Shown piece after piece: positions 1 to 47,337 of a stretch of 47,337 nt of DNA. Made by a program: the position numbers and the translations under genes. The DNA is from Chitinophagales bacterium. GTDB taxonomy: Bacteria; Bacteroidota; Bacteroidia; Chitinophagales; CAIODY01. How positions within the stretch are numbered: the first letter of the stretch is position 1; each line of letters starts with the position of its first letter. Where the stretch lies: assembly GCA_026461075.1 (NCBI GenBank), contig JAPJNH010000071.1, forward strand, positions 1 through 47,337. The letters run 5' to 3'. The notes beneath the pieces were generated by a model. The model searched no databases and was not told where the DNA came from. It saw nothing but the letters and a program-made list of their open reading frames with translations.

Positions 1-31
1 ATTTAAAATGGTTTCCCAATTTTTAATTTTT

Positions 32-50
32 AATCTTTAATTTTTAATTT
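32..50 (+). repeat. AT-rich intergenic repeat, copy 1
   Basis: A copy of a 19-nt AT-rich element with consensus AATCTTTAATTnTTAATT. It runs into the asnS stop codon. Other copies are at 21051, 41778 and (inverted) 46984. All are intergenic and just 3' of a gene. The first 31 bases of the window are also AT-rich and hold no gene. Confidence 0.5.
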
Positions 51-1485
51 AAAAAGCTGCATTCTTCGGATAACGTGGGAATGGAATCACGTCGCGGATA
101 TTACCCATACCTGTAACGAATAATACCAAACGCTCGAAGCCTAAGCCAAAGCCGGCATGCGGACAAGTACCGAAACGGCGTGTATCCAAATACCAGTACA
201 TCTCTTCGGCAGGGATATGCATCTCTTCCATACGTTGCTCGAGCAAATGTAAACGCTCTTCACGCTGACTGCCACCAACGATCTCGCCGATGCCAGGGAA
301 CAAAATGTCCATCGCACGAACCGTCTTACCGTCTTCGTTCATACGCATGTAGAATGCTTTGATATCTTTTGGATAGTCTGTTAAAATAACCGGACGTTTG
401 AAATGCTTCTCTACTAAATAACGCTCGTGCTCACTTTGTAAATCAACACCCCATGCATCAACAGGATAGGCGAACTTCTTCTTCTTGTTAGGCGTCGACT
501 CACGTAAAATATCAATCGCCTCGGTATAAGTCAAACGAACGAATTCGTTATTGGCTACAAATTGTAAACTTTCTAAAAGCCCCATTTCACTGCGCTCGTT
601 CATCGGCTTTTGCTTCTCTTCTTCTGCCAAACGTTGATCTAAGAACGCCAGATCATCCGCATTCTTCGACATCGCTTGTTCAATACAGAATTTCAACAAA
701 CCTTCTGCCAAATCCATATTGTCGTTCAAATCATTAAACGCAACTTCTGGTTCAATCATCCAGAATTCTGCCAAGTGACGCGTAGTATTCGAATTCTCTG
801 CACGGAATGTTGGTCCGAAGGTATAGACTTCACTCAAAGCCATCGCACCTAATTCTGCTTCCAACTGACCAGAAACGGTAAGGTTGGTAGCGCGACCAAA
901 GAAATCTTCTTTATAGTTGATACTCCCGTCTTCGTTACGTGGCGGGTTGTTTTTATCCAGAACAGAAACACTGAACATCTGTCCAGCACCTTCCGCATCG
1001 GAAGCGGTGATAACAGGTGTATGTAAATAGACAAAGCCACGGCTTTGGAAATACTCGTGAATAGCGTAAGAAAGGGTATTACGAACGCGGTTGATCGCTC
1101 CGAAGGTATTCGTACGGAAACGCAAATGCGCAATCTCGCGAAGGAATTCCAAAGAGTGTTTTTTCGGTTGTAACGGGAATTTCTCCGCATCACAATCGCC
1201 TAATATTTCTAAGTTTTCACAGATAAGTTCATATTTCTGTCCTTTACCTTGTGAAGGGACAATTTTACCCGCAATAGATAAGGCCGCACCTGTCGTGATA
1301 CGCTTTAACGTAGCCTCTTCCATCGTATTAAAATCAACGACAATCTGCAAATTAGCGTTCGTGCTACCGTCATTTAACGCGATAAATTGGTTGTTACGAA
1401 AAGTACGTACCCATCCCATTACCGTTGCTTGATAGTCGTGTTGCTCCGAAGCAAGAATGTCTTTGATTTTAGTTCTTTTAGCCAT
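49..1485 (-). CDS. asnS: Asparaginyl-tRNA synthetase
   Basis: Class IIb aminoacyl-tRNA synthetase that charges tRNA-Asn with asparagine in the cytoplasm. An N-terminal OB-fold anticodon-binding domain (about residues 1-120) is followed by the class II catalytic core. Motif 2 is seen as FRAEN and motif 3 as GFGLGFERL close to the C-terminus. The 478-residue length is normal for bacterial AsnS. The start at [11 protein letters not shown] is chosen because the 16 upstream in-frame codons do not look like AsnS and overlap the promoter. It is divergent from the dipeptidase gene. A perfect -7 box TACTTTTG lies 28 nt upstream of the start. gatC is also in this window, yet a direct AsnRS is present, so GatCAB may mainly serve Gln-tRNA here; that last point is inference. 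Confidence 0.97.
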
Positions 1486-1513
1486 AATCTGAAATATGTT
1501 TAAACAAGAAGTG

Positions 1514-1521
1514 CAAAAGTA
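1514..1521 (-). promoter_or_regulatory. asnS promoter, -7 box TACTTTTG
   Basis: A perfect match to the Bacteroidota -7 consensus TAnnTTTG on the minus strand, 28 nt before the asnS ATG. I see no TTG at the expected -33 spacing, so the assignment rests on the -7 box and its position. Confidence 0.5.
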
Positions 1522-1574
1522 AGACAAAAGCACAAGCTTTGCCCAAAATTCCTTCTAAAAAGGGAGAATTTTGC

Positions 1575-1582
1575 TACCTTTA
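1575..1582 (+). promoter_or_regulatory. Dipeptidase promoter, -7 box TACCTTTA
   Basis: Seven of eight positions match TAnnTTTG, 22 nt before the ATG at 1605. The box is directly preceded by TTTTGC, a feature shared with other promoters in the window. No clear -33 element is visible. Confidence 0.4.
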
Positions 1583-1604
1583 TCGTCCTAAATTACCCAA
1601 TAAA

Positions 1605-2966
1605 ATGGAAGCTTGGAAAAATTACCAGGAGGAAAACAAAGATCGTTTCCTCAATGAATTGATGGATTTGTTGCGCATCCCATCTGTAAGTGCCGACAGC
1701 CGTTTTAACGCCGACACAGAACGTTGTGCCGAAGAAGTAGCTGCTCGTCTTCGTGAAGCAGGTGCTGATAAAGTTGAAATTTGTAAGACAGCCGGACATC
1801 CAATTGTCTACGGTGAAAAAATAATGAATGCCGCTTGGCCTACCGTTTTGGTATATGGTCACTACGACGTTCAACCTGCTGATCCATTAGAATTGTGGCA
1901 TACGCCTCCGTTCGAGCCTACCATCCGCGATGGAAAAATCTACGCTCGCGGTAGCGCCGACGATAAAGGACAGTTCTACATGCATGTGAAAGCATTCGAA
2001 ACGATGATGCGTACGAATACGATGACCTGCAACTTGAAATTCATGATCGAAGGAGAAGAAGAAGTGGGTAGTAGTAACTTGGGTACCTTCCTTCGTGAAA
2101 ATAAAGAGCGTTTAAAATCCGATCTAGTATTGGTTTCAGATACTTCTATGCTTTCTATGGAAAACCCTTCTATCGAAGTTGGTTTACGTGGCTTGGCTTA
2201 TATGGAAGTGGAAGTAACTGGCCCTAATCGCGATTTACATAGTGGTGTATATGGTGGCGCAGTTGCCAATCCAATCACTGTTTTGGCTAAAATGATCGCT
2301 TCTTGCCATGATGAAAATAATCATATCACCGTTCAAGGTTTTTATGATAAAGTAGTGAATCTTTCTGCCGAAGAACGCGCTGAAATGGCGAAGACACCTT
2401 GGGATGATGCTGAATATGCAAAAGACCTAGGCGTTGAATCTTTGTGGGGCGAGAAAGGCTATAGCAGCATCGAACGCACAGGAATCCGTCCTACTTTAGA
2501 ACTAAATGGTATCTGGGGTGGTTATACAGGAGAAGGTGCAAAGACGGTATTGCCTTCTAAAGCCTTCGCAAAAATCTCTATGCGTTTAGTACCTAATCAA
2601 AGCTCTGATGAAATCGCTGCTTTGTTCACCAAACATTTCGAAGCAATCGCTCCGAATACGGTAAAAGTGAAAGTTACAGCGCATCATGGTGGCGAACCTG
2701 TAGTAACACCTACAGATTCTAAAGCCTATAAAGCAGCTCACCGTGCCATCGAAACAACGTTCGGAAAGGCGCCAATCCCAACACGTGGAGGCGGTTCTAT
2801 TCCTATCGTTGCCTTGTTCGAAGAAGTGCTTGGCTTGAAAACAGTTTTGATGGGCTTCGGTTTGGATAGCGATGCATTGCACTCTCCAAACGAACACTAT
2901 CATGTCTTCAACTACTTCAAAGGCATCGAAACCATTCCTTATTTCTTCAAATACTTAGCTGAATAA
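1605..2966 (+). CDS. M20 family dipeptidase
   Basis: Zinc-dependent aminopeptidase/dipeptidase of family M20 (CNDP/carnosinase-like), which probably hydrolyses di- and short peptides in the cytoplasm. Visible metal-site motifs are GHYDVQP, ARGSADDKGQ (bridging Asp), IEGEEEVGS (catalytic and ligand Glu), VSDTS, and a C-terminal LHSPNEHYH with the last ligand His. The lid/dimerisation domain lies between, with RDLHSG. The 453-residue length is typical. The start MEAWKNYQEEN is chosen over the upstream in-frame ATG, which would precede the -7 box. It heads the plus-strand run, with glutaryl-CoA dehydrogenase 19 nt downstream. The exact peptide substrate cannot be told from sequence. Confidence 0.93.
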   Translation: MEAWKNYQEENKDRFLNELMDLLRIPSVSADSRFNADTERCAEEVAARLREAGADKVEICKTAGHPIVYGEKIMNAAWPTVLVYGHYDVQPADPLELWHTPPFEPTIRDGKIYARGSADDKGQFYMHVKAFETMMRTNTMTCNLKFMIEGEEEVGSSNLGTFLRENKERLKSDLVLVSDTSMLSMENPSIEVGLRGLAYMEVEVTGPNRDLHSGVYGGAVANPITVLAKMIASCHDENNHITVQGFYDKVVNLSAEERAEMAKTPWDDAEYAKDLGVESLWGEKGYSSIERTGIRPTLELNGIWGGYTGEGAKTVLPSKAFAKISMRLVPNQSSDEIAALFTKHFEAIAPNTVKVKVTAHHGGEPVVTPTDSKAYKAAHRAIETTFGKAPIPTRGGGSIPIVALFEEVLGLKTVLMGFGLDSDALHSPNEHYHVFNYFKGIETIPYFFKYLAE

Positions 2967-2985
2967 TACATTTAAACCTTTTACT

Positions 2986-4164
2986 ATGTACACCGATAAG
3001 TTTCAATACCACGATTATTATTTGATGGACGAATTATTGACGGAAGAGCATAAGCTGATCCGCCAATCTGTTCGCGATTTCGTAAAGGCTGAAATCAGTC
3101 CTATCATCGAAGATTACGCTCAACAAGCGAAGTTCCCACAACATTTGGTAAAACGCTTAGGCGAAATGGGTTGCTTTGGTCCGACGATCCCTGTGGAATA
3201 CGGTGGAGGCGGATTAGATCAAATCTCCTACGGTTTGATGATGATGGAATTAGAACGTTGTGATAGCGGCATCCGTTCAACGGCTTCTGTACAAGGTTCT
3301 TTAGTAATGTATCCTATCTACGCGTATGGCTCTGAAGAGCAACGTCGTAAGTATTTGCCAAAACTAGCTTCTGGTGAATGGTTGGGTTGTTTCGGTCTTA
3401 CCGAACCAAACTACGGCTCCGATCCAGGATCGATGGTTACTAATTTCAAAGATGCAGGCGACCATGTGATTTTGAATGGTGCGAAAATGTGGATTTCTAA
3501 CGCTCCGTTCGCGCAAGTGGCTATTGTTTGGGCGAAGAATGAAGCAGGTGAAATCCAAGGTTTGATCGTAGAACGCGGTATGGAAGGCTTTACAACGCCT
3601 GAAACACATGGCAAATGGAGCTTACGCGCTTCAGCTACCGGCGAATTGGTTTTCGATAATGTAAAAGTTCCAAAAGAAAATATCTTGCCGAACGTGAAAG
3701 GTTTGAAAGGACCATTAGGTTGCTTGAGCTCTGCACGTTATGGTATCGCTTGGGGTGCTTTAGGTTCGGCATTAGACTGTTACGATTCTGCCTTGCGTTA
3801 TGCAAAAGATCGTGTGCAGTTTGGTAAACCTATCGCAGGTTTCCAATTGACACAAAAGAAATTGGCTGAAATGATCACTGAAATCACGAAAGCGCAATTG
3901 TTGATGTGGCGTTTGGGTACTTTGAAAAATGAGAACCGTGCAACCCCTGCACAAATCTCTATGGCTAAACGTAATAGCGTAGAATTGGCGTTGAACGTGG
4001 CTCGCGAAGCTCGTCAAATCCACGGTGGTATGGGTATCACCGGAGAATTCAGCATTATGCGTCATATGATGAACTTAGAGTCAGTAGTGACGTATGAAGG
4101 TACACACGATATCCATTTACTAATCACTGGTATGGATGTGACTGGTATCAACGCGTTTAAATAA
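2986..4164 (+). CDS. gcdH: Glutaryl-CoA dehydrogenase
   Basis: FAD-dependent acyl-CoA dehydrogenase that oxidises and decarboxylates glutaryl-CoA to crotonyl-CoA, the shared end of lysine and tryptophan breakdown. The 392 residues keep features that separate GCDH from other acyl-CoA dehydrogenases: the Arg in DSGIRS (Arg97, equivalent to human Arg94, which binds the glutaryl carboxylate), the LGCFGLTEPNYGSDP segment, and the catalytic Glu in YEGTHDIH (about Glu371). The start is the ATG 20 nt after the dipeptidase stop. prfB begins only 9 nt after its stop, so the genes are likely co-transcribed. ACMSD at 21075 could feed the same route. Confidence 0.93.
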   Translation: MYTDKFQYHDYYLMDELLTEEHKLIRQSVRDFVKAEISPIIEDYAQQAKFPQHLVKRLGEMGCFGPTIPVEYGGGGLDQISYGLMMMELERCDSGIRSTASVQGSLVMYPIYAYGSEEQRRKYLPKLASGEWLGCFGLTEPNYGSDPGSMVTNFKDAGDHVILNGAKMWISNAPFAQVAIVWAKNEAGEIQGLIVERGMEGFTTPETHGKWSLRASATGELVFDNVKVPKENILPNVKGLKGPLGCLSSARYGIAWGALGSALDCYDSALRYAKDRVQFGKPIAGFQLTQKKLAEMITEITKAQLLMWRLGTLKNENRATPAQISMAKRNSVELALNVAREARQIHGGMGITGEFSIMRHMMNLESVVTYEGTHDIHLLITGMDVTGINAFK

Positions 4165-4173
4165 TTTTATTGA

Positions 4174-5269
4174 ATGACAGCAGATAACCTGAAACATATA
4201 CAGGAGCGCACCGCGGCTTTAAAGCGGTTTCTTTGACATCGACACTCGTGTCGATAAACATCGTCAAGAACAAGCCCTCACCTTAGCACCCGACTTCTGG
4301 TCGGATGCTAAGCGTGCAGAAGGCATCATGAAATCGATCAAAACAGAGCTTTTCTGGATCAACGCCTATAACCAAACGCAGACTGCAGTAGATGACGTAG
4401 CCGTGCTTTACGACTTTCAACAAGCCGGTGATGTGACGGAGGAAGAAGTGGATGCAGCCTATCAAAAGGCGATTAACGAAATCGAAGACTTACAATTCAA
4501 GGCTACACTCGACAAATCGGAAGATGCGATGGGTTGTGTGCTTACCATCAATGCAGGTGCCGGCGGAACGGAAAGTTGCGACTGGGCTTCTATGTTGATG
4601 CGTATGTATCTGCGCTTCGCCGAACAGAAAGGCTATAAGGTAACAGAAGCAGATCTTCAAGATGGAGATGTCGCCGGCGTCAAATCGGTGACCCTCGAAA
4701 TCGAAGGGGAATTCGCCTATGGATTCTTGAAGAGTGAAAGTGGGGTGCACCGATTGGTTCGCATCTCGCCATTCGACTCCAACGCTCGTCGCCATACCTC
4801 TTTCGTCTCCGTATTCGTCTATCCAATGGTCGATGATACAATCGAAATTGAAATCAACGAAGCCGATATCGAGCTGCAAACCTCGCGAAGCGGCGGCGCC
4901 GGCGGACAGAACGTCAATAAGGTAGAAACGAAAGTACAGTTGACACACAAGCCAACAGGTATCGTAGTCGTTTGTCAGGTAGAACGCTCTCAGATGGGCA
5001 ACCGTGAACGCGCGATGAAAATGTTGAAGAGCCAGCTCTATGAACTAGAACTTCGTAAGCGTAACGAAGAAAGAGATAAACTCAACTCTACGAAAAAGAA
5101 AATTGAGTGGGGCTCGCAAATACGTTCCTATGTTTTGCATCCTTATAAATTGATAAAAGATCATCGCACAGATTATGAAGTCGGTAACGTACAACCTGTT
5201 CTAGATGGAGATCTCGACGGTTTTATCAAAGCCTTCCTCATGATGGATGTGCCAGATCAACCCGCCTAA
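4174..5269 (+). CDS. prfB: Peptide chain release factor 2 (programmed +1 frameshift)
   Basis: RF2 releases the finished peptide at UGA and UAA stops. The first 20 codons (from ATG 4174) end at an in-frame TGA (4234-4236) inside the classic slip site CTTTGAC. Skipping T4234 continues in the +1 frame with GAC ATC GAC to the stop at 5267-5269, giving 364 residues. Motifs are SPF (in RISPFDSN, stop-codon recognition) and GGQ (in GGAGGQNVN, peptidyl-tRNA hydrolysis). The frameshift is autoregulatory: low RF2 causes more slippage. In Escherichia coli a strong AGGGGG lies three bases before CTT. Here that place holds only AAGCGG, a poor Shine-Dalgarno match. A simple gene caller would start the gene late at 4328 and lose the N-terminus. 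Spacing to the nif3-like gene is 9 nt. Confidence 0.97.
4231..4237 (+). promoter_or_regulatory. prfB +1 frameshift site CTTTGAC
   Basis: The slippery codon CTT is followed by the in-frame TGA and C, the near-universal RF2 recoding site. The phase before it reads ATG to TTT-CTT. The phase after it reads GAC ATC GAC ACT and joins the RF2 body. Confidence 0.95.
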
Positions 5270-5278
5270 ATTTTAGTT

Positions 5279-6379
5279 ATGTCGATACTCCTACGCGATA
5301 TTATGACGGCCATTGAAGACTTCGCTCCGCGCGTCTATCAAGAGTCGTATGATAACAGCGGACTGATCTATGGTAGACCAGAAATGCCTATCCATGGCGC
5401 TTTGCTTACATTAGATTGTACCGAAGCAGTAATCGACGAGGCGATTGCAAAGGATTGTAATTTAATAATCGCGCATCATCCGATTGTTTTCAAAGGACTG
5501 AAGCAGTTTACTGGAAAGAATTATGTGGAGCGTACCTTATTAAAGGCGATCGAAAATAAAATAGCCATCTATGCCTGTCATACAAATCTTGATAAGGTAA
5601 AGGGTGGCGTGAGCTTCGAAATGGCCAATCGTATAGGATTGATTGACACTCGCATATTAAAGGCAGAAAGCGGTCATTTGAATAAATTGGTGACCTATAT
5701 TCCTAAAGCAAGTGCAGACGCCCTCCGTGAGGCACTCGCTGCCGCAGGCGCTGGTAAAATTGGCGACTACGACAGTTGTAGCTTTAGCAGCATGGGGGAA
5801 GGACGCTTTCGTGCTAACGAACAAGCGCAGCCTTTTGTAGGTAAAAAAGGGGAGTGGCATACCGAACCCGAAGAGAAAGTAGAGGTGATTGTCGATAATG
5901 CACGCCTAGGAATGGTGATTGCTGCGATGAAGGCAAATCATCCTTATGAGGAGCCAGCCTATGAAATCCATCCCGTGAAAAATGAGTACAGTGAAGTAGG
6001 ACTGGGTGTGATCGGAAATCTAGCGGAGCCGATGGATGAAATCAGCTTTTTAGAGCGATTAAAGGAGGTTTTTCAGCTAAAAACACTGAAATATACCCCT
6101 GTTTTAGGAAAAAAGGTGCAAAAAATCGCCCTTTGTGGTGGATCGGGAAGCTTTTTAATCGAGACGGCTAAAAGTGCCGGAGCCGATGTTTATGTGACGG
6201 CAGATATTAAATATCATGAGTTTTTCGATGCTGATAATCAATTACTTTTGGCTGATATAGGGCATTTCGAGAGTGAACAATATACTTACGCTATATTTGA
6301 ACGAATAATTAGAGAAAAATTTCCTAACTTCGCCCTCCAAATTAGCTCAATCAATACTAATCCTATAAATTTTCTATAA
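5279..6379 (+). CDS. Nif3-like dinuclear metal-centre protein
   Basis: Member of the NIF3/YbgI/YqfO family, with a dinuclear metal site but no firmly settled role (GTP cyclohydrolase I type 2-like in some annotations). Visible ligand motifs are IIAHHPIVFKGLK near residue 65, ACHTNLD near residue 100, and a C-terminal HFESEQ. A PII-like insert in the middle (roughly residues 130-240) makes it the long 366-residue form seen in Bacillus YqfO, not the short E. coli form. Its stop codon shares one base (TAATG) with the following zinc-ribbon gene, so the two are translationally coupled. That pairing is common in this phylum. Confidence 0.9.
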   Translation: MSILLRDIMTAIEDFAPRVYQESYDNSGLIYGRPEMPIHGALLTLDCTEAVIDEAIAKDCNLIIAHHPIVFKGLKQFTGKNYVERTLLKAIENKIAIYACHTNLDKVKGGVSFEMANRIGLIDTRILKAESGHLNKLVTYIPKASADALREALAAAGAGKIGDYDSCSFSSMGEGRFRANEQAQPFVGKKGEWHTEPEEKVEVIVDNARLGMVIAAMKANHPYEEPAYEIHPVKNEYSEVGLGVIGNLAEPMDEISFLERLKEVFQLKTLKYTPVLGKKVQKIALCGGSGSFLIETAKSAGADVYVTADIKYHEFFDADNQLLLADIGHFESEQYTYAIFERIIREKFPNFALQISSINTNPINFL

Positions 6380-7119
6380 TGGCTGTCCAAAAAGAAATCC
6401 CCGTTGAAGAAAAATTGCGTGCTTTGTTCACCTTGCAACAAATCGATGCTAAAATCAACGAAATCAAAACCATCCGCGGCGAATTGCCAATGGAAGTAAG
6501 AGATTTGGAGGATGAATTAGAAGGTTTGAAAACTCGTATCGCCCATTTGGAACAAGATTTAGCAGATGCTGAACAAGTAATTGCGAACTACAAAGCAGCA
6601 AAGAAAGAGGCAGAAGCTCAAGTGAAGAAGTACGAAAAACAACAAGATAACGTTAAGAACAACCGTGAATTCGATGCGCTTTCTAAAGAAATCGAAATGG
6701 CGAAGTTGGAGTCTCAACTGAACGAAAAGCGTGCGAAGGATTATGTAGAAACAGTTAGTGCTAAACAAACTGCTCTAGAAGAAGCGCAAAAGAATATCAA
6801 GGATAAAGAGAAATTCTTAAAGACTAAAAAGTCTGAATTAGAAAACGTAATCTCTGAAACAGAAGCAGAAGAGTTCGAATTAAACGAACAAGCGAACGAA
6901 GCACGTACTTCGATTGAAGAACGTTTGTTGATGGGTTATGACAAAATTCGTCGTAACTACAAAAACGGTCTTGCGGTAGTTACTGTTCAACGTGATGCTT
7001 GTGGTGGTTGCTTCAACCGTATCCCGCCGCAACGTCAGATCGAAATTCGTCAACACCGTAAGGTAATCTTGTGCGAACATTGCGGTCGTATTTTGGTAGA
7101 CGAATCATTGGCTCAATAA
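6379..7119 (+). CDS. Coiled-coil zinc-ribbon protein (C4-type)
   Basis: A 246-residue protein with a long charged N-terminal coiled coil (about residues 25-180, rich in Glu, Lys and Ala heptads) and a C-terminal C4 zinc ribbon. The zinc ligands are CGGC near residue 208 and CEHC near residue 233. This is the DUF164/zf-RING_7 family found across bacteria (similar to CT398/CdsZ of Chlamydia and HP0958 of Helicobacter, which bind sigma-54 or secretion partners). The partner here is unknown. The start ATG overlaps the nif3-like stop by one base, and a TPR gene follows after 4 nt. Confidence 0.88.
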   Translation: MAVQKEIPVEEKLRALFTLQQIDAKINEIKTIRGELPMEVRDLEDELEGLKTRIAHLEQDLADAEQVIANYKAAKKEAEAQVKKYEKQQDNVKNNREFDALSKEIEMAKLESQLNEKRAKDYVETVSAKQTALEEAQKNIKDKEKFLKTKKSELENVISETEAEEFELNEQANEARTSIEERLLMGYDKIRRNYKNGLAVVTVQRDACGGCFNRIPPQRQIEIRQHRKVILCEHCGRILVDESLAQ

Positions 7120-7123
7120 GTTT

Positions 7124-8650
7124 ATGCGGTTATCTCCGCGAAATATTTTCCTTCGAATGCTTCCAATTTTTATTGGGAGCATTCTTATTTTCAGTAAGGC
7201 TCAAGCGCACCTCTCCATTGAGTTTACGCCTGCCGCAAGAAAGGTCTATGCGGAAATTATCTCCCTACGTCTTAACAATGTCCCTGCAGCATTAGCCGCC
7301 TTCGAAAAGGCAGAAAAGGATAATGCTGTCAACGGCTATCTTCGTCACAATGCCGATTTCATGCGCTTCTTTATCGAAGAACGCGACGCCGATTTTAGTA
7401 TCGTAGAGGTCAACTTCGATAAGAACTATGAACGTATAGAAAAGACAGATCCTAAAGCACCTATGCGCCTCTACCTTATGGCGCAAATGCAATTGGAACT
7501 CGCCGTCTGCCAAGCGAAAATGGGCGAACTCATGTCGGCTGGTTATCATGTGCAGAAAGCCTACAGTCAGCTAGAAGACAATAAACGTAAATTTCCCGGC
7601 TTCGCTCCGAATTTAATCGGACTAGGACTCATGCATTGTCTGATCGGAACCGTCCCTGCCAAATATCGTTGGGCAGTCAATTTAATGGGCTATGAGGGTA
7701 ATTTGCAACAAGGGATGAATGAGTTGTATCAAGCGAAAGCCTTTGTAAAAAAGAACAACTTCTATTGTGCCGAAGAGCTCGACTTTATCTATGTCTATGG
7801 TCTTTTGTACATGTCGAATGAAAAGAAAAAAGCCTGGGCTGAAGCAAAAGCGCTTCAGCAGCAACATCCAGATAACTTACTCTATACTTATCTAGCGACT
7901 GTCGTGGCTTACGCCAATAACTATAATGAAGAAGGTTTGAATGTCTTAAACGCGCGACCGAAGGGAGCGGCGTATACCCCTTTTGTCTATCTCGATTATC
8001 TCACCGGAATGGGTAAGTTGCGTCGCTTAGATCCAGATGCAGAGACCTATTTCGAACGTTTTCTGAAAGATAAATCACGTCGTAACTTTCTTAAAGATGC
8101 TTGTCAGAAAATGGCCTGGAGCTACTTACTAAAAGGCGATAACGAAGGCTTTAAAAAGAATATGGCTCGCGTTAAAACTATCGGTCATACCGAAGTCGAC
8201 GCCGACCGTCAGGCACTTCGCGAGGCAGAAGCTAAGGATGTCCCAAATGTATTATTGCTGCGTGCACGTTTGCTCTGCGATGGAGGCTATTATCAGAAGG
8301 CGATCAACGAACTCGCGGGTCATAAATCCAATGAATTCAAAGCAAAAAAAGAACAAGCTGAATTTGTCTATAGAGCAGGTAGAATCTATCAAGAATGGGG
8401 ACAAGTAGATAAAGCTATTCCTTATTTCGAAACAGCAATGCTGCTCGGAGCCGGCTTGCCACAATGGTTTGAAGCGAGTGCAGCCCTCAACCTCGGGCTG
8501 ATCTATGAAGAAAAAGGAGAGCTCGCTAAAGCCAAAAAATATCTTCAAGCTTGTATCGATTCTAAAAATGTCGACTTTAAAAATGGACTAGAGCAGAAGG
8601 CGAAATCGGCATTAGAACGAATTAAGAAAAAGGAAGCCGCGAAGAAATAA
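7124..8650 (+). CDS. Exported TPR-repeat protein
   Basis: A 508-residue protein with an N-terminal signal segment (a hydrophobic stretch around residues 9-25 ending in KAQA) followed by alpha-helical tetratricopeptide-like repeats. The clearest is near the C-terminus (YRAGRIYQEWGQVDKAIPYFETAM, then ALNLGLIYEEKGELAKAKKYL). It is probably periplasmic or outer-membrane associated and acts as a protein-binding scaffold. The specific partner cannot be inferred. It follows the zinc-ribbon gene by 4 nt and precedes gatC by 41 nt. Confidence 0.8.
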   Translation: MRLSPRNIFLRMLPIFIGSILIFSKAQAHLSIEFTPAARKVYAEIISLRLNNVPAALAAFEKAEKDNAVNGYLRHNADFMRFFIEERDADFSIVEVNFDKNYERIEKTDPKAPMRLYLMAQMQLELAVCQAKMGELMSAGYHVQKAYSQLEDNKRKFPGFAPNLIGLGLMHCLIGTVPAKYRWAVNLMGYEGNLQQGMNELYQAKAFVKKNNFYCAEELDFIYVYGLLYMSNEKKKAWAEAKALQQQHPDNLLYTYLATVVAYANNYNEEGLNVLNARPKGAAYTPFVYLDYLTGMGKLRRLDPDAETYFERFLKDKSRRNFLKDACQKMAWSYLLKGDNEGFKKNMARVKTIGHTEVDADRQALREAEAKDVPNVLLLRARLLCDGGYYQKAINELAGHKSNEFKAKKEQAEFVYRAGRIYQEWGQVDKAIPYFETAMLLGAGLPQWFEASAALNLGLIYEEKGELAKAKKYLQACIDSKNVDFKNGLEQKAKSALERIKKKEAAKK

Positions 8651-8691
8651 GACTTTCCCAAAAATTAACGTACTTTGTAGTAAAGAATTGT

Positions 8692-8985
8692 ATGAAAGCA
8701 GATAAAGACCTCATCGATCGTTTAAGTCATCTAGCTCGCTTAGAGTTTAATGAGCAAGAACAAGGCGCCATTCAGGACGACCTTAACAAGATCTTTGCTT
8801 TTGTGGAGCAATTGCAAAAATTAGATACCTCAGGCGTGGAACCTTTAGTGTATATGAACGAGGATTGGAGCGTCGCTCGTCCGGATGTTCAAGAACAAAC
8901 CATCACTAAAGCGGATGCTTTGAAAAATGCGCCTAGTAAGGATTCCGACTATTTTAAAGTACCTAAAGTTCTTACAAAGAAATAA
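8692..8985 (+). CDS. gatC: Aspartyl/glutamyl-tRNA amidotransferase subunit C
   Basis: The small GatC subunit (97 residues) of the GatCAB amidotransferase, which converts Glu-tRNA-Gln (or Asp-tRNA-Asn) to the amide form. The family pattern is visible: LSHLARLEF near the N-terminus, then a helix ending in [16 protein letters not shown], then the C-terminal RPDV segment. gatA and gatB are not next to it. The ABC ATPase gene begins 2 nt after its stop. A TACTTTG sequence at 8671 could be a weak -7 box of its own. Confidence 0.93.
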
Positions 8986-8987
8986 GC

Positions 8988-9674
8988 GTGGCTGTAATCA
9001 CTTTAGAAAATATCGTCAAGGAATATTATCTCGGGAAGACTGCGGTCCCCGTTTTAAAAGGCATTACACTCGATATCCAGAAAAATGAATATGTCGCACT
9101 CATGGGCCCTAGTGGTAGTGGGAAGTCGACACTCATGAATATTTTAGGCTGTTTGGATCGTCCGAGTTCGGGCGAATATTATATCAACGGACAAGCGATC
9201 AGCAAAGCAAATGAAAATGAGCTCGCTCGCTTGCGCAACAAAGAAATCGGTTTCGTATTTCAATCTTTCAACTTGCTTCCTCGTCTGACAGCATTCGAAA
9301 ATGTTGCCCTTCCATTAGTCTATGCCGGAGTACCGCGTTCTGAACGCGATGCGATTGTGTGGGAGAAAATTGAAGCAGTAGGATTGAAAGATCGTGCACA
9401 TCATAAGCCTAATGAGCTTTCTGGTGGCCAGATTCAGCGTGTAGCCATCGCTCGTAGCCTCGTCAATAATCCATCCATCATTTTAGCGGATGAGCCTACC
9501 GGAAACTTAGATACCAAGACGTCTTTAGAAATTATGCAGGTATTTGAAAAGATACATGCCAATGGAAATACCATTATTCTTGTTACTCACGAAGAAGATA
9601 TTGCGCGTCATGCACGTCGCATCATCCGCTTGCGTGATGGCCTTGTAGCCGACGATTTACAAGTGCCGCATTAA
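8988..9674 (+). CDS. ABC transporter ATP-binding protein (LolD/MacB type)
   Basis: A 228-residue ATPase of the LolD/MacB/FtsE-like class. Walker A is GPSGSGKST (residues 40-48), the Q-loop is [17 protein letters not shown], the signature is [14 protein letters not shown], Walker B is [12 protein letters not shown], and the switch His is in VTHEEDIA. Such ATPases drive lipoprotein release or export with FtsX-like permeases. No permease gene is adjacent, so the partner must be elsewhere. The start codon is GTG, fixed by the gatC stop 2 nt upstream. Its stop overlaps the aroE stop on the other strand by 4 bases. Confidence 0.92.
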
Positions 9675-10405
9675 AGCGCAGCTTGCCAAATTTTAAAGGC
9701 AGCTTCCGCTTGCTCCACTAACATCTGCTCTCCATTTAATATCGTAGCCCCCTTCAACTGTCCTTGCTTTAAAAAGGAAGTGAGTGAAGGATTGTAAATT
9801 AAATCAAACAACAAATGCTGCTCTCCAATTTGTGAGAAGTCGATTGGAAGAACCTCTTCCGTATTAGGTGCTTGTCCGACCGGCGTTGTATTGATCCATA
9901 GTTTATGACTGCGCAGATCGTTAAACAAAAGTTCGGAATAGGAAATTACTTGTGGACCAGGCTTGCGTGAAACGAATTGAAAATGTACCCCTATCTGCCG
10001 CAAGACGTAGGCGACTGCTTTGGCGGCGCCTCCGGTACCGAAGATGAGTGCTTGTTGATGATGCGGACGAACAAGTGGCAGCAAACTGTTTTCTATACCA
10101 ATGATATCTGTATTATAGCCTTTCCATCCTTCTTTCGTTTTTACTAAAGTGTTGACAGCCCCTACAGCAGCTGCTTTCGCATCAATCTGCTCACAGTAGG
10201 CAAGTACCGCTTCTTTATAAGGAATGGTAACGTTTAGTCCTTTTAAGTTTTCAGTTTGTAAGAGCGGCGCTAGTTCGGAAATAGTGGCTAAAGGATAGTT
10301 TTGATAGTTCCATCCACTCAAATGCTCCCGCTCAAATTTCTCTTTAAAATACTTCGCAGAAAAAGAATGTCCTAATGGAAAACCAATCAATCCTAGTTGC
10401 TGCAT
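9671..10405 (-). CDS. aroE: Shikimate dehydrogenase
   Basis: Reduces 3-dehydroshikimate to shikimate with NADPH, step four of the chorismate pathway. The 244-residue protein has the substrate domain with SFSAKYF near residue 14 and NVTIPYK (catalytic Lys64), then [16 protein letters not shown] (Asp100), and the nucleotide loop GTGGAAKA. The start [14 protein letters not shown] is chosen because the upstream in-frame residues overlap the preceding gene. It starts 1 nt after the T9SS cargo stop, so co-transcription is likely although the functions look unrelated. aroQ lies at 26505. Confidence 0.94.
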
Positions 10406-10406
10406 A

Positions 10407-13208
10407 TTATTCAAGGATAAGTGTTTTCGTTGCAAGCACCTTTTCTGTATCACAAAGCTGTACTAGATAGCTTCCTGGTTTTAATCTCGACTTCGCAATA
10501 GTAAAACTACCATTGACCAATTTCTCTTCACCAATATATACGCCATTCATCGCAAACAGTTTAATGCTGCTAATGCTCGTTTCGGAGCCGATATGGATTT
10601 GATCAAGCACACTTGCAGGATTCGGATAGATAGTGATTTGATATTGCTTTTCTGTGTTTGTAATCCCTAAGAAATATTCAATCGTGTGGAATACATTATT
10701 GGTATGCGTATGCTGTAGATTATCCCAATAAATGGTAGCGGTATTCGTGATTTGCTTATGCAAAGGTAGGCCAGGCCAAGGATTAACTTTAAAGGTCGAT
10801 TCAATACTTCCGTTAGTTCCAGGCTGCTGAAAAATATCATTATAAGTAATCGTGGCAATCCCGTTTTCAAAGCTAATAGAAGACGGAGGAAAGCTGCTGT
10901 TAAGGAACTTCCAGCTACGATAATTTAAATCTTTATCCAAGGTGTCTAAGATGGTAATATTAATCACTGGTTCATTCAGTGGGTTTCTTGCACAGATGCC
11001 ATAGCGAATGCTTTGCCAAGGTGCAATAGAATGTGCAGGGCCCTTTCCAACAGGCGAGGCCCACTTACTGTTCGAGCTAGGATTTATAAGTTGAATTTCT
11101 AAAGTATCGAGATTGTTTAAGGTGTCGATATCAGCTTGCAGGCTGTCTAGTTGTAAGCAGGCTTCAAATTTTAATACTTGCGTAGGATTCTTCGCGTTCC
11201 AACAAATATGCATGGTGCTATTTTGTGCACAAGCAATTGGGTTTTTGATTTTCCATGAAACCACTTGTTGTACGCTATCGATAATTGCTGAATCGCTAGC
11301 GAAGCGTATTTTTACGGAGTCGGGATAACTTAATCGTACGGTTCCAGTGAGTGCTTGCGTTCCATAATTTTGAAGATTGACGAAGGTTCTAGAGCTATTA
11401 TAAACGCTATCTTCATCAGCAGTGATTAAGACGGCACCATTACTAAAGCTTGCGTTCAATGGGATATAACTAATATCGACAGGATAGTCTGAAATGCCTG
11501 CAAATGGCTGGATGAGCTGTGTGCTTGCGTTGAAATTTTGTATCGGATTTGGGATAATACTCAGAGAATTAGTCGACGAAGTAAAGTAATGATAGATGCC
11601 CGCTGAATCTGAAATCAATAATTTGTTTTTGATCGTAATACTATGATTTCTTAAAATTGGCTCTCCATTATCAATGCTATTATTGCTATTCAAATCAACA
11701 TACAATTTTCCATGTACATGATAGGCCGCAGGGTGTAGTCCAAATAATAAACCTTTTACATTCCATTGTCCTTTGCCTTTCGGGGTATGATAAACAAGTG
11801 GACGAATCGGACAGGTTTGGATGGTGTTGAGATTTGTTGCGGTAGTTCCCCAGATCAGACTGTCGGATTTTAAGATGATGGAAAAATAACCTGTATTGTC
11901 TGGGCTAAGATAAAACAAAGGCTGACTCGCATTGGCTACCCAAACAATCGTTCCAGCAGGCGCTGCAGGTTCGCCATTTTGAAACAAGCCATCTACATTT
12001 AAATCGGTGAATGCATAGCCTGAAAAAGTATCCGCTTGCGTAAGTTGAATTTGGAAATTGTAAATAGAGGTATCTGCACACTGCATGCTTATGTCAGCGC
12101 TGATGTGTGTTAAGGTGTAATTTCCTGGCAATAAAATATTTTGAATACTATCGCTGGCATTAGTGCCAGAGAAGATTGGATTTATTAGGTAAGGCGATTG
12201 AAAATTTAACTCCCATTGATGTAAGGTGGAATTGTTTTGCGTGGTGGCATTGATGAATAGTTGATTATTTATCGTGTCATAGATGCTAGTAAAAGCTGCG
12301 GAGGGCGGGGGATTACAGTTTGTAATATAGCTAGTCAGGCAGGTACGCGAAGTGCAACCTCTGCTATCGCTAACGTAGACGCATCCGATGTGTGTGCCAT
12401 TCATTTGTGGCGTATTCCAAAACATACTTTGCGCATAGCTGTTCACGCCTTGTTGTACACTATAGCCGTATGCTTTATTGTTCGTATCATTTATGATGCC
12501 GTAGTATAGCGGAAGTTGTAAGGCACTTGAATTGATAACATTCAACTGCATGCCGCCAAATTGAGGAACAGAGCTCGTGATGATCGGAGTAGCATTCGGA
12601 CAAACGCTGATACGCACCCATGCCCATGCAGAGTCGAATGGAGCACTATTTTGTGCGGTATAGTATTGAAAACTGTCCCTTCCAATAAAATTAGCGCTAG
12701 GGATATATTGAATCTGATTGTTCAGAATTTGGCAAACGCCATGCAAGGGCGGTTGTGAGACGAAGGTATTATAGGCGAACTTCGAAAAGTCATTTGCATG
12801 CACATCAATCAAAACGGTGTCATTCTGAATTAAGCTGGCAATATCATCTTGGCAGACTAAGAAGTTGTAATTGCCAATAATGGCTACACTTTGCTCGTTT
12901 TCAAAAGGCGAACCAGCAATGCTAAGCTGAAAATGGATAGTATCCAAGCCACTAGCGCCATTAAGAGGGTTATAGAGCATCCGCCCATTTTGATAGCTGA
13001 TCGTTCCCTTGGAAGCGGAGGCGTTACTAATTATGGTGTCAATAGGCATCGGACCGAGGTCGTTTTTACCTATATAGCGGGTAATAGGGGTGGAGGGGGC
13101 TGTAGAAAATACGTCTCCGGCAGTACGTAGCCATTGCGCCTGCAAGGGGGCTGTACCCATAAGAATTGGCAAAAGCCAAATCAGAATAAAAAAGACGCTT
13201 TTTTTCAT
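10407..13208 (-). CDS. Large secreted protein with T9SS type A sorting domain
   Basis: A 933-residue cell-surface or secreted protein. The signal peptide is MKKSVFFILIWLLPILMGTA with cleavage probably after LQAQ. A cadherin-like/Big_9 type domain follows early (VDVHANDF to FIGRDSFQYYT). Two SdrD-B-like modules are suggested by GYAFTDLNVDGLFQNGEP and GKLYVDLNSNNSIDNGEP, both with calcium-loop-like D-N-D spacing. A conserved repeat resembling DUF11/DUF7619 sits around residues 700-830. The C-terminus is a Por-secretion tail (IYPNPASV to GSYLVQL, ending ATKTLILE). The function is probably adhesive or structural. No T9SS machinery gene is in the window. A perfect -7 box lies 12 nt before the start. 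Confidence 0.85.
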   Translation of the reverse strand: MKKSVFFILIWLLPILMGTAPLQAQWLRTAGDVFSTAPSTPITRYIGKNDLGPMPIDTIISNASASKGTISYQNGRMLYNPLNGASGLDTIHFQLSIAGSPFENEQSVAIIGNYNFLVCQDDIASLIQNDTVLIDVHANDFSKFAYNTFVSQPPLHGVCQILNNQIQYIPSANFIGRDSFQYYTAQNSAPFDSAWAWVRISVCPNATPIITSSVPQFGGMQLNVINSSALQLPLYYGIINDTNNKAYGYSVQQGVNSYAQSMFWNTPQMNGTHIGCVYVSDSRGCTSRTCLTSYITNCNPPPSAAFTSIYDTINNQLFINATTQNNSTLHQWELNFQSPYLINPIFSGTNASDSIQNILLPGNYTLTHISADISMQCADTSIYNFQIQLTQADTFSGYAFTDLNVDGLFQNGEPAAPAGTIVWVANASQPLFYLSPDNTGYFSIILKSDSLIWGTTATNLNTIQTCPIRPLVYHTPKGKGQWNVKGLLFGLHPAAYHVHGKLYVDLNSNNSIDNGEPILRNHSITIKNKLLISDSAGIYHYFTSSTNSLSIIPNPIQNFNASTQLIQPFAGISDYPVDISYIPLNASFSNGAVLITADEDSVYNSSRTFVNLQNYGTQALTGTVRLSYPDSVKIRFASDSAIIDSVQQVVSWKIKNPIACAQNSTMHICWNAKNPTQVLKFEACLQLDSLQADIDTLNNLDTLEIQLINPSSNSKWASPVGKGPAHSIAPWQSIRYGICARNPLNEPVINITILDTLDKDLNYRSWKFLNSSFPPSSISFENGIATITYNDIFQQPGTNGSIESTFKVNPWPGLPLHKQITNTATIYWDNLQHTHTNNVFHTIEYFLGITNTEKQYQITIYPNPASVLDQIHIGSETSISSIKLFAMNGVYIGEEKLVNGSFTIAKSRLKPGSYLVQLCDTEKVLATKTLILE

Positions 13209-13220
13209 AAATTGCCTATC

Positions 13221-13228
13221 CAAAGGTA
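13221..13228 (-). promoter_or_regulatory. T9SS-cargo promoter, -7 box TACCTTTG
   Basis: A perfect match to TAnnTTTG on the minus strand, 12 nt before the ATG at 13208, which gives a very short leader. A CTTTT about 20 nt upstream may serve as the -33 region. Confidence 0.5.
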
Positions 13229-13284
13229 CATAATTCGTGGCGGAAAAGCTTTGAGAAATAGGCTGAATTCCTGAGAAAATTTAT

Positions 13285-13292
13285 TACATTTG
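13285..13292 (+). promoter_or_regulatory. pdhA promoter, -7 box TACATTTG
   Basis: A perfect match to TAnnTTTG, 21 nt before the ATG at 13314. It overlaps an in-frame TTG codon at 13290 that could be mistaken for the pdhA start. If this box works, that TTG is not transcribed. Confidence 0.55.
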
Positions 13293-13313
13293 TCAACCCT
13301 AAATCTAATGTAT

Positions 13314-14309
13314 ATGGCCAACGCCAAATTTAGTAAGGATACTTATTTGTACTGGTATGAGTTGATGCAACGCATGCGCAAATTCGAAGAGAAAGCAGGT
13401 CAATTGTATGGCATGCAAAAAATTCGTGGTTTCTGCCATTTGTATATTGGTCAGGAAGCCGTTGCTGCGGGCATTATGAGCGCTATCCGTCCGGAAGATT
13501 CAATCATTACAGCCTATCGTGATCACGGCTTAGCCCTTGCAAAAGGAATGAGCGCAAATGAATGTATGGCTGAGTTATATGGTAAAGCTACAGGCTGTAC
13601 CAAAGGAAAAGGAGGCTCCATGCACTTCTTTAGCAAAGAACATAAATTCTTTGGTGGACACGGTATTGTAGGTGCGCAAATTCCACTCGGTGCAGGTATT
13701 GCCTTCGGAGAACAATATAACGGAACAGATAACGTTTGTATTTGTATGTTCGGTGACGGAGCCGCTCGTCAGGGCGCTTTGCACGAAACCTACAATATGG
13801 CGATGCTTTGGAAACTACCTGTCATCTTCATCTGTGAAAACAATGAATATGCAATGGGTACTTCTGTTGAGCGTACTTCTAACGTGCATGATATCGTAAA
13901 ATTGGGCTTAGCCTATGATATGCCTTCTGCACAAGTAGATGGTATGAGCGCTGAAGCGGTTCACGATGCAATCGAAGAAGCTGTTGACAGTGCACGTTCT
14001 GGTGCTGGTCCGACATTCCTTGAAATCAAGACGTATCGTTATAAAGGACATTCTATGAGCGACCCTGCTAAATATCGTAGCAAGGAAGAAGTAGAAGAGT
14101 ATAAGCAGAAAGATCCAGTAGAAGTGGTTCGTCGTTTGATCTTGGAGCGTGAATATGCTACCGAAGCCCAATTGGACGAAATCGATGGCGGTATCAAAGC
14201 TGAAATCGACGAATGTGTTCGCTTCGCTGAAGAATCTCCATTCCCTTCTGATGAGGAGTTGTTGAAAGACATCTACGCACAAGAAGACTATCCGTTTATC
14301 ACAGACTAA
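13314..14309 (+). CDS. pdhA: Pyruvate dehydrogenase E1 alpha subunit
   Basis: The alpha subunit of the thiamine-diphosphate E1 component, which decarboxylates pyruvate and passes the acetyl group to lipoyl-E2. The 331 residues show YRDHG and the ThDP/Mg motif GDGAARQGALHETYNMA to ENN, plus phosphorylation-loop-like residues around YRYKGHSMSDPAKYR. The start MANAKFSKDTY is chosen; MYMANAK at 13308 is the alternative. Both lie downstream of the -7 box. The E1 beta and E2 genes are not adjacent, so this is the split (alpha alone) arrangement. It could also be another 2-oxo-acid E1 alpha, but similarity to PdhA is strong. Confidence 0.92.
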   Translation: MANAKFSKDTYLYWYELMQRMRKFEEKAGQLYGMQKIRGFCHLYIGQEAVAAGIMSAIRPEDSIITAYRDHGLALAKGMSANECMAELYGKATGCTKGKGGSMHFFSKEHKFFGGHGIVGAQIPLGAGIAFGEQYNGTDNVCICMFGDGAARQGALHETYNMAMLWKLPVIFICENNEYAMGTSVERTSNVHDIVKLGLAYDMPSAQVDGMSAEAVHDAIEEAVDSARSGAGPTFLEIKTYRYKGHSMSDPAKYRSKEEVEEYKQKDPVEVVRRLILEREYATEAQLDEIDGGIKAEIDECVRFAEESPFPSDEELLKDIYAQEDYPFITD

Positions 14310-14342
14310 TACAATCAAAAACACAAACAAACGCTATAAATC

Positions 14343-15053
14343 ATGGCAGACGAAAACAAGCAAAATGCTGGTACTGAAATCGAAAAATCTATCGTAGGTA
14401 CCTACTCTAAATTTGAACATTATTATCACGACAATCGTAAGCAAGTAAACTATGTGGTAGGTGGTGTATTGTTGGCGATTCTTCTAATCATCGGTGGTCG
14501 CTTTTGGGTGGCTAACCGCGAAAACGAAGCGCAAAAGAAAATGTTCTGGGCGCAACAAATGTTGGAAGCTGATTCTTTCAAATTAGCTTTGAATGGTAGC
14601 GGTAAAAACCTAGGCTTCCTAAAAGTAAAAGATAAGTTCGGCTGGACAAAAGCTGCTAACCTTTGTAATTTCTACATCGGTGTGTGCTATTTGAACGGTG
14701 GCGATTTCAAAAAAGCAGAATCGGCTTTGGATGCTTTCAAAGCACCTGATGATATCATGTCTGCTTCTAAGAACGAGCTTTTAGGCGATATCGCTATGGA
14801 AATGAATCAAACCGAAAAAGGTTTGGATCTTTATAAGCAAGCTGCTGAAGCAACCGACAACGAAGCTTTCGCTCCTCGTATCAACTTGAAAGCGGGTCAA
14901 GCTTTTGAAGTAAATAAAAAGTATGCAGAGGCTAAAGCGTTCTATCAAAAAGCTAAAGAATTATATCAGAGCTCTACTAACAAAGCAGCTGGTAATGGCG
15001 GACAAATCAATATGTTGGATGCCTTCATCGCGCGTTGTGATGCAAATATGTAA
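14343..15053 (+). CDS. Membrane-anchored TPR protein
   Basis: A 236-residue protein with one transmembrane helix at about residues 36-56 (VNYVVGGVLLAILLIIGGRF) after a short cytoplasmic N-terminus. A periplasmic part follows with TPR-like helices (FKKAESALDAFK; LLGDIAMEMNQTEKGLDLYKQAAEA; KAGQAFEVNKKYAEAKAFYQKAKELY). The topology resembles YfgM/TPR_21 proteins, which help periplasmic chaperone traffic; equivalence is inference. It follows pdhA by 33 nt and ends just before an intrinsic terminator. Confidence 0.8.
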   Translation: MADENKQNAGTEIEKSIVGTYSKFEHYYHDNRKQVNYVVGGVLLAILLIIGGRFWVANRENEAQKKMFWAQQMLEADSFKLALNGSGKNLGFLKVKDKFGWTKAANLCNFYIGVCYLNGGDFKKAESALDAFKAPDDIMSASKNELLGDIAMEMNQTEKGLDLYKQAAEATDNEAFAPRINLKAGQAFEVNKKYAEAKAFYQKAKELYQSSTNKAAGNGGQINMLDAFIARCDANM

Positions 15054-15074
15054 TTTTTAATAAAATCTTTCAAG

Positions 15075-15112
15075 ATGACGATTAGCCTTAAAAACTAATC
15101 GTCATTTTTTTT
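15075..15112 (+). terminator. Intrinsic terminator before ribH
   Basis: A perfect 11-bp stem, ATGACGATTAG (15075-15085) with CTAATCGTCAT (15095-15105), a 9-nt loop, then seven T residues. It ends the pdhA-TPR transcript. It lies only 15 nt before the ribH ATG, so it may also act as an attenuator for ribH. Confidence 0.88.
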
Positions 15113-15127
15113 AAACCGAACTCATTC

Positions 15128-15613
15128 ATGGCAAATTATAAATCTCAAGGTAGTCTCTCTCTCAAAGGAAATTTTAAGGCAACACGCATTGCAATCGTTT
15201 ACACAAACTGGAATCAGGATGTCGTTGGCTTGATGCTAAACGAAACAGTGAAAGCCTTATCCAATGCGGGACTTGTGCGTAAAAATATCGTTGAAGTAAT
15301 GGTGCCAGGAAGTTTTGAGATTCCGAATATGACGCGCTTTTTAATGCAACAGAAGAAGTATGATGCAATCATTACTTTAGGTGCTATCATCAAAGGTGAA
15401 ACCATGCATGATGTCGTATTGGCGCATGCCGTAACAGATGCGCTCTGCGCATTATCGCATGAGCCGAAAGCTGTTCCAATTATTTTGGGCGTATTGACGA
15501 CTAACAACCACAAGCAAGCCATGGCTCGTGCGAATGGAAAGTCGGGTAATAAAGGAAAAGATTGTGCCGAAGCCGCCTTGCAAATGATTAGCCTACAAAC
15601 TAAGAAGGCTTAA
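15128..15613 (+). CDS. ribH: 6,7-dimethyl-8-ribityllumazine synthase
   Basis: The penultimate enzyme of riboflavin synthesis; it condenses the ribityl-aminopyrimidine with 3,4-dihydroxybutanone phosphate. The 161 residues show VPGSFEIPNMTRF (usual VPGAFEIP), LGAIIKGETMHD (phosphate-binding GET and catalytic His), GVLTTNNHKQA, and the C-terminal KSGNKGKDCAEAAL. Other rib genes are not adjacent. There is no FMN riboswitch-like leader, since only 15 nt separate the terminator T-run from the ATG. Its 3' end overlaps murG on the other strand by 14 bases. Confidence 0.95.
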   Translation: MANYKSQGSLSLKGNFKATRIAIVYTNWNQDVVGLMLNETVKALSNAGLVRKNIVEVMVPGSFEIPNMTRFLMQQKKYDAIITLGAIIKGETMHDVVLAHAVTDALCALSHEPKAVPIILGVLTTNNHKQAMARANGKSGNKGKDCAEAALQMISLQTKKA

Positions 15614-16694
15614 TCACCGATAGAATACATTGATAAATTCTTTCATCTGCATCCTTAATCGATAAGTCGCTTAGGTGAGCTGCGAGGCTTTCTCTTTGCG
15701 TAATATCATTGGCTAAGGTAAGTATAGCGGGAATCAAAGCGTAATTTGCCGCACTGTCTTTTACTAATATGGCTGCCGCCTTTTCACTTAGGGCTAAAGC
15801 GTTCTTCGTTTGATGATCTTCTGCCACATTCGGACTAGGTACCAATATAGCGGCCTTTCCTACGATACACAATTCACTGACACTTAATGCCCCCGCTCGC
15901 GATACGATAATATCTGCTGCTGCATAGGCCATGTCCATTTCACGAATAAAATCAGCTGTATAGACGTTGGTCTCTGCGGCGCAAAGCTCCTTCGCCTGGG
16001 CACTATAGCCTTTTCCCGTTTGCCAGATAACTTGTAAATCGTTTTCTAAAAGCGACTTCAAGCCCTCTGCCACACTGTGGTTGATCGTTCTTGCTCCTAA
16101 ACTTCCTCCGATAAATAAGACCGTTTTTTTGTTTTCTGATAAGCCAAAGAAATGACGCGCATTCGAGATACTCGGCAATGCTTGCGTTAGAAAAGGACGT
16201 ACCGGATTTCCTGTCAACACTAATTTCTCTTTCGAAAAAAATGACTCCATCCCCTCATAGGCTACGCAGATGCGCTTCGCCTTTTTGGCTAGTAATTTAT
16301 TGGTTAACCCTGCATAGGAATTTTGTTCTTGTATAAGCGTCGGAATGCCGAGCTGTTGGGCGGCCCATAAGGTTGGTGCACTTGCATAACCGCCTACACC
16401 AATCACGATGTCGGGCTTTTTTTCGCGCATCAACGCCTTCGCCATTCGTAGGCTCTTCCAGATTTTAATGGGCAACAAAAAATTCTTTAAGGATAAACTG
16501 CGCTGCAAGCCCGCTATCGGCAGACCAGTAATCGGAAAGCCTGCCTCTGGAACTTTTTGCATTTCCATTCTTCCTTCCGCCCCCACGAAATGAATAGCGC
16601 AATCAGGATGATGTTTTCGAATCACCTGTGCAATGGCAAGTGCTGGAAAAATATGTCCACCCGTTCCTCCACCACTGATGATGACGCTCTTCAT
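15600..16694 (-). CDS. murG: UDP-GlcNAc:lipid I GlcNAc transferase (MurG)
   Basis: The membrane-associated GT28 enzyme that adds GlcNAc to lipid I to make lipid II, the last cytoplasmic step of peptidoglycan synthesis. The 364 residues show GGTGGHIFPA at the N-terminus, QEQNSYAG, GGSLGARTIN, and the C-terminal donor site SRAGALSVSE and PSPNVAEDHQ. murG normally follows ftsW in the dcw cluster. Here it is about 20 kb from ftsW, on the other strand, and starts 2 nt after lysC. Confidence 0.95.
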   Translation of the reverse strand: MKSVIISGGGTGGHIFPALAIAQVIRKHHPDCAIHFVGAEGRMEMQKVPEAGFPITGLPIAGLQRSLSLKNFLLPIKIWKSLRMAKALMREKKPDIVIGVGGYASAPTLWAAQQLGIPTLIQEQNSYAGLTNKLLAKKAKRICVAYEGMESFFSKEKLVLTGNPVRPFLTQALPSISNARHFFGLSENKKTVLFIGGSLGARTINHSVAEGLKSLLENDLQVIWQTGKGYSAQAKELCAAETNVYTADFIREMDMAYAAADIIVSRAGALSVSELCIVGKAAILVPSPNVAEDHQTKNALALSEKAAAILVKDSAANYALIPAILTLANDITQRESLAAHLSDLSIKDADERIYQCILSVIKPS

Positions 16695-16696
16695 AA

Positions 16697-17944
16697 TTAT
16701 TTTTTTCTAGTTACTAGTTGAATGGTACTGCGACTGCGCTGCTCTACTAAAACCTCATTGCCTGCTAAGTGCTTCGCAATCGTACTTTCATCATAATGAC
16801 GAATCGTCAATAAGCGCATCCCTTCATTTCTTACTACATCAAATTGATGACTCAAATCTTTGATTAAATCACTTACACGCGGATTAGCATCTACACAAAC
16901 AGAAAAGCTAATCGCGGAGTTTTGCATCAAGTGTATGTGAACGCGATGTTGGTTAAATAAATTAAAAATACTCGTAAGGTGTTTCTCTGCTATAAAAGAG
17001 AAATCTTTGTCTTGTATCGATAATAATACCTGTTGATCCTTCCACACAATAATCGGTGGATAGGGCGTTTGTGGCGTCGCTTCACTAATGATAGTGCCTT
17101 CCAAACTTGGGTCGAGAAAACACTTCACCAAAAGCGGAATATGCTTGTTCTGTAAAGGCTTAATTGTTTTGGGATGAATCACCTTCGCGCCGAAATAAGT
17201 CATTTCCACCGCTTCGCGATAAGAAATCTTACTTAATACGCTTGCCTCCGGAACGAGCTTAGGATCGGCATTCATCACGCCTGCCACATCCTTCCAAATA
17301 ATCATCTCCTTCGCCTCTAAACAATAAGATAAAATCGACGCAGTATAATCACTCCCTTCTCTTCCTAGTGTAGTCGTCTCTCCATTGGCAGTAGCGCCTA
17401 TAAATCCTTGCGTTAGATAAAGCTTGTTAGTATGAAAACGTTCTTTCGCTAAATGCTCTGTTTCCTTCCAATCTATATTCACATCTCTGAAGTGATTGTC
17501 TGTACGAATTATTTTACGTGCATCCACCCACTCACAGGCTAAACCCGATTCTTGAAAATAAATAGCCAATAGGGTCGTAGACGCCAATTCGCCATAAGCA
17601 ATGATATGATCGTAATATTGATCAAAAGTTTTGCTTCGATTCTCATTCGATAAAAAGCTTTCTAGTTCTCCGAAAAGCGCTTGAAGTGCGTGCGATGCAT
17701 TCGAAGATAAGGCTGTTGCGATGTTAAGATGAATCGCTAAAAGCTGGTTTAAGGACGTCTTCCAAATTGGATTTTGTTGATACCATTGTTTGAGTATCTC
17801 TTCTAAATCATTCGTCGTTTTGCCAAGTGCAGAAACCACTAAAATGGGCTCCTTCTCTTGATAAGATTGAACAATGCCTCGCACATTACGAATTCGTTCT
17901 GCGTCTTGAATGGAGGCTCCGCCAAATTTTAGGACCGTTTTCAT
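16697..17944 (-). CDS. lysC: Aspartate kinase (monofunctional)
   Basis: Phosphorylates aspartate at the head of the Lys/Thr/Met and diaminopimelate pathway. The 415 residues have the kinase signature KFGGAS at the N-terminus, GREGSDYTAS at the aspartate/ATP site, and YFGAKVIHPKTI, followed by C-terminal ACT-type regulatory domains (from about residue 300). There is no fused homoserine dehydrogenase. Feedback control through the ACT region is likely, but the effector cannot be read. It is directly upstream of murG (2 nt), so a precursor supplier and a cell-wall enzyme share a transcript. A perfect -7 box lies 8 nt before the start. Confidence 0.93.
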   Translation of the reverse strand: MKTVLKFGGASIQDAERIRNVRGIVQSYQEKEPILVVSALGKTTNDLEEILKQWYQQNPIWKTSLNQLLAIHLNIATALSSNASHALQALFGELESFLSNENRSKTFDQYYDHIIAYGELASTTLLAIYFQESGLACEWVDARKIIRTDNHFRDVNIDWKETEHLAKERFHTNKLYLTQGFIGATANGETTTLGREGSDYTASILSYCLEAKEMIIWKDVAGVMNADPKLVPEASVLSKISYREAVEMTYFGAKVIHPKTIKPLQNKHIPLLVKCFLDPSLEGTIISEATPQTPYPPIIVWKDQQVLLSIQDKDFSFIAEKHLTSIFNLFNQHRVHIHLMQNSAISFSVCVDANPRVSDLIKDLSHQFDVVRNEGMRLLTIRHYDESTIAKHLAGNEVLVEQRSRSTIQLVTRKK

Positions 17945-17952
17945 CTTAATTG

Positions 17953-17960
17953 CAAAGGTA
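17953..17960 (-). promoter_or_regulatory. lysC-murG promoter, -7 box TACCTTTG
   Basis: A perfect match to TAnnTTTG on the minus strand, 8 nt before the lysC ATG, implying an almost leaderless transcript. TTTGCGA directly precedes it. Confidence 0.55.
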
Positions 17961-18003
17961 TCGCAAATTAACTAATCTAATGTGTTTTTCCTACCTGATT
18001 GCG

Positions 18004-18011
18004 TATCTTTA
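18004..18011 (+). promoter_or_regulatory. Promoter of macroglobulin-like gene, -7 box TATCTTTA
   Basis: Seven of eight matches to TAnnTTTG, 6 nt before the ATG at 18018 and preceded by TTGCG. The leader would be near zero. Confidence 0.4.
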
Positions 18012-18017
18012 GGAACT

Positions 18018-21000
18018 ATGAAAACTGCCTTTTCTTTTGTTCTATTACTCAGCCTAAGTCTACTTTCGTTTTCAAGCCACGCCACACAAAAGACGAAGTC
18101 TGTAAAGGCTAAATCGACAGTGCAAGAGTCGTGGACACACGATGATTTAATGGCTTACCTAAAAGACCATCCAGAGAAAATGGATTTGGAAGCGGTAAGT
18201 ACCATTCGTGCCCAAAATACCCAATTTAGTGAGGCTGATAAAATGCTATTGTATGCGAAGTATTTAATGGGACTACGAGGAGGTGCCTTTTTTCATTATT
18301 ATCATTTCTGGACCTTTTTTCACACGGATATAAGCAAGGCAGGACAGGCCGAACTTGCGGCAGAAATTATTAAAGAAACAGCAAAGAACTTCAATGAACA
18401 TTCACGCGAAATGGAGTACGATTCCTGCAGTTACTTTTTACCCTATCTAATACAAGGCGCGAAGGAATGGTATACCCCAAGCGCTACCCGAAATGCGAAG
18501 ATCGACTCTATCCGCAGTATGCAATTGTGGGGAGTGGTTAAGCTAATGGAACGTAATACCGGATGGCTCTTTGCACACGTAGGCAATTTTTCTTTTTCGA
18601 AAGACTTGATGGCAGAATGCGATAGTTTCAGACAGTTTTCTATCCCTTATACTTATGATCTAAATCCTAAATTAACGCTCCGTCAGAATAAGGCTTGGGG
18701 GGATAAATTTTTATATTCACCAGCAATGGCCACACAGCCACTTGGTGCTGCTTTGAATATCTATCAAATTGTTCTCAACTATTATTCTGCAGATACACTC
18801 TTGCGTGATCGATTGATACTCGCAGATTTAATGCGTCTGCAGTTTGTGAATACTTGTTTCAGCGGACCAAGTGCGAATACCGCCTGGAGAGAAGCTATTC
18901 AACGGCTATTGGTACATAATGGAACGAATCCTTCTTCTACCTTAGTCGCGGCGCAGTTAGCCACGTATTTGTATCGTTTGTCAAAAGAAAATGAATCGCC
19001 GGAACAAGGCTCTGCCGCGAGTTGGTATCGCTTTCAAGCCTATCAAACCGCTAAACAATTTTCAGGTCGCTTCCCTAGCGGACTAGGATCGAAAGCGTGT
19101 CGTATGCTCATGCGTGAAATTGCGCAGAGTGATTTTAGCGCTGAAATGGATGAACAGTGGTATCCTAATAAACCAAGCTTGCTCAAGCTTAAATACAAGA
19201 ACATGCGTCAACTGTATGTCTATGTATTCGACTTAAAAAATTCTAAAGACACCGCTGCCAATCCGGAACCTGGGACGCTGCTGAAGCTGCAACAGTTTCC
19301 GCTCAAAGAATTTGGAGATTATTATCAGCACCGTACACAACTTGCCTTAGAAGGCTTGCCTGCTGGAAGATATTATATTGAATTAGCAGATACTGTATTG
19401 ACCTATGAAAATGCGGCTCGTTTGGCGACCTATATCAATGTCGCACCTGCACGCATTGTTTATTTTGTGGATGCAAAAGGTAAGCAGCAGGCGAGTATCG
19501 TAGATATCAGCAATGGTAAAATCATCCAAAAAAAATTAGACACGTTTTCTGAAGCAGTGAAGTTTCCAATGCTTACTCGTGCGAAGTCTGGCGAAATTTT
19601 AATTGGCGGAAAAAGTGAAATCAAGCAAGCTGCTGCAAACGAATATGAGAATAACTTAAATCATTCTCTCCCGATTCCAAATCTAACGCTTAACAAACCT
19701 GCCTACGCTCCGGGAGATATAGTAGAATGTATCGCTAAGATCAGTACTAGAGATTATGCGCGCTATATTCATCTAGGAGGCTATTATCCCAATTTATTAA
19801 ATGCCGGACAAGCGATTAATGTGCCGGACTTTTTTGAAGGTGAACAGCAAAAGACACGTAAACTTTTTTGGTTCAATGAAGACAATCAATTCGTGTTACG
19901 TTATCGCCTCGATTCCGTACTACGTGACGGAGATTATCTTTTGCAAGTGGGTGACGCCTCTATAAATATTCCGGTGCGTAATCAATTTTCACAAGGTACC
20001 TTCTCCATCAATGGCCCGCTGAAAGCTAGCTTCGGCGAACGCATGCATTTTACTGCACAATGGAAGAACGGAGCGAATGAAAAGTTTTTACCAAATCAAG
20101 TAAATGTTGCTGTGGCAATGTTAGATTATAATTTTGGAAAAGCAGGTATCAGTCGTCACATCGCTAACGCAGTGCTTTCGTTAGATTCTTCTGGTGGCTT
20201 TACCTATGATTTTGTGCCAGTGGCTAATGCAACGACAGATGCTAATCTAGCAACCCATTACCTTGCTCGTTATACGTTTACTTGGAGCTTCATCGACTCT
20301 GCCGGGCAAACGCAAACACAATACAATCGCTACTATGCCTCTTCTCCGGAGCGCTTGTTGCTATCGGAGCTTAGTCCAAAAGTGGAATACAATAGTTTGT
20401 TAGAAAGTTATCCTATTATCAAAGCAATAGATGGAGACGGACTTCTGGCCGCTAAATATCCTTGCACTGCTAGAATTATTCGTCTTCGTCCTCCATTTCT
20501 CTCTCCGGTACAAAGTGATTTTATGCCCGATTATTTCGCTTTGCCAGTAGATACTTTCCGCTCGAAGTTCCCTTATTTTGCTTATGCAGGAGAATCTAAT
20601 TTGGAGAATTTAACGACGCGCGATACTGTTTTAACTATCAAAGCAGCCACTACCGACGCTTTATCCAATAATCTTTTTGCTAAGTTGCAGAATGGAGCCT
20701 ATGAATTGCAAATTCAGTCGGATGACGATCGTCTGAAAAGTACCATAGCGAAACATCGATTCCGCTATATCAATCCATCGGATGAAAAAACGGAGTGTCC
20801 TGAATGGCTTTCAATTAGCTATTATAAGGACGGTCCTTATTATCATTGCGCACAGAAAGGTCAAACGATTCAATGTTATTTCTATTCCGATAATGGAATC
20901 ATTGCGCATTCAGTTGTAAAGTCAACTGGTAAATGGAAAAAGTTGAAATTCCCTGCAGGAACACGTTATGTCCTAATGGAAACTTATTTGGACGGCAAGC

Positions 21001-21047
21001 ATATTGTCCGCTCTTGGGCATATCCTGAGATTGCTGAATTGTTGTAG
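18018..21047 (+). CDS. Large secreted protein with macroglobulin-like (MG) domains
   Basis: A 1009-residue exported protein. The signal peptide MKTAFSFVLLLSLSLLSFSS probably ends at HATQ. A helical N-terminal third of unclear family is followed by beta-rich parts resembling MG1/MG2 domains of bacterial alpha-2-macroglobulins. The strongest cue is LNKPAYAPGDIVECIAKI near residue 560. The thioester motif CxEQ and the C-terminal thioester/complement domains are absent, so it is not a full alpha-2-macroglobulin protease trap. No T9SS tail is visible. The start at 18018 is chosen over 17982 because it begins a clean signal peptide. ACMSD follows after 27 nt. The function is unknown. Confidence 0.75.
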   Translation: MKTAFSFVLLLSLSLLSFSSHATQKTKSVKAKSTVQESWTHDDLMAYLKDHPEKMDLEAVSTIRAQNTQFSEADKMLLYAKYLMGLRGGAFFHYYHFWTFFHTDISKAGQAELAAEIIKETAKNFNEHSREMEYDSCSYFLPYLIQGAKEWYTPSATRNAKIDSIRSMQLWGVVKLMERNTGWLFAHVGNFSFSKDLMAECDSFRQFSIPYTYDLNPKLTLRQNKAWGDKFLYSPAMATQPLGAALNIYQIVLNYYSADTLLRDRLILADLMRLQFVNTCFSGPSANTAWREAIQRLLVHNGTNPSSTLVAAQLATYLYRLSKENESPEQGSAASWYRFQAYQTAKQFSGRFPSGLGSKACRMLMREIAQSDFSAEMDEQWYPNKPSLLKLKYKNMRQLYVYVFDLKNSKDTAANPEPGTLLKLQQFPLKEFGDYYQHRTQLALEGLPAGRYYIELADTVLTYENAARLATYINVAPARIVYFVDAKGKQQASIVDISNGKIIQKKLDTFSEAVKFPMLTRAKSGEILIGGKSEIKQAAANEYENNLNHSLPIPNLTLNKPAYAPGDIVECIAKISTRDYARYIHLGGYYPNLLNAGQAINVPDFFEGEQQKTRKLFWFNEDNQFVLRYRLDSVLRDGDYLLQVGDASINIPVRNQFSQGTFSINGPLKASFGERMHFTAQWKNGANEKFLPNQVNVAVAMLDYNFGKAGISRHIANAVLSLDSSGGFTYDFVPVANATTDANLATHYLARYTFTWSFIDSAGQTQTQYNRYYASSPERLLLSELSPKVEYNSLLESYPIIKAIDGDGLLAAKYPCTARIIRLRPPFLSPVQSDFMPDYFALPVDTFRSKFPYFAYAGESNLENLTTRDTVLTIKAATTDALSNNLFAKLQNGAYELQIQSDDDRLKSTIAKHRFRYINPSDEKTECPEWLSISYYKDGPYYHCAQKGQTIQCYFYSDNGIIAHSVVKSTGKWKKLKFPAGTRYVLMETYLDGKHIVRSWAYPEIAELL

Positions 21048-21050
21048 TCC

Positions 21051-21069
21051 ATCTTTAATTATTAATTTT
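21051..21069 (+). repeat. AT-rich intergenic repeat, copy 2
   Basis: ATCTTTAATTATTAATTTT, a member of the AATCTTTAATTnTTAATT family, fills the short gap between the macroglobulin-like gene and the ACMSD gene. Confidence 0.5.
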
Positions 21070-21074
21070 ACACC

Positions 21075-22073
21075 ATGAAAATCGATATTCATACACATAT
21101 AATGCCTCGTCACTTGCCGAACTGGACACAGAAGTTTGGGTATGGCGATTTCATTCATCTAGAAGATCATCCGTCGAATTGTAACTGTGCTCGCATGATG
21201 AAAGGCGACCAATTCTTTCGGGATATTGAATCGAATTGTTGGGATGCAGAAGTGCGTATGAAAGACTGTTCTGTGCATGGCGTAACACAACAAGTATTAA
21301 GTACGATTCCTGTTTTATTCAACTATTGGGCAAAGACCGAACATGCTTATGATACGTCTCGTTTTTATAACGACCATATAGCAGAAGTCTGTAGTCGCCA
21401 TTCAGAAAGCTTTTTCGGATTGGGCACTGTGCCGATGCAAGATCCTCAATTAGCCATTCAAGAAATGGAACGTTGTGTGAAAGTCTTAGGCTTGAAAGGG
21501 ATAGAGATTGGAACGAATATCAATCAAGAGAATTTAGGGGATCCGAAATATTTTGAATTTTTCAAAGCTGCAGAAGCTTTAGGCGCCGCAATTTTTGTGC
21601 ATCCATGGGAAATGATGGGGGAGGATAAGTATAAGAAATATTGGTTGCCTTGGCTAGTGGGAATGCCCGCTGAAAGTTCTCGCGCGATCTGTAGCTTGAT
21701 CTTCAGTGGTACCTTAGAAAAGCTTCCTAACTTGCGTATTGCCTTTGCTCACGGAGGCGGATCTTTTCCTTTTACCCTTGGTCGAATCGAACATGGCTTT
21801 GATTGTCGCCCTGATTTGGTGGCGGTAGACAATCCGATTTCTCCGAGAAAGTATTTAGATCGAATTTATGTAGATGCTTTGACCCATGACGGTCCGACAC
21901 TCGATTTTATCGTCAATTTATTTGGGGAGAATAATATTTGCATGGGAACGGATTATCCATTTCCTTTAGGGGAAGATATTCCTGGAGCATTGATAGAAAG
22001 TCGTGCCTACGAACAACAAGTGAAAGATAAATTATTGTACAAAAATGCCCTTCGTTGGTTGGGCGTTGAATAA
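21075..22073 (+). CDS. 2-amino-3-carboxymuconate-6-semialdehyde decarboxylase (ACMSD)
   Basis: A zinc amidohydrolase-fold decarboxylase that converts ACMS to 2-aminomuconate semialdehyde, steering tryptophan-derived kynurenine carbon away from quinolinate and towards 2-oxoadipate. The 332-residue protein aligns by eye along its whole length with animal ACMSD. Zinc ligands are His6 and His8 (in DIHTHI), His176 (in FVHPWE) and Asp293 (in GTDYPFPLGE). Also kept are the FAHGGGSFPFTLGR segment and the Arg in FFRDIESNCWD, which binds substrate in characterised enzymes. Other kynurenine genes are not adjacent, but gcdH in this window acts further down the route. Confidence 0.95.
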   Translation: MKIDIHTHIMPRHLPNWTQKFGYGDFIHLEDHPSNCNCARMMKGDQFFRDIESNCWDAEVRMKDCSVHGVTQQVLSTIPVLFNYWAKTEHAYDTSRFYNDHIAEVCSRHSESFFGLGTVPMQDPQLAIQEMERCVKVLGLKGIEIGTNINQENLGDPKYFEFFKAAEALGAAIFVHPWEMMGEDKYKKYWLPWLVGMPAESSRAICSLIFSGTLEKLPNLRIAFAHGGGSFPFTLGRIEHGFDCRPDLVAVDNPISPRKYLDRIYVDALTHDGPTLDFIVNLFGENNICMGTDYPFPLGEDIPGALIESRAYEQQVKDKLLYKNALRWLGVE

Positions 22074-22083
22074 ATGGAAGAAT

Positions 22084-22485
22084 ATGCGTTTAGCTGATTT
22101 GATTAAGCCGATGGAAGGCGTAAAAGTGGCAGTGGTACATGAAGTATATGAAGAGGTGCCAGGATGGTTTATGTATATCATTAACGAGAAAGAAGTCGCA
22201 ATTACTGGGATTCTTATTCAATCCTATGGAAAAGGGGAAGCGGATGCTTGGCCTGTGAAGACCTCTACGCTCCGTCACCGGATGGATCGCTTAGAGGCCC
22301 GTTCTTTCAAACGTATCGAGATGATTATTGAAGAAGTGTTCTTTTTGGAAAATACCTATTGGGTAAGCTTCTATGAAGGGGAACAGATATATGATAAACA
22401 ATTTGTATTTCCGCCAGATAGCATCAGTTTGAAGAATTGTATCGATATTCCTTTAGTGGAGCTTCCTGGGGTTTTGGCAATTTAA
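22084..22485 (+). CDS. Small conserved protein of unknown function
   Basis: A 133-residue soluble protein, with no signal peptide, membrane helix or known motif that I recognise. It is rich in beta-type hydrophobic/charged alternation (VKVAVVHEVYEEVPGWFMYIIN; FKRIEMIIEEVFFLENTYWVSFY). The start MRLADLIKPMEG is chosen because upstream in-frame codons lie inside ACMSD. It begins 10 nt after ACMSD, so it is probably co-transcribed and perhaps functionally linked. Its stop overlaps the plsC-type stop by 4 bases. The codon use and fold-like pattern suggest a real gene, not a shadow. Confidence 0.75.
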   Translation: MRLADLIKPMEGVKVAVVHEVYEEVPGWFMYIINEKEVAITGILIQSYGKGEADAWPVKTSTLRHRMDRLEARSFKRIEMIIEEVFFLENTYWVSFYEGEQIYDKQFVFPPDSISLKNCIDIPLVELPGVLAI

Positions 22486-23228
22486 TCCACTTGCATTTCT
22501 TTTGGAAATGCTTCTTGTAAATCTGTTTGCATTAATTGATACACCTTGTCTGAAAGACTTCTATAGTCTTCCATTTTCATTCCTTTTGTTTCAATCGGCG
22601 TGTGAATCTTTACTCTGCTGATATGCGGCCCCTTGGCAACGCCGTTGCTAGGCATAATGCGCCAGTTGTCGTACATCGTAAGCACTAATATCGGAACTTG
22701 ATGTTGTATCGCAAGGCGGAAGGCACCACTTTTGAAATTGCGAAGATTAGGTGGATTTTTTGAAGTGCCTCCTTCTGGAGAAATAGCAATAGAGTAGCCC
22801 TTGTCAAGGGCTTCATCTGCTCTGCCAAACGCTTTCTTCGCATCTTGCGCATCATCACGTTGTACCGAGAAATCAATGGTACGGAAGAATTTTCCAAACA
22901 ATGGAATTTTTGCTAATTCAGCCTTCGCCATAAATCGCACGAGCATCGGCTCTAAAACAGCAAAAGCCAAGACGATATCAAGGTGGGATGTATGATTAAA
23001 TACAACGACGTAGTTTCTCTTCTTGTCAATATTTTCTCCCCATTCTGCTTTATAGAAGTAACCCGCAAAGAACATGGATATTTTAGCCCACCAAACGCGT
23101 AAAAATTGAACGATAGGATAAGTCGCCTCCCAAGTACAGAATAAATAAATCGGTGGCATAAACACAAAAAATAGCAAAGCCATTATTGTGTAGAAATAGT
23201 AGATATATAGTCGAGCGAGTAGTTTCAT
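22482..23228 (-). CDS. plsC: 1-acyl-sn-glycerol-3-phosphate acyltransferase (PlsC family)
   Basis: A membrane acyltransferase that makes phosphatidic acid from lysophosphatidic acid. The 248 residues start with two hydrophobic stretches (about residues 5-45). The catalytic motif is NHTSHLD (HxxxxD), and the substrate motif is ISPEGGTSKN in place of the usual FPEGTR. PlsC-like family members also include lyso-ornithine lipid acyltransferases, so the exact acceptor is not certain. The start MKLLARLYIYY is chosen over an upstream ATG lying in the promoter region. A TAATTTCG sequence upstream could be its -7 box. Confidence 0.85.
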   Translation of the reverse strand: MKLLARLYIYYFYTIMALLFFVFMPPIYLFCTWEATYPIVQFLRVWWAKISMFFAGYFYKAEWGENIDKKRNYVVVFNHTSHLDIVLAFAVLEPMLVRFMAKAELAKIPLFGKFFRTIDFSVQRDDAQDAKKAFGRADEALDKGYSIAISPEGGTSKNPPNLRNFKSGAFRLAIQHQVPILVLTMYDNWRIMPSNGVAKGPHISRVKIHTPIETKGMKMEDYRSLSDKVYQLMQTDLQEAFPKEMQVD

Positions 23229-23311
23229 TGAATTGCCCACGAAATTAAACAATCCACCGAACTTTAGTATCAGTTCACAATTCAGAAAGGAAAAGAAAAG
23301 GCATTTTGCTG

Positions 23312-23319
23312 TATCTTCG
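23312..23319 (+). promoter_or_regulatory. tdh promoter, -7 box TATCTTCG
   Basis: Seven of eight matches to TAnnTTTG, 23 nt before the ATG at 23343 and preceded by TTTTGCTG. Confidence 0.35.
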
Positions 23320-23342
23320 TTATAATAAAATTATTACCACCT

Positions 23343-24299
23343 ATGCAACGCGAGACGATTTTAATACTAGGTGCCGGCGGGCAGATTGGAACAGAATTGA
23401 CCATGGAATTGAGAAAAGCTCATGGAGGCGCGAATGTGGTTGCCTCAGATATCCGCGCTGCAGCACCGATAGTAATGGAATCGGGTCCTTTTGAAACGAT
23501 TGATGTCAGCGATCCAAAGCGTATTGCAGAAGTGATGGATCAATATAAAGTAACGCAAGTTTATCACCTAGTAGCTTTGTTGTCTGCCACTTCGGAAAGA
23601 ATTGGTGTGCCAGCCTGGCATTTGAATATGAACTCACTGTTTGAAGTGATGGAATTATGTGTGAGCCGTGGGGTAAAAAAATTGTTTTGGCCAAGTAGTA
23701 TTGCTGTTTTCGGACCAACGACTCCGAAAGCAAATGTGCCTCAACAAACAGTAATTGAGCCGACTACCATTTATGGTATGAGCAAATATGCAGGTGAATT
23801 ATGGTGTGATTATTTCTTCAAAAAGAAAGGCTTGGACGTGCGCAGTATTCGTTATCCAGGTTTGATTGGTTATAAGTCGGCGCCAGGTGGAGGAACAACG
23901 GACTATGCGGTAGAAATTTTCTATGCGGCCAAACAGACTAAACAATACACTTGCTTCTTGAATGCAGAATCGCGTTTGCCGATGATGTATATGGCAGATG
24001 CTATCCGTGCAACCTTGCAATTAATGGATGCTCCGGCAGATAAGTTGAGTATCCGTCATTCTTACAATATCACAGGTATTGACTTTACACCTGCTGAATT
24101 AGCTATCGCTATTCAACAAGAGATTCCTGATTTCACCATCGATTATAAGCCTGATTTCCGTCAAGCAATCGCTGATTCATGGCCAGGAAGTATCGATGGC
24201 TCATGGGCTAAAAATGATTGGGGTTGGGTACCACAATACGATTTGCAAGGTATGGTGAAGGATATGTTGTTGAATATCCAAGTGCCAGCAAGCGTTTAA
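23343..24299 (+). CDS. L-threonine 3-dehydrogenase (epimerase/SDR type)
   Basis: An NAD-dependent extended short-chain dehydrogenase that oxidises threonine to 2-amino-3-oxobutyrate. The 318-residue protein has the nucleotide loop GAGGQIG at the N-terminus, the Ser in WPSSIAVFGP, and the catalytic pair YGMSK (Tyr144, Lys148). The segment RYPGLIGYKSAPGGGTTDYAV is typical of the SDR-type threonine dehydrogenases, not of sugar epimerases. 2-Amino-3-ketobutyrate CoA ligase, the usual partner, is not adjacent. It is divergent from plsC and ends 7 nt before a convergent TPR gene. Confidence 0.92.
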   Translation: MQRETILILGAGGQIGTELTMELRKAHGGANVVASDIRAAAPIVMESGPFETIDVSDPKRIAEVMDQYKVTQVYHLVALLSATSERIGVPAWHLNMNSLFEVMELCVSRGVKKLFWPSSIAVFGPTTPKANVPQQTVIEPTTIYGMSKYAGELWCDYFFKKKGLDVRSIRYPGLIGYKSAPGGGTTDYAVEIFYAAKQTKQYTCFLNAESRLPMMYMADAIRATLQLMDAPADKLSIRHSYNITGIDFTPAELAIAIQQEIPDFTIDYKPDFRQAIADSWPGSIDGSWAKNDWGWVPQYDLQGMVKDMLLNIQVPASV

Positions 24300-24306
24300 G
24301 ATTTTA

Positions 24307-25059
24307 TTACGACCACTTAGCGATCATACGTTTCGCATCCGCTTGGATGCCTGCGTCGTCTTGCGTGATTTGCTTCATGCTAAGAATCTGTTTCATAACA
24401 GCGATCGCTTCTTTCTCTTGATCGTTTGCTTCTAAGGCAATCGCATAATCGTAACGATAAATCATCATTGCCGGATTCAATGCAATGCTCTTCTTGAAGG
24501 CATTCAAGCTTGTTTTCATGTCGCCTGTCGGTAAGCCTCCGAATAAATAATCAACGGCTGCCTTTTCTACGAAACTAAGTTCACATACTTCATAATTCCA
24601 TTTTCCTAAAGCGTGCCAAGCGCCTGCATGATTTGGGTTGAGCTTCAAAGCTTTTTGAATCACTTCGTAAATCTGACGACTCATTTTCACCTTCTCGCTA
24701 GATGAAGCCACTAAGGCCATACGACCTAAAGCAACGGAATACACATATTGCGCCTCTGCACTATTTGGAGCCAACTTTACAGCTTGCTCTGCATAATATT
24801 TGGAGGTGATGAATTTTTTATCACGTGCTTTCGTATCTTTTTGGCGATTGCCTTCTCGCGCTGCATAATAGGCAAGGTCGCATAACACATCTACATTTTT
24901 AGGTTCTTTTGCTGCGGCATCCAACAATAAAGGATAGGCTTGCGTTTCCTTCATCTGTGCGATTAAATCAAGTGCTTGTTTGTAAACGCCACTAGGCGCT
25001 TGAACAAAACTAAGTGAAAGTGCAGCTATCAATAAAACAGGTAAAAGTAGTTTTTTCAT
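24307..25059 (-). CDS. Exported TPR protein
   Basis: A 250-residue protein with a signal peptide (MKKLLLPVLLIAALSLSF, then VQA) and TPR-like helices (ALDLIAQMKETQAYPLLLDAAAK; YYAEQAVKLAPNSAEAQYVYSVALGRMALV; AWHALGKWNYEV; FKKSIALNPAMMIYRYDYAIALEANDQEKEAIAVMKQIL). Probably periplasmic. The pattern resembles eukaryotic regulator-of-microtubule-dynamics (RMD)-like TPR proteins also found in this phylum, but no function can be assigned. A perfect -7 box TAAATTTG lies 17 nt before its start. Confidence 0.8.
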   Translation of the reverse strand: MKKLLLPVLLIAALSLSFVQAPSGVYKQALDLIAQMKETQAYPLLLDAAAKEPKNVDVLCDLAYYAAREGNRQKDTKARDKKFITSKYYAEQAVKLAPNSAEAQYVYSVALGRMALVASSSEKVKMSRQIYEVIQKALKLNPNHAGAWHALGKWNYEVCELSFVEKAAVDYLFGGLPTGDMKTSLNAFKKSIALNPAMMIYRYDYAIALEANDQEKEAIAVMKQILSMKQITQDDAGIQADAKRMIAKWS

Positions 25060-25076
25060 AGGTAGAGGTTTGTTTC

Positions 25077-25084
25077 CAAATTTA
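25077..25084 (-). promoter_or_regulatory. TPR-gene promoter, -7 box TAAATTTG
   Basis: A perfect TAnnTTTG match on the minus strand, 17 nt before the ATG at 25059. Confidence 0.5.
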
Positions 25085-25131
25085 ATCCTTAAAATGATAA
25101 TTAGGACGATTTATACCTAATAATTTTATTG

Positions 25132-25138
25132 TATTTTG
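25132..25138 (+). promoter_or_regulatory. GNAT-gene promoter, -7-like TATTTTG
   Basis: A near match to TAnnTTTG (one spacer base short), 5 nt before the ATG at 25144, with TTTAT about 18 nt upstream. The upstream TTG codon at 25129 would precede transcription and is not used as the start. Confidence 0.3.
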
Positions 25139-25143
25139 GAGCA

Positions 25144-25608
25144 ATGAAAGGACTGAATATACGCAAAGCGCAAATTGCCGATGCTAGGCTGCTAGCGAAG
25201 TTTAATATCGCCAATGCGTTGGAGTCGGAGACTTTAACACTCGATGTAATTAGGGCGGAAGAAGGCGTGATGGCGGTGCTTTTGGATACTAACAAAGGTG
25301 TTTATTATGTCGCCGAAAGTGAGGGTGAATTAGTAGGAGCCTTGATGATTACCCAAGAATGGAGCGATTGGCGCGCCTGTTGGAAATGGTGGTTGCAAAG
25401 TGTGTATGTATTGCCTGAATTTCGCGGACAAGGGGTGTTTGACGCCTTGTTGTTGGAAGTAGAAACAGATGCACAGCAGGCGGGAGTATTACAACTCGCG
25501 TTATATATGGATCAGCAAAATAAACGCGCAGAAAAAGCCTATATCAAAAACGCTTTTGTTTCCTCGCATTATCTGATGCTAGAAAAAGAACTTTTTATTA
25601 AGAAATAA
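25144..25608 (+). CDS. GNAT family N-acetyltransferase
   Basis: A 154-residue acetyltransferase using acetyl-CoA. The GNAT core is visible: beta strands with VYYVAESEGELVGALMIT, the strand WWLQSVYVLPEFRGQGVFDALL carrying the pyrophosphate-binding R-G-Q-G-V loop, and the C-terminal LYMDQQNKRAEKAYIKNAF helix (N-x-R-A-x-x-x-Y). The acceptor, small molecule or protein, is unknown. It is 54 nt upstream of tatC, so possibly on the same transcript. Confidence 0.9.
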   Translation: MKGLNIRKAQIADARLLAKFNIANALESETLTLDVIRAEEGVMAVLLDTNKGVYYVAESEGELVGALMITQEWSDWRACWKWWLQSVYVLPEFRGQGVFDALLLEVETDAQQAGVLQLALYMDQQNKRAEKAYIKNAFVSSHYLMLEKELFIKK

Positions 25609-25662
25609 TTCCTTTGGAATCTTTCGTTATTCGGCAACTTATGAGAAATTTGCAGTCCAATT

Positions 25663-26505
25663 ATGTCGTTATTTAGAAACAAAAATGGAAATGGGGGAGA
25701 AATGACCTTCTTCGAGCATATCGATGCTTTGAGAGGACACTTGTTTCGTAGCGCCATTGCCGTTTTTTCTATTGGTGTTCTAGTATTCATCAATAAATCC
25801 TTCATCTTCGATACGGTATTATTCGGACCTAAACAGCCGGATTTCATCACCTATCGCTGGATGAATCAGTTAGCGACAAAACTGGATATGCCATCTCTGC
25901 GCGTGGTACCACCTAATTTCAAGGTGATGAGTCAAACCTTGGCAGGGCAGTTCATGGCGCATATTCAAATTTCCCTAACGCTCGGCTTAGTGTTGGCGAT
26001 TCCCTATGTCTTCTGGGAGTTTTGGCGTTTTCTAACCCCAGGTTTATATCAAAACGAACGCAAAGCGGCTAAAGGAATAGTGTTCTATGCCACTTCTTTG
26101 TTTTTGATTGGCGCTGCTTTCGGTTATTATTTGCTCACTCCTTTCTCTATCGCCTTTTTGGCCGACTATCATGTTAGTAATGATGTAATTGTCATGCCTA
26201 CCTTGGATGAGTATATCGACTTCGTGACGAGCATGGTATTGGTAACAGGTCTTGCTTTTGAATTGCCGATTGTCATGTATTTCTTAGGAAAAATTGGCTT
26301 AATCAGCGGCGCATTCTTAAAGCAGTATCGTCGTTTTGCGACCGTTATTGTGCTTTTTCTATCAGCTATCATCACGCCTTCGGTAGATATGTTCACACAA
26401 TTCTTAGTGGCCGTGCCTTTATATGCTTTGTACGAGTTGAGTATCTTCGTTGTGCTGCGTAACGAAAAGCAAGAAGCTACTAAAGAACAAAACGAAGATT
26501 GGTAA
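25663..26505 (+). CDS. tatC: Sec-independent protein translocase TatC
   Basis: The polytopic inner-membrane receptor of the Tat pathway, which binds twin-arginine signal peptides and exports folded proteins. The 280 residues hold six predicted membrane helices. Family motifs are FFEHIDALRGHL at the cytoplasmic N-terminus (usual HLxELRxRL), the WRFLTPGLYQNER loop, and FELPIVMYFLGK. The periplasmic loop after helix 1 is longer than in E. coli. tatA is not adjacent. Its stop codon shares a base with the aroQ start (TAATG). Confidence 0.95.
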   Translation: MSLFRNKNGNGGEMTFFEHIDALRGHLFRSAIAVFSIGVLVFINKSFIFDTVLFGPKQPDFITYRWMNQLATKLDMPSLRVVPPNFKVMSQTLAGQFMAHIQISLTLGLVLAIPYVFWEFWRFLTPGLYQNERKAAKGIVFYATSLFLIGAAFGYYLLTPFSIAFLADYHVSNDVIVMPTLDEYIDFVTSMVLVTGLAFELPIVMYFLGKIGLISGAFLKQYRRFATVIVLFLSAIITPSVDMFTQFLVAVPLYALYELSIFVVLRNEKQEATKEQNEDW

Positions 26506-26933
26506 TGCAACAAGTGGTGCATATCGTCAATGGTCCCAATCTTAATCTAGTAGGGCAACGTGAGCCAAGTATTTATGGCCATGAAAGCTTTTCGGATTTG
26601 TTGGAAAGCCTGAAGCAAGAGTTTCCAACGGTGGTCTTAGAATACTATCAAAGTAATGTAGAAGGGGAGCTAATCAATTATTTACAGGGTGTAGAGGCAG
26701 ATTCACTTGGTATCATCATCAATGGTGGCGGCTATTCCCATACAAGTGTAGCCCTAGCAGATACGATCGCCGCGAGTAAAGTGCCAGTGGTAGCGGTTCA
26801 CTTATCGAATACATTGGCTAGAGAGGCCTATCGCCACACGGATTTATTAGCAGGAAAAGCAAAGGGATATATCGGCGGCTTCGGCATGCATTCTTATCGC
26901 CTAGCGCTTCGTTATTTGCTCGACTTAGTATAA
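26505..26933 (+). CDS. aroQ: 3-dehydroquinate dehydratase, type II
   Basis: Dehydrates 3-dehydroquinate to 3-dehydroshikimate, two enzymes before chorismate synthase's substrate branch and one step before AroE. The 142-residue small dodecameric type has VNGPNLNLVGQREPSIYG (catalytic loop with Tyr), INGGGYSHTSVALADTI (usually NxAAYTHTS), VAVHLSNTLAREAYRH (His catalytic), and GFGMHSYRLAL. The start at 26505 overlaps the tatC stop by one base; the upstream TTG at 26499 is less likely. It overlaps the glycosyltransferase 3' end on the other strand by 9 bases. Confidence 0.94.
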   Translation: MQQVVHIVNGPNLNLVGQREPSIYGHESFSDLLESLKQEFPTVVLEYYQSNVEGELINYLQGVEADSLGIIINGGGYSHTSVALADTIAASKVPVVAVHLSNTLAREAYRHTDLLAGKAKGYIGGFGMHSYRLALRYLLDLV

Positions 26934-27953
26934 GTCTTTAAAGCGTTTTTTACCACGGACAAAATATTGCCAGAGGATACTTTTTGGATAGTAGCCCTTA
27001 AATTCATGCATATCGGCAGGGTGATGAATATAACGACGTTTACGGAGCAGTTGCGGTAGCTTGGCAAAGAAATGCCAATGTGCCTTGACGATAGCCCAGG
27101 TTTCTTTGAATTTACCCTCTTTTATGAATTTTAAGCCTGCTACGCCGTCAAGGACTAATCGTGGCAATAAACGGATTAAAAGCGTCTTTAAAGGCCAGTT
27201 TTTGAAGAGGAGATAAAGCGAATTGCGAAAGTTGAGATAGGTTTTGAACGGACTGCTTGCGGGCAACATGCCTCCGCCTACGTGATATACTTCTGATTCG
27301 GCGCAATAGTAGATTTCGTAGCCGCTATTTTGTAAGCGCCAGCAAAGGTCGATTTCTTCTTGATGCGCGAAGAAGTCGTCGTCGAAGCCATGCACCTGCC
27401 AGAAGGCATCTGCACGTACAAGCAGACAAGCGCCACAAGCCCAGAAGATAGGCTTTGAAACGGCAAATTGACCTTCATTTTTTTCTAAGCTGTCAAAAAT
27501 TCGCCCTTGGCAAAACATATAACCCATCGCATCGGTGAATCCGCCAGCCGCACCAGAGTACTCTAAATAGTTTTTATCCGTTTGCAAGACGAAACGAGGC
27601 TGGACTGCTGCTATAGATGGCTTGCTTTCAATGAGATCAATCATCGGTTGCAACCAATTGGCAGGTACCTCGACGTCCGTATTTAGCAAAACGTAATAAT
27701 CCGCCTTCACATGTTCCAATATGCGGTTATAGCCACCAGCAAAACCGTAATTTTTGTCGTTTTGAATGATCGCTACATTCGGAAAATGGGTGCGTGTCCA
27801 GCTAACAGAGTGATCGGTAGATGCATTGTCGCCGAGCACCACTTTTAGATTAGGGTAATTAGTCTGTAAAACGCTTCCTAGAAAGCGTTCTAGCCAATGC
27901 TGCCCATTCCAATTAAGGAGTACCACTGCCACTAAAGGAGCCGATTCTGTCAT
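26925..27953 (-). CDS. Family 2 glycosyltransferase
   Basis: A 342-residue GT-A fold transferase using a nucleotide sugar, probably at the inner membrane for envelope polysaccharide. Motifs are VAVVLLNWNGQHWLERFLGS at the N-terminus, DNASTDHSV (nucleotide binding), LLNTDVEVP (metal-binding DxD-like), and HQEEIDLCWRLQ (catalytic-base ED region). It resembles rhamnosyltransferase-like GT2 proteins, but donor and acceptor are unknown. The start MTESAPLVAVV is chosen because the upstream in-frame part overlaps the promoter. A perfect -7 box sits only 4 nt upstream, suggesting a leaderless message, and GTGGG repeats lie behind it. Confidence 0.88.
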   Translation of the reverse strand: MTESAPLVAVVLLNWNGQHWLERFLGSVLQTNYPNLKVVLGDNASTDHSVSWTRTHFPNVAIIQNDKNYGFAGGYNRILEHVKADYYVLLNTDVEVPANWLQPMIDLIESKPSIAAVQPRFVLQTDKNYLEYSGAAGGFTDAMGYMFCQGRIFDSLEKNEGQFAVSKPIFWACGACLLVRADAFWQVHGFDDDFFAHQEEIDLCWRLQNSGYEIYYCAESEVYHVGGGMLPASSPFKTYLNFRNSLYLLFKNWPLKTLLIRLLPRLVLDGVAGLKFIKEGKFKETWAIVKAHWHFFAKLPQLLRKRRYIHHPADMHEFKGYYPKSILWQYFVRGKKRFKDLY

Positions 27954-27957
27954 GTCA

Positions 27958-27965
27958 CAAAAATA
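27958..27965 (-). promoter_or_regulatory. Glycosyltransferase promoter, -7 box TATTTTTG
   Basis: A perfect TAnnTTTG match on the minus strand with only 4 nt to the ATG at 27953, so transcription would start at or near the A of the start codon. Confidence 0.45.
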
Positions 27966-27972
27966 AGCCGTC

Positions 27973-28010
27973 TCCACGGGATTCCCACATTTTCCCACCG
28001 AGCCCTCCAC
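27973..28010 (-). promoter_or_regulatory. GTGGR repeat array on the glycosyltransferase side (candidate MraZ boxes)
   Basis: Read on the minus strand there are four GTGGR units in line, starting at 28010, 27998, 27988 and 27977 (spacings 12, 10 and 11). The middle two are GTGGGAAAAT and GTGGGAATCC, exactly 10 bp apart. Known MraZ operators are TGGGN repeats with 5-bp spacers. The array covers the -33 region of the glycosyltransferase promoter. Confidence 0.5.
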
Positions 28011-28059
28011 TTTAGTGAACAGTCGTGTTTATCGGCATTTGAAGGCGATTTAGGGTTTT

Positions 28060-28068
28060 TGTGGATAA
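28060..28068 (-). promoter_or_regulatory. Perfect DnaA-box sequence upstream of mraZ
   Basis: TTATCCACA on the minus strand (TGTGGATAA on plus) is the consensus 9-mer for DnaA. It overlaps a possible -7 box TAACTTTT (28066-28073) of the mraZ operon. A single site could be chance. Confidence 0.35.
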
Positions 28069-28096
28069 CTTTTTTCACAAAAAGACTTGCTTTTTG

Positions 28097-28126
28097 GTGG
28101 GGGTATGTGCAAATTTGTGGGAGTCA
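28097..28126 (+). promoter_or_regulatory. Three 10-bp repeats before mraZ (MraZ operator)
   Basis: GTGGGGGTAT, GTGCAAATTT and GTGGGAGTCA follow one another with exact 10-bp period and end at the mraZ ATG. This matches the TGGGN plus 5-bp spacer pattern of MraZ binding sites known from E. coli and supports autoregulation of the dcw cluster. Confidence 0.7.
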
Positions 28127-28627
28127 ATGGAAAAAAAGGGAAAAAATAGCAACCAAGCGGTCTCCATCTTGTATGGTGATTTTGAGTGCACGCTCGATGA
28201 TAAAGGGCGTATCCTTTTGCCATTGGCATTAAAGAAGCAGCTGCCAGAACACGCACAAGGACATTTTGTGATTGCTCGTGGAACGGATGAACATGCTGCT
28301 ATTTACCCGTATAATGTTTGGATGCAATTCTTGCAGAAGTTGGGTCGCCTGAATCACACACAGCGTGAAGTACGTGAGTATGTGCGTATGGCAACAACCC
28401 ACTCGATGGAAGTGCACATTGATAATAGCGGTCGTTTATTATTGCCGAAGTCGTTGATAGCAGAAGCGAAAATCAAAAAGGATATCGTGTTGAAAGGCTC
28501 TGCTTATATGATTGAAGTTTGGTCGAAAGAAATTCACGACAAGCTTTATGGTAAGAAAAACGAGTCATTCGCAGAGCTTTCTCAAACGGTGGGTGCAGGT
28601 ATTGATCTTTCGGATTTCCAATTCTAA
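28127..28627 (+). CDS. mraZ: Transcriptional regulator MraZ
   Basis: A DNA-binding regulator that heads the dcw cluster and represses it in E. coli. The 166-residue protein has two AbrB-like SpoVT halves, each with the DxxGRxxLP signature (DDKGRILLP near residue 24 and DNSGRLLLP near residue 106). It probably forms a ring that binds repeated boxes. The ATG at 28127 is chosen because it follows the repeat array directly and begins shortly before the first SpoVT domain. The longer in-frame GTG start at 28061 would add 22 unlikely residues. rsmH follows after 9 nt. Confidence 0.95.
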   Translation: MEKKGKNSNQAVSILYGDFECTLDDKGRILLPLALKKQLPEHAQGHFVIARGTDEHAAIYPYNVWMQFLQKLGRLNHTQREVREYVRMATTHSMEVHIDNSGRLLLPKSLIAEAKIKKDIVLKGSAYMIEVWSKEIHDKLYGKKNESFAELSQTVGAGIDLSDFQF

Positions 28628-28636
28628 AGATTCGAT

Positions 28637-29530
28637 ATGTACCACGTTCCAGTTTTGCTCTCTGAATGTATTGAAGCGCTTCAAATCAAGCCCGACGGTG
28701 TGTATGTGGATGTGACATTTGGAGGAGGAGGACACAGTCGTTTGATTCTTGAAAAGTTAGGTCCAAATGGTTCTTTGATAGCGTTCGACCAAGATGCTGA
28801 TGCAGCGAAGAATGTTCCTGCAGATGATCGCATCATTTTCGTGGCAGCAAACTATCGTCATTTATTTCGCTTTCTGCGTTTACATGATGCCTTGCCCGTA
28901 GATGGTATCTTGGCCGATTTTGGTATTTCTTCTCATCAAATCGATGCGGCAGAAAGAGGCTTTGCTATTCGTTTTGATGCGCCTTTAGATATGCGTATGG
29001 ATCAGTCGCAAGCTGTTTCTGCAAAAACAGTCGTGAACACTTATAACGCCGAAGATCTTCAGACACTCTTCAGTCGTTATGGTGAAATCACTAACTCTAA
29101 AACACTCGCACAAACGATTGTCGAAGCGCGTAAGTTGAAAGCGATTGAAACTACTTTCGAACTACGTGATATCGCAAAAAGAGTGGCGAAAGGAAATGAG
29201 ATGAGCTATCTCGCTCAGGTGTTTCAAGCTATCCGCATTGAAACGAACGACGAGATCAATGGAATCAAAGAATTCTTAGAACAGTCGAAAGAAGCATTAG
29301 TGGAAGGAGGAAGATTGGTGACCTTGAGTTATCATTCTCTCGAAGATCGATTAGTGAAAGATTATACCCGCTACGGCAATTTTAATGGAGAGCATCAAAA
29401 GGATGATTTCGGTAATATCTATCGCCCTTTTAACCTCATCACTAAAAAGCCATTAGAAGCAAGTGCAGAAGAAATTAAACAGAACTCGAGAGCGCGGAGC
29501 GCTAAAATGCGAATAGCAGAGAAAATCTAA
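28637..29530 (+). CDS. rsmH: 16S rRNA (cytosine(1402)-N4)-methyltransferase
   Basis: An SAM-dependent methyltransferase that modifies C1402 in the ribosomal P site. The 297 residues have the N-terminal HVPVLLSE, the SAM loop VDVTFGGGGHSRLILEK, LADFGISSHQID (usual DLGVSSxQLD), the MRMD motif, and the C-terminal LSYHSLEDRLVK and SRARSAKMR. It is the second gene of the dcw cluster, as in most bacteria. Confidence 0.97.
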   Translation: MYHVPVLLSECIEALQIKPDGVYVDVTFGGGGHSRLILEKLGPNGSLIAFDQDADAAKNVPADDRIIFVAANYRHLFRFLRLHDALPVDGILADFGISSHQIDAAERGFAIRFDAPLDMRMDQSQAVSAKTVVNTYNAEDLQTLFSRYGEITNSKTLAQTIVEARKLKAIETTFELRDIAKRVAKGNEMSYLAQVFQAIRIETNDEINGIKEFLEQSKEALVEGGRLVTLSYHSLEDRLVKDYTRYGNFNGEHQKDDFGNIYRPFNLITKKPLEASAEEIKQNSRARSAKMRIAEKI

Positions 29531-29576
29531 GGTTCACCGCCTTAGTAAACATAACCTTCAGACAATCCTATACAGC

Positions 29577-29900
29577 GTGAGTATTAAAAGTGCGCTCAAA
29601 GACTGGTTTAAAGCTGAGTCGGTCATCGACCAGTTGCCGTATCTCCTTCTATTGATGGGGATAGGATTGTTCAACATCTACAATACACATAAAGCCGAAA
29701 ATCAACTTCGTGAAATCGCTAAGACTAAAAGCGAAATGAAGGAGTTGAAATGGCAGTTTCTAGAAGCTAAGAACGACTTAGAACAACGTAGTGTTCAGTC
29801 AAAATTAGCAGTGGCCGTTGCACGCATGGAATTGAAGCCATTGACGTCTCCGCCACAAAAATTGACCCGTAAAGTTAAACGCCCTGTAAGCACGGAATGA
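29577..29900 (+). CDS. ftsL: FtsL-like division protein
   Basis: A 107-residue small bitopic protein. A short cytoplasmic N-terminus is followed by a membrane helix at about residues 22-38 (LPYLLLLMGIGLFNIYNTHKA) and a coiled-coil part (residues 39-75, KAENQLREIAKTKSEMKELKWQ and beyond). Position between rsmH and ftsI plus this topology fit FtsL, which with FtsB and FtsQ activates FtsWI at the septum. Sequence identity is low in this family. The GTG start is supported by the 46-nt gap to rsmH. Its TGA overlaps the ftsI ATG by 4 nt (ATGA). Confidence 0.82.
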   Translation: MSIKSALKDWFKAESVIDQLPYLLLLMGIGLFNIYNTHKAENQLREIAKTKSEMKELKWQFLEAKNDLEQRSVQSKLAVAVARMELKPLTSPPQKLTRKVKRPVSTE

Positions 29901-32086
29901 GTATTAAGTCTGAAATATCGACTCGTGTGTACATTGGGTACTTCGTGCTAGTATTGGCAGGACTTGCTATTTTAGGCATGATCTTCCGCACGCAACAAAT
30001 CGAAGGGAAGTATTGGAAAGCAGTATCAGATAGCACTTCTACTAGCTATCGCACCATTGAAGCGGGAAGAGGAAATATCTATAGCGCAGACGGACGATTA
30101 CTTGCTACTTCACTTCCTTTTTTCGAAGTGCGCATGAACCCTTGTGCGGATTGGTTGGCAGATTCTACCTTCAATCGTTATGTGGGTCCTTTATCTGATT
30201 CATTAGCCGCTTTAGTGAAAGACACGACTGCACGTTATTACAGAAATTTAATTGTCAGTGCACGTGCGAAGAAAAATCGTTATTTAAGACTAACTAGAAA
30301 GCCTGTAAACTTCACACAGTTGAAATCCATCTATCGTTTCCCGATGATTGATATGAAGCACTATCGTGTTTGTATTACGGTAGAAGAAAAAGGCAAGCGT
30401 GTAAATCCATTTAAACTATTAGCGCGTCGTACGATTGGTTTGGCTCGTGACAATAACCAAGTAGGATTAGAAGCGGCCTATGATACCTTCTTAAAAGGTC
30501 AGACAGGCTTACAGTTAATGCAGCGTATTCCTGGTGCGTGGATTCCAGTTACGGATGAATATGCGCAAGAGCCAATCAATGGAAAGGATATTTACACAAC
30601 GATTGATATCAGTTTGCAAGACGTAGCTGAAACGGCTTTGATGCGCGTATTGGAAAAGAATAAAGCAGATCATGGCTGTGCGATTTTGATGGAGGTGAAG
30701 ACAGGTAAGATTAAAGCTTTAGCGAATTTAGGGGTGACTGAAAATGGTACCTACGACGAGATTCAGAATTATGCGGTAACGGAGGCGATGGCGCCAGGGT
30801 CGACCTTTAAGCTTGCGACAGCAGCGGCCGTATTAGAATCAGGTGCAGCAGATACCAATACCGTAATTGATTTAGAAGGAGGCTTAAAGGTGTATGGAAA
30901 AGGCTTCAAAGCGCGTGATCATGAATTGAAGGAAAAGGTTGCTACTTTAAAACGTGCCTTTGAAATTTCATCTAACGTAGGCTTGTCGAAGGCTGCTGTA
31001 AATGCGTTTGGTAATAATCCGCAAGCATACTTCGATTATTTAAAGAAGTTCGGTTTATTCAACAAAACGAATATTGATTTAACGAGTGAAGCACGCCCTG
31101 TATTACACGATACGCATCACAAATTATACAATCGCAATTCTACTTTGCCTGCAACAAGTGTAGGGTATGAAAGTCAGTTGACGCCTTTAGAAACCCTTTG
31201 TTTCTACAATGCGATTATTAATAATGGTCAACGTATGAAACCGTATTTAGTAGAAGAGATTCGCTCTTTTGGTAAATTGGTAAAACGCTTTGAACCAACT
31301 CCGGTAGATAAACCGATTGTCAGCGCAAGCACTTGTGGAAAGTTACATGCTATGATGGAAGGGGTAGTAACACGTGGTACGGCGAAAGGAGAAATCAAGA
31401 ATATCAATTACAAGAGCGGTGGTAAAACTGGAACGGCACAGATTCCAGATGCTAAGAAAGGTTTTTCTGAAGGCAGCAGTCTTCGTCACCTTGCTTCTTT
31501 CTGTGGTTATTTCCCTGCTGATAATCCTGTTTACAGCTGTATCATTGTTGTCTTCGATCCGAAAGCAGAAGAAGGAAGATATTATGGTTCGCAAATCGCT
31601 TGCCCAGTGTTCCGTGAGCTAGCTGATGTGATCTATGCAAGCAGCACTAATTTACATACACTACAACCGAACTTGCGTGACTCTTCTCGTCGTACGACGA
31701 AATATCCAGCGATTGCGACTGGTGCCGGAGCGGATTTAATGAACGTAAATGCTATGATGAATATTCCGCAAATGAATGTAGAACAGGATTTGTGGTATAC
31801 AGGTACAGGTGCCAATAACGGCGTTTCACTCAAAGCAAAATCAAATTTCGGAGCCGCGCGTAAAGTCCCTGAGCTAACTGGTTTCAGTGCTAAAGATGCG
31901 ATTTATATCGTAGAGCGATTGGGTTATCAAGCGCGTGTGGAAGGTGCAGGAAAAGTAATTCGTCAGAGCCCAAGTCCTGGTACTCCATTAGCAAAAGGGG
32001 AAATCGTTCACTTTGTATTGGGTATGCCAAGCGCTACGACAAGTATTATTGATCGTCCTAAAAAAGATTCTACTAAACGCAAATGA
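29897..32086 (+). CDS. ftsI: Septal peptidoglycan transpeptidase FtsI/PBP3 with PASTA domain
   Basis: A class B penicillin-binding protein that cross-links septal peptidoglycan, anchored by an N-terminal helix (about residues 11-30). The dimerisation domain follows, then the transpeptidase domain with STFK (catalytic Ser302, Lys305), SSN (358-360) and KTGT (510-513). A C-terminal PASTA domain (about residues 655-715: KVPELTGFSAKDAIYIVERLG, then ending in LAKGEIVHFVLG) is usual in Bacteroidota and Firmicutes forms but absent from E. coli FtsI. It overlaps ftsL and murE by 4 nt each. Confidence 0.96.
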   Translation: MSIKSEISTRVYIGYFVLVLAGLAILGMIFRTQQIEGKYWKAVSDSTSTSYRTIEAGRGNIYSADGRLLATSLPFFEVRMNPCADWLADSTFNRYVGPLSDSLAALVKDTTARYYRNLIVSARAKKNRYLRLTRKPVNFTQLKSIYRFPMIDMKHYRVCITVEEKGKRVNPFKLLARRTIGLARDNNQVGLEAAYDTFLKGQTGLQLMQRIPGAWIPVTDEYAQEPINGKDIYTTIDISLQDVAETALMRVLEKNKADHGCAILMEVKTGKIKALANLGVTENGTYDEIQNYAVTEAMAPGSTFKLATAAAVLESGAADTNTVIDLEGGLKVYGKGFKARDHELKEKVATLKRAFEISSNVGLSKAAVNAFGNNPQAYFDYLKKFGLFNKTNIDLTSEARPVLHDTHHKLYNRNSTLPATSVGYESQLTPLETLCFYNAIINNGQRMKPYLVEEIRSFGKLVKRFEPTPVDKPIVSASTCGKLHAMMEGVVTRGTAKGEIKNINYKSGGKTGTAQIPDAKKGFSEGSSLRHLASFCGYFPADNPVYSCIIVVFDPKAEEGRYYGSQIACPVFRELADVIYASSTNLHTLQPNLRDSSRRTTKYPAIATGAGADLMNVNAMMNIPQMNVEQDLWYTGTGANNGVSLKAKSNFGAARKVPELTGFSAKDAIYIVERLGYQARVEGAGKVIRQSPSPGTPLAKGEIVHFVLGMPSATTSIIDRPKKDSTKRK

Positions 32087-33552
32087 AAAGCTTAGCTCAA
32101 ATATTCGACGGAGTGACTATGCAGGTATTGCAGGGTTCTACAGCTGAGACGGTTGGAGCTTTGGTATTCGACTCGCGTAAGGTAAATCCGGCCTCTGCTT
32201 TCTTCGCCATTAAAGGCACCCAAGCTGACGGTCACCAATATATCGATCAGGTAATTGAGAAAGGTGTACGCGTAATTGTTCTAGAAAATAAGCCTGCGCA
32301 ATTGCAGGATGGAGTGACTTATATCCAAGTGAAGAATGCGCAAGCAAGTTTGGCTTTAGCAGCTGCGAATTTTTATGCGCATCCTTCTAAAGAGTTGAAG
32401 TTGATTGGTATCACTGGTACGAATGGCAAGACTACCACAGCGACTTTATTATTTCAATTGTTTAGCAGCTTAGGTTATAAATGCGGTTTGTTGTCGACTG
32501 TGCAAAATCAGATCGGAGACGAAATTATTCCAAGCACCCATACAACACCGGATTCGGTTAGTTTACAATCATTACTTCGTCAGATGGTGGATGCTGGTTG
32601 CACACACGTAGCAATGGAGGTTTCTTCACATGCTATTCATCAGCATCGCATCGATGGCTTACATTTTACAGGAGGTATCTTTTCTAATATCACCCATGAT
32701 CACTTGGATTATCATGGAACATTTGAGGAATATTTACGTGTTAAAAAATCATTCTTTGATAAACTGCCTTCTTCTGCCTTCGCCTTGAGTAATATCGATG
32801 ATAAGCGTGGAAGAGTGATGTTGCAAAACACAAAGGCATTAGCGAAGACTTATAGTTTATGGACCGTTGCCGACTTTAAAGCTAAAATTTTGGAAAATAG
32901 CTTTGATGGATTGATGATGAATATGGATGAAGTAGACGTTCATTTTAGAATGATTGGTCAATTCAATGCCTATAACTTATTAGCGGTCTATGCTGCGGCT
33001 GTATTGACAGGAGAGCATAAAGAAAAGGTATTGCAAGCATTGAGTGATTTACGCGGCGCGGCAGGAAGATTTGAAGTGATTCGTAGCAGTATCGATAAAA
33101 TTGTTGGTATTGTGGATTATGCGCATACGCCAGATGCCCTAGAGAATGTATTATCTACGATTGCGGTAGTACGTGATGGTAATGAGAAGTTGATAACAGT
33201 CGTTGGATGTGGTGGTGATCGTGATCGCGCTAAACGTCCATTGATGGCAGCAGCTGCTTGTAAGGGTAGTAACCTGGTGATTCTAACAAGCGATAACCCG
33301 CGTAGTGAAGATCCAGAAGCTATTTTGGAAGAAATGAATGCTGGTGTGCCGCCTTCAAAGCGTCGTGATGTTTTAATTATTGCAGATAGAAAAAGTGCGA
33401 TTCAGACAGCTTGTCGAATGGCACAAGGCTCCGATATTATTTTGGTGGCGGGGAAAGGACATGAAACGTATCAAGAAATAAAAGGCGTGAAACATGATTT
33501 CGACGACCGCGCGATATTAAACTATTTTTTAAATCCAAATTCAAATAACTAA
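32083..33552 (+). CDS. murE: UDP-MurNAc-tripeptide synthetase (MurE, meso-DAP type)
   Basis: Adds the third residue of the stem peptide to UDP-MurNAc-L-Ala-D-Glu with ATP. The 489-residue Mur ligase has FDSRKVNPASAFFAIKG in the N-terminal domain, the P-loop GITGTNGKTTTA, the carbamylated-Lys region, and the DNPRSEDP motif (from about residue 404). DNPR selects meso-diaminopimelate, as opposed to lysine. Its product precursor depends on the lysC pathway. The start ATG overlaps the ftsI stop by 4 nt. Confidence 0.96.
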   Translation: MKSLAQIFDGVTMQVLQGSTAETVGALVFDSRKVNPASAFFAIKGTQADGHQYIDQVIEKGVRVIVLENKPAQLQDGVTYIQVKNAQASLALAAANFYAHPSKELKLIGITGTNGKTTTATLLFQLFSSLGYKCGLLSTVQNQIGDEIIPSTHTTPDSVSLQSLLRQMVDAGCTHVAMEVSSHAIHQHRIDGLHFTGGIFSNITHDHLDYHGTFEEYLRVKKSFFDKLPSSAFALSNIDDKRGRVMLQNTKALAKTYSLWTVADFKAKILENSFDGLMMNMDEVDVHFRMIGQFNAYNLLAVYAAAVLTGEHKEKVLQALSDLRGAAGRFEVIRSSIDKIVGIVDYAHTPDALENVLSTIAVVRDGNEKLITVVGCGGDRDRAKRPLMAAAACKGSNLVILTSDNPRSEDPEAILEEMNAGVPPSKRRDVLIIADRKSAIQTACRMAQGSDIILVAGKGHETYQEIKGVKHDFDDRAILNYFLNPNSNN

Positions 33553-33555
33553 GCC

Positions 33556-34827
33556 GTGTTTTACTATCTATTCAATTATTTGCATAAATATTACGATGTG
33601 TACGGCGCAGGCTTGTTCCGTTATATCTCTTTCCGTGCAGCATTAGCGGCGATTTTATCTTTGGTGATTTCCTTACTGCTAGGTAAGCGTATTGTTAAGT
33701 TTTTGCAGAAAAAACAGATAGGCGAGACTATTCGTGATTTAGGTTTAGCAGGAGAACAACAAAAGAAAGGTACACCTACGATGGGTGGCTTAATCATCCT
33801 TGCAGCGATTTTAGTTCCTACTTTACTCTTCGCTCGCGTGATGAACGTTTATATTTTACTACTAATCGCGACTACGATTTGGATGGGTACCATCGGGTTT
33901 ATCGACGACTATATTAAAGTTTTCAAAAAGGATAAGCGCGGATTGGCAGGAAAGTTCAAAGTAATGGGTCAGGTTGGATTGGGTTTGTTGGTAGGTATCG
34001 TATTGTATACGAACAAGCATGTGATGATAAAAAAGGAAGTGGTAAAGGATGGTCAGTATATGACGGTTATGCCAAGCGACGCCTCTCCATTACAAGCTTT
34101 CAATAAAGAGGTAGAGCGTACAATGGATAGTGTGCGCGTTCCGGTAACAACGATTCCATTTGTGAAAGAACATCAATTTAACTATGCGAAGTTGATGGCA
34201 TGGGTAGGGGATGGTTATGAGAAGTATGCGTGGGTGATCTTTATTCCGATTGTTATTTTTATTATCACTGCGGTGAGTAACGGAGCGAATATTACCGATG
34301 GTATCGACGGTTTAGCTACGGGCACTTCTGCCATCATCGGCGTTGTATTAATCATCTTCGCTTATGTTTCAGGAAATGTCAATTTCGCTCGTTACTTAAA
34401 TATCATGTATATCCCGAACTGTGGTGAATTGGTGGTTTTCGGGGCAGCCTTCGTAGGAGCCTGTATCGGTTTTCTTTGGTATAATACATTCCCAGCACAA
34501 GTGTTTATGGGGGATACAGGAAGCTTGGCTTTAGGAGGAATCATCGGAGCTATGGCGCTTTGCGTTCGTAAGGAATTATTGATTCCAATTTTCTGCGGGA
34601 TCTTCTTAATCGAGAATTTATCTGTGATGTTGCAAGTAGCAGTATTTAAGTATCGCAAGCGTAAACATGGACTTGAATATGCGCAACAAAATCGCTTATT
34701 CTTAATGTCTCCTCTACATCATCATTATCAAAAGACAGGGATGCATGAATCGAAGATTGTAATGCGCTTTATCATTATTGGTGTATTGCTAGCATTGTTA
34801 ACTATTGCAACCTTGAAAATCCGTTAA
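33556..34827 (+). CDS. mraY: Phospho-MurNAc-pentapeptide transferase (MraY)
   Basis: A polytopic inner-membrane enzyme that moves phospho-MurNAc-pentapeptide to undecaprenyl phosphate to form lipid I. The 423 residues exceed E. coli MraY (360) because of a soluble insert around residues 155-220 typical of Bacteroidota. Motifs are [22 protein letters not shown] (Asp pair), [24 protein letters not shown], and the C-terminal SPLHHHYQ with the magnesium-site histidines. The start is GTG, 3 nt after the murE stop. Confidence 0.96.
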
Positions 34828-34832
34828 TAGAA

Positions 34833-36173
34833 GTGGCTAAACGATTTGTCATATTAGGAGCAGGAGAGAGCGGTATCGGTACTGCAATCTTAGCACAGCA
34901 AAAAGGTTTCGACGTTTTTGTGAGTGATAGCAAGGCTATTGTTCCTTTCTATCGTGAGCAATTGATAGCAAACGGTATTGCGTTCGAAGAAGGTAAGCAT
35001 ACGACCGAACTTATTTTGAATGCGGACGAAGTAATGAAGAGCCCTGGGATTCCTGAGAAAGTTGAAATCGTAAAAATGATTCGTGCGAAAGGAATTCAAA
35101 TTTGTTCTGAAATTGATTTCGCCTCGCGTTATACAGATGCGTTCTTAATCGGAATCACAGGTAGTAATGGTAAATCAACTACGACTACTTTAATTCATCA
35201 CTTATTGGTGAAAGGTGGCTTGAACGCAGCACTAGTAGGCAATATAGGAAAAAGCTTCGCCCTAGCGGTTGCTCAAGGTGGCTACGATTATTACGTGATT
35301 GAAGTGAGCAATTTTCAACTAGATGACATTCATACCTTCCGTCCGAATATCGCGGTATTATTAAATATTACACCAGATCATTTGGATCGCTATAATTATC
35401 AAATGGCGGGCTATGTGCATTCGAAATTCAGAATCACAGAAAATCAAACAGCAGAAGATTATTTCATCTACTGCGCTGATGATCCAGTATTGAAGGAGGA
35501 GATGCCTAAACGTAGTACGAAAGCGCAGATGATTCCTTTCTCTATCGAAACAGAAATAAGTAATGGCGCTTATTTACAAAATGAAACTTTAACCTTTAAC
35601 ATAAACCAAAAACCAAACTTTACCATGTCTATTTACGAATTATCCTTGCAAGGAAAACACAATCAGCACAATTCATTAGCTGCAGGAATCGCTGCTAATA
35701 TCGTTAATGTGCGTAACGAAATTATTCGCGAGTCAATGCGCGATTTCGAAAACTTAGAACACCGTATGGAACCGGTTTTGACGATTAAAGGAATCGACTT
35801 CATCAATGATTCTAAGGCTACGAATGTAAACTCTACTTGGTATGCTTTGGAAAGTATCAACAAGCCAGTTATTTGGATTGCAGGTGGTTTGGACAAAGGA
35901 AACGACTATACCGTACTTCAATCTTTAGTAAAGGAAAAAGTTAAAGCAATTATTTGCTTAGGAAAAGATAATCGTAAAATTCACGAAGCATTCGCACGTT
36001 ACGTAGATATGATTGGTAACACGCAAAGTGCTCACGAAGCAGTAATGATGGCTTATCACTTAGGCCAAAGTGGAGATGCTGTTTTGATGTCTCCTGCTTG
36101 TGCTAGCTTCGATCTTTTCGAAAACTACGAAGATCGTGGTCTTCAGTTTAAAGCTGCCGTTCGTTCTTTATAA
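34833..36173 (+). CDS. murD: UDP-MurNAc-L-Ala:D-Glu ligase (MurD)
   Basis: Adds D-glutamate to UDP-MurNAc-L-Ala in the cytoplasm. The 446 residues have the N-terminal Rossmann loop ILGAGESGIGTA, the ATP loop GITGSNGKSTTTT, LLNITPDHLDRY, FINDSKATNVNSTWYALE, and the C-terminal LMSPACASFDLFENYEDRG. The start is GTG, 5 nt after the mraY stop. Gene order murE-mraY-murD-ftsW is canonical. Confidence 0.97.
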   Translation: MAKRFVILGAGESGIGTAILAQQKGFDVFVSDSKAIVPFYREQLIANGIAFEEGKHTTELILNADEVMKSPGIPEKVEIVKMIRAKGIQICSEIDFASRYTDAFLIGITGSNGKSTTTTLIHHLLVKGGLNAALVGNIGKSFALAVAQGGYDYYVIEVSNFQLDDIHTFRPNIAVLLNITPDHLDRYNYQMAGYVHSKFRITENQTAEDYFIYCADDPVLKEEMPKRSTKAQMIPFSIETEISNGAYLQNETLTFNINQKPNFTMSIYELSLQGKHNQHNSLAAGIAANIVNVRNEIIRESMRDFENLEHRMEPVLTIKGIDFINDSKATNVNSTWYALESINKPVIWIAGGLDKGNDYTVLQSLVKEKVKAIICLGKDNRKIHEAFARYVDMIGNTQSAHEAVMMAYHLGQSGDAVLMSPACASFDLFENYEDRGLQFKAAVRSL

Positions 36174-36191
36174 TCAGTAACAAGTATATTC

Positions 36192-37490
36192 ATGAAAGTG
36201 CAAGATCCAATGAAAAATGTCGACCCTCGTACTTTAGTTCGCAAGACTAAAGGGGATCGCTCATTGTGGCTTATTGTGATTTTTCTTTACATGATTTCGA
36301 TGTTAGCAGTATACAGCTCCACTTCCGCGCTTGCGGTAAGAAAGCATTCAAGCACAGAAGCTTTCTTATTCGGACAAATTGGATTCGGAGTCGTAGGTTT
36401 GTTTTTTATGTGGGTCGCACACTCGATGAATTATAAGTTTTATTCTAGAGTGTCGCAGTTAGTTTTCTTCCTCGCGATTCCATTGCTCTTTTACACCTTG
36501 GTTTTTGGTTCCCATGTAAATGATGCAAGTCGATGGATAAAAATTCCGTATACCCCTTTAAGCTTTCAGCCTTCAGATATCGCTAAATTCGCCCTCTTAC
36601 TTTATCTCGCACGTTTGCTCGCCAAACGACAGGATGTCATAACGGATCTGCGTAAAGGTTTCTTCCCAGTGATTATTCCTGTACTATTGACGTTCTTTCT
36701 CATTCTTCCAGCGAATTTCTCTACCGCAGCGATTTTATTAGCTACCTGTATGATTGTGATTTTCTTTGGAAGAGCTTCCTTAAAACATATCGCAGGTTTA
36801 GTAGGCGTCATGGTAATTGCAGTGGTGTTTTTAATCGGCATCGCTAAACTAGTTGGTTACGATGGCCGTATTAGCACCTGGACTAGTCGAATAAGTAATT
36901 TCGGTTCTGCTGAGAAAAAGGAAGTATCATTTCAAACCCAGCAGGCTAATATCGCCATTGCAAACGGCTCTTGGACAGGTTTGGGTCCGGGAAATAGTAA
37001 GCAATGTAATTATTTGCCACACGCGTATAGTGATTTTATATTCGCTACCATTGTCGAAGAATACGGCATGTTAGGCGCAGCGGCAGTTATCTTCCTCTAC
37101 CTCGTTTTCTTATTCCGATGCATTAAGATTTTTAGAAAATGTAATGGCGCCTTTGGCGGATTTCTGGTTCTCGGACTGGGCTTCTCCTTAACGATACAAG
37201 CGCTCATGCATATGGCTGTAAACGTCCATCTATTCCCTGTTACAGGTATCACCTTGCCGTTTATTAGTAAGGGAGGAACCTCGTTTATTATGACCTGTAT
37301 TTCTGCAGGAATTATTTTGAGTGTCAGTCGTTATATTGAAAATCCAGAAGATTTGAATCCGGATACTATAGCCGCAGCAACAGAAAACTCCGCTCCGGTA
37401 AATACGCCTGCTGCTGCATCCGCATCTTTAGAAAATTTACCTCCGACACCTATTGCCGATGCTCCCACAAAAAGTGGTGATCCATTCTAA
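36192..37490 (+). CDS. ftsW: SEDS peptidoglycan polymerase FtsW
   Basis: A septal glycosyltransferase of the SEDS family that works with FtsI. The 432 residues hold about ten membrane helices. The conserved parts are SSTSALAV near the first helix, WIKIPYTPLSFQPSDIAK (SEDS signature), and GGTSFIMTCISAG near the last helix. A Pro/Ala-rich cytoplasmic tail of about 50 residues follows (PVNTPAAASASLENLPPTP). It is the last dcw gene here. murG, murC, ftsQ, ftsA and ftsZ do not follow. Its stop overlaps the stop of the convergent S4 gene by 4 bases. Confidence 0.95.
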   Translation: MKVQDPMKNVDPRTLVRKTKGDRSLWLIVIFLYMISMLAVYSSTSALAVRKHSSTEAFLFGQIGFGVVGLFFMWVAHSMNYKFYSRVSQLVFFLAIPLLFYTLVFGSHVNDASRWIKIPYTPLSFQPSDIAKFALLLYLARLLAKRQDVITDLRKGFFPVIIPVLLTFFLILPANFSTAAILLATCMIVIFFGRASLKHIAGLVGVMVIAVVFLIGIAKLVGYDGRISTWTSRISNFGSAEKKEVSFQTQQANIAIANGSWTGLGPGNSKQCNYLPHAYSDFIFATIVEEYGMLGAAAVIFLYLVFLFRCIKIFRKCNGAFGGFLVLGLGFSLTIQALMHMAVNVHLFPVTGITLPFISKGGTSFIMTCISAGIILSVSRYIENPEDLNPDTIAAATENSAPVNTPAAASASLENLPPTPIADAPTKSGDPF

Positions 37491-37879
37491 TCGGTAGTAT
37501 AATCATCCAAACGCCTGCGCTCCCGTTTGGTAGGCCTACCTTGTTTACTCTGCCGCTTTCCAGTGAAGAATGCAAAGGCCGATTCCAAAGGCTTTTCTGG
37601 CTTTCTAGACTCTTCCGGTGTATGATCTTGATAATGTTTGATTGCCTCCGGATACGCAACGCGTTTATCTAACAATGCCGTAACTTCTATATCCCAATCT
37701 CTCGCTTCTGTTTTGATATAATAACGATCGCCTACTTGCACATTTTTAGCTGGCTTCACCGATTGCTCTTGCCAACGTACCTTCCCTTGCTCACAGGCTG
37801 TAGCCGCCAAGGTGCGTGTTTTGAAAAGGCGTATCGCCCACAAATATTTATCGATTCTGACCTTTTGATTAGTGCTCAT
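37487..37879 (-). CDS. S4-domain RNA-binding protein (Hsp15/HslR-like)
   Basis: A 130-residue protein with an N-terminal S4 domain (VRIDKYLWAIRLFKTRTLAATACEQGKVRW, then VKPAKNVQVGD) and a basic C-terminal tail (GRPTKRERRRLDD). Hsp15 in E. coli binds stalled 50S subunits carrying peptidyl-tRNA and helps ribosome rescue. Equivalence is likely but not proven. It overlaps the 3' end of miaA by 11 nt and is its downstream neighbour. The pair links two translation functions. Confidence 0.88.
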   Translation of the reverse strand: MSTNQKVRIDKYLWAIRLFKTRTLAATACEQGKVRWQEQSVKPAKNVQVGDRYYIKTEARDWDIEVTALLDKRVAYPEAIKHYQDHTPEESRKPEKPLESAFAFFTGKRQSKQGRPTKRERRRLDDYTTD

Positions 37880-38792
37880 GCGCTTGCATTAAGTGATTGC
37901 AAATAGTGATGGCTTGTGCCACATCAGCCCCTTTTATCCAATGTACTCTTGCATCGCGTTTAAACCAAGTGATTTGTCGCTTTGCATAATTACGACTGTG
38001 TTGTTGGATGTTCTCCACTAATTTATTGCTGTCGATGCTTCCATCGAAATATTCTAACCACTCCTTATAACCCACTGTCTGTAAGGCATTCAGATGAAAA
38101 TGATCTTTTAACGCGAGCACTTCTTCTTCCAATCCATCCGCCATCATTTGCTCTACACGCTGATTGATTCTGTCATACAGCACTTCTCGATCCAGATCTA
38201 TCGCGATCTGAATCGCTTTAAAATTTCGAGGCTGGGGTTTTTGCTGTAAGAAAGAACTATAAGGTTGCTTGGTAAAACGAATCACCTCTAAGGCTCTTAA
38301 AATACGATGCGGATTGTGTGGGTCGACCTGATTTGCATAGCTAGGATCCTTTTCTGTTAATTCCTTCAAAAGCTTTTCTAGTCCGTCTTTTGCCAATTCT
38401 TTACTCAGCTCTTCCCGATAGTTTTCAGGTATGTCTGGAAAATTATCTAGTCCGTCGATTAAGGCGCGGATATAAAGTCCGGTGCCCCCACAAACGATGA
38501 CTACTTTATGTTGTTGGAATAATGTATCGAGGAGTGCCAGTGCTTCATCGGCATAAGAACCTGCGTTGACAGGGGAGTCTACGTTTCTATCTGCGATGAA
38601 ATAGTGCTTTACTGACGCAAGCTCGGCTTCGTTAGGTTGTGCCGTGCCGATAGCCATGCCTTTATAAAACTGTCTTGAATCTGCCGAAAGAACGACGCTT
38701 TCATAATGCTTGGCAAGTGCAATTGCTAAGGCCGTTTTCCCAGAAGCTGTCGGACCAGTTACAATAATCAAATAGGGTAAAGAATCCGACAC
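37869..38792 (-). CDS. miaA: tRNA dimethylallyltransferase (MiaA)
   Basis: Transfers a dimethylallyl group to A37 of tRNAs reading UNN codons. The 307 residues have the P-loop GPTASGKTALA, the SADSRQFYKGMAIGTAQP segment (catalytic Asp and substrate-tRNA contacts), GGTGLYIRAL, and KRQITWFKRDARVHWI near the C-terminus. It starts 6 nt after the pRiA4b-like gene, so that gene, miaA and the S4 gene form one operon. Confidence 0.96.
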   Translation of the reverse strand: MSDSLPYLIIVTGPTASGKTALAIALAKHYESVVLSADSRQFYKGMAIGTAQPNEAELASVKHYFIADRNVDSPVNAGSYADEALALLDTLFQQHKVVIVCGGTGLYIRALIDGLDNFPDIPENYREELSKELAKDGLEKLLKELTEKDPSYANQVDPHNPHRILRALEVIRFTKQPYSSFLQQKPQPRNFKAIQIAIDLDREVLYDRINQRVEQMMADGLEEEVLALKDHFHLNALQTVGYKEWLEYFDGSIDSNKLVENIQQHSRNYAKRQITWFKRDARVHWIKGADVAQAITICNHLMQAHEH

Positions 38793-38798
38793 GCGTAC

Positions 38799-39455
38799 TT
38801 AGTAATCGTTATAATTATCTTGATCGTAGCCGTAGCTTTCATCGTCATTGCCATAATCATCGCCACCATCATCCTCATTATCTTCTTCGTTGTCATCACT
38901 GCCATGATCGCCTACGCCGTCTTCATCAACAGGAAGACTCACTTTTCCTTTAGGACCATCTTCTTCCTCTTCGGCTCTTTCAAATCCGCCGCTCATCATG
39001 CCGTCAAACTGTAATGACTCTTCGAAGCCGAGATCGCCTTTACTCGCAATAATACTTTCTCCGTATTGCTTTGGTGCTTCACCCTCTTTACGTGCTAAAC
39101 GTGGGTATTTGTTTTCTGGTTTTTCTGTACCGATACTTAAAATCTCACAACAGAAACTCCATTCCTTTTGATAATCGTAGAGGTATAAGAATTTTTGATG
39201 TGGATCGTCGATCAGTTGTACCAAAGCTACTTTATCGAGTAGGAGAGCCCCTTCTTTTTTGTTCAATGAAATTTCTTTCCCTTTCTGCCAATTGTCATTA
39301 CTCTTGAAAAAAGAAGCTTCATGCTTATGGTCGAAGCCAAAAGCAGTGAGGATTGCTTTATGAAATTCTAGCATGCTGTTCGTTGGCAATACTTCAATAT
39401 CTCTGAAGACGGTATCATCGTCTTCCATCCAAACGCGAAATTTAAAAAGGGACAT
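38799..39455 (-). CDS. pRiA4b ORF-3-like protein with acidic tail
   Basis: A 218-residue protein. Its first 110 residues (MSLFKFRVWMEDDDTVFRDI, LEFHKAILTAFGFDHKHEASFF, LIDDPHQKFLYLYDYQKEW) match the plasmid pRiA4b ORF-3 family (IS1096 TnpR-associated domain), whose role is not known. The C-terminal 45 or so residues are almost all Asp, Glu, Asn, Gly and Tyr, so highly acidic and probably disordered. The start at 39455 is chosen because the upstream in-frame part overlaps the promoter (TATCTTTA on the minus strand at 39474-39481). It is first in the miaA operon and divergent from lpxB. Confidence 0.82.
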   Translation of the reverse strand: MSLFKFRVWMEDDDTVFRDIEVLPTNSMLEFHKAILTAFGFDHKHEASFFKSNDNWQKGKEISLNKKEGALLLDKVALVQLIDDPHQKFLYLYDYQKEWSFCCEILSIGTEKPENKYPRLARKEGEAPKQYGESIIASKGDLGFEESLQFDGMMSGGFERAEEEEDGPKGKVSLPVDEDGVGDHGSDDNEEDNEDDGGDDYGNDDESYGYDQDNYNDY

Positions 39456-39537
39456 AGCGATTATTGTATTCGGTAAAGATAATTCAAAAATCAGCTTACA
39501 AAAATGCATTCTACCCAAAAATTATTCTTTGCTTTGT

Positions 39538-40629
39538 ATGGTGAAATATTACATCATTAGCGGAGAGGCAAGTGGCGATTTGCATGGTAGTCATTTGATG
39601 CGCGCCTTACAGGAGACAGATCCTGTGGCGGAGTTCCGCATTTGGGGTGGAGAGAAGATGCAAGCCGTGGGTGGCGAACTAGTCACGCATTACCGCGATA
39701 TGGCGTTTATGGGCTTTTGGGAGGTTTTTAAGAATCTTCGCTACATCACTAAAAAGATGCGCTTTTGTAAGGAAGATATCCTGCAATACCAGCCCGATGC
39801 GGTTGTCTTGATTGATTACCCAGGCTTTAATTTAAGAATCGCTGAGTTTGCCAAAAAAGCGGGTTTTAAAGTGTTCTATTATATTTCACCACAAGTGTGG
39901 GCTTGGAAAAGTGGTCGGGTAGAAAAGATCCGAACTTCGGTAGATAGACTCTTTACTATTCTGCCTTTCGAAAAAGATTTTTTTGCCGCTCGTCACTATG
40001 ATGTAAGTTATGTCGGACATCCGCTCATTGACTTAATTCCTCCAAGAGAAAGGCCTGCGGAAAGTAATTTAATCGCGGTATTACCTGGTAGTAGAGAACA
40101 AGAGATAAAAGTGAAGTTGCCGATTATGTTGAGCTTGGCGAAAGCATTTCCGCAATATCAATTTTGGGTGGCGAAAGCACCCGGTGCAAAAGAAGAATGG
40201 TATGCTGCTTTGGAAGAGGTAAAAAACTCTCCAAACGTAGTTGTGGTCAACGACTCCACTTATGAATTGCTGTCAAAGGCTCATGCAGCCGTCGTTACAT
40301 CCGGTACGGCTACCTTAGAGACTGCACTCTTTGGGGTGCCGCAAGCGGTATGCTACAAGGGAAATCCAATCAGTTATGCGATAGGAAAGCGCGTGGTGAA
40401 GATTAAATTTATTTCACTCGTGAATTTGATTCTTAACCGTCCTTTGGTGACGGAGTTGATACAACATGATATGAATCCAAACGCCTTAAAAATCGCTTTC
40501 GAAGCTATTGTGGAGGCAGGACCAAAACGGGATGAAATTTTAGCGGCGTATAGTGAGTTGCGAATGTTGTTAGGGCAGGGTGGTGCAGCGAAACAGACGG
40601 CTAGCGAGATTTTTCGCCTACTTCATTAA
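39538..40629 (+). CDS. lpxB: Lipid-A-disaccharide synthase
   Basis: The inner-membrane GT19 transferase that joins UDP-2,3-diacylglucosamine and lipid X to make the lipid A disaccharide. The 363 residues have SGEASGDLHGSHLM at the N-terminus, YISPQVWAWKSGRVEKIR, YVGHPLIDL, AVLPGSREQEI, and SGTATLETALFGVPQAVCYK. The start MVKYYIISGEASGD is the first that fits the family. A longer in-frame ORF upstream overlaps the divergent gene and is not credible. Presence implies a Gram-negative outer membrane with lipid A. Confidence 0.95.
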   Translation: MVKYYIISGEASGDLHGSHLMRALQETDPVAEFRIWGGEKMQAVGGELVTHYRDMAFMGFWEVFKNLRYITKKMRFCKEDILQYQPDAVVLIDYPGFNLRIAEFAKKAGFKVFYYISPQVWAWKSGRVEKIRTSVDRLFTILPFEKDFFAARHYDVSYVGHPLIDLIPPRERPAESNLIAVLPGSREQEIKVKLPIMLSLAKAFPQYQFWVAKAPGAKEEWYAALEEVKNSPNVVVVNDSTYELLSKAHAAVVTSGTATLETALFGVPQAVCYKGNPISYAIGKRVVKIKFISLVNLILNRPLVTELIQHDMNPNALKIAFEAIVEAGPKRDEILAAYSELRMLLGQGGAAKQTASEIFRLLH

Positions 40630-40666
40630 ACAATCTCCTCTTGCAGGTGTAGAAGTCGGTATGGAA

Positions 40667-40696
40667 TTGACAAGAGACAAACGTATTTTTAGTTTG
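40667..40696 (+). promoter_or_regulatory. Promoter of OmpA-family gene (TTG, 20 nt, TAGTTTG)
   Basis: TTG at 40667-40669 and TAGTTTG at 40690-40696 are separated by 20 nt, the Bacteroidota -33/-7 layout with a one-base-short -7 box. The ATG is 14 nt downstream. This is the best two-part promoter I see in the window. Confidence 0.5.
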
Positions 40697-40710
40697 CAAA
40701 ATTCTGTTTT

Positions 40711-41691
40711 ATGAAACGTGGATCTATTCTTATGCTCGTTGCGGCAAGTGTCTATTTAAGTGCTTGTGTATCGCAAAAGAAATTCAATGCTACAGCGAAT
40801 GAGTTGAAACAAATCAAGGAGCAAGTCGCAGGACTGAACGCGGGTTCGTTGAATTGCGAAGAGGAAAAGAAACGTACCATCGCAAGAATGGATGTCTTGC
40901 AACAGCATCTAGAAACATTACTTGACGATTCTGCAAAGACACATGCGGCTTACGATAAGGTGTCTGCTGATTTCACCGCCTTAGAGGCAGATAATGAACG
41001 TTTATTGAAAGAGAAGAATGATTGGTTGGCCTCTGCTGGTGAAAAGTTGAAACAATGGAATGATGATTTGCAGAAAAAACAAATTGAATTAGATAAGAAG
41101 CAAGGAGAGTTAGAAAATAAGGAGCTAAGCATTAATGCGCTTACTAACGATGTTAAAATGCGTTCACAACGTCTTCGTGAGTTACAATCGCAAATCAATG
41201 CAAAGGATTCTATCATGAACGCTTTGCGTCGTAAAATCGAACTTGCGTTACAAGGCTTTGATAATTCAGAACTAACGATTGAACGTCGTAATGGAAAAGT
41301 ATATGTGAGCATGTCGGAGAAATTATTGTTCGCTTCTGGCTCTGCTGAAATCGATGTCAAAGGAAAAGAAGCCTTGCGTAAGTTAGCAGAGGTATTAACG
41401 AAGAATCCAGATATTCAAATTACGGTAGAAGGGCATACCGACAATGCTGAGTTACGTAGTCCTAGCTATCCGCGTAATAACTGGGATCTTTCTGTATTGC
41501 GTTCTACAACGATCATTCGTGTGTTGACGGAAGGTAAGCTCGACCCTGCACGTATCACAGCGGCTGGTCATGGTGAATACTTCCCAATCGCCGATAATAA
41601 AACTAAAGACGGTCGGGCTAAAAATCGCCGCACCGAAATTATCCTTACGCCTAATCTCGACGAGATTCAGAAGTTGATTGATCAGAATTAA
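40711..41691 (+). CDS. OmpA-family lipoprotein with coiled coil
   Basis: A 326-residue outer-membrane or periplasmic protein. A lipoprotein signal ends in the lipobox LSAC (Cys19). A long coiled coil follows (about residues 25-185), then a C-terminal OmpA/MotB peptidoglycan-binding domain (about 200-315) with LLFASGSAEIDVKGKEAL, VEGHTDNAEL, NWDLSVLRS and AAGHGEYFPI-NRRTEI, which carry the Asp and Arg that bind diaminopimelate. It probably ties the outer membrane to the wall. Its own promoter is visible, with a hairpin terminator after the stop. Confidence 0.9.
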   Translation: MKRGSILMLVAASVYLSACVSQKKFNATANELKQIKEQVAGLNAGSLNCEEEKKRTIARMDVLQQHLETLLDDSAKTHAAYDKVSADFTALEADNERLLKEKNDWLASAGEKLKQWNDDLQKKQIELDKKQGELENKELSINALTNDVKMRSQRLRELQSQINAKDSIMNALRRKIELALQGFDNSELTIERRNGKVYVSMSEKLLFASGSAEIDVKGKEALRKLAEVLTKNPDIQITVEGHTDNAELRSPSYPRNNWDLSVLRSTTIIRVLTEGKLDPARITAAGHGEYFPIADNKTKDGRAKNRRTEIILTPNLDEIQKLIDQN

Positions 41692-41698
41692 TTGGTTA

Positions 41699-41714
41699 TC
41701 CCGAATGTTCGGGA
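41699..41714. repeat. Palindromic repeat TCCCGAATGTTCGGGA
   Basis: A copy of the intergenic palindrome TCCCGAA-NN-TTCGGGA. The arms pair perfectly and the central TG does not. Further copies are at 47240 and 47324. Confidence 0.5.
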
Positions 41715-41729
41715 GGGAAAGGTTAATGG

Positions 41730-41763
41730 TTTGGTTCGTGAGACACGAACCAAAACGATTTTT
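41730..41763 (+). terminator. Intrinsic terminator of the OmpA-family gene
   Basis: An 11-bp perfect stem (TTTGGTTCGTG with CACGAACCAAA) with a 3-nt AGA loop, then TTTTT after 4 nt. It sits 38 nt after the stop of the OmpA-family gene and reads on the plus strand. Confidence 0.55.
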
Positions 41764-41777
41764 AATCCTTCATTATT

Positions 41778-41798
41778 AATCTTTAATTATTAATTATT
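41778..41798 (+). repeat. AT-rich intergenic repeat, copy 3
   Basis: AATCTTTAATTATTAATTATT, a family member, next to the 3' end of the CHU_C gene. Confidence 0.5.
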
Positions 41799-41810
41799 CA
41801 TCATTCATCA

Positions 41811-43595
41811 TCAATAAATGACCATCACGTTCCCTTGCTGATGATAGTTGCGGCCGTTGGGCTTTGTATAGCTTAAGATATAGGTATAATCGCCGGCAGG
41901 GACAAATTCTCCGTTGAACTTGCCATCCCAATTTTCTAAATAATTGGTGGATTGAAAGATCACTTTTCCATAACGGTTATAAATACTCAAATTGTATTCG
42001 CTAAAATCAGGAAAGGTTAAAACAGGTCGGAAGGCATTGCTGTTTCCTTTAGGGAAAATCGAATTCGGGAAAAATACTTCCGTGATTGGACTGCCACACC
42101 ATTTATTAGAAATTGAAGCGAAAGCCGTATTGAAAGGGTTTTGCGGACTATGATAAAAATAGCGGATGGTATAACACAACTCGTCTTCGTTCTGTCCGAA
42201 GGCGCTGATATCGTCGTTAAAGGAATTGCAGGGAGCCAAGCAAGTATTAATCACTACGGCAGGCCCATTGGCAGCGCTACGTAAGACATGTATCGAATCC
42301 AATAGCATCGAGTCGAGCGCCACATCACTCCATTGTAAATGATTAATATTGTCCGAGGTAGTATAGCCCTCTAGTATTCCATTCAGACAATGCGTGCCAT
42401 AAAAGGCCTGTCCACAGCTATCGTAGGCGATGATTAAATAGTTGTTTTCTTCTTTTACACTCGCTCCGTTATGTGAATAGCTATACGAATTACTCGTACC
42501 CGGAACTGCATTCACCGTGGCAAGCGAGGAATAACTAGTGCTTTGTTTTGTCTTGTGAAGGATTTTGAATTGCGCTAAATCCGCTAGTGGATCCGCTTTC
42601 CAAGAAATTATAATTGCACTTTGGTTATTATTCACGGAGCAAGAGACTGCTTGATTATAGAGCGGCGCTTGTACATTGCTGATTGTCTGGCAAATGATAT
42701 TCGAAATAGAAGAGTCGATAGCGCCCGTTTCGATGGCATGTACCTCAAAGCACCACTGCTCACCGTCGTTTACATGAAAGGTAAACTTGTTTGTGTTTGC
42801 GTTGAGCGTACCTAAATGTTGTAAAGGACCTGCATTCAGGCTGCCGAATACGCGATACTTAGCTACGCCTGCAGGCCAGTTTTTATACGCGTTCCACGTA
42901 AGACTCACCGTTTGCGCACAACGATCCTGCGCTCCTTTTAAAAGGATAGTGTTTTGTGGAAACAGATTGAACACGCCTAAGGTATTACAATGATCCATCG
43001 CGGCGATGGTATACGCAAAGCTATTAAGCGTTGGATTTCTGCCAGGACTATTGTCGGTATACGTTGTGTTTGTAAGACCGTAAATCGTGTCTATAATATG
43101 ATTACCACTAAGATCGACATAGTACAAAACATAGGCATACGTTTCAGGAGAAACAGAAGGAGCCCAGTTGATGGTGGTGCTCGAACCATTCACAGTTACA
43201 TGATTGATAAGCGGCGCCACAGGATCTCGATTGTCCAAGGTATCGCTATAGGCATAGCTGAACACGCCTCCGCAATCGCAAACTGTTTCTACATAATAGA
43301 AATAGGTATTGGCATTGCCATTCGCATTGATATGTGTGAAGCTATTCGCATTGGCTTGATTGAGTGTCGGTGCAGGTCCGAATAAAGTATAGGGTCCGGA
43401 TTTTGTAGTAGCGTAATAGATATTATAGCCTACGAAGGTGCAGCCCGGACAAGCACTGGCAGGCGGACGTAAGGTGAGTAATACATCGCCATTCAATTGG
43501 TTGTTGACACAGAGTAGCGTGTCGAACTGCGCTTGAGAGAAGCCCATCGTGCGCAGCATTAGGAACAGACTACAAAAGAATAAGCGCAGCTTCAT
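41811..43595 (-). CDS. Secreted protein with gliding-motility-associated C-terminal (CHU_C, T9SS type B) domain
   Basis: A 594-residue surface protein. The signal peptide is MKLRLFFCSLFLMLRTMGFS, with AQA following. Several fibronectin-III-like beta domains are suggested by repeats such as VSLTWNAYKNWPAGVAKYRVFGS and IIISWKADPLADLAQFKIL. The C-terminal 85 residues are a CHU_C domain (FFPNSIFPKGNSNAFRP, YNLSIYNRYGKVIFQS, NWDGKFNGEFVPAGDYTYIL), which directs T9SS export and binding to the cell surface. Role: probably adhesin or structural. It starts 10 nt after the M16 gene, so they share a transcript. Confidence 0.87.
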   Translation of the reverse strand: MKLRLFFCSLFLMLRTMGFSQAQFDTLLCVNNQLNGDVLLTLRPPASACPGCTFVGYNIYYATTKSGPYTLFGPAPTLNQANANSFTHINANGNANTYFYYVETVCDCGGVFSYAYSDTLDNRDPVAPLINHVTVNGSSTTINWAPSVSPETYAYVLYYVDLSGNHIIDTIYGLTNTTYTDNSPGRNPTLNSFAYTIAAMDHCNTLGVFNLFPQNTILLKGAQDRCAQTVSLTWNAYKNWPAGVAKYRVFGSLNAGPLQHLGTLNANTNKFTFHVNDGEQWCFEVHAIETGAIDSSISNIICQTISNVQAPLYNQAVSCSVNNNQSAIIISWKADPLADLAQFKILHKTKQSTSYSSLATVNAVPGTSNSYSYSHNGASVKEENNYLIIAYDSCGQAFYGTHCLNGILEGYTTSDNINHLQWSDVALDSMLLDSIHVLRSAANGPAVVINTCLAPCNSFNDDISAFGQNEDELCYTIRYFYHSPQNPFNTAFASISNKWCGSPITEVFFPNSIFPKGNSNAFRPVLTFPDFSEYNLSIYNRYGKVIFQSTNYLENWDGKFNGEFVPAGDYTYILSYTKPNGRNYHQQGNVMVIY

Positions 43596-43605
43596 AGTTT
43601 TAATT

Positions 43606-44886
43606 TTAGCCAGCAAGAACTTGATAGAGTTGCGCTATATTGAAATGTTTTTGCGCCATGTTTCTAATTTCTTCTGGGGTAATCGTGCGCAAGACTTCCA
43701 AGGAATGCATATAATCTTGTTCTGTTTTATTGAACGTAAAATAGTGATTGATTAAGGAAGCAGTTTGAAAGAAATTGCTCTGCTGATCTACATAATTACC
43801 GAGTAGGTAATTGCGTACGCCATCTAGCTCATCTTGTTCCATCACTTCATTTTGAAGAATTTTTATTTCTTCCAATATGGTGGCGACGGCGTCTTCACGG
43901 ACTTGTTTGCCTACTTCGGTGCTAATTTTAAAATAGTTGCCGAACAAGCGATTGACAATACCTGCATGAATGCCATAGGTATATCCTTTTTCTTCACGCA
44001 CGCTGCTCATCAAACGCGAGCCGAAATAGCCTCCGAGCACGATACAAGTTATTTTATAAGCTTGATAGTCGGGATCTTCGGTTCCGATACAAGCGCCTCC
44101 GATACGAATGGATGTCTGAACGGCGTTCTCCTTTTCAATGTAGGTTTGTAATTCTTTTGCCGCACTAATGCTGTAAGTAGGAATTACGGGCTTATTACCA
44201 GCAGGCCATGCTTCCTTTCCGAAGAAATTTTCTATTTGCGCAAGCACCTCTTGGTTGACAGCGCCATAGACAAACAACTTTGCGTTGCCTGCATGATAAT
44301 GCGATTGATGATAGGCCTTTAGATCGGATGTGCTAACCGCATCATAATCACTGAGTACGTTACTTCGACCATAAGGATGATTCTCTCCAAAAAGAGAAAT
44401 ACCAAATTGCTGGCCAGCCAAGAATTCTGTCTTTTCAGCTTCTTGCTTTAGCGCTTCTTTACCGAGCTTTACTTGCAAGGCTAGTTCTGATTCGCTGAAG
44501 GCCGGTTTTTGGATGACTTCTGCAAGCCAAGGTAGGAGTGCTTGTAGATGTTTGCTCAAACAATAAAGACTCACTGTGGCGAAGTCGCTATCGTGTGCAG
44601 TATTTAACGAAGCGCCATGATATTCGAACCATTCAGCGATTTCGGCAGCACTATGTTTTTCAGTCCCTTCTCTCAATAATCGATTCGTTAAAGAACTCAC
44701 TAATTTCTTAGGATGATTCCATAATCCAGCTTGGAAGGTGAAGGTAAGCTGTATAATCGTGGAGTTATGTACGGTATAAAAGGCTACTGGCATATTATTG
44801 CTCAGTTGCGTCGTTTGATAATTCGGAAAACGTAGGTTTTCACCTATTGCATGGATGGCAGGGCCCTTAATTCTATCAATCGTCAT
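43606..44886 (-). CDS. M16 peptidase homologue without the zinc-binding motif (R/Y subunit type)
   Basis: A 426-residue pitrilysin-fold protein with both M16 halves. The site that normally reads HxxEH (FLEH-like) is LTNRL at residues 66-70, so all zinc ligands there are lost. The R/Y pair in VREEKGYTYGIHAG (Arg297, Tyr304) is kept. In heterodimeric M16B enzymes one subunit carries HxxEH and the other the R/Y pair; this looks like the second type. Its HxxEH partner is not adjacent, so it is an orphan here. There is no signal peptide. A TATCTTTA -7-like sequence lies on the minus strand at 44905-44912. Confidence 0.85.
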   Translation of the reverse strand: MTIDRIKGPAIHAIGENLRFPNYQTTQLSNNMPVAFYTVHNSTIIQLTFTFQAGLWNHPKKLVSSLTNRLLREGTEKHSAAEIAEWFEYHGASLNTAHDSDFATVSLYCLSKHLQALLPWLAEVIQKPAFSESELALQVKLGKEALKQEAEKTEFLAGQQFGISLFGENHPYGRSNVLSDYDAVSTSDLKAYHQSHYHAGNAKLFVYGAVNQEVLAQIENFFGKEAWPAGNKPVIPTYSISAAKELQTYIEKENAVQTSIRIGGACIGTEDPDYQAYKITCIVLGGYFGSRLMSSVREEKGYTYGIHAGIVNRLFGNYFKISTEVGKQVREDAVATILEEIKILQNEVMEQDELDGVRNYLLGNYVDQQSNFFQTASLINHYFTFNKTEQDYMHSLEVLRTITPEEIRNMAQKHFNIAQLYQVLAG

Positions 44887-44938
44887 AGTCTGGTATAATT
44901 AGATTAAAGATAAGGAAAATAGGAAAAGGCTCTAGCTT

Positions 44939-44967
44939 ATCATTATTAAGTTTCAATAATGATTTTT
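44939..44967 (+). other. Hairpin with T-run, possible terminator
   Basis: A perfect 9-bp stem (ATCATTATT with AATAATGAT), a 7-nt loop, then TTTT on the plus strand. No plus-strand gene lies upstream, so if it terminates anything it would be antisense transcription over the M16 gene. Confidence 0.3.
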
Positions 44968-45080
44968 CTAGATTATACAGAACCCTAGAGTGCGTAGAAT
45001 GCAAACGCGAGGTACACCTCACTCCGTTTAATACGAGCCAGAATTTTCTTTTCTGCGGGTTTCAGGTATAGGGGGAGAAT

Positions 45081-45503
45081 TTATTCTGCCACCGCCGCTT
45101 CCATCACTGCGATGTTAAACTTTTTCATCTGCATGAAGGCATACATCGCTTTCGGTGCTGTTTGCGGATTGCTCATCCATTTCCCAAGTTGAGCGGGTAA
45201 TACTTGCCAAGCAACACCGTATTTATCACGGCACCAGCCACATTTGCTTTCTTTACCTTCTTTTGTGAACGCGTTCCAGTAATGGTCAATCTCCGCTTGC
45301 GTTTCACACGTGATCACAAAAGAGATACCATCGTTGAACGCGTTTTCTGTAGCACCATTCAAGGTCATATAACGCTGTCCGTCCAACTCGAACACCGTTG
45401 CCATCGGATTATTAGAAAGCAATTTGCTATTAGGGAAAATAGAAATATAATAGTCGGCCGCTTCTTTAGCGCCAGATTCTAACCAAATACAAGGGTAAGC
45501 CAT
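45081..45503 (-). CDS. VOC-superfamily PhnB-like protein
   Basis: A 140-residue glyoxalase/bleomycin-resistance fold protein of the PhnB/3-demethylubiquinone-methyltransferase-like group. The features are CIWLESGAKEAADYYISIFPNSK at the N-terminus, MTLNGA, ISFVITCETQAEIDHYWNAFTKEGKESKCGWCRDKYGVAWQVLP, and a C-terminal helix. The substrate is unknown. The start MAYPCIWLES is chosen over an upstream ATG lying in the divergent promoter. It is transcribed away from the hydrolase gene from a symmetric promoter. Confidence 0.88.
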   Translation of the reverse strand: MAYPCIWLESGAKEAADYYISIFPNSKLLSNNPMATVFELDGQRYMTLNGATENAFNDGISFVITCETQAEIDHYWNAFTKEGKESKCGWCRDKYGVAWQVLPAQLGKWMSNPQTAPKAMYAFMQMKKFNIAVMEAAVAE

Positions 45504-45524
45504 TTTTTGAGTTTTAGTACTTCC

Positions 45525-45550
45525 CAAAGTTAACAATTTTGTTAATTTTG
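45525..45550. promoter_or_regulatory. Divergent promoter pair built as one inverted repeat
   Basis: A 26-bp inverted repeat with one mismatched pair. The core is TTAACAA-TT-TTGTTAA (45530-45545). The outer arms are the -7 boxes: TAACTTTG on the minus strand (VOC gene, 21 nt from ATG) and TAATTTTG on the plus strand (hydrolase gene, 24 nt from ATG). Both match TAnnTTTG perfectly. Confidence 0.6.
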
Positions 45551-45574
45551 TATTTAGACACTTATCTAATTACT

Positions 45575-46990
45575 ATGCGGAGCAAATATTTACTCGTACT
45601 TATTCTAATCACCTTATTTCAAAGAAATGGACCTCTCTTTGCCCAGTCGATCGCTGGCACATGGAAAGGACAGCTGCAAATTGGCAATATCAATTTGCCT
45701 TTAGTCTTTCATATCAAAGACAGCGCCTCGCAATTAAGTGCTACCATGGATAGCCCTGAACAAGAGGCTTTCGGCATACCTGTCGACAAGGTAAGCTTTG
45801 AACAGAATACGCTAAAACTTCAAATCCTAAAAGCGAAAATCTCTTACAAAGGCACCTTAACAAGCGATAGTATGGTCGGGACCTTCAAACAATCCATCCT
45901 CAAAAAAGCCTTGGTTTTACACCGCGCAGGAACTGAATCTTCTGTTGCGTCCTTATTGCATCCGCAGACACCAAAACCGCCATTCGACTATCCCACGCAA
46001 GAAGTGCATTTCAAAAGCATGGAGCCTTCCGTTACCTTAGCTGGAACGCTTACAATGCCGTCCAATACGAACACTTATCCGGTGCCTGCGGTCGTACTCA
46101 TTAGCGGTAGCGGTCCGCAAGATCGCAATGAAAGTCTATTAGGCCATCAGCCTTTTGCTTTGCTTGCTGACTATCTTACGCGCTTTGGCATCGCAGTATT
46201 ACGTTATGATGATCGCGGTACAGCGTCTTCGACAGGTACTTTTAAGGGCGCCACCACCTACGACTTCGCAAAAGACGTGCGCGGGGCAGTACAATTTCTA
46301 CGCAATACACCAGGCATCGATACGAATCGTATTGGATTAATTGGTCATAGTGAAGGCGGACTCATAGCTCCAATGGTGGCCGTAGAAGATCCGCGAATTG
46401 CCTTCTGTATTTTGATGGCTGGTCCTGCCATGTCCGGCGCAGAACTATTGCCTTTGCAAATGGAGCGCGTGGCAAGAGCCTCAGGGGAGTGGAATGATAC
46501 GCTGGCGAAGGATACAAAAATTTATGCGGATGCGTTTCAACTGATTGCGCACACGCGTTCCAAACTGAAATTACGTCGTCAGCTGTTTCATTATTTCTAT
46601 CGTCATTATGCAGAAATCTCTTCTGCGAAAAATGGTCCTGGAAATAGAGTATTATGGGCTTATTTAGAAATGTGTCTATGGACAGAACCGTGGATGTCGA
46701 CTTTTCTAAAAATCAATCCTGCTGAGTATTTACAGCGCGTTAAAGTGCCTATCCTAGCGCTTAACGGCAGTTTGGATCAGCAAGTACCGAGTGCCGAGAA
46801 TTTGGCGATACTGCGAAAGATTTTGAAGAATGGCGATGCAAGAAATGCGGTAATGGAATTGGAAGGATTGAATCATCTTTTTCAAGAATGTAAAACCGGC
46901 TCTCCGAAAGAATATGCGAAGATCGAACAGACGATGTCTGTTGGTGTGATAACCGAAATGTTGAATTGGATAACGAAGATTTTTAATTAA
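45575..46990 (+). CDS. Exported alpha/beta-hydrolase
   Basis: A 471-residue protein. The signal peptide (MRSKYLLVLILITLFQRNGP, then LFAQ) is followed by a beta-rich N-terminal domain (about residues 25-120, SIAGTWKGQLQIGNINLPLV) that also occurs in other exported hydrolases of this phylum. The hydrolase domain has the oxyanion region ISGSGPQDRNE, RYDDRGTASSTG, and the nucleophile elbow GHSEGG (Ser259). Asp in LNGSLDQQVP and His in LEGLNHLFQ complete the triad. Esterase or peptidase activity is possible. The start at 45575 is chosen because it opens a clean signal peptide downstream of the -7 box. Confidence 0.88.
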   Translation: MRSKYLLVLILITLFQRNGPLFAQSIAGTWKGQLQIGNINLPLVFHIKDSASQLSATMDSPEQEAFGIPVDKVSFEQNTLKLQILKAKISYKGTLTSDSMVGTFKQSILKKALVLHRAGTESSVASLLHPQTPKPPFDYPTQEVHFKSMEPSVTLAGTLTMPSNTNTYPVPAVVLISGSGPQDRNESLLGHQPFALLADYLTRFGIAVLRYDDRGTASSTGTFKGATTYDFAKDVRGAVQFLRNTPGIDTNRIGLIGHSEGGLIAPMVAVEDPRIAFCILMAGPAMSGAELLPLQMERVARASGEWNDTLAKDTKIYADAFQLIAHTRSKLKLRRQLFHYFYRHYAEISSAKNGPGNRVLWAYLEMCLWTEPWMSTFLKINPAEYLQRVKVPILALNGSLDQQVPSAENLAILRKILKNGDARNAVMELEGLNHLFQECKTGSPKEYAKIEQTMSVGVITEMLNWITKIFN

Positions 46991-47002
46991 GAATTAAAGA
47001 TT
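46984..47002 (-). repeat. AT-rich intergenic repeat, copy 4 (inverted)
   Basis: On the minus strand this reads AATCTTTAATTCTTAATTA, the same family as copies 1-3. It overlaps the stop of the hydrolase gene and runs on into further AT-rich sequence. Confidence 0.5.
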
Positions 47003-47239
47003 AAGAATTAAGAATTTTTATTTTATGATAAAAGGGGACAGTAAAATAATAGGCTTATTAGTGATAGAAATCTGTCATTAAAAATCCATTAAAATGCCAC
47101 TTTAGAAGATGATGCGTTAAAATTGAAATGAGGTGTAGCAAAAAAGCGAACGTCCCCGCTCACGAAGTGAGCTTTGTTCGCTTGCGTAACCGAATGAAAA
47201 TTTTAGCATCAGATTCTCTTAGTGGCGATTTTTGCTCCA

Positions 47240-47255
47240 TCCCGAACGTTCGGGA
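47240..47255. repeat. Palindromic repeat TCCCGAACGTTCGGGA
   Basis: A perfect 16-bp palindrome, the best copy of the TCCCGAA-NN-TTCGGGA family. Confidence 0.55.
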
Positions 47256-47323
47256 TTGGGAAAAGTGGAAAGGAGATGTATGTGAAATGAATAATGAAGG
47301 TTGTAATGAATGATGTCCCGAAT

Positions 47324-47337
47324 TCCCGAAGCTTCGG
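47324..47337. repeat. Palindromic repeat, truncated by window end
   Basis: TCCCGAAGCTTCGG runs to the last base. It would be completed by GA if it follows the family. A half-site TCCCGAATT lies just before it. Confidence 0.45.

Follow-up and report, generated by a model that had tools for sequence, protein, structure and literature searches.

Two arrays of MraZ-type repeats that run in opposite directions were found before mraZ in a Chitinophagales genome, and a second array opposed to the one at mraZ recurred at this place in some thirty families, where under 1% was expected. The opposed array is most likely a second MraZ operator that serves the autoregulation of mraZ, and, as judged from sequence comparison, it belongs more to mraZ than to the gene on its other side.

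The mraZ control region and its two arrays

The window, i.e. the whole stretch of DNA that was analysed (47,337 nucleotides), is part of a 2.5 Mb Bacteroidota genome in which mraZ and a glycosyltransferase gene lie back to back. The region contains the following features:

26925 to 27953, minus strand: divergent family-2 glycosyltransferase gene (PF00535; 342 aa from the ATG at 27953)
27958 to 27965, minus strand: predicted glycosyltransferase -7 box TATTTTTG, 33 nt from the start of the best minus pair
27973 to 28010, minus strand: opposed (minus) array, with units starting at 28010 (GTGGA), 27998 (GTGGG), 27988 (GTGGG) and 27977 (GTGGA)
28060 to 28068, minus strand: DnaA-box-like site TTATCCACA, between the arrays, matching TTWTNCACA
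28086 to 28117, plus strand: predicted mraZ promoter, consisting of CTTG (28086-28089), 20 bp and CAAATTTG (28110-28117)
28097 to 28121, plus strand: plus array, with MraZ-type units at 28097 (GTGGG), 28107 (GTGCA) and 28117 (GTGGG)
28127 to 28627, plus strand: mraZ (166 aa), first gene of the dcw cluster

The genes after mraZ are, in order, mraW/rsmH, an ftsL-like gene, ftsI, murE, mraY and murD (names as assigned on reading the sequence). Membership of the encoded protein in the MraZ family is supported by two copies of PF02381, both above cut-off. Each half of the protein also carries a D-x-x-x-R motif (D24..R28 and D99..R103), which was invariant in 11 sequences from relatives and which we take to be the DNA-binding signature of MraZ. 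The protein was 99% identical to that of the Chitinophagales MAG CANGEV010000009.1, and solved MraZ structures are available (1n0e, 9qlg, 9sx6 and 9qlr). For the glycosyltransferase, a start at the GTG at 28010, with which the minus array would become coding, was considered and rejected, because the extension is open in the window genome (G000) and in G002 but closed in G001, where the ORF aligns from its ATG. The outermost minus unit itself supplies this in-frame GTG, which would add 19 residues to the protein.

The original prediction described three plus-strand units running to the mraZ ATG. These were read directly as GTGGGGGTAT (28097), GTGCAAATTT (28107) and GTGGGAGTCA (28117); the middle unit is degenerate, with GTGCA instead of GTGGG, and the last one ends exactly at the ATG (28127). 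The mraZ promoter was assigned by eye, by comparison with the Bacteroidetes consensus TTTG/TAnnTTTG (PMC6847099), the -7 box of which is placed at -12 to -5 (PMC9723704), and its layout was also visible in the family alignment. Transcription is predicted to start at about 28122, 5 nt before the ATG, and the plus array would span about -25 to -1 of this start. For the survey, mraZ was located by profile in 94 genomes of the same order and in 87 genomes of other orders of Bacteroidia. In 177 of the 181 genomes, a plus array with the unit GTGGkAAAAw and a period of 10 bp lay no more than 130 bp from the start of the MraZ domain. Plus-type arrays were also found in all 20 other genomes of the phylum and in E. 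coli, with a lowest score of 11.8; the E. coli mraZ promoter carries the unit GTGGGAAATT GTGGGGCAAA GTGGG and reached 23.4 bits with the Bacteroidia profile. The plus array of the window, with its GTGG(G) units at a 10-bp period directly 5' of mraZ and over the predicted promoter, is by its sequence the ordinary MraZ operator of Bacteroidia, to which MraZ would bind. In one genome of the survey (G268) mraZ was matched twice (G268:C37 and G268:C47), possibly a duplicated gene or assembly redundancy.

The four GTGGR units that had been described on the minus strand were likewise read directly, two of them (27998 and 27988) exactly 10 bp apart. The spacings between the units are 12, 10 and 11 bp, and the outer units are thus off the 10-bp period. 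The exact word GTGGG-N5-GTGGG occurs a single time in the 2.5 Mb genome, at 27984-27998 within this array. By chance, 0.10 copies of the looser pair GTGGR-N5-GTGGR would be expected in the 47 kb window; genome-wide it was found 7 times, the same number as in the reversed 2.5 Mb control. As the looser pair is at chance level across the genome, its position, and not the word count, is what matters. Both arrays were scored with a pair profile built from the plus arrays of relatives, which gave 21.3 bits for the minus array and 14.5 bits for the plus array; of 888 control windows, each 410 bases long and taken from the loci of the relatives, 99% had a best score below 9.05. When the genome of the window was searched for arrays of two or three units, no other clear MraZ target emerged, and most matches looked like chance. 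In the family alignment the cores of the minus array were kept in G002 and mostly kept in G001, G003 and G004. The minus array shares its unit and period with the plus array and is conserved in relatives. Both arrays fit the MraZ unit that precedes mraZ in E. coli and across Bacteroidia, which supports the view that MraZ would bind at both.

Recurrence, orientation and spacing of the opposed array

Opposed arrays were searched on the minus strand from -410 to -120 at a threshold of 12 bits. Within the order, 30 of 93 genomes had an opposed array above this threshold, compared to 0.35 expected from dinucleotide shuffles, and 18 arrays exceeded 18 bits, a score that none of the shuffles reached. 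The further genomes of the class gave an opposed array in 33 of 87 cases, at a control rate of 0.6%. When all genomes with a plus array were pooled, the second array was opposed in 66 of 177 and had the same orientation in 8 of 177, while shuffles predict about 0.4%. Outside the class, three of the 20 genomes of the phylum (G707, G652 and G728) had an opposed array, and none was found in E. coli within the 400 bp scanned. These counts support a recurrent array and not a product of chance. About two thirds of the genomes have no opposed array at the threshold used, and it is therefore not essential for autoregulation.

Plus and minus arrays from the same genome were more alike than arrays compared across genomes (13.77 vs 13.29 of 20 positions, p = 0.004), a likeness that is partly due to selection, as the minus arrays were found with the plus-array profile. 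Greater likeness within a genome is expected if one protein reads both arrays, and part of it may come from shared base composition or ancestry.

The gaps between the facing ends of the two arrays ranged from 50 to over 340 bp and clustered near 71, 82, 93 and 104 bp. Phasing was tested on sets thinned by genus or family, in which deeper relatedness remains; for gaps below 130 bp and one genome per genus, a Rayleigh test at 11.1 bp gave R = 0.61, with p about 0.0004 when all the periods tried are taken into account, and p was 0.0018 at a fixed period of 10.5 bp. With one genome per family R was 0.68 (p = 0.0006). When all gaps below 260 bp were included, again per genus, the phasing was weaker, with a best period of 10.3 (R = 0.36, p = 0.026). 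The two arrays thus appear roughly helically phased where they lie close together, and the variable gaps together with the weaker overall phasing do not look like one rigid complex.

The neighbouring gene and the DnaA-box-like site

The original prediction placed the minus array over the -33 region of the glycosyltransferase promoter and proposed that MraZ controls this gene as well. The opposed array would then be the operator of the divergent gene, and MraZ, bound between the two genes, would repress a gene that is not part of the dcw cluster. For this reading speaks the exact TATTTTTG box in G000 and G002, from which a leaderless transcript is predicted, its first base being the A of the ATG (27953). 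The 33-nt offset of the box from the pair start is just short of the commonest offsets for plus arrays (34-36) and close to the geometry of the mraZ operators. Relative to this predicted promoter the minus array extends from about -57 to -20, and its placement over the -33 region holds provided the promoter is real. By this layout the glycosyltransferase promoter in G000 and G002 is a credible candidate for control by MraZ. Across all genomes, an exact divergent -7 box lay at a canonical offset behind 5 of 66 minus arrays, compared to 0.74 by shuffles (p = 0.001, with no correction for relatedness); the genomes concerned are G000, G002, G029/G041 and G024, i.e. three genera, the window's included. 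The best single case for the capture of an array by a divergent gene would be family f4, in which the array lies 55 bp (G029) or 56 bp (G041) from the divergent gene, whereas its distance to mraZ is 217 and 368 bp, respectively. At these two loci (L123 in G029 and L122 in G041) the divergent gene is ArsC-like with an exact -7 box, and the mraZ distance shifts by 151 bp.

The wider distribution speaks against the divergent gene as the owner of the array. Upstream genes, called by simple ORF choice, were divergent in 120 and co-directional in 60 genomes, and the opposed array was no commoner with the former (45 of 120, 37.5%) than with the latter (21 of 60, 35%). The divergent genes change from lineage to lineage and include, as judged from their first residues, alpha/beta hydrolases, QueA-like, ArsC-like and secreted proteins and others. 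Among 177 plus arrays, 148 had a -7 box with at most one mismatch at a canonical offset (null 25.7), compared to 9 of 66 minus arrays (null 10.2), for which there is no excess. The glycosyltransferase adjoins mraZ in G000, G001 and G002. Among these relatives with the same neighbours both arrays were kept in G002, whereas in G001 two good units (GTGGA and GTGGG) and a weak one (GGGGG) are left, at about 90 bp from the glycosyltransferase start and with no -7 box at the 33-nt offset from the minus array. The sister genus (G003 and G004) keeps both arrays, and there the divergent gene encodes a long secreted protein with a start 196 bp further away. The best glycosyltransferase match in these two genomes was on a contig other than the mraZ contig, no array was found in the region upstream of the G004 homologue, and G005 yielded no convincing homologue. 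Cross-regulation of the glycosyltransferase is thus possible in the window species and its closest relative, as suggested by the position of the box, and is neither conserved in the third species of the genus nor the rule elsewhere; as an account of the opposed array, we regard an operator of the divergent gene as rather unlikely. Some genomes without a called divergent gene (e.g. G230, G284, G105 and G059) also had opposed arrays, as would be expected if the array marked an antisense or divergent non-coding transcript under MraZ control. The lack of any promoter-box excess downstream of the minus arrays makes such a transcript very improbable. Chance GTGG words in an intergenic region would agree with the genome-wide count of the looser pair, and are extremely unlikely in view of the recurrence at this one place in so many families.

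The DnaA-box-like site between the arrays is one of 28 occurrences of TTWTCCACA in the 2.5 Mb genome, and its TGTGGA core was invariant in the family alignment. TTWTYMACA is the DnaA-box consensus, and the site is by this match a putative DnaA box. Of the 181 genomes, 141 carried TTWTYMACA and 64 carried TTWTCCACA in the 300 bp that precede the MraZ domain start, compared to 3.1% and 0.4% of control windows, respectively; these controls were mainly coding sequence. Of the 177 genomes with a plus array, 133 had a TTWTYMACA in the 150 bp that precede it, and the sites favoured certain offsets and orientations: 49 forward sites fell between -15 and -11, counted from the first unit, and the -40 and -30 bins contained 18 and 16 reverse sites, respectively. 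Sites of this kind may connect DnaA with the dcw cluster. In E. coli MG1655 (L232, about 491-500), TTTTCCACA (as TGTGGAAAA) is located about 240 bp upstream of mraZ. In family f21 (L141 of G251, L118 of G253, L127 of G199, L132 of G197, L136 of G235 and L143 of G229) the minus pairs are tandem DnaA-box-like words and not MraZ units, for example GGTTATCCACAACTATCCACA in G251. That some or all minus units are DnaA boxes would suit these f21 pairs, which read GTGGATAR and resemble TTATCCACA in tandem. It is quite improbable for the remainder, as the window and most opposed arrays have G or T as the fifth base and a 10-bp repeat, a misfit to TTWTCCACA, and the two central minus units of the window are GTGGG.

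A proposed pair of operators acting on mraZ

The conservation, orientation, phasing and independence from the neighbouring gene suggest that the two operators probably act together on mraZ. On balance, we consider it probable that both arrays are MraZ operators, a proximal and a distal, opposed one of the mraZ control region, that act through a small repression loop, with the glycosyltransferase perhaps co-repressed in the species pair. At the plus array, the proximal operator over the mraZ promoter, MraZ would repress its own gene and the dcw cluster, while the opposed array would be the distal operator within the same control region. MraZ rings bound at the two sites, on roughly the same face of the helix, could touch one another and thereby close a short repression loop of about 70-110 bp. 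The DnaA-box-like site inside this loop could couple the switch to replication. In the species pair the distal operator overlies the predicted glycosyltransferase promoter, and co-repression of this gene may be a side effect.

Looping is the natural reading because MraZ is oligomeric and ring-forming. In the cited sections of PMC8475190 and PMC7761207, MraZ is described as a repressor of its own operon through such repeats, and an octamer is reported in the latter; the autoregulatory operator of E. coli was described by Eraso et al. 2014, as cited in PMC8475190 and PMC4446571. The E. coli operator resembles the plus array in its unit and its 10-bp period directly before mraZ, where MraZ represses its own gene and the dcw cluster, and differs in being one array in one orientation. 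For Mollicutes and Burkholderia cenocepacia, the sections on MraZ sites in PMC8475190 and PMC7761207 describe direct repeats around GTG with short spacers before mraZ, and in M. genitalium the motif is reported there only before mraZ. These sites share the direct GTG repeats before mraZ with the window, and no opposed second array is described in those sections. At the E. coli mioC promoter, according to the cited part of PMC4446571, MraZ binds at a site that overlaps a DnaA box. As in the window, where the DnaA site is DnaA-like by sequence, MraZ and DnaA sites are combined in one control region; unlike the window, mioC is not at mraZ, and the DnaA-like site of the window is separate from the two MraZ arrays and lies between them. 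LacI, GalR and AraC are oligomeric repressors that form repression loops on two operators. The two proposed operators, their apparent helical phasing and the oligomeric protein would be shared with these systems, the sites of which are palindromes and not direct-repeat arrays as in the window; for MraZ, looping is proposed here, and we know of no demonstration of it. A search of the available literature found no paper on opposed MraZ arrays, which does not prove that there is none. More tentatively, a looped MraZ complex on two opposed, phased arrays with a DnaA site between them might control the dcw cluster in much of Bacteroidia. DnaA and MraZ would then compete or cooperate and thereby link replication to division, and the distal array would have captured the neighbouring gene in some lineages.

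mraZ is among the most conserved bacterial regulators, and how its ring-shaped protein acts on repeated sites is little understood. The recurrent, opposed and roughly phased second array leads to a concrete hypothesis, namely two-site or loop repression, and the DnaA-like sites that accompany it point to a possible link between the initiation of replication and the division cluster.
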